This document shows positions 1 through 31,880 of a stretch of DNA of 31,880 nt, one piece after another. Numbering within the stretch: position 1 is the first letter of the stretch; each line of letters begins with the position of its first letter. The DNA is from Candidatus Aerophobetes bacterium Ae_b3b. GTDB lineage: Bacteria > Aerophobota > Aerophobia > Aerophobales > AE-B3A. The stretch is from assembly GCA_005223085.1 (NCBI GenBank), contig NJBP01000023.1:1-31880 (forward strand), written 5' to 3'. A program made the translations under genes and the position numbers. The notes below the pieces were generated by a model. That model did no database searches and was not told the origin of the DNA. It saw nothing but the letters and a program-made list of their open reading frames with translations.

Positions 1-236
1 CCGGCAAAGGATTACTTCGAAGTGTTGAACTTAAGGATAAAGCCACTGGAAAAGAAATTTCCTACCTCACAGGAGTAAAGATAAGAGAAAAAGCTTATGA
101 ATTGGGCCTTATCTGCAGGTTTCAGGTCAACTCTTTAGTTATGAGCCCTCCTCTAATCATAACCAAAGAGGAAGCTGATCAAATAGTGGACATCCTAAAG
201 AGAACCTTGGTCGAAGCCGAGAATAGATATTTTTAG
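1..236 (+). CDS. Class III aminotransferase, C-terminal fragment
   Basis: Open from the left window edge in frame 3 to TAG at 234-236; about 77 residues are visible. The segment runs GKGLLRSVEL, then VKIREKAYELGLICR, then SPPLIITKEEADQIVDIL. This matches the C-terminal small domain of PLP-dependent class III (ornithine/GABA-type) aminotransferases, where SPPLIIT followed by a terminal helix is typical. The PLP lysine lies outside the window, so substrate cannot be told. It is followed 84 bp later by an M20 amidohydrolase, a common pairing in amino-acid or amino-sugar catabolism. The family call is fairly safe; specificity is unknown. Confidence 0.75.
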   Translation, partial: GKGLLRSVELKDKATGKEISYLTGVKIREKAYELGLICRFQVNSLVMSPPLIITKEEADQIVDILKRTLVEAENRYF

Positions 237-320
237 AAGACCTTAACCGCCCCTCCTTGATTCCTAGCACAGTATGGTGTGACTATCTAACTTTTGGAGT
301 AATCAAAGGTTAATGAGCAA

Positions 321-1616
321 ATGATGAAAAAAGATATTCCGGATTTATCGAGGATAATAAGTGAAACGGTAGATAGAAGAAAAAATGAAATTATTGATTT
401 TTGCCGGGATTTAATCAGAATACCCAGTCTGACGGGAGGGGAAAGGAGGATCCAGGAATTTGTGGCTAAACATCTTAAGGATATGGGATTAGAGGTGAAG
501 GTGTGGGAACCTGATTTATCCAAAATGAAAGGTCATCCCGGATATGTAGATGTCGGAAAAGATTATGTGAATAGACCTAATGTGGTAGGGATTTATAAAG
601 GGAAGGGGGGAAGATCTTTAATTCTTAATGGACATACTGATGTGGTGACACCAGAACCTTTAAAGAAATGGTCACATCATCCCTGGGGAGCCGAGATTTG
701 TAGAGGTAAGATTTATGGAAGGGGAGCCTGTGATATGAAGGGAGGAATTACCGGAATGATCAAAGCGCTGCAGATACTTCTAGAATTGGATTTAGCTCCC
801 CTTGGAGATGTAACGCTAGAAGTGGTAGTAGATGAGGAGGCAAGTGGTAATGGAACTTTAGCCTCTGTTTTGGAAGGATATAATGCAGATGCGGCTATAT
901 TTGCCGAACCTACCTCCTGTGTGATTATGCCTGCCCATAGAGGAGCCTTTTTTTGGAGAGTATATATAGAAGGCAAAGGCGCTCACGCCGGTGTTAAGTA
1001 CCAGGGAATAAGCGCCGTAGAGAAAGGGATGCTAATATACAGAGCCCTAGAGGGGCTAGAAAATAAGAGAAACGAGATAGGGAAGAAACATCCTCTGTAC
1101 GGTCATTATCCTGTTACTACCCCGGTATGTGTGGGGAAATTTAATGGTGGTTGGTATCCATCATCTGTACCGGAGGAATGTATATTAGAGGGGAGTGTAG
1201 AATTTCTTCCCGGAGAAAGAGTCAAGACGGTAAGAGAGCAGTTTGAACAAACAGTTGAAAACACCGTTAAAAAGGACCCTTGGTTGAAAAAACATCCGCC
1301 TAGAATTGAGTGGTTTGGATTAAGTTTGCCACCGGCACAAATTTCGTCTGATCATTCCCTGATAAAAACTTTTAAAAGAGCTTATACTGAAATCAGGGGT
1401 AAAGAGGTAAAGATAGCGGGCTTTCCAGCTGGATGTGATATGCGAATCAGAGTACTGTATACCAAGACTCCATCCATAGTCTTCGGGCCAGGGGACATAA
1501 GCTTAGCTCATAGAGTAGACGAGTTCATTCACATAGAGGAACTGCTCTTGTTTATAAAAATCCTTGCCCTGGGAATGTTGGAGTGGAGTCAAAAAGAAAA
1601 TTATTTGGAGAATTAA
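321..1616 (+). CDS. M20-family zinc amidohydrolase (ArgE/DapE/carboxypeptidase G2-like)
   Basis: The 431-residue protein is a typical length for cytoplasmic M20 deacylases and dipeptidases, which hydrolyse N-acyl amino acids with a two-metal centre. Visible ligand motifs are H105 in NGHTDVV, D138 in GACDMKGG, the general base E171/E172 in VVDEEASG, E196 in FAEPT and H397 in LAHRVDE. The dimerisation (lid) domain should span about residues 200-320 and contains GAHAG. Start: ATG at 321, with another ATG directly after it at 324; AAAGG at 305-309 is a modest ribosome site. There is no signal peptide. It follows an aminotransferase and precedes a Gfo/Idh/MocA oxidoreductase, so an amino-acid or amino-sugar catabolic role is plausible. 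ArgE or DapE identity cannot be decided from motifs alone. Confidence 0.88.
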   Translation: MMKKDIPDLSRIISETVDRRKNEIIDFCRDLIRIPSLTGGERRIQEFVAKHLKDMGLEVKVWEPDLSKMKGHPGYVDVGKDYVNRPNVVGIYKGKGGRSLILNGHTDVVTPEPLKKWSHHPWGAEICRGKIYGRGACDMKGGITGMIKALQILLELDLAPLGDVTLEVVVDEEASGNGTLASVLEGYNADAAIFAEPTSCVIMPAHRGAFFWRVYIEGKGAHAGVKYQGISAVEKGMLIYRALEGLENKRNEIGKKHPLYGHYPVTTPVCVGKFNGGWYPSSVPEECILEGSVEFLPGERVKTVREQFEQTVENTVKKDPWLKKHPPRIEWFGLSLPPAQISSDHSLIKTFKRAYTEIRGKEVKIAGFPAGCDMRIRVLYTKTPSIVFGPGDISLAHRVDEFIHIEELLLFIKILALGMLEWSQKENYLEN

Positions 1617-1671
1617 GATATGGCAGATGAAACTTAGCGAATTTATTCAATGACCAAGAAAGGATAGATCT

Positions 1672-2694
1672 ATGGAGAAAGTCGGTTTTGGAATTATTGG
1701 GGCAGGAATATGGGGAAGTGTTCATGCGAAGGTATATGCTAAAGATCCTCGGGTAAAATTAATTTCCATATGTGATGTAGATGAAGAAAAGGCTAGGAAA
1801 TTAGTAGAAAAATCAGGAGCAGAAAATTACTGTACAGATTTTAATGATCTTGTCAAAAGACCAGATATTGTAGGTATTTCCATTGCTACCCCTGATTTTA
1901 CTCATTTTCAACCAGCTATGGCAGCCATCGATGCAGGAAAGCACCTGCTGATAGAAAAACCTATGGCTACCAGAGTGGAGGAAGCAGCTAAAATACTGAA
2001 AGAGGCGAAAAAAGCTAAAATAAAGCTTATGGTCGACTTTCACAATCGCTGGAATCCTTGTTTTCTAAAGATAAAGGAGTCTATTGACAAAGGTGAGTTG
2101 GGAGAGATTTCTCTTGTTTATCTTAGGCTAAGCAATCCAAGCGTTGTCCCCTTAAAGTGGTTCCCTTGGTCAGAAAAAAGTAGTGTAGCCTGGTTCTTGG
2201 GTGCTCATACTGTTGACCTTGCCAGGTGGTTGTTAGAAGATGAAGTTAAGAAGGTATACTGTGTCTCAAGATCCAAGGTACTACGAGGAAGGGGAGTTAA
2301 TACTCCTGATTTTTTTGAAAGCGTCATAGAATTTAAAAAGGGCTGCATTGTAGTTATGGAAAATGCCTGGATATTGCCTGAAACTGAGCCTAATATAGTA
2401 GATTTTAAGTGTCAGGTCATAGGAAGTAAGGGCAGTATGTATGCTGATCTTAGCCATCATCGTGCTCTGGAGAAATACACTGAGGAAAAAACTGAATATC
2501 CTGATGTTTTTGGCCTAACTGAAATTTATGGCAAATTAATGGGGTTTGCCTTCCAAAGTATAAGGCATTTTATAGACTGTGTAATGGAGGATAAAGAGCC
2601 TATATCAAGTGGGAAGGACGGCCTGGAGGTGACCAAAACTATATGTGCTATGGAAGAGTCTATACTCTCAGGTAGTCCTGTGGAGATAGGGTGA
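1672..2694 (+). CDS. Gfo/Idh/MocA-family NAD(P)-dependent oxidoreductase
   Basis: The 340-residue protein begins with a Rossmann dinucleotide motif, GIIGAGIWG at residues 7-15. The family hallmark EKP is at 95-97 (LLIEKPMAT), where the lysine is catalytic. A substrate-domain motif, GAHTVDLARWL at 177-187, carries the conserved His/Asp pair H179 and D182. The family oxidises or reduces sugars, inositols and their derivatives in the cytoplasm. The length is normal for a two-domain member. Start: ATG at 1672 after GAAAGGA at about 1658, a reasonable ribosome site. It lies 55 bp after the M20 gene and is probably co-transcribed with it. Substrate is not predictable. Confidence 0.9.
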   Translation: MEKVGFGIIGAGIWGSVHAKVYAKDPRVKLISICDVDEEKARKLVEKSGAENYCTDFNDLVKRPDIVGISIATPDFTHFQPAMAAIDAGKHLLIEKPMATRVEEAAKILKEAKKAKIKLMVDFHNRWNPCFLKIKESIDKGELGEISLVYLRLSNPSVVPLKWFPWSEKSSVAWFLGAHTVDLARWLLEDEVKKVYCVSRSKVLRGRGVNTPDFFESVIEFKKGCIVVMENAWILPETEPNIVDFKCQVIGSKGSMYADLSHHRALEKYTEEKTEYPDVFGLTEIYGKLMGFAFQSIRHFIDCVMEDKEPISSGKDGLEVTKTICAMEESILSGSPVEIG

Positions 2695-3085
2695 TATTCC
2701 TCCCCAAATCTTGTTCTTTCCGCTCGAGGAGAGATTACAACCAACATTACTATCGAATTTGGGCCAATAGTAGCTTCCCCATGGATAAAATTATTCTTCA
2801 ACTGACCTTGCCTTTCAAGATTTCCCCCTTTTAAAAATTTTGAGGGAAGTTCTGCTAACATTGAGACTTTTAGGGTTGATGCGGCTTTTGACAGTGAGAT
2901 CTAATTTTGGTAGTCTGTGATGAACTGGCCAAAAAGGGTTTCAAAGGAGTGATGGGAGCAGCGCTGGTGGCTGCGTTGATCTTCCTAACTCCCTTTGTTC
3001 CCGGACAGCTTAAAATAGAAGCGGTGGTAGAGGTTACATTTAGTCTCTCTCCACAGACTTCTAATTTTCCCTAGGAAAAAATAGA
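2695..3085 (+). other. 391-bp gap with coding-like debris
   Basis: No recognisable gene. A short open frame at 2907-3074 is listed separately. A TTGACA at 2888-2893 has only a poor -10 (TAGTCT at 2911-2916), so a promoter for the downstream AIR-synthase gene here is only possible. The frame of the preceding oxidoreductase stays open for 36 codons past its TGA, but those codons match no family I recognise. The gap probably holds degraded gene sequence. Confidence 0.4.
2952..3074 (+). CDS. Possible 40-residue membrane or signal-like peptide, or gene remnant
   Basis: ATG at 2952 opens a 40-codon frame ending at TAG 3072-3074, 11 bp before the AIR-synthase start. AAAGGAG at 2944-2950 is a good Shine-Dalgarno sequence but unusually close to the ATG. 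The same frame is open back to 2907. The product has one hydrophobic stretch (MGAALVAALIFLTPFVPG) followed by a polar tail, like a signal peptide plus a truncated mature part. The hydrophobic pattern and sensible codon use hint at real or former coding sequence. I do not recognise the family, and it may equally be the end of a decayed gene. Confidence 0.3.
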   Translation: MGAALVAALIFLTPFVPGQLKIEAVVEVTFSLSPQTSNFP

Positions 3086-4108
3086 ATGAAGCAACGCGAT
3101 AACGGCAAATTTTTCTCCAGGGGAAAACTAGACCCTGATTTTTTGGAGGGACTTCTCCAATCTCTCCCTCAAGATCGAAGAGTAATTGTGGGACCAAAAA
3201 TTGGAGAAGATGCAGCGGTTTTAGACTTTGGGGAAAAATATCTGGTCGTAAAAACCGACCCCATAACTTTTACCTTTGAGAACATTGGCTGGTATGTGGT
3301 AAATATTAATGCTAACGATATAGCCTGCATGGGGGCTACCCCTCGCTGGTTCTTGCCAACTCTTCTTCTTCCTCAGCAGGGCACTTCCAAAGAGTTGATA
3401 AAGATTATTTTTGACCAGATGAAATCAGCCTGCCAAAAATTAGGTATCTTCCTCATAGGCGGACACACGGAGGTGACCTATAACCTTGATCGACCTATTG
3501 CCGTAGGGCAAATGATAGGAGAGGTGGAGAGAGAAAAATTGGTTAAGGGTTCAGGAGCAAAACCAGAGGATGTGGTTCTTCTTACCAAAGGAGTTGCTAT
3601 AGAAGGCACTCACGTTATTTATCAAAAAAAGAAGAAAGAGTTTAAAAAAAGACTTGCTCCAGACGCGCTGGAGAGGCTAAGTCGCCTGCTTTATCAACCT
3701 GGGATAAGTGTAGTGAAAGAGGCCCTTTTGGCGACAAGAAGTTGTGAGGTTCACTGCATGCATGATCCTACCGAGGGTGGATTGAGGACAGGACTGTGGG
3801 AGCTGGCTTATGCCTCAGGCATGGGAATAAGAATCGAGAAGGAAAGGATAGCGGTGTTGCCAGAAACTGAGACAATCTGCAAGTTTTACGGATTAGATCC
3901 TCTGGGTCTTCTGGCCTCGGGAGCTTTGATTCTTACTTTGAGCCCCAGCGAGGGAAAGAGACTCATCGAGATCTACGAAAGAAAAGGAATAAAATGTAGT
4001 CTCATAGGTGAAGTGGTTCCCCGCGAGCTCGGGTTAAAGATAGTCGAGAAAGGGAAAGAGTCAGATCTTGGGGGACCCTGCCGGGATGAGATAAATAAGG
4101 TTCTGTAA
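3086..4108 (+). CDS. AIR synthase / HypE-SelD superfamily protein
   Basis: The 340-residue protein has the superfamily ATP-binding architecture. GEDAAVL (residues 40-46) is the N-terminal ATP-site motif. It is followed by KTDPIT (56-61), NDIACMGA (77-84), GGHTEV (125-130) and, in the C-terminal domain, DPTEGGL (227-233). The family includes PurM, ThiL, SelD and HypE and catalyses ATP-dependent activation of carboxamide or formyl-type groups. It is closest in feel to HypE (COG0309), but it ends in NKVL rather than the HypE C-terminal Cys motif and no hyp genes are nearby, so hydrogenase maturation is not supported. Start: ATG at 3086 with TAGGAAAA upstream. A truncated second copy of its last ~77 codons lies at 4982-5219. 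Pairing with a flavodoxin occurs in both copies and suggests a functional link. Confidence 0.8.
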   Translation: MKQRDNGKFFSRGKLDPDFLEGLLQSLPQDRRVIVGPKIGEDAAVLDFGEKYLVVKTDPITFTFENIGWYVVNINANDIACMGATPRWFLPTLLLPQQGTSKELIKIIFDQMKSACQKLGIFLIGGHTEVTYNLDRPIAVGQMIGEVEREKLVKGSGAKPEDVVLLTKGVAIEGTHVIYQKKKKEFKKRLAPDALERLSRLLYQPGISVVKEALLATRSCEVHCMHDPTEGGLRTGLWELAYASGMGIRIEKERIAVLPETETICKFYGLDPLGLLASGALILTLSPSEGKRLIEIYERKGIKCSLIGEVVPRELGLKIVEKGKESDLGGPCRDEINKVL

Positions 4109-4122
4109 AAAAGGAGGCTTAG

Positions 4123-4200
4123 ATGCCTAAAATTGGGGTTAGTTAATATTCTCGTAGTGGAAACACTCAAAAGATGGCTGAGTTTGTTTCCGGCTATTGA
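4123..4200 (+). pseudogene. Flavodoxin N-terminal relic (decayed duplicate)
   Basis: ATG at 4123 follows a strong AAGGAGG ribosome site 14 bp after the AIR-synthase stop. Translation gives MPKIGVS, a TAA stop, then YSRSGNTQKMAEFVSGY and a TGA. This aligns with the start of the intact flavodoxin at 5242 (MGKIGIVYYSRGGKTEKMAKLVY), including the flavin-phosphate loop. The in-frame TAA at the Tyr position and loss of everything after about 26 codons mark it as a dead fragment. The toxin-antitoxin promoter begins exactly where the homology ends. Confidence 0.8.
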
Positions 4201-4224
4201 CTTTTTCTTTTTTTATAGTATATT
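4197..4224 (+). promoter_or_regulatory. Sigma-70-type promoter of the toxin-antitoxin pair
   Basis: TTGACT at 4197-4202 and TATATT at 4219-4224 are separated by 16 bp. They lie immediately after the breakpoint of the flavodoxin relic and 41 bp before the antitoxin ATG. A palindromic operator follows directly. Confidence 0.6.
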
Positions 4225-4230
4225 TTTGTA

Positions 4231-4251
4231 AAAGTAAAACTTCTTTACTTT
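4231..4251 (+). promoter_or_regulatory. Palindromic operator, probably for autoregulation by the AbrB-type antitoxin
   Basis: Perfect inverted repeat AAAGTAAA (4231-4238) and TTTACTTT (4244-4251) with a 5-nt centre. It starts 7 bp downstream of the -10 element, so it covers the likely transcription start. It ends one base before the ribosome site GAAAGGAG of the antitoxin gene. Position and symmetry fit the autorepression known for AbrB/VapB-type antitoxins; this is inferred. Confidence 0.6.
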
Positions 4252-4265
4252 GAAAGGAGAATCAA

Positions 4266-4520
4266 ATGAATCGTCCAGGTAAGGTAAGTTTCAAAGGACA
4301 AATTACAATTCCTAAAGAAATAAGAAATAAACTGGGGGTAGCTCCAGGAGATTTTGTCCTTTTTGCAGAAGAAAAAGGTGCAGTTGTGCTTAAGAAAGCG
4401 AGGATATCTCCTGAAGAAGAATTCAACAAACTAGTTACAACCCTGGACAAAAAGATTAAAAAACTTGGAATTACTGATCAGGATATTGAGGATGCTATTA
4501 AGTGGTCAAGAAAAAAGTAG
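4266..4520 (+). CDS. SpoVT/AbrB-domain antitoxin
   Basis: The 84-residue protein has an N-terminal AbrB-like swapped-hairpin DNA-binding domain: GKVSFKGQITIPKEIRNKLGV followed by GDFVLF, about residues 5-45. The C-terminal part (48-84) is charged and helical, as expected for a toxin-binding tail. Start: ATG at 4266 with GAAAGGAG at 4252-4259. Its 3' end overlaps the PIN toxin by 19 bp, the usual antitoxin-first translational coupling. Its promoter and operator are listed separately. It probably neutralises the downstream toxin and represses its own promoter. The module interrupts an older duplicated gene pair, so it is likely acquired. Confidence 0.88.
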   Translation: MNRPGKVSFKGQITIPKEIRNKLGVAPGDFVLFAEEKGAVVLKKARISPEEEFNKLVTTLDKKIKKLGITDQDIEDAIKWSRKK

Positions 4521-4942
4521 TATTAGATACCAATGTTTTGATTTCTTCCTTACTGAAACCAAAAAGTAAAGCAAGGGACATATATAGATTAGTCTTAAGA
4601 GGAGAGGTAGAACTCTATATTTCTGTAAATTTGATAAGCGAATTATCAAGGGTGTTGGAATATCCTAAATTTAAATTTGAAAAACTTCAAAAACAGGTAT
4701 TTGTAAAGAATATAATGAAAGTAGCTACTGTTTTGGTTGATCCAAAATTAAGAGTGAATGTGATTAAAGAAGACCCTCCAGATAATAAACTCTTAGAATG
4801 CGCAGTTGAGGCGAAGGCTGATTATCTCATTAGTGGAGACAATGAACATCTTCTGCCCCTTGAAAATTTTGAAGGAATAAAAATAATAAGTCCAAGTGAG
4901 TTTCTGAAATTATATCAAAAGCTAAAATCCAAGCATTCTTAA
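4502..4942 (+). CDS. PIN-domain toxin (COG1569-type putative ribonuclease)
   Basis: The 146-residue protein has a PIN nuclease fold and probably cuts RNA using Mg2+. Candidate acidic active-site residues are D9 (VLDTNVLIS), E47 (NLISELSRVL), D94 (DPPDNKLLECA) and D113 (LISGDNEHLL). The layout matches the family annotated as toxin component, PIN family, rather than classical VapC. Start: GTG at 4502, inside the antitoxin gene, giving a 19-bp overlap and translational coupling. All acidic residues are present and no frameshift is seen, so the toxin looks intact. It ends about 40 bp before the decayed AIR-synthase relic. Confidence 0.85.
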   Translation: MVKKKVVLDTNVLISSLLKPKSKARDIYRLVLRGEVELYISVNLISELSRVLEYPKFKFEKLQKQVFVKNIMKVATVLVDPKLRVNVIKEDPPDNKLLECAVEAKADYLISGDNEHLLPLENFEGIKIISPSEFLKLYQKLKSKHS

Positions 4943-4981
4943 CTTCACGGGAGAAATCGGTTCCGCATTTAGGGATTGGTA

Positions 4982-5219
4982 TGCAAGCATAGTCTTGTGT
5001 ACGTAGACCCTCTTGGCGCTACGTGCTTCAGGAGCCTTACTTTTGATTGTAGATGGAGGAAAAGCGGGAGAGTTCTGTCAAATTTATGAAAAAGAGGAAA
5101 TAGCGTGCAGTGTAATTGGTGAAGTTGTTTCCCGGGAGAATGGAGTTAAAATGGTAGAAGGGAAAGAAGAGCTGAGTCTTTCTCAGTCTAATCAGGATGA
5201 GCTCAGTAAAATTCTGTAA
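4982..5219 (+). pseudogene. AIR-synthase/HypE-like C-terminal relic, frameshifted
   Basis: Translation from 4982 reads CKHSLVYVDPLG, matching CKFYGLDPLG of the intact gene at 3086. One extra base between 5017 and 5022 then shifts the frame. From 5022 the product reads RASGALLL, then IYEKEEIACSVIGEVVSRENG, then a DELSKIL end. This matches residues ~277-340 of the intact copy (ASGALIL, IYERKGIKCSLIGEVV, DEINKVL). A TTG at 5013 could nominally open the second part, but about three quarters of the protein is missing, including both ATP-binding motifs. The stop is 22 bp before the intact flavodoxin, the same order as in the first copy. Confidence 0.85.
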
Positions 5220-5241
5220 ATGGCAAGAAAAGGAGATTAAT

Positions 5242-5727
5242 ATGGGCAAGATTGGCATAGTTTATTATTCTCGTGGTGGGAAAACTGAGAAAATGGCAAA
5301 GCTCGTTTATCGGGGAGTGGAAATGGAGGAAGTAGAAGCTGAACTTAAAAAGGTAGAAGAAACCTCTTTAGAAGATTTTCTTTCATGGGATGGAATAATT
5401 GTAGGTTCACCTACCTATTACGGATTAGTCGCTGCTTCCATTAAGGATCTTTTTGATCGCTCAATAAAGTATCATGGGAAACTAGAAGGGAAAGTGGGAG
5501 GAGCTTTTTCCTCTGCGGCCAATATTGGAGGGGGAAATGAAACTACAATAATTTCTATTTTGCAAATGATGTTAATTCACGGAATGATAGTGAAGGGTTC
5601 CTCTAAAGGGGATCATTATGGACCGGTAAGTATTGGGTCACCTGATGAGCGAGTAGAGAGTCAATGTGAAGCTTTGGGAAGGAGAGTGGCTAGATTAGTT
5701 AAGAAGTTGAGTAAGAAGGAGAGATAA
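5242..5727 (+). CDS. Flavodoxin / WrbA-like NAD(P)H:quinone oxidoreductase family protein
   Basis: The 161-residue flavodoxin-fold protein binds FMN and transfers electrons in the cytoplasm. The phosphate-binding loop is YSRGGKTEKMA (residues 9-19). The isoalloxazine-contact region is GSPTYYGLVAASIKDLFDRS (55-74). The loop GAFSSAANIGGGNETT (87-102) is typical of the WrbA/multimeric flavodoxin branch. I chose ATG 5242, preceded by AAAAGGAGA, over an upstream GTG because the flavodoxin strand starts directly with MGKIGIVYYS. It follows the AIR-synthase relic by 22 bp and precedes hisA by 4 bp, so it is probably in the same transcript as hisA-hisI. The partner enzyme is unknown. Confidence 0.88.
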   Translation: MGKIGIVYYSRGGKTEKMAKLVYRGVEMEEVEAELKKVEETSLEDFLSWDGIIVGSPTYYGLVAASIKDLFDRSIKYHGKLEGKVGGAFSSAANIGGGNETTIISILQMMLIHGMIVKGSSKGDHYGPVSIGSPDERVESQCEALGRRVARLVKKLSKKER

Positions 5728-5731
5728 AAGA

Positions 5732-6454
5732 GTGCTAATTATTCCAGCCATAGACTTAAAAGAAGGTAGATGTGTTAGACTCTGGCAGGGGGAAGAGGAC
5801 AAGGAGACAGTTTATTCAGAAGACCCTCTGGCTATAGCTAAGATGTGGGTTGAAAAAGGAGCTCAGAGACTTCATGTAGTGGATTTGGATGGTGCCTTTA
5901 GGGGAAAGCCGGTTCATCTAGAGATAGTAGAAGAAATAGCTAGAGAAGTGGATGTACCTATAGAATTTGGCGGAGGAATTAGAGAAAAGGCTATTTTAGA
6001 TGATGTTTTTACCAGGGGAGTTGATTATGCTATTCTGGGAACCCGTGCTCTTTCTTTCGATTTCGTAAGGGACGTCTGTTTAAAGTTTAAAGATAAAATT
6101 ATTATCTCTATAGATACAAGGCAAGACAAGGTTCTGGCGCACGGATGGAAAAAAGAATCCTCTCTAAAAGTGGAAGGGCTGGTTAAAGGTCTAGTTGGAT
6201 TAGGAGTCAAAACTATAATCTTTACTGATATTACGCGAGATGGTACCTTGAGGGGAGTAAATATTAAGCTTATCCAAGAATTCTTGGAATCAGCAAATGT
6301 AAAGGTAATTATTGCCGGAGGAGTTTCTTCCTTGGCAGACATCAGAAAATTAACACAACTAGGCGCGAGGGGACCTGCGGGAGTAATTATCGGCAAGGCT
6401 TTATACGATGAGAGGATAAAATTGGAAGAGGCTGTAGCTATAGGAGCACAATAA
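5732..6454 (+). CDS. hisA: HisA, ProFAR isomerase (EC 5.3.1.16)
   Basis: The 240-residue (beta/alpha)8 barrel catalyses the Amadori rearrangement of ProFAR to PRFAR, the fourth step of histidine biosynthesis. Catalytic D8 lies in [13 protein letters not shown] and the second acid D128 in SIDTR. Phosphate-binding loops are FGGGIR (79-84) and IIAGGVSS (193-200), and HGW (137-139) is typical. Start: GTG 5732, with AAGGAGAGA of the flavodoxin 3' end as the ribosome site. The 2-bp gap to hisI shows one operon. hisF and hisH, which normally accompany hisA, are absent here. Confidence 0.95.
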
Positions 6455-6456
6455 TT

Positions 6457-6840
6457 ATGGATCTATTAGAGAAAGTCAGTTTTAATGATGAAGGTATGCT
6501 TCCGGTTATTGTCCAGGATATAAATAGAGGTGAGGTTCTTATGATGGCCTGGATGAACCGGGAGGCTCTGGAAAAAACCTTAGACACTGGTAAAACCCAC
6601 TTTTGGAGTAGATCCAGGAAGAGAATCTGGCTAAAAGGGGAGGTATCCGGTCACTATCAGTTGGTAAAAGAGATTCGGGTAGATTGCGATGAAGATGTTC
6701 TACTCATTAAAGTTGAACAGGTGAAAGCTGCCTGCCACACCGGCTATAGATCCTGTTTTTTTAGAAAGGTGAATGAGAAAGGAGAATTAGAACTGGTGGC
6801 AAAGAAAGTCTTTGAGCCGAAAAAGATTTATAAAACCTAA
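6457..6840 (+). CDS. hisI: HisI, phosphoribosyl-AMP cyclohydrolase (EC 3.5.4.19)
   Basis: The 127-residue protein hydrolyses the purine ring of PR-AMP to ProFAR, the substrate of HisA upstream. Metal and catalytic residues are visible. RVDCDED at 74-80 carries D76, C77, D78 and D80. CHTGYRSC at 93-100 carries C93 and C100, which with C77 form the zinc site. [19 protein letters not shown] (48-66) is the family signature. There is no fused HisE domain, so this is the monofunctional form. Start: ATG 6457, 2 bp after the hisA stop. Confidence 0.95.
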
Positions 6841-6866
6841 ACTATAGGTTAGTAGGTGGGTCCTCG

Positions 6867-8018
6867 GTGTTTTATAAAAGAATTTTGAAGCGAAAAGCAT
6901 TAGCTATATTGCTAGTAATGACTTTTTCCCAGGTACTCTGTTTTTCTACCGAAGCTCAATCCGCGCCGACTGTTCGCGTGAAGATCTCAGAAAAAGAAAT
7001 TATACAGGCTGGCGCTACTGGTGCTCTTCGAGTTGAAGGGAAAGGAAATATTCGCCATTTCTCACCCTCTAGCCTGCCATTAAGAATCGAGTCTTCCCCC
7101 AGTGGGATAAAGATAGACCAGAGAAATTGGGGAAGTAGTGTCCGGATAATGCCTGAAACAGACAGTTCTCTATGTTTAGTTGATTGGCGAAGATATCGGG
7201 GCAGTCTTCTCATTAAAAAGAAGGGCGAGTTTCTTGAGGTCATAAATGAGCTTCCCCTGGAAGAATACCTTTACGGGGTGATCAAATGGGAAATTTCCCC
7301 CGACTGGCCTCCTGTGGCTGTGGCTGCCCAGGCTATTGCAGCTAGAACCTATGCTCTGAAGAAATTAGAGACTTCTTTACCGGAAAATCAAGATTATCAC
7401 CTCTTAAGCACAGAGGACGATCAGGTATACGGAGGAGTCGAATCAGAAGACCCTCGTAGTACAAAATCGGTTGACTCCACTCGAGGCAAGGTAATCACCT
7501 ACGAAGGACAGCTAATAAATGCTCATTATAATGCCTGTTGTGGAGGATATACTGCCGCCAGCGCTGATGTCTGGGGAAAATCATTTCCCTACCTTGAGGC
7601 CAGAGCCGATCCATTCTGTAAAGACAGTCCTTATTATGATTGGCAGTGGAAGGTTGAAGCTGAAAAGCTGAGGCAACTTTTAAGGGAGAAAGGACTACTA
7701 CTGGGTAAACTCCACCGGATTCAGCCACTCAGTTTCGATCAGAGTGATCGAATCAAGCAGCTAAAGATACAATACCGAGGAGGAGAAAAATATCTAAAGG
7801 GGAGTGAATTTCGTAGATTAGTGGGAACCGATAATGTAAAAAGCACCTTATTCAAAGTCAGCAGGTATGCTAGGTATTTTATCTTCACCGGGAAAGGATC
7901 GGGTCATGGAGTGGGGATGTGTCAGTGGGGAACCAGGGGAATGGCTCAGAAAGGCTATAGTACCAAGGAAATCCTCCAGTTTTATTATCCAGGCACAACC
8001 ACAAAACAACGCTATTAA
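6867..8018 (+). CDS. SpoIID/LytB-domain protein, exported peptidoglycan lytic transglycosylase-like
   Basis: The 383-residue protein has a Sec signal peptide: basic residues 5-10, hydrophobic core 11-26, likely cut after STEA30. The SpoIID core follows: LEEYLYGVIKWEISPDWPPVAVAAQAIAARTYAL (131-164), in which E142 corresponds to the catalytic Glu of SpoIID. After it comes a Cys-Gly region (CCGGYTA, 224-230), then VWGKSFPYLEA, and the C-terminal GKGSGHGVGMCQWGTRGMA, a family signature. In spore formers SpoIID cleaves glycan strands denuded of peptides, but homologues are widespread in non-sporulating bacteria, so sporulation is not implied. Start: GTG 6867 with AGGTGGG upstream. It is 26 bp after hisI and may ride on the same mRNA. 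Confidence 0.9.
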   Translation: MFYKRILKRKALAILLVMTFSQVLCFSTEAQSAPTVRVKISEKEIIQAGATGALRVEGKGNIRHFSPSSLPLRIESSPSGIKIDQRNWGSSVRIMPETDSSLCLVDWRRYRGSLLIKKKGEFLEVINELPLEEYLYGVIKWEISPDWPPVAVAAQAIAARTYALKKLETSLPENQDYHLLSTEDDQVYGGVESEDPRSTKSVDSTRGKVITYEGQLINAHYNACCGGYTAASADVWGKSFPYLEARADPFCKDSPYYDWQWKVEAEKLRQLLREKGLLLGKLHRIQPLSFDQSDRIKQLKIQYRGGEKYLKGSEFRRLVGTDNVKSTLFKVSRYARYFIFTGKGSGHGVGMCQWGTRGMAQKGYSTKEILQFYYPGTTTKQRY

Positions 8019-8021
8019 CTT

Positions 8022-8055
8022 GATATACAGCGACGAAGGGGAAGAGTCCCGAGAT
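8022..8055 (+). repeat. 34-bp interspersed repeat, copy 1 (REP-like)
   Basis: Identical over 34 bp to 21746-21779. It contains CAGCGACGAAGGGG and TCCCGAGAT, with a short GGGA/TCCC hairpin. It starts 3 bp after the SpoIID-like stop and ends 5 bp before a TTGACA -35 box. The AGCGACGA core resembles common REP-type elements (from memory). Confidence 0.75.
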
Positions 8056-8060
8056 AATTG

Positions 8061-8089
8061 TTGACAAGATAGATCCAATGTAATATCTT
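8061..8089 (+). promoter_or_regulatory. Sigma-70 promoter of apgM
   Basis: TTGACA at 8061-8066 and TATCTT at 8084-8089, spacer 17 bp. The predicted start would be near 8096, leaving a leader of only about 12 nt before the ATG at 8108. The 34-bp repeat occupies the -41 to -75 region. Confidence 0.6.
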
Positions 8090-8107
8090 AAGAATGAGTA
8101 CCGAAAG

Positions 8108-9334
8108 ATGTCTGTGGAAAAGAAGGCTATACTGGTGGTGGCAGATGGATTAGGAGATAGGGCGGTAAAAGATGGAAAAACTCCTCTACAGCTGGCCAGA
8201 AAGCCAGTCCTTGATGAACTAGCCAGGGAGGGTTCTACTGGTTTAATGAGCACACTGGGCCGGGGAGTTATTCCGGGAAGTGATACAGCACACCTGGCTC
8301 TTTTTGGATACGATCCCGCCGTCTATTATAAAGGAAGGGGTCCTTTTGAGGCCCTAGGAGTAGGATTTGAGTTAAAACAGGGTGATGTAGCTTTCAGGTG
8401 TAACTTCGCTACTGTGGATAAAAATCTAAGAGTGATCGATAGGAGAGCAGGTCGTTTAAAGGATGAGGGTCCCCAACTAGCCAAATTCTTGCAGGGAATT
8501 AAGGTAGAAGGAGTGAGGGCTATTTTTCTTCCTTCAACTGAACACAGGGGAACGTTAATTCTGCGGGGAGACGGTCTTTCCCCGGCTGTTTCTGATACGG
8601 ATCCCCACTCGTCTGAACCACTACCTCTCCTAGAGTCAGCCCCTCAAAATAATAGCCAGGCGGCAAAAAAAACGGCAAGAATTGTAAATGAGGTCATTAG
8701 AGAAAGTAGGTCTCGCCTTGCTTCCCATCCTTTAAACAAACAAAGGGAAAAAGAAGGCAGGCTTCCGGCCAATGTAATTCTTACCCGGGGGGCGGGAGTA
8801 TATGAGAAAGTAGAGTCTTTAAAGGATAGATATGGAATCAGGAGCTGCTGCATAGCTGGATCTGCTTTATACAAGGGAGTGGCCAAATATGTAGGAATGG
8901 AAGTTCTTAAAGTTCCAGGAGCTACGGGAAGAATAGATACAGACATTGAGGCAAAAGCTAAGGTAGCTCGACAGGCCCTGGAAGAATTTGACTTTGTCTT
9001 TGTCCATGTCAAGGGGGCGGATAATGCAAGCCATGATGGAAACCTTGAGGGAAAGCTTTTGATGATTGAAAAAGTAGATAGATTAGTCCAGATTCTGTGC
9101 CAGGAGGCTATCTACCTTATCGTAACGGCTGACCATAGCACGCCTCTTTCCCTTAAAAGGCACAGCAGCGACCCAGTGCCAGTTTTATTTTATGGAAATG
9201 GGGTCAGACGGGATAAAGTGAAATTTTTTGACGAGATCTCCACTGCTTGCGGATGTCTGGGGCATCTTACCGGGATTGAGTTAAACAGGGAGATTATGGA
9301 TCTAATGGGATGTGGACATATGGTGGGTAGTTGA
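8108..9334 (+). CDS. apgM: Cofactor-independent phosphoglycerate mutase, archaeal type (ApgM, COG3635)
   Basis: The 408-residue member of the alkaline-phosphatase superfamily interconverts 3- and 2-phosphoglycerate in glycolysis and gluconeogenesis. Metal ligand D13 sits in LVVADGLGD, and S58 in IPGSDTAHL is the phosphorylated nucleophile. DNASHDG (~310) and TADHSTP (~342) hold the remaining metal ligands. The ~400-residue length and motif set fit the archaeal-type enzyme, not the ~510-residue GpmI. This type also occurs in many deep-branching bacteria. Start: ATG 8108, preceded by CGAAAG. It has its own promoter. The call is firm on motifs. Confidence 0.92.
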   Translation: MSVEKKAILVVADGLGDRAVKDGKTPLQLARKPVLDELAREGSTGLMSTLGRGVIPGSDTAHLALFGYDPAVYYKGRGPFEALGVGFELKQGDVAFRCNFATVDKNLRVIDRRAGRLKDEGPQLAKFLQGIKVEGVRAIFLPSTEHRGTLILRGDGLSPAVSDTDPHSSEPLPLLESAPQNNSQAAKKTARIVNEVIRESRSRLASHPLNKQREKEGRLPANVILTRGAGVYEKVESLKDRYGIRSCCIAGSALYKGVAKYVGMEVLKVPGATGRIDTDIEAKAKVARQALEEFDFVFVHVKGADNASHDGNLEGKLLMIEKVDRLVQILCQEAIYLIVTADHSTPLSLKRHSSDPVPVLFYGNGVRRDKVKFFDEISTACGCLGHLTGIELNREIMDLMGCGHMVGS

Positions 9335-9441
9335 GGGAGGTGTTAGTGGGAGTCGCTTCTGATAACTTACGGGTCTTGGACCACCAACCTCGCCTAAATA
9401 TTGGAAATTGATGCCATCAATTTCTCGAAAGAGGTGACTAG
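9335..9441 (+). promoter_or_regulatory. Structured leader before the DUF151 gene
   Basis: A perfect 9-bp hairpin, GAAATTGAT (9404-9412) and ATCAATTTC (9416-9424) with loop GCC, ends 4 bp before the ribosome site AAGAGGTG (9429-9436). Upstream, GAGGT...GTGG near 9337-9352 can pair with CCAC...ACCTC (9381-9392), enclosing a small GGTC-TTG-GACC hairpin. This suggests a folded leader that could control translation. It resembles no riboswitch I know. Confidence 0.4.
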
Positions 9442-9924
9442 ATGATAGAAGTAATCGTTTCCAAAGTGGCCATCGATGTTAATTCAAAGATGCCAGTCAT
9501 TGTGTTGAAAGAAAAAGGGGGAGATAAAACACTCCCCATTTGGATTGGACTATTTGAGGCACAGGCTATTGCTCTGGCTCTGGAGAATGTTAAACCACCG
9601 CGACCCTTAACTCATGATCTGGCCAAATCTCTAATTGAGAAGCTTAACGGCAGGGTGGACCGAATAGTAATAAGCGACCTCAGACATAATACCTTTTATG
9701 CACGCATTATGATGAGGAGAAATGGAGAGCCTCTTCAGGTCGATTCTCGCCCCAGTGATGCTATAGCCCTGGCTCTTAGGCTGAAGGTACCTATTTTTAT
9801 AGACGAGACAGTGCTAGACAAGATAGCCGTAGGGGACAAGCCTCCCATTAAGGAGGAGGAGATAGAGGATTTCAAGAAAAGATTGAAGGATCTAAAACCG
9901 GAGGATTTTGGCCAACCTACCTAA
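9442..9924 (+). CDS. Bifunctional nuclease (BFN/DUF151) family protein
   Basis: The 160-residue protein consists mostly of one BFN domain. Conserved elements are MPVIVLKEKGG (17-27), LPIWIGLFEAQAIALAL (31-47), RPLTHDL (54-60) and DSRPSDAIALALRLKVPIFIDE (101-122). Some plant and bacterial members have been reported to cleave DNA and RNA; the physiological role in bacteria is unclear. The C-terminal tail (130-160) is charged, with no UvrB/C motif. Start: ATG 9442 with AAGAGGTG at 9429-9436. A structured leader precedes it and a terminator-like hairpin follows at once, so it is likely the end of its transcript. Confidence 0.88.
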   Translation: MIEVIVSKVAIDVNSKMPVIVLKEKGGDKTLPIWIGLFEAQAIALALENVKPPRPLTHDLAKSLIEKLNGRVDRIVISDLRHNTFYARIMMRRNGEPLQVDSRPSDAIALALRLKVPIFIDETVLDKIAVGDKPPIKEEEIEDFKKRLKDLKPEDFGQPT

Positions 9925-9929
9925 AAATA

Positions 9930-9961
9930 GCTCATCTTTCATAAAGTGAGCAGTCCTTTTT
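9930..9961 (+). terminator. Rho-independent terminator after the DUF151 gene
   Basis: Stem GCTCA(T)CTTT / AAAGTGAGC with loop CAT (9930-9951, one bulged T), followed by AGTCC and a run of five T at 9957-9961. It starts 5 bp after the DUF151 stop. Confidence 0.6.
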
Positions 9962-10075
9962 GCTTTATAACACCATTACTTCCTTGTAGTTTTTCCCCTT
10001 GAATATCGCCAACTCTTAATCAAAAATCTCTTGAGCCCAACTTTTATTTTTCTAATCCCGCACAGGTTAACAATT

Positions 10076-10130
10076 TCAAATTTTCTGTCTTAAACGTAAA
10101 TAGTAGGGACATTTTCTCAAAGGATGGCAG
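10076..10130 (+). repeat. 55-bp interspersed repeat, copy 1
   Basis: 53 of 55 bases match 20575-20629 in the same orientation; the differences are at the 27th and 49th bases of the repeat. It contains TAGGGACATTTTCTCAAAGG, which resembles the outer end of some insertion sequences (from memory). No transposase is nearby, so it may be a solo end or a miniature element. Confidence 0.75.
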
Positions 10131-10145
10131 ACGAAAACCGGGGGG

Positions 10146-10173
10146 TTGACAAAAAAAATATGTATGGCATGAT
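10146..10173 (+). promoter_or_regulatory. Possible promoter of the first sugar-transporter operon
   Basis: Perfect TTGACA at 10146-10151 with a weak -10, CATGAT at 10168-10173, spacer 16 bp. The LacI-type palindrome at 10180-10189 falls at the expected transcription start. The resulting leader would be about 275 nt. Confidence 0.4.
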
Positions 10174-10179
10174 TTTACT

Positions 10180-10189
10180 GAACCGGTTC
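10180..10189 (+). promoter_or_regulatory. LacI-family-type operator
   Basis: Perfect palindrome GAACCGGTTC with the central CG typical of LacI/GalR/CcpA operators, 6 bp after the candidate -10 box and 267 bp before the binding-protein start. A related but imperfect site, TTAATCGGTTGG, is at 10310-10321. No LacI-type regulator is encoded in this window, so the repressor would act in trans. Confidence 0.5.
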
Positions 10190-10346
10190 GGGAAAATTGA
10201 AACTGTCTTTTCCAGCGGATTCTTCCTGCAGCTAATAAAAAATGTGAGAATCCTCTTAGATATCCCGGGTGCTGGTAGCCTTTATTATTTTCTGTTGGTT
10301 ATTATTTAGTTAATCGGTTGGTCTCCAGAAGATAAAGAAAATAAAA

Positions 10347-10398
10347 GGCCCGGAAGGGGGTGAGAAGGTGAACAAGCCTGCCTGAGGCAGGGAGGGCC
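10347..10398 (+). promoter_or_regulatory. Structured leader with Shine-Dalgarno-like block, copy 1
   Basis: GGCCC (10347-10351) pairs with GGGCC (10394-10398). Between them lies the purine-rich block GGAAGGGGGTGAGAAGGT (10352-10369), close to the extended anti-16S consensus. After it comes a hairpin CCTGCC-TGA-GGCAGG (10377-10391). The same block, 17 of 18 bases identical, lies at 23805-23822 the same distance before the other binding-protein start (86 versus 87 nt). It may be a standby ribosome site, a mini-ORF (GTG AGA AGG TGA) or a regulatory RNA; function is inferred. Confidence 0.5.
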
Positions 10399-10455
10399 AA
10401 CCTGAGTTTCAAGATTAAAGACTGAGGAAAAAATTTATAAGAAGGAGAATGACCA

Positions 10456-11790
10456 ATGGAGAAAATATTTAAAAAAAGGGTTATTATAACAGTTCTGGCA
10501 GTTGGGCTTATAATGTGGATGGGACTGGTGCCTTCACTAGCTCAGAAGCCTGTTACCATTAAATTTGCTCACTTCTATGATCCTGCGGCAGGAGCAGGCC
10601 ATGTAATGAACATAGAGTGGCTGGAAAAAACGATACCTGCTTTTGAGAAGGAGAATCCTGGTATCAAGGTGGAGTTCGAGTGGACTAAATGGGATGAGAT
10701 AGACATCAGGTCCATAAGAGATTACGCGGCTGGAATCCCTCATGATGTTATGATGAGCTCTCCCCAGCTGATGCCCAAACACTTTATTGCCGGTGACTAT
10801 CTGGATCTTACATCTTACGCGGCAAAATGGCCAAAGGCAAGAGCGGAAGATATTAATTGGACTCCCGTTTGGGGAAAAGTTTTTCCCTTAGGCATACCCC
10901 TGGGAATACACACCAGAACCACCGTCTACCGAAGAGACCTCTTTGAAAAATACGGGCTTGATCCTGGCCGAACACCGGAAGATCTTGAATCATTGGTCAA
11001 GTATGCTCAATTCTTAACCAGAGACACTAATGCCGATGGAAAGACCGACACCTGGGGGTTGGGGATGTACTTTGGTGCCTCACGCGCCACCATTGAACTC
11101 TATTTTGCTCCCTATATTTGGAATTTCGACGGAAAACTGTGGGATCCTGAGACCAAGAGAGCGAGTTTTGCTTCGGAAGCTGGAGTCAAGGCGACAAGGT
11201 TCGTCTACGATCTGGTGAATACCTACAAGGTTACCCCTGAGTGGGCTACCGTTGGAACCTACGATGAGGTGGGATTGATAAATTTTCTGAACGGTACATA
11301 TGCCATGTTTACAGGATTCGGAAGCTACTGGATTGGACCTCTGGAGGAGAAAGGTTGGGTCACGGGGATCTTCCCCCCTAAGTCCTGGGGAAAGGCGACA
11401 GTGGCTGATGTATTTGTCGCCGCCACCAAACCTCATGCACAGTTTACCAATGCCTGGGCGCTTTCCATAAACACACTTAGCGAGCATCCAGATGAAAGCT
11501 TCAAACTGATAGACTTTATAGTTACTCCCGAGCGACTCATCGACTATCCGGATGCGGGACTTCCAACTCTCTTGAGTTTATGGGATAAACCAGAGTTACA
11601 GACCGACTTCTACCAAGAGTGGCTTAAAGCAGCTGCACATGGAAAATCAATGCCGTACACAGCTCATTATGGAGAATTAGCTGATACAGTAGCGGCCTGC
11701 CTTCAAGAGATATTGATCAAGAAGGCACCCATTGAGGCAACCTTAAAGAGATTTGAAGATGAATATAATGCCAAATACGCGGGAGAATAA
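10456..11790 (+). CDS. CUT1 ABC transporter, extracellular sugar-binding protein (family 1)
   Basis: The 444-residue protein has a Sec signal peptide: KIFKKR basic start, hydrophobic residues 9-26, likely cut after SLA29. The mature start QKPVTIKFAHFYDP is typical of family-1 solute-binding proteins (MalE-like). There is no lipobox Cys, so it should be free in a periplasm. Conserved features include FEKENPGIKVEFEWTKWDE (~60), GIPLGIHTRTTVYRRDLFEKYGLDPGRTPEDL (~150-180) and a tryptophan-rich ligand region. It delivers a mono- or oligosaccharide to the two permeases that follow at once (15 bp, then a 1-bp overlap). Start: ATG 10456 with AAGGAGAA. No ATPase gene is adjacent, so a shared MsmK-type ATPase is likely. 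A nearby mannosidase suggests manno-sugars, unproven. Confidence 0.9.
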   Translation: MEKIFKKRVIITVLAVGLIMWMGLVPSLAQKPVTIKFAHFYDPAAGAGHVMNIEWLEKTIPAFEKENPGIKVEFEWTKWDEIDIRSIRDYAAGIPHDVMMSSPQLMPKHFIAGDYLDLTSYAAKWPKARAEDINWTPVWGKVFPLGIPLGIHTRTTVYRRDLFEKYGLDPGRTPEDLESLVKYAQFLTRDTNADGKTDTWGLGMYFGASRATIELYFAPYIWNFDGKLWDPETKRASFASEAGVKATRFVYDLVNTYKVTPEWATVGTYDEVGLINFLNGTYAMFTGFGSYWIGPLEEKGWVTGIFPPKSWGKATVADVFVAATKPHAQFTNAWALSINTLSEHPDESFKLIDFIVTPERLIDYPDAGLPTLLSLWDKPELQTDFYQEWLKAAAHGKSMPYTAHYGELADTVAACLQEILIKKAPIEATLKRFEDEYNAKYAGE

Positions 11791-11805
11791 GATCAATTAA
11801 AGCCG

Positions 11806-12717
11806 ATGGAAAGAAGTAGAAAACAGGAGTCGTCTAGAAAAGGGGGCTTGTATATCCTCTGGGAGTACAAGCTCCCCTATCTTTTTTTGCTGCCCAGTGT
11901 TATTCTACTAATATTTTTCTTAGCCGCACCCTTGGTTTCTGGAATTTATATGAGCTTTCAAAAGATCTCTTTAAGAGGCATCTCGGAATTTGTTGGATTC
12001 AGAAATTATCGCTTGCTGCTGGGAGAGGGAAGATTCAGGAATAATTTGCTGTTTTCTGTACTTTATGTAGCCGGAAATGTAGGATTGTCGGTCCCCCTTG
12101 CATATGCTGCAGCCCTTCTAATCACCGGTAAGTTGAGAGGAATACAATTTTTTAGGGCAATTTTTTTAATTCCATTTATTGTAACTCCCGTTGTAAGTGC
12201 AATCCTGTTTAGGTCAATGGTGAATCCCTCCTTTGGTCCCATAACAGCCCTGCTGGAGATGATAACAGGAAAGCATTACATTATTCTTGCCGACTCCACC
12301 CTAGCCATGCTAACCATAATCGGGCACAGTTTCTGGAGATCCTTTTCTTTCATTATGCTCTTTCTAGCCGCAGGAATCGCCACTATTCCTACCGAACTTT
12401 ATGAAGCAGGAAAAGTGGATGGAGCCGGCGCCTGGGCTAGATTCAGCCATATCACATTTCCCCTGACGAAAATCCACCTAACCATTGTATTACTCATAAT
12501 AACTATGTGGACTCTCCAGGATGCAGAGACTGTGTATGCCCTAACTCAGGGGGGGCCTGGCTACAGCACAGAGGTGACTGCGGTACGTCTTTTCAAAGAT
12601 GCATTTATTAACTTTAATCTAAGCTATGGAGCAACAATTGGGGTTTTCTTGCTCATGATGAGTGCTGTTTTCATGATCTTTTATTTCAAACTAATGGGTG
12701 GAGCAGAACATTACTGA
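11806..12717 (+). CDS. CUT1 sugar ABC permease, MalF-type
   Basis: The 303-residue inner-membrane protein has six predicted hydrophobic segments: ~28-50, 83-108, 118-140, 162-190, 222-245 and 270-295. The cytoplasmic EAA loop contacting the ATPase reads YEAGKVDGAGAWARFSHITFPLTK (~200-223). LPSVILLIFFLAAPL near the N-terminus and the TQGGPGYSTEV motif (~248) are typical of MalF/UgpA-type subunits. Start: ATG 11806, in frame with and 15 bp after the binding-protein stop; no strong ribosome site, so coupling is likely. The TGA stop overlaps the next ATG by one base. Confidence 0.92.
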   Translation: MERSRKQESSRKGGLYILWEYKLPYLFLLPSVILLIFFLAAPLVSGIYMSFQKISLRGISEFVGFRNYRLLLGEGRFRNNLLFSVLYVAGNVGLSVPLAYAAALLITGKLRGIQFFRAIFLIPFIVTPVVSAILFRSMVNPSFGPITALLEMITGKHYIILADSTLAMLTIIGHSFWRSFSFIMLFLAAGIATIPTELYEAGKVDGAGAWARFSHITFPLTKIHLTIVLLIITMWTLQDAETVYALTQGGPGYSTEVTAVRLFKDAFINFNLSYGATIGVFLLMMSAVFMIFYFKLMGGAEHY

Positions 12718-13517
12718 TGAAGGCAAAAGATACGATTAGCTGGATTGGATTTTTGCTTATCTCCGTGTTTGTGTTGTTTCCCCTTTTTTGGGGGATAAGA
12801 ACTTCCTTTTCTCCTCGCTATGAAACCAGTTTGATACCAAGCAGGCTCACTCTTGAGCATTATCAATCTCTATTTGTCAGGCCGGCATTCTTACTTTACT
12901 TCAAAAATAGCTTGACCGTCACCTTAGGGGCGGTAGCGCTTACCCTACCCCTGGCTCTATTAGGTGCGTATGCTCTGGCTCGTTTCAATTTCCCAGGAAA
13001 GCAATTTGGGATTTTGCTTCTAGTATTTCCCCTGCTTCCCTTAATTGCTATCCTCGTTCCTCTGGTTTCCTATATGTATAAACTGGGAGTCTACGACTCA
13101 TTTATGGCTCTGATTTTGGTCAACAGTGTCTTTAATATACCCTTTGCCCTGTGGATGCTGAGAAATTTTATTCTAAATACTCCGGTGGAGATTGAGGAAG
13201 CGGCACTCCTGGATGGTTGCTCAAAAATAGGTGCCCTTTGCCGTATTGCTCTGCCTTTGATGCTCCCCGGCATGATCGCCGTCATTGTCTTTGTCTTCAT
13301 AACTACTTGGAACAACTACCTGTACGCAGCTGCTCTTACTTCATCTATGTCGGTGAGAGTTTTACCCCAGGCACTCTTATCATTCATTGGGACATGGGGC
13401 ATGTACTGGGAAGGTCTATGTGCAGCAGGAATGTTAACTTTAATACCTCCTCTGGTTCTCTTTCTATTTTTCCAAAAATGGTTCATAGCTGGCCTATTTG
13501 CACAGTGGTCAAGATGA
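12717..13517 (+). CDS. CUT1 sugar ABC permease, MalG-type
   Basis: The 266-residue inner-membrane partner of the preceding permease. The EAA loop is EIEEAALLDGCSKIGALCRIALPLMLPG (~160-188). The first helix (~8-26), the ALARFNFPGKQ motif (~85-95) and the WNNYLYA motif (~202-208) are standard for MalG/UgpE proteins. The protein is slightly short, ending FIAGLFAQWSR instead of the usual GLTAGAVKG-type end, but all helices are present. Start: ATG 12717 overlaps the MalF-type stop (ATGA-style coupling). No ATPase follows, so the energising subunit must come from elsewhere. In its frame, 36 further codons stay open past the TGA; see the rejected list. Confidence 0.92.
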   Translation: MKAKDTISWIGFLLISVFVLFPLFWGIRTSFSPRYETSLIPSRLTLEHYQSLFVRPAFLLYFKNSLTVTLGAVALTLPLALLGAYALARFNFPGKQFGILLLVFPLLPLIAILVPLVSYMYKLGVYDSFMALILVNSVFNIPFALWMLRNFILNTPVEIEEAALLDGCSKIGALCRIALPLMLPGMIAVIVFVFITTWNNYLYAAALTSSMSVRVLPQALLSFIGTWGMYWEGLCAAGMLTLIPPLVLFLFFQKWFIAGLFAQWSR

Positions 13518-13666
13518 CCTCTAAAAAAGGGAATCCTTCCTGAGAAGTACAAAAACAAAGACTTAATCAAGGTGAGTCTTATTAGTAAAGAGACTTTGGC
13601 TGATGAGAAGTTAATTGGGAAGGTATAGTCTTTATAAAAATGTTAAATAGGGAAAAGAAAAAGAAT

Positions 13667-14860
13667 ATGCGGGAGATAAATTTAAATATATTTGAGAGAA
13701 AAGGAAGAAATGAGATTTTATTTCAGCCTCGAATCGAGTGGTGGTATCAGTGGAACAAAGCCCGGGGAACTCTTCCGGAAAAATATCGGAAAATGAGTTT
13801 AATGGAACTTTTCGATGACTTAGGAGCATCTTTTAGATATTTTGAATATTATACTGGTTTACCATCCGCTGTTGGGGTAAAGTATACCAAAGAGATAAAA
13901 ATCACAGAGAGAGAAAGAGGCAGAAATAGAAGGAATGTAATTACTAGTACTATTATTCCCAGTTTTTCTGGTTTACCAATGGATTTAGAGGTAAAGTTTT
14001 ATAAAAGGATGGAAATAAGAGAAAATGAAAAATATATAATTATCAGTACTCCTAAAGGAGAAATGATTCAGAAAGAGAAACGATTATCTTCTGATGGAAG
14101 TTGGCGCATCACAGAGTTTCCCATTAAAAGTGCTGAAGATCTCGAAAAGGCAGGGGAGTTTTTTAAAAATGTAAACTTTGTCTTCATAAAGGATAATTTT
14201 GAAAAAGGGGATAAATTTGTGACAAACAGAGGCGAACCTCAGTTCTTTTTTCCCCGAAGTCCTTATCAGATGCTTTCTTTATTTTGGATGGGTACAGAAA
14301 ATTTAATATATGCTCTAGCTGATGTTCCAGAAAAAGTGGAAAAGCTAATGAGGGTAATTGATAATTGTTATGAAACTCTTTGTAAAACCATTGTTTCTTA
14401 TGGGAGGGTAAAGATAATAAATTTTGGAGAAAATGTAGATGCCAATATAATTTCCCCTTATTATTTTGAAAAGTATTGCATCCCTTTTTACAAAAAGAGA
14501 ACGGAGCAACTGCGTAAAGCCGGCATATATACCCATATTCATATTGATGGAAACTTTAAACCCTTACTTAAATACCTTAAAGATTTACCTTTTGATGGTC
14601 TGGAAGCTTTAACTCCTCTTCCCCAAGGAGATGTAAGCATAGAAGAAATAAAAGAATCTATAGGAGATAAAATACTTCTGGATGGAATTCCAGCTATTAT
14701 GTTTCTCCCTAATTATCCCTTAGAAGAACTTAAAGCTTTTACGAGAAGGGTAATAGAGCTTTTCCATCCCAGGCTCATTTTGGGAGTATCTGATGAAGTT
14801 CCGCCTCCTGCTGATATAGAGCGAGTAGCCTGTATTTCTCAATATTGCAGAAGTTTTTAG
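13667..14860 (+). CDS. Uroporphyrinogen decarboxylase-like (UroD/MtaA superfamily) protein
   Basis: The protein is 397 residues from ATG 13667, or 406 from the in-frame ATG 13640. I prefer 13667 because AGGGAAAAG precedes it at a workable distance and nothing does at 13640. The C-terminal half matches the UroD-like barrel: ADVPEKVEKLMRVI, then NFGENVDANIISPYYFEKYCIPFYKK, then YTHIHIDGNFKPLLKYL, and LDGIPAIMFLPNYP. Members include corrinoid:coenzyme M methyltransferases and many uncharacterised proteins in sugar gene clusters. The HxC zinc motif of methyltransferase members is replaced by H-I-H-I-D (H290/H292 from this start), so the metal site may differ. It lies between a sugar transporter and a mannosidase, suggesting a sugar-linked role. 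True heme-pathway UroD is unlikely. Confidence 0.75.
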   Translation: MREINLNIFERKGRNEILFQPRIEWWYQWNKARGTLPEKYRKMSLMELFDDLGASFRYFEYYTGLPSAVGVKYTKEIKITERERGRNRRNVITSTIIPSFSGLPMDLEVKFYKRMEIRENEKYIIISTPKGEMIQKEKRLSSDGSWRITEFPIKSAEDLEKAGEFFKNVNFVFIKDNFEKGDKFVTNRGEPQFFFPRSPYQMLSLFWMGTENLIYALADVPEKVEKLMRVIDNCYETLCKTIVSYGRVKIINFGENVDANIISPYYFEKYCIPFYKKRTEQLRKAGIYTHIHIDGNFKPLLKYLKDLPFDGLEALTPLPQGDVSIEEIKESIGDKILLDGIPAIMFLPNYPLEELKAFTRRVIELFHPRLILGVSDEVPPPADIERVACISQYCRSF

Positions 14861-15097
14861 AGGTGCAATAATTGCCTAATGTGAGTTTAGTGCTACTGCT
14901 GGATGCGAGAATGTAGAAGCTGTCTTCCAGAAATGGGAAAAGGTGTGAAAAAGAGAATATTTTTGGGTAAAAAGTTAGAGGAATAGTTAAAGCAGACAAC
15001 AGAGGTTCAAGCATTAGAGGAAAGGGAGGATCTCCAGAATGTAAGCTTAGCCAGATGAGAGAAGGAGAAGATAGAGACGGTTGAAAGAGAGGTATTT

Positions 15098-18000
15098 ATG
15101 TCTCAAAAATTGAATCAAATTATTAATGCTCTGGAAAAAAGATTGCCGTCATTCGTGGATTATCGGAAACAGAAAAAGTGGAAATTTAAGGCCGGAAAGT
15201 TGGTGGATGCTGAAAAACTAGAGTATAACGACACTTCCTGGGAAGTGGTAAGTTTACCCTATAGCTGGGATGCAAAGAAGGATGCTTGGTTCAGGAGGAG
15301 AATAGTCATTCCAGAAAGCATCAATGGAGTTTCTGCAGCCGGCTCTAAAGTGGAGATTTTCTCCTCGGTTATAACTTCGGTTATGCTTGTAGCTACAGAA
15401 TTATTTATAGATGAAAGGAAAGTATTTTTCGCCCCACACTGGGCAGATTTTAGATCACCGAGGATTCTTGTGTCCCAAAGTGCTTTGCCTGGTGAACAAC
15501 ATGTTATCGCTATTCATGCTCTTGCTGGAGAAGGTCTATCAGTTATTCCTCTGGTAGAGTTAGGCTATAGTAAAGCAGAGGATGTAGTATTTGAGCTAGC
15601 TTCTCTTGTGGAAGAACTTAAGTTTGCTAAAGAGTTAACGGGCGGAAAAGAGACTGCTGAAAAAGCTATCGCCGATATCGAACCCAAAAATATTTTCACT
15701 CTGGAACCATCCAAACTGCTAACTACGGTAAACCAGGTAAGGAATAGCCTTATTCCTCTAAAATCTCTGGCAAAGCAGTATGTAATTCATCTTATCGGAC
15801 ATGCCCATATAGACATAAATTGGCTCTGGCCTTGGGAAGAAACAGTTGAGGTTGTCCGGCGTGATTTTGATACAGTAACTCGATTGATGAAGGAATATCC
15901 TGATTTCTGTTTCTCTCAAAGTCAGGCTGTTACATATAAAACCGTGGAAGAGAGATTTCCTCAACTTTTTAAAAAGATAAAGCAGAGAGTAAATGAGGGA
16001 AGGTGGGATGTTACTTCCTCTACCTGGATAGAGGGCGATTTAAATATGGCAAATGGGGAAGCCATAGTTCGACAAATTCTTTACGGCAAAAAATATGTTA
16101 AAGAAAAATTTGGAGTGGAGCCTAAGGTTTGCTGGGAGCCCGATACATTTGGTCATCCCTGGAGCATGCCCCAGATACTTAAAAAGAGTGGAATAGACTA
16201 TTATTACTTTATGAGATGTGGTAAAGGTGCTCCTATGTTTTGGTGGGAGGGTCCTGATGGCTCAAGAGTGCTTGCCTTCAATAGTGTATACAATGCATTT
16301 ATAAATCCTAAAGAACTTGCTCAACTAAGCAAAGACTTTAAGAGAAGATTTGGAACAAAGAAAGCTATGTTTGTCTATGGTGTAGGGGACCATGGAGGAG
16401 GGCCTACCAGGGAGGATATAAAGATGGCCCGTAATCTTAATGAGAAAGCTGTTTTCCCGCATTTGAAGTTCAGTACTACAGAAGAGTTTTTCAAGGCTAT
16501 CTCAGAGGAAGAGCTTAATCTCCCCGTGGTAAAAGATGAGCTTAACTTTATTTGGGATGGCTGCTATACCAGCCATGGAGATATAAAAGAGCACAATCGG
16601 AAATGTGAAAGACTCCTTTTGGATGCGGAAGTTATTGGTTCAATAGCCAAACTTCTTGGCAGTTCCTACCCAGATCTCACCAACGGCTGGGAGAAAGCGT
16701 TATTTAATCAATTTCATGATATACTGCCTGGTAGTGCTATTGGTGCATCTTATGAATACTCAAATAAATTGGCAAAAGAGGCAGAAAAAAAGACAGGAAA
16801 AATTATCTTTAATAGCCTTTCTGAGGTTGTAAAGAATGTTCAGATAAAATCTAAAGGTTTACCCATTTTTGTATTTAATCCTCTTGCCTGGGAAAGAGAT
16901 GATATTGTAAGTGTAGCATTATCAGAGAGTGCATTTTCATCCCCAATAGTGAAAGACGAGAAGGAGAATATTTATCCCGCCCAGATTCTTAATGGTGAGC
17001 TTTTATTTATAGCTCAAAAAGTGCCCTCATTGGGGTACAAAGTTTTCTATATTACTGAAGGCAAAAGAGAAGAAGATTACATACTAAAGAATACTTTTAT
17101 CTTAGAGAATCAGTTTTTTGTCTTAGAAATTGATGGTGAGTCTGGAACCATAGCTTCTCTCTATGATAAGAGGAACAGAAAAACTGTAATGAAAAGACAA
17201 AGAGATGGGGCTATGGCTCCTGAGAAAATCGAATCTACCACTCCTATTATGAATAATTTGCTTCAAGTACTCTACGAACTTCCCCATAGTATGTCTGCCT
17301 GGAGGATAGGACCGATCAGTTCTACGAAGAACCTTATAACAAATCCAGAAATAAAAATTATAAGCTCTGGTCCTGTAGTAGGAGAGATTAGGGTAAAGCA
17401 TAAATTCAGTAATTCTACTATTACCCAGGATATCTATCTTTACAAAGGCCTGCCTAGGATTGACTTTATAACTAATATAGATTGGCAGGAGGTAGCTGAC
17501 TGCAGTACAGAAGCTCCTATGCTTAAGGTAAGCTTTACTCCTATATTGAACAAGACTGAAGCCACATTCGAGATACCATTTGGACATATTGAGAGGATAG
17601 CTGACGGAAGGGAGATGCCTGCCCTTCAATGGGTGGATATATCAGACAACTTTTATGGGGTGAGCCTTTTAAGCGATACAAAATATGGGTTTGATATAAA
17701 TGGCAATACTATGCGTATGACACTAGTAAGGACAAGCTATGAGCCTGATCCCAGGGCTGATGTAGGCGAACATAATTTTAAGTATGCTCTTTATCCTCAT
17801 AGGGGAGACTGGAAGAGTGCAGATACAGTAAAACGCGGCTATGAACTAAACCGTCCCCTTATAGCAATGCCTGTATCTTCAAAGGAGGGGAGTCTACCTT
17901 CTACAAAATCGTTTATTAAGGTAAATCCCCCCAGTGTAATAATGAGTTGTCTAAAAAAAGCGGAAGACTCCGATGATCTTATCCTCAGAGTGTACGAGAG

Positions 18001-18175
18001 CAAAGGGAAAAAAGCTGAGGTAAATATTGACCTTGACTTTTCAGTAGAAGAAATTAGAGAGGTAGATCTGCTTGAAAGAGCTACTGAGCTTTCCTTGAAT
18101 GTTAATAATAGACTTTCTTTCTCTATAGCTCCTTATGAGATAAAAACGTTTAGATTAAAGGTGAGCGGTGTTTAA
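15098..18175 (+). CDS. Alpha-mannosidase, glycoside hydrolase family 38
   Basis: The 1025-residue enzyme is the usual length for bacterial GH38 and lacks a signal peptide, so it acts in the cytoplasm on imported manno-oligosaccharides or glycan pieces. After an N-terminal beta-domain (~1-190) the catalytic domain shows the zinc ligands H237 and D239 in IGHAHIDINWLWPW. The nucleophile is D349 in CWEPDTFGHPWSMPQIL, GDHGGGPT (430-437) follows, and the last zinc ligand is H540 in NQFHDILPGSAIG. The C-terminal beta-sandwich (~600-1025) includes GVSLLSDTKYGFDI and the ALYPHRGDW motif. Start: ATG 15098 with AGAGAGG upstream. It hydrolyses terminal alpha-mannosides with retention. The 237-bp gap upstream shows no recognisable gene. 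A terminator follows. Confidence 0.95.
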   Translation: MSQKLNQIINALEKRLPSFVDYRKQKKWKFKAGKLVDAEKLEYNDTSWEVVSLPYSWDAKKDAWFRRRIVIPESINGVSAAGSKVEIFSSVITSVMLVATELFIDERKVFFAPHWADFRSPRILVSQSALPGEQHVIAIHALAGEGLSVIPLVELGYSKAEDVVFELASLVEELKFAKELTGGKETAEKAIADIEPKNIFTLEPSKLLTTVNQVRNSLIPLKSLAKQYVIHLIGHAHIDINWLWPWEETVEVVRRDFDTVTRLMKEYPDFCFSQSQAVTYKTVEERFPQLFKKIKQRVNEGRWDVTSSTWIEGDLNMANGEAIVRQILYGKKYVKEKFGVEPKVCWEPDTFGHPWSMPQILKKSGIDYYYFMRCGKGAPMFWWEGPDGSRVLAFNSVYNAFINPKELAQLSKDFKRRFGTKKAMFVYGVGDHGGGPTREDIKMARNLNEKAVFPHLKFSTTEEFFKAISEEELNLPVVKDELNFIWDGCYTSHGDIKEHNRKCERLLLDAEVIGSIAKLLGSSYPDLTNGWEKALFNQFHDILPGSAIGASYEYSNKLAKEAEKKTGKIIFNSLSEVVKNVQIKSKGLPIFVFNPLAWERDDIVSVALSESAFSSPIVKDEKENIYPAQILNGELLFIAQKVPSLGYKVFYITEGKREEDYILKNTFILENQFFVLEIDGESGTIASLYDKRNRKTVMKRQRDGAMAPEKIESTTPIMNNLLQVLYELPHSMSAWRIGPISSTKNLITNPEIKIISSGPVVGEIRVKHKFSNSTITQDIYLYKGLPRIDFITNIDWQEVADCSTEAPMLKVSFTPILNKTEATFEIPFGHIERIADGREMPALQWVDISDNFYGVSLLSDTKYGFDINGNTMRMTLVRTSYEPDPRADVGEHNFKYALYPHRGDWKSADTVKRGYELNRPLIAMPVSSKEGSLPSTKSFIKVNPPSVIMSCLKKAEDSDDLILRVYESKGKKAEVNIDLDFSVEEIREVDLLERATELSLNVNNRLSFSIAPYEIKTFRLKVSGV

Positions 18176-18208
18176 AATGATAACAGTCCTCAAGTGAGAT
18201 TAAATTGG

Positions 18209-18235
18209 CCCAGACCTAGCTTGGGTGCTTTTTTT
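18209..18235 (+). terminator. Rho-independent terminator after the mannosidase
   Basis: CCCAG (18209-18213) pairs with TTGGG (18221-18225), with one G-T pair and a short loop, followed by TGC and seven T at 18229-18235. It lies 34 bp after the mannosidase stop and 31 bp before the next gene. Confidence 0.6.
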
Positions 18236-18265
18236 ATGAGGGTTTTTTATACAGGAGAATAATCT

Positions 18266-19477
18266 ATGACCCACAGGGAAAGAGTTATTGGATCCTTAGA
18301 ACACAGAGAACCAGATAGAGTTCCCATTGATCTTGGAGCAATGCTGTCCACAGGTATTATGGGTATAGCCTATAACAGATTAAAAGCGTATCTAGGGATA
18401 AGTAGTGGCAAGACACGGATGTACGATCTGTGGCAGCAGCTTGCAGAGCCAGAAATTGAAATTCTGGAGTTAATAGGTGCCGATGTTCTGCCTGTTTTTA
18501 TATTTGAGCCAAAAAAATGGAAAAAGAGCACACTTCCAGATGGATCTCCATGTGAGGTGCCGGATTGGTTTAATCCTAAAGTTTTGTCTGATGGTTCTCA
18601 GATCATAAAAGACAGGAAGGGACATATAGTTGCAAAGATGCCTAAAAATGGCTATTATTTTGATAGCATTTACCATCCTCTGAAAAAAATCAATACAATC
18701 CAAGAGTTGAAAAAGCAAGACCTTCGTTCAACTATGTGGTCAATGGCACCCGTTGATGAGAAGGCTTTAGGTGATCTGCATAAGAGGGTAAAGACATTAT
18801 ATGAGACAACAGATTACGCTTTGATGTTAAACGGTGCTGGAGGAATTTATGAGTGGGCACAGGATCTAAGAGGCTGGGATGTTTTTATGATGGATCTGGC
18901 CTCTAATCCTAAATTTGCCGGGTATCTACTGGATGTATTAGTTGAGGAAAATATAAGACGACTGGAAAAAATCTTGCCCGTAGTGGAAGGCTATGTACAG
19001 ATTATCCAGGTAGGGGATGACTTGGGACTGCAAGATGGTCCCCAGCTTTCTCCAGAGTTATATAGAAAAATAGTAAAACCTAGGCATAAGAAGCTATATC
19101 AGTATGCAAAAAAATACTCCAGTGCCTATCTTTTTCTTCATACCTGTGGCTCAGTATATGAGTTCATACCTGATTTCATTGAGATGGGCGTGGACATTTT
19201 AAATCCTGTACAGGTGTCGGCAAAGAATATGGATACCAGAAGGCTAAAGCGGGAGTTTGGAAAATATATAACTTTCTGGGGTGGAGGATGTGATACTCAA
19301 AAAGTTCTGCCCTTTGGAACACAAGAGAAAGTCACCAAAGAGGTAAAGCGACGGACAGAAGATCTTGCACCAGAAGGAGGATTTGTATTCACGCAGGTAC
19401 ATAATATCCAGGTAGGCGTTCCCCCGGAGAATATTATGGCTATGTACAATGCCGTAAAGAGCCACGGAAAATATTAA
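18266..19477 (+). CDS. Uroporphyrinogen decarboxylase-like methyltransferase-family protein
   Basis: The 403-residue protein starts with MTHRERVIGSLEHREPDRVPIDLG, the standard opening of MtaA/UroD-like proteins of unknown substrate. It retains the zinc-type motif: H292 and C294 in FLHTCGS, with C342 in GGGCDTQKVLPFGT. QVGDDLGLQDGPQLSPELY (~248-266) is the usual acidic loop. This fits corrinoid-dependent methyltransferase relatives rather than heme synthesis. No corrinoid-binding protein is in the window. Start: ATG 18266 with CAGGAGAA. It shares the neighbourhood of the mannosidase and the HxH-type paralogue at 13667, so two diverged paralogues flank the mannosidase. Substrate unknown. Confidence 0.82.
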   Translation: MTHRERVIGSLEHREPDRVPIDLGAMLSTGIMGIAYNRLKAYLGISSGKTRMYDLWQQLAEPEIEILELIGADVLPVFIFEPKKWKKSTLPDGSPCEVPDWFNPKVLSDGSQIIKDRKGHIVAKMPKNGYYFDSIYHPLKKINTIQELKKQDLRSTMWSMAPVDEKALGDLHKRVKTLYETTDYALMLNGAGGIYEWAQDLRGWDVFMMDLASNPKFAGYLLDVLVEENIRRLEKILPVVEGYVQIIQVGDDLGLQDGPQLSPELYRKIVKPRHKKLYQYAKKYSSAYLFLHTCGSVYEFIPDFIEMGVDILNPVQVSAKNMDTRRLKREFGKYITFWGGGCDTQKVLPFGTQEKVTKEVKRRTEDLAPEGGFVFTQVHNIQVGVPPENIMAMYNAVKSHGKY

Positions 19478-19487
19478 ATTTAGGAAT

Positions 19488-19516
19488 TGTTATAATCTAA
19501 AAAGTGACCACTTTTT
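19488..19516 (+). promoter_or_regulatory. Extended -10 promoter with overlapping palindromic operator before the aldo/keto reductase
   Basis: TGTTATAAT (TG at 19488, TATAAT at 19491-19496) is an extended -10 element; no good -35 is seen. Two bases on lies AAAAAGTG (19499-19506) and CACTTTTT (19509-19516), an 8-bp inverted repeat covering the expected transcription start. The ribosome site AGGAGGAAGG follows before ATG 19534. A repressor site is inferred. Confidence 0.55.
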
Positions 19517-19533
19517 GATATAAGGAGGAAGGA

Positions 19534-20532
19534 ATGGAATACCAGTTTCTTGGCAGCACGGGAGTGCAGGTTTCTAGACTCTGCCTAGGAACCATGACCT
19601 TTGGCAGAGAGGCAGATGAGGCTACATCCCGAGCTATAACTGATCGTTTTTTAGAGGCAGGAGGAAATTTTGTGGACACAGCCGATGTCTATGGGAAAAC
19701 TCCAGGGCTTTCCGAGGAAATTGTGGGACGGGCACTAAAGGGGACAAGAAATAAAGTAATTCTGGCCACAAAGGTCTACTTTCCCACAGGGCCAGGTGCA
19801 AATGACCGGGGCCTTTCCCGCTTTCACATTATGCAGGCAGTTGAGGCAAGTCTTCGCCGCCTCCAGGCAGATTACATTGACCTTTACTATGTCCACTGCT
19901 GGGATAAAAGGACACCGCTCGAAGAGACTCTGACGACCTTAAATGATCTGGTAAAATCCGGTAAAGTGCGCTATCTGGGTGTCTCCAATTTCACCGCCTG
20001 GCAGCTTATGAAGGCACTTTCAATAAGTGAGAGATATCGATGGTCTAAATTTGTCTGTCTTCAACCCCAGTACAGCCTTGTGGTAAGGGATATCGAGCGG
20101 GAGATACTACCCCTCTGCCAGGAGGAGGGATTGGGTGTTGCTGTCTGGGGTCCTCTGGGTGGGGGATTTCTCTCAGGGAAGTATCGCCGGGGGGAAAAAC
20201 CCCCTGAAGGAACCCGTATTGCCGCAGCTAAGGAGGACTGGGAGGAGGCCTGGTCTCGGAGAGCCACGGAGAAAAATTTCAGAATTCTCGATGCGGTAAG
20301 AGAAATAGGCTCATCAAGAGGTAAAAGCTGTGCCCAGGTAGCCTTAGCCTGGGTTCTAGCTCAACCTGGAATCACTTCAGCCATAATTGGCGCAAGAACA
20401 CTTGAGCAACTGGAGGACAATCTGGGTTCAGTAGGGTGGGATCTGACGTCTGAGGAACTTGAGGCTCTCGATAGGGTGAGCAGACTAGAAGAGGGCTATC
20501 CATACCGCTTTATCAGCTACTTCGCACGGTAG
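19534..20532 (+). CDS. Aldo/keto reductase
   Basis: The 332-residue NADPH-dependent oxidoreductase has the (beta/alpha)8 AKR fold. The catalytic tetrad is visible: D48 (FVDTADVYG), Y53, K80 (ILATKVYF) and H121 (YYVHCWD). Other signatures are LGTMTFG (18-24), GVSNFTAWQL (~148-157) and the nucleotide-binding GPLGGGFLSGKYRRG plus IIGARTLEQLEDNLG near the C-terminus. The family reduces sugar aldehydes, ketones and xenobiotic carbonyls. Start: ATG 19534 with AGGAGGAAGG. Its own promoter and palindrome suggest separate control. Its codon use is more GC-rich than the neighbouring UroD-like gene. A role in sugar metabolism is inferred from context. Confidence 0.92.
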   Translation: MEYQFLGSTGVQVSRLCLGTMTFGREADEATSRAITDRFLEAGGNFVDTADVYGKTPGLSEEIVGRALKGTRNKVILATKVYFPTGPGANDRGLSRFHIMQAVEASLRRLQADYIDLYYVHCWDKRTPLEETLTTLNDLVKSGKVRYLGVSNFTAWQLMKALSISERYRWSKFVCLQPQYSLVVRDIEREILPLCQEEGLGVAVWGPLGGGFLSGKYRRGEKPPEGTRIAAAKEDWEEAWSRRATEKNFRILDAVREIGSSRGKSCAQVALAWVLAQPGITSAIIGARTLEQLEDNLGSVGWDLTSEELEALDRVSRLEEGYPYRFISYFAR

Positions 20533-20574
20533 TTAGTCAAATTCGAAGTGGTTTTCGTCGTTTTTTAAAAGTTG

Positions 20575-20629
20575 TCAAATTTTCTGTCTTAAACGTAAAT
20601 TGTAGGGACATTTTCTCAAAGGGTGGCAG
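20575..20629 (+). repeat. 55-bp interspersed repeat, copy 2
   Basis: 53 of 55 bases match 10076-10130, same orientation. It overlaps the 3' end of the ParB-like gene on the minus strand and supplies that gene's last codons and stop. No transposase or target-site duplication is obvious. Confidence 0.75.
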
Positions 20630-21447
20630 GGAAGGAGAATATTCATCACCTTTTCTTTTAAGGTTGCTCGGGGTTTGATTATGTGGACTTCTTCGCGAAG
20701 GAAGTCAACCTCTTTTACTGCCTCACCGAGATCCAGGTAATGGCCATTTCTTTTATTGCGAAGTTGTAGATCCTCTGTCAGGTAAAGATATATGTCGCCA
20801 GAGGTAGCATTTTTAAGTTGGGGGGTTAGTTTCTCTTTCTCTATCTTTTGGACTACAGGCTGGTATATAGAATAAAGCCAGTCATGGGCGGCATCTTTAA
20901 TGGATACCTCTCTTTTCATTTTATTGGCTAGATATTGTTGATGCAGGTCTATCTGCCAGATGAGTCTGTCATATCCACTGGGTCGCGAGAGAAAAACCTC
21001 CCTTATACCTGTCTTCTGCTCAAAGTCGAATCTCCTCAAATATAAAGCATTTTCAGGAGAATCTTTCGCTGGCAGATATTCAATGATCTGAGCATCGACA
21101 TATTCTTGTCCCATTTCCTTTCCGGCAGAAATGCGGTGATGACCATCCACCACGTAGTACTCATCCTTAACCTTATAGAGTTCCACCGGAGGAAGAATTA
21201 CGCCGCCTTCTAGTGCCCGTTTTATGGAATTATATCTATACTGGATATTATTCTTACTCCTAAATTTGAATTTAGGATCAAAGTCGAGGCATCTACCTAG
21301 GCTTCCTACTATCCTATCTATCTTCGTCGGGCGAATGCCTAGATCCACTGTGCTTAACAGATTCTGCTTACGGCGTTCTTCATCGAAACATTTGAGGCCC
21401 AAAGGCTTTTCTGTAAACCCTTTTGTGATTTTAGCTATTGGACGCAT
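20575..21447 (-). CDS. ParB/Srx-like nuclease-domain protein with repeat-derived C-terminus
   Basis: The 290-residue protein. The ParB-like core is ILPPVELYKVKDEYYVVDGHHRISAGKEMGQEYVDAQII (~84-122), with the GHHR motif at 102-105 that in ParB-fold proteins binds nucleotide. The remainder is helical and charged, with no clear DNA-binding helix-turn-helix, so this is a lone ParB-like protein and not a chromosome-partitioning ParB; no parA is nearby. The last ~18 codons and the TGA lie in the 55-bp repeat, so the original end was probably replaced. Start: ATG at 21447 (complement) with GAGGTG before it. Its promoter is at 21487-21514. Function unknown. Confidence 0.72.
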   Translation of the reverse strand: MRPIAKITKGFTEKPLGLKCFDEERRKQNLLSTVDLGIRPTKIDRIVGSLGRCLDFDPKFKFRSKNNIQYRYNSIKRALEGGVILPPVELYKVKDEYYVVDGHHRISAGKEMGQEYVDAQIIEYLPAKDSPENALYLRRFDFEQKTGIREVFLSRPSGYDRLIWQIDLHQQYLANKMKREVSIKDAAHDWLYSIYQPVVQKIEKEKLTPQLKNATSGDIYLYLTEDLQLRNKRNGHYLDLGEAVKEVDFLREEVHIIKPRATLKEKVMNILLPCHPLRKCPYNLRLRQKI

Positions 21448-21486
21448 TGAGTTTCACCTCATAAGAATTTGGAGATAACCTTATCA

Positions 21487-21514
21487 AATATAGTAGATTT
21501 TTTCCACAAGTCAA
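21487..21514 (-). promoter_or_regulatory. Sigma-70-type promoter of the ParB-like gene
   Basis: On the minus strand, TTGACT (complement of 21509-21514) and TATATT (complement of 21487-21492) with 16-bp spacing, ending 39 bp before the start codon. Both boxes equal those of the toxin-antitoxin promoter at 4197. Confidence 0.55.
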
Positions 21515-21662
21515 GCCTCCAGTCGGGCGGTGAGCTTAAAATCTATGTCCTTGATAGTGCCGGGAGAGCATTGGTATTCATGAGATTTATACGCGTATCG
21601 AGGACTTTCCCCAAAGGAGCCTTATATCAGCCACCTTAACGAGTCTTCGAGTTGAGGAAGAA

Positions 21663-21709
21663 GAAAGACGTGTTGTCTGAGGAGCGGAGCGACGAGTTTC
21701 ACGTCTTTC
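21663..21709. repeat. REP-like hairpin with 10-bp arms
   Basis: GAAAGACGTG (21663-21672) and CACGTCTTTC (21700-21709) form a perfect 10-bp stem. The 27-nt loop holds GAGGAGCGGAGCGACGAG, the signature of common REP/BIME-type elements. It lies 36 bp before the 34-bp repeat. Confidence 0.65.
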
Positions 21710-21745
21710 CCGAAACGAGAAGACGAGCAGAAACAATCCAAAGTC

Positions 21746-21779
21746 GATATACAGCGACGAAGGGGAAGAGTCCCGAGAT
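21746..21779 (+). repeat. 34-bp interspersed repeat, copy 2 (REP-like)
   Basis: Identical to 8022-8055. It ends 4 bp before the TTGACA of a consensus promoter, almost the same spacing as in copy 1 (5 bp). Confidence 0.75.
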
Positions 21780-21783
21780 TCTC

Positions 21784-21811
21784 TTGACAGTGAAGGCTTC
21801 AGACTTATAAT
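21784..21811 (+). promoter_or_regulatory. Consensus sigma-70 promoter of the lipoprotein gene
   Basis: TTGACA at 21784-21789 and TATAAT at 21806-21811, both perfect, spacer 16 bp. The predicted leader to ATG 21881 is about 62 nt. Confidence 0.75.
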
Positions 21812-21880
21812 TGAAATGTGTATAAATTCTTTGGTGTGCGAGAGAGTAATAAGTGAAACGCCCAAATTAGGGTGAGATGC

Positions 21881-22573
21881 ATGACCCATTTATGGCTAGG
21901 AAGGCTCATCTGGCTAAAGTTTGTGCCGGTGATTTTGTTAATCTCGAGTTTAACCGGCTGTGTTCCCTATGTTAGACGTCGAGTTCTAGTGAGACCCCCT
22001 TTAATGGATCTTGGCCAGAAACGCGTCATCATAGGAAAATTTGGAGGAAGTGAATTAGGCATTAGTTTAGAGGCAAGACAAATTCTAATCCAGAAGCTTA
22101 AAGCAGTTGCCTTAACTCTGATAGAAAGACCCAATCTGGGAATTGAAAACCTACCCATTAAAAATGAGGAAGGAGATTTAGTTATTCTCGGTGAAGCTAC
22201 CTACTATCATGTAGATATCTATCTGGGTCCACCAGAGAGATCTTCCTCTGAGCTCTCCAACCAGATATGGTATACCTGGGCTACCCGTCAAACAACCACG
22301 GTGACAGTTAATCTTTTTCTTAAATTAGTTGATGCCAAAACCGGCAAAATTATATTGTCAAAGCAATGTGTGGGTAAGATACAGAATTGGACTTCCTTAG
22401 ATATTCCTTGGAAAGAAGAAACTGCCCCACCCCAGATTTTCCTACCCGAACCTGTAACGAGTGATGTATTTGAATATCGTCAGATTGCTATTGAAAGAGC
22501 AGTCTCTGAGTTTTGTAGTCAATTTATGCCGGTCTATAAGTGGAAATGGGAAAAAGAAGCGCTTGATGAATGA
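21881..22573 (+). CDS. Putative outer-membrane or periplasmic lipoprotein, function unknown
   Basis: The protein is 230 residues from ATG 21881. I prefer this start to the in-frame GTG 21872 because AGGGTGAG at 21869-21876 then serves as ribosome site. The signal peptide has a hydrophobic core at ~9-23 and a lipobox LTGC with lipidated Cys at residue 27. The mature part contains KRVIIGKFGG, then a predicted strand-rich region with GDLVILGEATYYHVDIYLG and NLFLKLVDAKTGKIILS. This pattern, a variable GEAT.. strand followed by D-A-K-T-G-K-I, recalls CsgG/LpoB-like or DUF799-like lipoproteins that report on an assembly. It ends with a tail rich in aromatic and charged residues. No partner gene is adjacent. 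I do not recognise a precise family. Confidence 0.65.
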   Translation: MTHLWLGRLIWLKFVPVILLISSLTGCVPYVRRRVLVRPPLMDLGQKRVIIGKFGGSELGISLEARQILIQKLKAVALTLIERPNLGIENLPIKNEEGDLVILGEATYYHVDIYLGPPERSSSELSNQIWYTWATRQTTTVTVNLFLKLVDAKTGKIILSKQCVGKIQNWTSLDIPWKEETAPPQIFLPEPVTSDVFEYRQIAIERAVSEFCSQFMPVYKWKWEKEALDE

Positions 22574-22726
22574 GAAGAAAAAAAACCAGGTTTGACTGTC
22601 CATAAGAAAGCAATCTCATCAGGTGAAGAGTGGAGAGAATTCTTTCTCCCGGATATTATAACAATAATAACCATACCATGAATAAATGTTCACTCTGAGG
22701 CTGTCAAAGAAAATTAAATTCTTTAG

Positions 22727-22855
22727 AAAGGGGGAAACTATGAAATACGCAGCGCACTCCTTAATGCGGAAAGCAGAGTTTACGGAAAAGGATCTTCATC
22801 AAGTGCCGACGCCATTGCTGAGGAAGGATTGAAGTCTTTCAAGAGCAAGGAGTGA
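22727..22855 (+). pseudogene. Possible C-terminal fragment of a lost gene
   Basis: A 42-codon frame after a TAG, ending in TGA at 22853-22855, reads RSALLNAESRVYGKG, then SADAIAEEGLKSFKSKE. Composition and the helical end look like the C-terminus of an ordinary cytoplasmic enzyme. It has no start codon with a ribosome site in this frame. I do not recognise the family. Its position just before a DeoR operon suggests a lost sugar-metabolism gene, a weak inference. Confidence 0.3.
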
Positions 22856-22864
22856 GGTGAGGGG

Positions 22865-22892
22865 TTGACAAACTGATAAGTTTTGTTATAAT
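22865..22892 (+). promoter_or_regulatory. Consensus sigma-70 promoter of the DeoR-type regulator gene
   Basis: TTGACA at 22865-22870 and TATAAT at 22887-22892 with 16-bp spacing, plus TG at the extended -10 position (TGTTATAAT). The leader to GTG 22957 is about 58 nt. It may drive the whole downstream transport operon. Confidence 0.75.
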
Positions 22893-22956
22893 ATGTTCAA
22901 TATTAGTATGATTTCCAAAAAACAATAACTCAGTTAAACATAATCACTAAAAGTAA

Positions 22957-23733
22957 GTGAAGATACTAGCAAGTGAGCGTCAACGGAAGATACTCGAAGA
23001 AATTAGAAAGAGAGGTGCGTCAACAATATCCGAGCTTAGCAAGGACTTCAGTGTTTCCGAGATGACGATAAGGAGAGACCTGGGTAGATTAGAGCAAGAA
23101 GGGCTCATAAAAAGGACGTACGGAGGTGCTTTATCCCTGGAGCTGGCAGCATTTGAGCCTACATTTCAAGAGAAAGATGTTATTAACATTGAAGAAAAAA
23201 GGAGGATCGGAGCAGCTGCTGTATCCATAGTTAACCAGGGAGATACAATTTTTCTAACTACAGGGACAACCGCTATGCAGATCGTTAGGAATCTGGTCAA
23301 ATCCAAGTCAGTCATAAATTTAACGGTTGTCACCAATTCTCTCAACAACGCGTATGAACTTTGTAAACTGGATAGTATAAGGCTGTTCGTGATCGGTGGA
23401 GAGGTAAGGAAAAGATCATATGCAATGATAATGCCTCAAATAGAGGAAAGTCTAAAAGGAATTTACATTGATAAGTTCTTTCTCGGTGTGAATGGCCTAT
23501 CTTATGAATATGGACTTACTATTCCTAATCCCTTAGAGGCTCAGCTTTGTCGCCTGGTTATCCAAAAATCCAGAGAAACTACTGTAGTTGCTGATCATAG
23601 CAAATTTGGCGAAGTAGCCTTTGCCCATATAGCGAATCTTAATGAAATAGATAAAATCATAACAAACTCCGCTGTTGATCAGAGGTACATTGACCAATTA
23701 AAGGATAAAGGCATTGAAGTTATCCTGGCGTAA
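22957..23733 (+). CDS. DeoR-family (GlpR-like) transcriptional regulator
   Basis: The 258-residue protein. The N-terminal winged helix-turn-helix is at ~6-57 and contains the family signature: ERQRKILEEI, then ISELSKDFSVSEMTIRRDLGRLEQEGLIKRTYGGA. The C-terminal DeoR sensor domain (~75-240) has GDTIFLTTGTTAMQIV, VVTNSLNN and FVIGGEVR, typical for binding a phosphorylated sugar or polyol effector. VADHSKFG near 208 is also characteristic. It likely represses the transporter operon that follows 176 bp later. Start: GTG 22957 with a poor ribosome site, consistent with low expression despite a consensus promoter. GlpR-like context is discussed under findings. Confidence 0.93.
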   Translation: MKILASERQRKILEEIRKRGASTISELSKDFSVSEMTIRRDLGRLEQEGLIKRTYGGALSLELAAFEPTFQEKDVINIEEKRRIGAAAVSIVNQGDTIFLTTGTTAMQIVRNLVKSKSVINLTVVTNSLNNAYELCKLDSIRLFVIGGEVRKRSYAMIMPQIEESLKGIYIDKFFLGVNGLSYEYGLTIPNPLEAQLCRLVIQKSRETTVVADHSKFGEVAFAHIANLNEIDKIITNSAVDQRYIDQLKDKGIEVILA

Positions 23734-23800
23734 GTTTAAGAAATCTAAGATATTAGTAATCAATAAGACTTCGCTTTGAGAGAATAAGAGCTAAAATAAG

Positions 23801-23835
23801 GCTTGGAAGGGGGTGATAAGGTAAGAAGGCCAAGC
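23801..23835 (+). promoter_or_regulatory. Structured leader with Shine-Dalgarno-like block, copy 2
   Basis: GCTTGG (23801-23806) pairs with CCAAGC (23830-23835) and encloses the block GGAAGGGGGTGATAAGGT (23805-23822; its first two bases are in the stem). The block differs from copy 1 at 10352-10369 in one base. The end of the block is 87 nt before the binding-protein ATG (86 nt in copy 1). The left stem arm differs from copy 1 at two positions, yet pairing is kept by a different right arm. GTG ATA AGG TAA inside could be a mini-ORF. Confidence 0.5.
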
Positions 23836-23909
23836 TAATTAGGAATGGAAAGAGATTTTCTAATGAAGAAGTATGAAGAAAAGTCAATTTCGATGAAAGG
23901 GAGGACCCG

Positions 23910-25331
23910 ATGTTAGGGAAAAGAGGGTTAGTTTTAATTTGTTTAGGTTTGGTGTTATTAATGGTGTTGTCATTGAACGGATTTGCTCAAGAGAAGAAAT
24001 GGTTGTTGCCTCCGGAAAAGGCGGATGTGAATTGGGCCGCATATAAGGGTACAACTCTGACTATCGGTCTGAATAAACATCCTTACACGGAGTCTTTGCG
24101 CCCACTGATACCACAATTTGAAGAGCTAACAGGAATTGAAGTCGCCTATGTTATTCTTCCAGAAGAAGAATTCTTTGAAAAGCTATTGATAGATCTCTCC
24201 AGTGGTGCCGGGTTGTTCGATATCTATATGACCTCTCCAATGTTCGAATGGCGCTACCAGTATGCGGGATGGGTCGAGGATCTGCTCCCCTATTATAACA
24301 ATCCCAAACTCACTGACAAGGAATGGTACAATAGAGAAGACTTTTTCCCTCTGGTTTTGCGAGCAAACGAATGGGATGGGACAATTGGAGGTGGTATGGG
24401 CGAAGGACGATGGAATGGCATACCAGTGATGGTAGAATTTTTTGTACAGGCTTATCGAGAAGATTTACGGAAAAAATGGGGGTTGATTGTTCCCAAGGAC
24501 TATCCTGAGTGGTACGATGTAGTCACCAAAGCAGACGAACAGGGAGGAGCTGATTTCTTCGGTATTGTTGAGAGAGGTATCAGAAGTTGGTCTACCGTAC
24601 ACTCTGGGTATTACACTGGGTTCAACTCATGGGGGCAGAAGGAGCTTACCAAAGACCTCTACGCATCTATCGATACTCCTAAGGCTATTGAGTTTACCAA
24701 GATATGGGTTAAGGCTCTTCAGGATGCTGGAGTACCAGGATGGCCTACCTATACTTGGTATGACGGAATGGAGAGTTACGCTGCCGGGCGAATTTACATG
24801 TATAATGATTGTGACTTTTTTGCTGCCACTTACGAGAACCCGGCTAAGTCAACAATAGCAGGCAAGTCTGGCTATGCGTTGCCTCCAGCAGGCCCTGATG
24901 GTAGAATCGCTTCCAATCTGTGGACCTGGGCTTTGGGTATGAGTGCCTTGTCCCGGCATAAAGAAGCTGCTTGGTTGTTTCTCCAATGGGCAACTTCATA
25001 CCATAGCATGATTGATGCTACAGTAAAACACGACAATTTCAACCCCACTAGAAAGTCGATATGGGAACACCCGGATGTAGCTAATATGGTCAAAAATTGG
25101 GGAGCTTATCCTGGTCAATATGCCGAAAATGTCAATCTCATGCTTACCAAGTATGGAGATATTAGATGGACTCCTAATCCTGATGTGACTGCCGTTGGAG
25201 ATATATGGTGCGATGCTCTTCATGAGGCGTACGCTCGCCAAAAAACTGTAGAACAAGCACTTAAAGATTCCACCAGAGGAATTAACCGAGTAATGAGAAA
25301 ATGGCGCATCGCTCTGGGTATTGAGAAATAA
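23910..25331 (+). CDS. CUT1 ABC transporter, extracellular solute-binding protein (second system)
   Basis: The 473-residue protein has a Sec signal peptide: KR at 4-5, hydrophobic 7-22, likely cut after GFA26. There is no lipobox. The mature region follows the family-1 pattern: TIGLNKHPYTESLRPLIPQFEELTGIEVAYVILPEEEFFEKLLIDLSSG (~50-100), FDIYMTSPMFEW, and a ligand region rich in Trp and Tyr such as YTWYDGMESYAAGRIYMYND. Start: ATG 23910 with GGGAGGA. The set DeoR regulator - binding protein - two permeases - two ATPases - polyol-type dehydrogenases points to a polyol, glycerol or sugar-alcohol ligand; this is inference. A strong hairpin follows the gene. Confidence 0.9.
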   Translation: MLGKRGLVLICLGLVLLMVLSLNGFAQEKKWLLPPEKADVNWAAYKGTTLTIGLNKHPYTESLRPLIPQFEELTGIEVAYVILPEEEFFEKLLIDLSSGAGLFDIYMTSPMFEWRYQYAGWVEDLLPYYNNPKLTDKEWYNREDFFPLVLRANEWDGTIGGGMGEGRWNGIPVMVEFFVQAYREDLRKKWGLIVPKDYPEWYDVVTKADEQGGADFFGIVERGIRSWSTVHSGYYTGFNSWGQKELTKDLYASIDTPKAIEFTKIWVKALQDAGVPGWPTYTWYDGMESYAAGRIYMYNDCDFFAATYENPAKSTIAGKSGYALPPAGPDGRIASNLWTWALGMSALSRHKEAAWLFLQWATSYHSMIDATVKHDNFNPTRKSIWEHPDVANMVKNWGAYPGQYAENVNLMLTKYGDIRWTPNPDVTAVGDIWCDALHEAYARQKTVEQALKDSTRGINRVMRKWRIALGIEK

Positions 25332-25351
25332 TGGACATCTGTTAAGGTGAA

Positions 25352-25390
25352 GAAAGACTCCCCTTCTTTTTCCCAGGAGGGGAGTCTTTC
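25352..25390 (+). terminator. Strong intergenic hairpin between binding protein and permeases
   Basis: GAAAGACTCCCC (25352-25363) and GGGGAGTCTTTC (25379-25390) form a perfect 12-bp stem with a 15-nt loop. No T-run follows on the plus strand. It is more likely an mRNA-stabilising or partial-attenuation element that raises binding-protein level over permease level, as known for malE-malF, than a full terminator. The permease ATG is 27 bp on. Confidence 0.65.
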
Positions 25391-25417
25391 GCAACAAAAA
25401 ATTAGGGGACATTTAGA

Positions 25418-26398
25418 ATGCACAAGAACAAAAATAATGGGCATACAGAAGTATCTATCTTTTTTCCTGAAGCAGTAGCCAAGATTGGAAGTTGTCTGGT
25501 TAGAGCAAAAAGAAGGATAGTTACGCGCAAAACTATTCCTTACCTTTTATACTTTCCTGCTTTCATAGCCACAGTAGGTATTTTGTATCCTTTCTTCCGC
25601 TCAGTTGTTTTAAGTTTTTATGAGTATAACCCTACATACGGACCAGCTTATTTTATCGGAGTACAAAACTATATTGATCTTTTCCAGGGAGTAACGTCTC
25701 CCTCTTTCTGGCTTTCTCTGAGGGTTACTCTGATATATGCTTTCGCCAATATATCAATACAACTTATTCTTGGTTTAGGAATAGCGCTTCTTTTAGTCAG
25801 AACCTTTGCTGGTTACCGAATAGTGCGTGCTGTTGTTTTGTTTCCCTTTATGATTCCTCCTATTATAGAAGCCATGATGTGGAAACTAATGTACGAACCG
25901 GTGACAGGCATTATAAATTATATTGGTTCATTTCTGGGGATGCCAAGGATAGGGTGGCTTGGGGACGCTGCTTGGGCTCTCCCTTCAGTAATCGTAATAG
26001 ATGTGCATAATTTTACCCCGTTTGTTGCTATCATACTTTTAGCAGGTCTGCAGTCCCTACCCAAACGACCCTTTGAGGCTGCTCAAGTTGATGGTGCATC
26101 ATCCTGGTTCATACTTAAAAATTTAACTTTCCCTCTTCTTAAACCGGTATTATATGTGGTGTTACTTTTTAGAATGATCGAGTCTTTAATAATGTTCGAT
26201 ATGATTTATGCAGCAACCCATGGGGGACCGGCAAATGCTACTATGAGCATTCATGTTAATGCTTATTATCATGGTATGAGATGGACAATGTTTGGTACTT
26301 CTTTTGCTTTTTTAGTCATCCTATGGGCAATGGTGTTCTCAGGTAGCTTCTTCATAATAAGAGCCTGGAGGAAAGCCTTAGAAGCAAGGATGGTCTAG
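25418..26398 (+). CDS. CUT1 ABC permease, MalF-type (second system)
   Basis: The 326-residue inner-membrane protein has a long cytoplasmic N-terminus of ~38 residues, then six hydrophobic segments (~40-65, 103-128, 138-158, 186-212, 240-262, 292-315). The EAA loop is RPFEAAQVDGASSWFILKNLTFPLLKP (~217-243). ATHGGPANATM corresponds to the T-x-GGP motif of MalF/UgpA-type subunits. Start: ATG 25418 with GGGGA upstream, after the 12-bp hairpin. It is separated from the MalG-type gene by 26 bp and clearly belongs to one operon with the binding protein. Confidence 0.92.
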   Translation: MHKNKNNGHTEVSIFFPEAVAKIGSCLVRAKRRIVTRKTIPYLLYFPAFIATVGILYPFFRSVVLSFYEYNPTYGPAYFIGVQNYIDLFQGVTSPSFWLSLRVTLIYAFANISIQLILGLGIALLLVRTFAGYRIVRAVVLFPFMIPPIIEAMMWKLMYEPVTGIINYIGSFLGMPRIGWLGDAAWALPSVIVIDVHNFTPFVAIILLAGLQSLPKRPFEAAQVDGASSWFILKNLTFPLLKPVLYVVLLFRMIESLIMFDMIYAATHGGPANATMSIHVNAYYHGMRWTMFGTSFAFLVILWAMVFSGSFFIIRAWRKALEARMV

Positions 26399-26424
26399 GC
26401 TCATAACATTAGGCGAGGGATAAA

Positions 26425-27279
26425 ATGTCACGAAACAAAAAGATACTTTACACAATAGCCATTGTTATTGTAATGATCTGGACTTGCTTTCCCATAGGAT
26501 GGATGGTTCTAACTTCTCTCAAGTCTCCTCCGGATGTATATGCCTACCCTCCCAAAATCATCTTTAAGCCGATCCTTGACAACTGGCTCAACGTTCTCCT
26601 GGGCCAAGAATGGACAGGAACCGCCTATATTACAGTCCATACCGATATCCCTCGCTACTTTATGAATAGTTTTCTGATTGCCTGCGGAGCCACCCTTATT
26701 GCTTTCTTGTTGGGGTTACCAGCTGCTTATTCTTTAGCCAGATATAAGTTTTTTGGCAAGGAAAATTTTGCTTTCACTCTGCTCAGCTTTAGATTTGCTC
26801 CCGGGTTAATTGTAATATTTGGAATATACCAACTTTACCAAAGGACTGGGTTGTTTGATACACATTTTGGGGTGATGGCAGTCCATCAACTTCTTCTATT
26901 ACCCTTTGTGGTGTGGATGATGCGAAGTTATATTGCAGCGATACCGATAGATATTGAGCGTGCTGCCCGAGTAGATGGTTATTCCTGGTTGGGGGTGTTT
27001 ACCAAAGTCACTTTACCTTTACTTAAACCAGCTTTAGCTGCATCGGCAGTAATAGCTTTTATATACTCCTGGAACGAATTTCTCTTAGGATATGTGGTCA
27101 CCGGACCCAATGCAAGACCTATGACGCCCGCCCTATTGGGTTTTATCTCTTATGAAAGAGTTCTTTGGGGACAAATGGCAGCCGCAGCAGTATTAGGCAT
27201 GCTGCCAAGCATTGTCCTTTCCCTTTTTGTGCAGCGCTACGTGGTGGCCGGATTGAGTTTTGGGGCAGTCAAAGGATAA
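26425..27279 (+). CDS. CUT1 ABC permease, MalG-type (second system)
   Basis: The 284-residue membrane partner. It has an N-terminal helix (~7-29), then LTSLKSPPDVYAYPP, typical of MalG-type proteins. The EAA loop is DIERAARVDGYSWLGVFTKVTLPLLKP (~174-200) and YSWNEFLLG is at ~212-220. The end, YVVAGLSFGAVKG, is the complete family C-terminus. Start: ATG 26425 after AGGCGAGGGA. It lies 23 bp before the first ATPase gene. Confidence 0.93.
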   Translation: MSRNKKILYTIAIVIVMIWTCFPIGWMVLTSLKSPPDVYAYPPKIIFKPILDNWLNVLLGQEWTGTAYITVHTDIPRYFMNSFLIACGATLIAFLLGLPAAYSLARYKFFGKENFAFTLLSFRFAPGLIVIFGIYQLYQRTGLFDTHFGVMAVHQLLLLPFVVWMMRSYIAAIPIDIERAARVDGYSWLGVFTKVTLPLLKPALAASAVIAFIYSWNEFLLGYVVTGPNARPMTPALLGFISYERVLWGQMAAAAVLGMLPSIVLSLFVQRYVVAGLSFGAVKG

Positions 27280-27302
27280 TTAAAATTTAATGGGGTATTT
27301 GG

Positions 27303-28427
27303 ATGGCTTACTTAGAAATAAGAAATCTCACTAAAGAATATGGTAAAGTTAAAGCTCTGGATGGTTTTACGCTGGAGGTAGAACATAATGAATTGGTGGT
27401 CATTTTGGGTCAGCCTGGAGCAGGCAAAACTACCCTTCTGATGACTCTCGCCGGATTGGAACCTTTCACTCAAGGAGAAATAATCCTCGATGATGAGGAT
27501 ATTGTAGATAAACCCACCGAATTGCGTGATATAGCCATGGTTTTTGAAACTTACGCTCTTTATCCCCATCTCACAGTAGGGGAAAATATAACCTTTTCCT
27601 TTTATTCTTATCGGGCGAAGAGAGCTGGTTTAAGCAAAGAGAAAATTACTGAAAGAGTCAAGAGAATAACAGAGATGCTTGAAATAAGCGATCTTTTAAA
27701 AAGGTATCCTCGGGAGTTGAGTGGAGGGCAAATGCAGCGGGTATCGCTGGCAAGAGCTCTTGTTCGTAGTCCGAAATTACTTCTACTCGATGAGCCTATC
27801 GCTCATCTCGATGCAAAACTGCGACATAGACTAAGACCTGAGCTACGCCGTCTGCAAAAACAAACAGGGGTAGCTACTTTATATACTACTACCGATTACA
27901 TGGAAGCTTTTGGAATAGCTGACAAGATCCTCGTTCTGCATGAAGGAGTTAGTTTACAGATAGGGACAAAAGAAGATATATGGAATAAGCCAGCTCACCG
28001 TATTATAGGAAATCTCCTCGGTGTACCTTCAATGAATATCATCCCCGGAGGTAGACCAAAGATAATGAACGGTAAGATGAATATATTTACTGAGGATGGT
28101 CTCCAAATACCGGTAGACAAAGAACAACAGACTAGAATCCAAGAGAAAAGTATAGAAAAAATAGACATAGGTATTCATCCAAGCGATATACGTCCCGTAG
28201 GAGGCGGCGAGTATAAACCTGTTCTGAGAGGGGAAATATACGTTTACGAACCCTTAGGAATAAAAGGTGCTCTCTCAGTCAAAGTTAATAAAAGGATTAT
28301 ACGAGTTCAAACACCGGCCAGGTATGAACAAAGAAAGGTAGGAGAGAAGATTGATTTATACTTTAAGGAAACTGATACCCACCTGTTTGATTCGAAAAGT
28401 GGATTAAATATCCTGTTTATGAGGTAA
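27303..28427 (+). CDS. ABC transporter ATPase with degenerate H-loop and Q-loop (GlpS-like)
   Basis: The 374-residue protein has a nucleotide-binding domain (~1-235) plus a C-terminal TOBE/OB region (~236-374), the CUT1 MalK layout. Walker A is GQPGAGKTT (36-44), the signature LSGGQ is at 139-143 and Walker B is LLLLDEP (D163, E164). Two usually invariant residues are changed. The Q-loop Gln is E82 (MVFETYALYP). The H-loop His is Thr at 197 (YTTTDYMEA instead of YVTHDQ). The second ATPase keeps its H-loop. Rhizobial GlpS, as I remember it, also carries a Thr-type H-loop, so a GlpS/GlpT-like heterodimer is likely. Start: ATG 27303, weak ribosome site. Confidence 0.9.
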   Translation: MAYLEIRNLTKEYGKVKALDGFTLEVEHNELVVILGQPGAGKTTLLMTLAGLEPFTQGEIILDDEDIVDKPTELRDIAMVFETYALYPHLTVGENITFSFYSYRAKRAGLSKEKITERVKRITEMLEISDLLKRYPRELSGGQMQRVSLARALVRSPKLLLLDEPIAHLDAKLRHRLRPELRRLQKQTGVATLYTTTDYMEAFGIADKILVLHEGVSLQIGTKEDIWNKPAHRIIGNLLGVPSMNIIPGGRPKIMNGKMNIFTEDGLQIPVDKEQQTRIQEKSIEKIDIGIHPSDIRPVGGGEYKPVLRGEIYVYEPLGIKGALSVKVNKRIIRVQTPARYEQRKVGEKIDLYFKETDTHLFDSKSGLNILFMR

Positions 28428-28440
28428 AGAGGGCAACGCA

Positions 28441-29553
28441 ATGGAGAAATTGCGACTGGAAAAAGTGTGGAAATATTATGGAAAGGTTGAGGCGGTAAAG
28501 GAGTTGAATTTATCCTGTGAAGAAGGAGAAATTTTAGTTTTGCTTGGTCCGTCGGGTTGTGGGAAAACATCGACTCTTCGTATGGTTGCTGGTTTAGAGA
28601 AGGTTTCGCGAGGAGACATCTGCCTAAACGGGGAAAACATTACCCACTTCCCACCTCAAAAAAGAAATGTTGCCATGGCCTTTGAAGATTATGCGCTATA
28701 TCCACCTCTGACTGTTTCTGAAAATATCTCTTTCCCTTTGAGGGTAAAAAAGCTTTCAAAAAGAGACATAAACAAAAAGGTTAAGAGAGTGGCTGAAGTA
28801 TTGAGAATCGATGATGTTTTAGGTAAACTCCCAACGCAATTAAGTGGCGGTCAACAACAGCGGGTTTCATTGGCAAGAGCGTTGGTAAAAGAGGAGGCAA
28901 CTCTTTCACTTATGGATGAGCCAATCTCTCATTTAGATGCCAGGCTCAGAAATGAGATCCGAACAGAAATCAAGCGATTACACGAGGAAACTGGTCAAAC
29001 CATAATTTATGTTACCCATGACCAGATGGAAGCAATGGCCTTGGGTGATAAAGTCGCCGTAATGAATTTAGGCATACTCCAGCAGTTAGGCTCTCCTGAG
29101 GAACTTTACGATAGTCCGGCGAATTTATTTGTAGCGAGCTTTATCGGTGAGCCTCCTATGAATTTTATCGAATGCGGAATAGAAAAAAAGGGTAGTAGGC
29201 AATATTTAAAAAGCTCTTTCACGGAAATAGAAATTCCTCCAGAAATAGTGAATTTATTGGAAAAGGAGCAAAATCAGGATATTATCCTGGGTATCCGGCC
29301 CGGAGATTTTCTGCTAGGTAAAATAGATAAACCTGAGTTTGCTCATATCGATGGAAAGGTATATTTTGTGGAATTTATCGGTGATATGACACTTATACAC
29401 ATGAAGGTTCAGCAAGACCGTTTCATTATAGCGGTGCTGACCGAGATCCGAATAGAAGAAAACGAAAACCTGACCGTAAGTTTTCCCCTGCAAAGCATTC
29501 ACGTATTCCATAAGCAAACGGAACGGGCTATGGGTAATCTGGGAAAGTTTTGA
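28441..29553 (+). CDS. ABC transporter ATPase with intact H-loop (GlpT/MalK-like)
   Basis: The 370-residue protein has the same MalK-type layout as its neighbour. Walker A is GPSGCGKTS (36-44), the signature LSGGQQQ is at 134-140, Walker B is LSLMDEP (D159, E160) and the H-loop is YVTHDQ with H193 intact. The Q-loop position is again Glu (E82 in MAFEDYALYP). The C-terminal TOBE region contains LGIRPGDF (~288). Start: ATG 28441, 13 bp after the first ATPase. Two non-identical ATPases in one CUT1 operon imply a heterodimer with one full and one impaired catalytic site. Confidence 0.92.
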   Translation: MEKLRLEKVWKYYGKVEAVKELNLSCEEGEILVLLGPSGCGKTSTLRMVAGLEKVSRGDICLNGENITHFPPQKRNVAMAFEDYALYPPLTVSENISFPLRVKKLSKRDINKKVKRVAEVLRIDDVLGKLPTQLSGGQQQRVSLARALVKEEATLSLMDEPISHLDARLRNEIRTEIKRLHEETGQTIIYVTHDQMEAMALGDKVAVMNLGILQQLGSPEELYDSPANLFVASFIGEPPMNFIECGIEKKGSRQYLKSSFTEIEIPPEIVNLLEKEQNQDIILGIRPGDFLLGKIDKPEFAHIDGKVYFVEFIGDMTLIHMKVQQDRFIIAVLTEIRIEENENLTVSFPLQSIHVFHKQTERAMGNLGKF

Positions 29554-29588
29554 ACAAAGAAGGATTCCTGGCCGGCAGAGTGTAGGTA

Positions 29589-29604
29589 CTACTCTTTAGA
29601 GTAG
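29589..29604. repeat. Short perfect hairpin after the transporter operon
   Basis: CTACTCT (29589-29595) and AGAGTAG (29598-29604) with loop TT, 35 bp after the second ATPase stop. No T-run follows. The TT-loop design matches the hairpins at 29758-29790. Confidence 0.45.
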
Positions 29605-29750
29605 GAAGATGTTAGAGCTATGTGGTGATACCCTCCCCAAAAATTATCCCTCTTTTTCAATTAGAGACAAAGATCTGAGTCAGTTTTTTAAGAAGATAGA
29701 AAGAAGCCTGTAAATGCTCAGTAAACGCCGGGTCACATTGAATTTTCAGG

Positions 29751-29796
29751 GTAGCCGCACCCTTTAGGGTGCGCAGGCTAAAGCCTGCGATTACCA
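29751..29796. repeat. Cloverleaf-type REP element (two hairpins within an outer stem)
   Basis: GCACCCT-TT-AGGGTGC (29758-29773) is followed at once by GCAGGCT-AA-AGCCTGC (29774-29789, extended by the pair C29773-G29790). GGTA (29751-29754) and TACC (29793-29796) can close the structure as an outer stem. Such compact tandem palindromes are typical of REP/BIME-type repeats and may also insulate the transporter operon from the dehydrogenase gene. Confidence 0.7.
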
Positions 29797-29850
29797 AAAA
29801 TGACGGGGTTCACTGAATACTTACGTTAGGTGATTGGAAGAGGTGTTAAA

Positions 29851-30912
29851 GTGAGAGCAGTGGTTATTTATGGAAAAGAAGATTTCAGATACGAGGAAGT
29901 TGCTGGCCCTAAACCAGGGGAAGAACAGGTTGCGGTAAAGGTAGGAAGATGTGGTATATGTGCTGCTGATCCCAAGATTTTCCACGGAACTGCTTATTTT
30001 TCTCAGGTAGCCTATGATCATGCTCCCATTGTAGCAGGGCATGAGTTTATAGGGGAGGTGGTGGAACTTGGAAAAGGAGCAGGGGAAAAATACCACCTTA
30101 AGGTGGGAGATAAAGCTATAGCCGAGCAGATAGTTCCCTGCTGGGAGTGTTACTACTGTAGGCAGGGAATCTACAACATGTGTGATGTACATAAGGTCTT
30201 CGGAATCTCTGGACCTGATGGAGGATGGGCAGAGCTTATGAAGTATCCTAAAGGATCGATCATCTGGAAAGTCCCAAAGGAACTCCCTGACGAGGTAGCT
30301 ATAGCTATAGAGCCTTTAGCCTGCGCCATTCACGGAGTAGAGAGAGGAAATATAAAACTTGGTGATGCGGTAGTAATAACCGGTACCGGAGCCATAGGTC
30401 TTTTTATGCTCCAGGTAGCCCTGTTAAAGCATCCCCGACTTATAGTGGTTTCTGATCCTGATGAACACAGACTTAAGATAGCTAAAAAGCTAGGGTCTGA
30501 GGTAGTTATTAATCCTCAAAAAGAAGATATAGTGGAGAAAGTGAAAGACCTTACTGAAGGACTTGGTTGTGATGTTGTTCTTGAGGCAAGCGGACATCCA
30601 AAAGCAGTAGAGCAGGCTATAGATATGCTCCGTCGAAGGGGAAGATTGATGGAATTTGGTGTTTTTGCCGAGAAAAGCTGTATTGATTTTAGTATTATAA
30701 GTGATGTAAAAGAACTTGAGATTGTGGGAGGTCATCTTGGGGCCTATACCTATCCCTTAGCCATTAAATATTTAGCCGAGGGTCTGGTGAAGACAGACCA
30801 GATCATAACCCATAATTTTCCTTTAAAAGATTGGAAAAAGGCTATTGAAACCTCCGAGAAACGCCTGGAGAATGCTATTAAGGTAACCATGACTCCCTAC
30901 CCTTCGCCATAA
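29851..30912 (+). CDS. Zinc-dependent alcohol (polyol) dehydrogenase, MDR superfamily
   Basis: The protein is 353 residues from GTG 29851. I prefer this start to the in-frame GTG 29830 because GGAAGAGGTG (29836-29845) then fits as ribosome site and the product begins MRAVVIYGKE, as usual in the family. Catalytic zinc ligands are C37 in CGICAAD, H64 in AGHEFIGEV and the acid E155 in IEPLAC. Structural zinc cysteines are C97, C100, C103 and C111 in PCWECYYCRQGIYNMC. The NAD-binding motif is GTGAIGL (~173-179). It resembles sorbitol, threonine and galactitol-phosphate dehydrogenases; the substrate is unknown. It follows the polyol-type transporter, supporting a role in oxidising the imported compound. 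Confidence 0.9.
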   Translation: MRAVVIYGKEDFRYEEVAGPKPGEEQVAVKVGRCGICAADPKIFHGTAYFSQVAYDHAPIVAGHEFIGEVVELGKGAGEKYHLKVGDKAIAEQIVPCWECYYCRQGIYNMCDVHKVFGISGPDGGWAELMKYPKGSIIWKVPKELPDEVAIAIEPLACAIHGVERGNIKLGDAVVITGTGAIGLFMLQVALLKHPRLIVVSDPDEHRLKIAKKLGSEVVINPQKEDIVEKVKDLTEGLGCDVVLEASGHPKAVEQAIDMLRRRGRLMEFGVFAEKSCIDFSIISDVKELEIVGGHLGAYTYPLAIKYLAEGLVKTDQIITHNFPLKDWKKAIETSEKRLENAIKVTMTPYPSP

Positions 30913-31128
30913 AAGATTCACTATTTTTCAGTAATTCGCCATTCTTCTATTCATGTTGATAGCCTGACCGGTGAGGCAATCTGCATCTTTTTGTGCTTTT
31001 TTAATTTTTCTGGTATAAATAGTAAACTGAAGAATCTCTTCTTAAAGTTGCAGAATATGCAAAAAAAAATAATCACGTCCTCTTTTTATTGGATTGAGAG
31101 CGAGAGTGAAGCGATGGAGAGTATCTAG

Positions 31129-31880
31129 ATGATCCAGACGATGAAAGCGGGAGTATTACATAGAGCGGGAAAGATTAGCTGTGAGCTAATACCTGTTCCC
31201 GAGATAGGATCTAAAGAGGTATTGGTGGCCATTAAAGTGGTGGGGATATGTGGGTCTGATGTTTCCCGTTTTTTAAGGGGCACCTCTCCCTATGATTTTA
31301 AAATCTTGGGGCACGAATGTGCTGGTGAGGTGGTTAAGGTCGGAAGCAAGGTTACGGCAGTCAAACCTGGAGAAAGAGTTGCCATTATGCCGGTTATACC
31401 GTGTAGACACTGTGTTTTTTGCCGAGCCGGTGAATATTCATTATGTGACAATTTTATTCGTCTGGGCACTCGAGTAGATGGCTGTTTTGCTGAATATGTA
31501 AAGGTTGGTCCTGAGAATCTTTTGAAATTACCGCCCACAGTTGATTATGAGTCAACCTCTCTTTTAGAGCCTTCCTCGGTAGCTCTACACACTGTTAAGA
31601 GAGCTGGAATCACACCGGGGGACGTAGTAGTTGTGCTCGGCTGTGGGCCTATCGGACTTTTAATCGCTCAATGGGCAAAGATTTTAGGGGCAAGAAGGGT
31701 TTTCGCCGTGGATATTGCCCAGGTAAAACTGAGAATTGCCAGAAAGACGGGAATAGATGACTGTATAAATGCTAAAGAGGAAGATCCAGTCGAGGTAGTG
31801 ATGCGGGAAACTCAAGGCAGAGGAGCTGATTTGGTATTTGAGGCTGCTGGAACAGAAACTACCCTGGAGCAGAGTATAAG
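31129..31880 (+). CDS. Zinc-dependent alcohol dehydrogenase (sorbitol / galactitol-1-phosphate dehydrogenase-like), 3' end cut by window
   Basis: Open from ATG 31129 to the window edge, 250 codons. GGAG at 31116-31119 serves as ribosome site; ATG 31141 in the same frame is an alternative start. It shows VVGICGSDVSRF with the catalytic zinc Cys, LGHECAGEV, and the structural zinc motif PCRHCVFCRAGEYSLC. LLEPSSVALHTVKRAG and the nucleotide motif GCGPIGLLIAQWAK follow. It is clearly a paralogue of the gene at 29851 but diverged, with normal glycine spacing and no defects in the visible part. The C-terminal ~90 residues are outside the window. Substrate unknown; sugar-alcohol or sugar-alcohol-phosphate oxidation is the best inference. 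Confidence 0.88.
   Translation, partial: MIQTMKAGVLHRAGKISCELIPVPEIGSKEVLVAIKVVGICGSDVSRFLRGTSPYDFKILGHECAGEVVKVGSKVTAVKPGERVAIMPVIPCRHCVFCRAGEYSLCDNFIRLGTRVDGCFAEYVKVGPENLLKLPPTVDYESTSLLEPSSVALHTVKRAGITPGDVVVVLGCGPIGLLIAQWAKILGARRVFAVDIAQVKLRIARKTGIDDCINAKEEDPVEVVMRETQGRGADLVFEAAGTETTLEQSI

Follow-up and report, generated by a model that had tools for sequence, protein, structure and literature searches.

Ribosome standby sites keep 30S subunits waiting ahead of the real start site, and they are usually unstructured and not strong Shine–Dalgarno (SD) sequences. In the STAB-SD of Bacillus thuringiensis cry3A, an SD-like sequence of the 5′-UTR is complementary to the 16S rRNA 3′ end and does not serve to initiate translation; it is located near the 5′ end of the transcript, a long way from the start codon, 5′-to-3′ decay by RNase J is blocked, and the binding of 30S lengthens the half-life of the mRNA (PMC4113751). 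The livJ motif is a riboswitch candidate, known mostly from Streptomyces and associated with LIVBP-like genes, whose SD is predicted to fall in a bulge of its helix P1 (PMC11109978).

We analysed a 31,880 nt stretch of DNA (the window) from Candidatus Aerophobetes bacterium Ae_b3b, in which two genes for CUT1 solute-binding proteins are each preceded by a related leader element. As in STAB-SD (PMC4113751), the block at the centre of this element could base-pair with the 16S 3′ end, lies about 130 nt (family median) before the start codon and is not predicted to support initiation. Unlike STAB-SD, the block sits in the loop of a covarying hairpin formed by helices P1 and P2, followed by a hairpin P3 and a conserved tail, and a genome holds about 30 such elements, placed before genes of one functional class. 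RNase J was not found either: 17 genomes (drafts, 69–93% complete) gave nothing above the cut-off, whereas control genomes were positive. The RNase J form of STAB-SD is thus unsupported, and we do not file the element as a member of STAB-SD. Like a standby site, the Aerophobota element would hold 30S upstream of the real start; it differs in displaying a 10-nt SD complement in a conserved loop, before a gene with its own accessible SD. With the livJ motif (PMC11109978) it has in common that a structured RNA precedes genes of periplasmic binding proteins, but the Aerophobota element stands before genes for many substrate classes, and a long distance separates its block from the start codon.

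The two leaders of the window

An earlier note on this DNA had pointed to two 18-nt blocks, differing in one base and ending 86 and 87 nt before the ATGs of the two binding-protein genes, and the sequence confirms this. The core blocks are GGAAGGGGGTGAGAAGGT in copy 1 and GGAAGGGGGTGATAAGGT in copy 2, and the respective ATGs start at 10456 and 23910. A block pattern with one N was matched exactly by both copies, whereas the shuffled window averaged 0.29 matches even with up to three mismatches. Two exact matches in 32 kb are therefore not due to chance. The following features were annotated, R1 and R2 being the covariance models described below.

10146–10173, + strand: promoter-like TTGACA-16-CATGAT upstream of copy 1 (consensus match only)
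10321–10443, + strand: leader element copy 1, diverged, with P2 kept, P1 absent and P3 shortened (R1, 30.8 bits, E 0.0057 for the whole genome; no match with R2)
10346–10349, + strand: P2 left arm of copy 1, AGGC (homology with the family P2)
10352–10369, + strand: core block of copy 1 with the 16S-complementary GGAAGGGGGTGA, one G-U wobble (pattern match; 16S 3′ end GGATCACCTCCTTTC)
10376–10379, + strand: P2 right arm of copy 1, GCCT (homology with the family P2)
10377–10391, + strand: private hairpin of copy 1, CCTGCC-TGA-GGCAGG (fold and sequence; not seen in other copies)
10401–10427, + strand: possible short P3 of copy 1, CCTGAGTTT..AGACTGAGG enclosing CAAGATTAA, a sequence similar to the family loop AAAGATTAA (fold; inferred from the family loop)
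10456–11790, + strand: CUT1 solute-binding protein gene downstream of copy 1 (PF01547)
23785–23912, + strand: leader element copy 2, R2 bounds (R1 bounds 23773–23872; R1 36.9 bits, E 3e-4; R2 32.5 bits, E 7e-4)
23789–23792, + strand: P1 left arm of copy 2, AGCT (family P1 comparison)
23800–23803, + strand: P2 left arm of copy 2, GGCT (family P2 comparison)
23805–23822, + strand: core block of copy 2, inside the P2 loop (sequence; family alignment)
23828–23831, + strand: P2 right arm of copy 2, GGCC (family P2 comparison)
23833–23836, + strand: P1 right arm of copy 2, AGCT (family P1 comparison)
23910–25331, + strand: CUT1 solute-binding protein gene downstream of copy 2 (PF01547)

Judged by alignment with the family, the window copies are diverged members, copy 2 retaining P1 and P2 and copy 1 P2 alone. 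The private hairpin of copy 1 overlaps the right arm of P2, so that the two compete. Since copy 1 was missed by R2, its membership rests on R1, its near-identical core and its position. Single-sequence folds of the full window leaders were not unusually stable (z −1.6 and −0.45), and the structural case therefore rests on comparison. Between 10146 and 10190, a perfect palindrome (GAACCGGTTC) follows the promoter-like TTGACA..CATGAT and is a candidate operator for a LacI-type repressor.

Distribution and gene context of the leader family

We scanned the genome of origin (2.04 Mb in 86 contigs; the window is contig C85) for the block with up to three mismatches and found eight further copies sharing flanks: the block is preceded by AAUAAGGCC and followed by ANNUAGGCC...AGCU, beyond which come a second hairpin and UGAACCAUGUC. 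All were upstream of binding-protein genes of transporters, with one exception before a dehydrogenase. A covariance model built from seven own-genome copies, with the window copies left out (R1), found 30 copies in this genome at E<0.006, both window copies included. Matches were obtained in 9/9 genomes of the GTDB family (E≤0.1) and in 16/17 genomes of the phylum (E≤0.001), 155 in total. A second model that includes P1 (R2) likewise gave 30 own-genome copies (E<0.0025), copy 2 among them and copy 1 not. The comparison indicates that the blocks are the core of a predicted structured leader RNA family of Aerophobota, about 140 nt long. The earlier note had suggested a genome-wide covariance-model search and had staked its proposal on the block recurring at the same position in related genomes. 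With about 30 copies at home and recurrence in 16 of the 17 phylum genomes, its observation is confirmed as real and is larger than it stated; its interpretation is partly supported.

In a wider pattern scan, the public contigs carrying the element were mostly named Candidatus Aerophobetes. Outside this phylum, R2 detected convincing copies in three Atribacterota genomes, located before CUT1, CUT2-type and TTT binding proteins and a CUT1 permease; with stricter filters, R2 found the element in 0/299 genomes of Bacillota. Two other Atribacterota matches of about 30 bits (L248, L249) have unrelated genes downstream and were taken as chance. Full Aerophobota-type elements were also present as single copies in metagenome-assembled genomes labelled Bathyarchaeota (L173) and Aenigmatarchaeota (L182), probably on misbinned contigs. 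A public scan with the own-genome-only pattern RGGNGGTGANAARGTANNTAGGCC gave no match; as this pattern fits just 4/145 family members, it is a poor query, and the empty scan is no evidence of absence. At locus L129, two tandem copies on the minus strand (2050–2203 and 2266–2420), separated by 62 nt, precede a single gene for a peptide-type binding protein.

Rfam 15 contained no model matching at gathering score and none with E≤1 in 11 own-genome loci. Seven other loci gave two chance hits at E of about 1, one of them elsewhere in its locus. A search of mostly open-access literature found nothing linking Aerophobetes to a riboswitch or Aerophobota to noncoding RNA. The element thus apparently constitutes an undescribed RNA family with strong covariation, belonging to an uncultured phylum in which a 2-Mb genome may hold up to about 30 copies.

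An ORF on the same strand was found near the 3′ end of 131/145 copies, mostly within 10–50 nt. Among 109 non-redundant downstream proteins there were 49 SBP_bac_1, 19 SBP_bac_5, 6 Peripla_BP_4, 4 DctP, 3 Peripla_BP_6 and 2 TctC; a minority were enzymes, among them short-chain dehydrogenases and xylose-isomerase-like proteins. The binding proteins belong to the CUT1, CUT2, peptide, TRAP, TTT and amino-acid classes and have unrelated folds. The leader is therefore neither CUT1-specific nor plausibly a riboswitch for one substrate, and we infer that it did not spread by gene duplication alone. The earlier note had expected an RNA common to the CUT1 operons of this lineage; a structured leader shared by uptake operons was found, but its restriction to CUT1 does not hold, the element marking solute-binding-protein operons irrespective of substrate. 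By our tally, a copy immediately precedes 21 of the 41 SBP_bac_1 (PF01547) genes in the genome of origin, and another four show sub-threshold matches in the expected position.

Promoter-like sites were enriched 30–39 nt before P1 (10 versus 1.9 expected), which would put the element near the transcript start in a share of the operons. Copy 1 of the window is exceptional in having its TTGACA promoter-like site about 140 nt upstream, and no promoter-like site was found upstream of copy 2.

Helices and covariation

The family consensus consists of P1 (AGCUAA/UUAGCU), P2 (GGCC/GGCC) with RRGGAGGUGA in its loop, the hairpin P3 and the tail UGAACnAnGUC. P1 also occurs as GCUGGA/UCCAGC, GAUAGA/UCUAUC, GACAGA/UCUGUC, GCCGGA/UCCGGC, AGUUAA/UUAACU and GGCCAA/UUGGCU, and P2 ranges from GGCC/GGCC to GACC/GGUC and AGCC/GGCU. 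P3 is a long two-part hairpin with the loop GUGUUGAAAGAUUAA; some copies have P3 deleted or shortened and keep the tail. The A-rich junction, the purine loop, the P3 loop and the tail are also highly conserved.

In a 102-row alignment fitted to the structure, compensatory changes were present at 28/28 pairs, double-change cells numbered 272 versus 117±13 in shuffles, and 88% of the cells were paired versus at most 68% when slid. The signal was weaker but still present in a MAFFT alignment (A6; 86.8% versus 85.0%, 1/500 shuffles), whose members were chosen partly for P1. The P3 arms, tested in fixed windows, gave z −9. In the pairing search, the z of −17 for P1 is inflated because its boundaries were chosen to maximise pairing per copy, and the z for P2 is unusable (empty duplexes). 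Among the 5′ region, loop, P3 and tail, nothing was found beyond P1–P3: pairing of the loop with P3 (p 0.02) and of the 5′ region with the loop (p 0.03) did not survive eleven tests. RNAalifold favours a GCC/GGU pairing, in which part of the block would be covered.

The stems drawn around the two blocks in the earlier note are present as letters, GGCCC/GGGCC at 10347–10351 and 10394–10398 and GCTTGG/CCAAGC at 23801–23806 and 23830–23835, but the family-conserved helices are others. As these two stems are not homologous, the compensatory change proposed between them is invalid; despite this, such change is abundant in the family itself.

These data also bear on the idea of a dispersed mobile repeat that stands before transporter genes by happenstance. 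Many copies per genome, some of them close together and several at contig ends, would suit such a repeat. Against it are the compensatory evolution, the strong sequence divergence between copies, and the constant orientation and distance relative to the same functional class of genes, so that we consider this explanation barely credible.

Two structural variants were noted. At L244 (1501–1613, Atribacterota), before a CUT1 permease gene, P1, P3 and the tail are kept and the SD-bearing P2 loop is replaced by a few bases; the modules of the element may thus act separately. A long-loop P2 variant, with about 7 extra nt after the SD block (e.g. GGTAAGAAAATAAATA), occurs in several families of the phylum (L086, L087, L129, L130, L036 and L039).

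Complementarity to 16S rRNA and possible function

Positions −2 to +7 of the block read RRGGAGGUGA in the consensus of 114 copies. These ten nucleotides are complementary to the 16S 3′ end (UCACCUCCUU), with A or G opposite 16S U, and the 16S 3′ end was canonical in seven genomes. Of the letters at these positions, 98% were compatible with pairing, a figure that is partly circular for the core, as a match to GGAGGTGA at 6/8 positions or more had served to anchor the copies; the two flanking purines are exempt. ATG or GTG 4–12 nt after GGAGG was found in 14 copies versus 40 expected, by a rough test that ignores shared descent. An extended SD-like block with no gene behind it, as the earlier note had described for the window, is thus borne out across the family: in these genome sequences, an anti-SD complement is displayed in a conserved structured leader in cis, with no start codon predicted behind it.

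The GTG within the block could belong to a true leader ORF or a translation-coupled leader peptide. The mini-ORFs reported earlier, GTG-Arg/Ile-Arg-stop, are indeed there (GTG-AGA-AGG-TGA in copy 1, GTG-ATA-AGG-TAA in copy 2), and 35/114 copies have a three-codon GTG frame. Across the family, however, the frame varies from 1 to 60 codons, 8/114 copies have no GTG, the GTG overlaps with the SD that would serve it, and properly spaced start codons are rarer than expected. A leader ORF is therefore very improbable, and a leader-peptide attenuator was rejected because the short ORF is not conserved.

Our leading idea, held with a little less than even confidence, is standby or ribosome capture: the leader would act in cis by capturing 30S without initiation, in the manner of STAB-SD or a standby site, and would thereby set the expression of the uptake operon. 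The loop of the P1–P2 hairpin would capture free 30S subunits on the young transcript, and translation would not start as no start codon is suitably placed. The captured 30S would shield the leader, and ribosomes would stay near the start of the solute-binding-protein gene. Uptake proteins would thereby be made at a high level, or at one that depends on ribosomes, irrespective of the substrate. This arrangement suggests a shared ribosome-based control of the amount of uptake machinery. The genes' own ribosome-binding sites have an SD in 65/76 cases and the GGTGA extension in none. Ribosome capture alone does not explain the conservation of the A-rich junction, P3 loop and tail, or copies without the SD loop (L244).

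Alternatively, the element may be a riboswitch for a global signal, i.e. a nucleotide or central metabolite that reports on the state of energy or carbon supply. The aptamer would then comprise P1 and P2 together with the A-rich junction and the purine loop, and the complementarity of GGAGGUGA to 16S rRNA would be incidental or belong to the switch. The element does have the conserved, structured, aptamer-like 5′-UTR expected of a riboswitch, extending to the P3 loop and tail; it occurs in many copies across functionally related operons, occasionally in tandem, and the GCC/GGU pairing could open or close the block. However, no expression platform was found: neither window leader had a terminator on the gene strand, 76 leaders gave no sign that the gene's own ribosome-binding site is sequestered (cognate versus permuted, p 0.34), and the pairing search gave no further pairings. 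The genes share no one metabolite, and their diverse substrates (sugars, peptides, amino acids and those of TRAP and TTT systems) would fit only a global ligand. With substrates this diverse and no expression platform found, a classical riboswitch is less likely, and we regard the global-signal version as possible but doubtful.

A binding site in the element, through which an RNA-binding protein coordinates the uptake operons post-transcriptionally, would account for the conserved single-stranded purine loop and tail, and the downstream genes resemble one regulon. A carbon regulator and the best-known protein that binds GGA loops, CsrA was found in none of the 17 genomes, whereas the controls E. 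coli, B. subtilis and T. maritima were positive; no other candidate was identified, and we judge such a site unlikely.

Ribosome capture, if it occurs in the loop, would represent a structured and portable form of SD-based mRNA control, and a coordination of nutrient uptake by ribosomes could be tested directly with reporters in E. coli or Bacillus. In a bolder and rather unlikely version, the element would be a phylum-wide sensor of free ribosomes, in which the super-SD loop measures the availability of 30S, and P1, P2 and P3 rearrange to set how strongly a large share of the nutrient-binding proteins is expressed. Such a sensor would link translation capacity directly to nutrient uptake.

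In 6/7 rRNA loci (L235–L241) we also observed a second GGATCACCTCCT about 770–880 nt past the 16S 3′ end, apparently within 23S rRNA.
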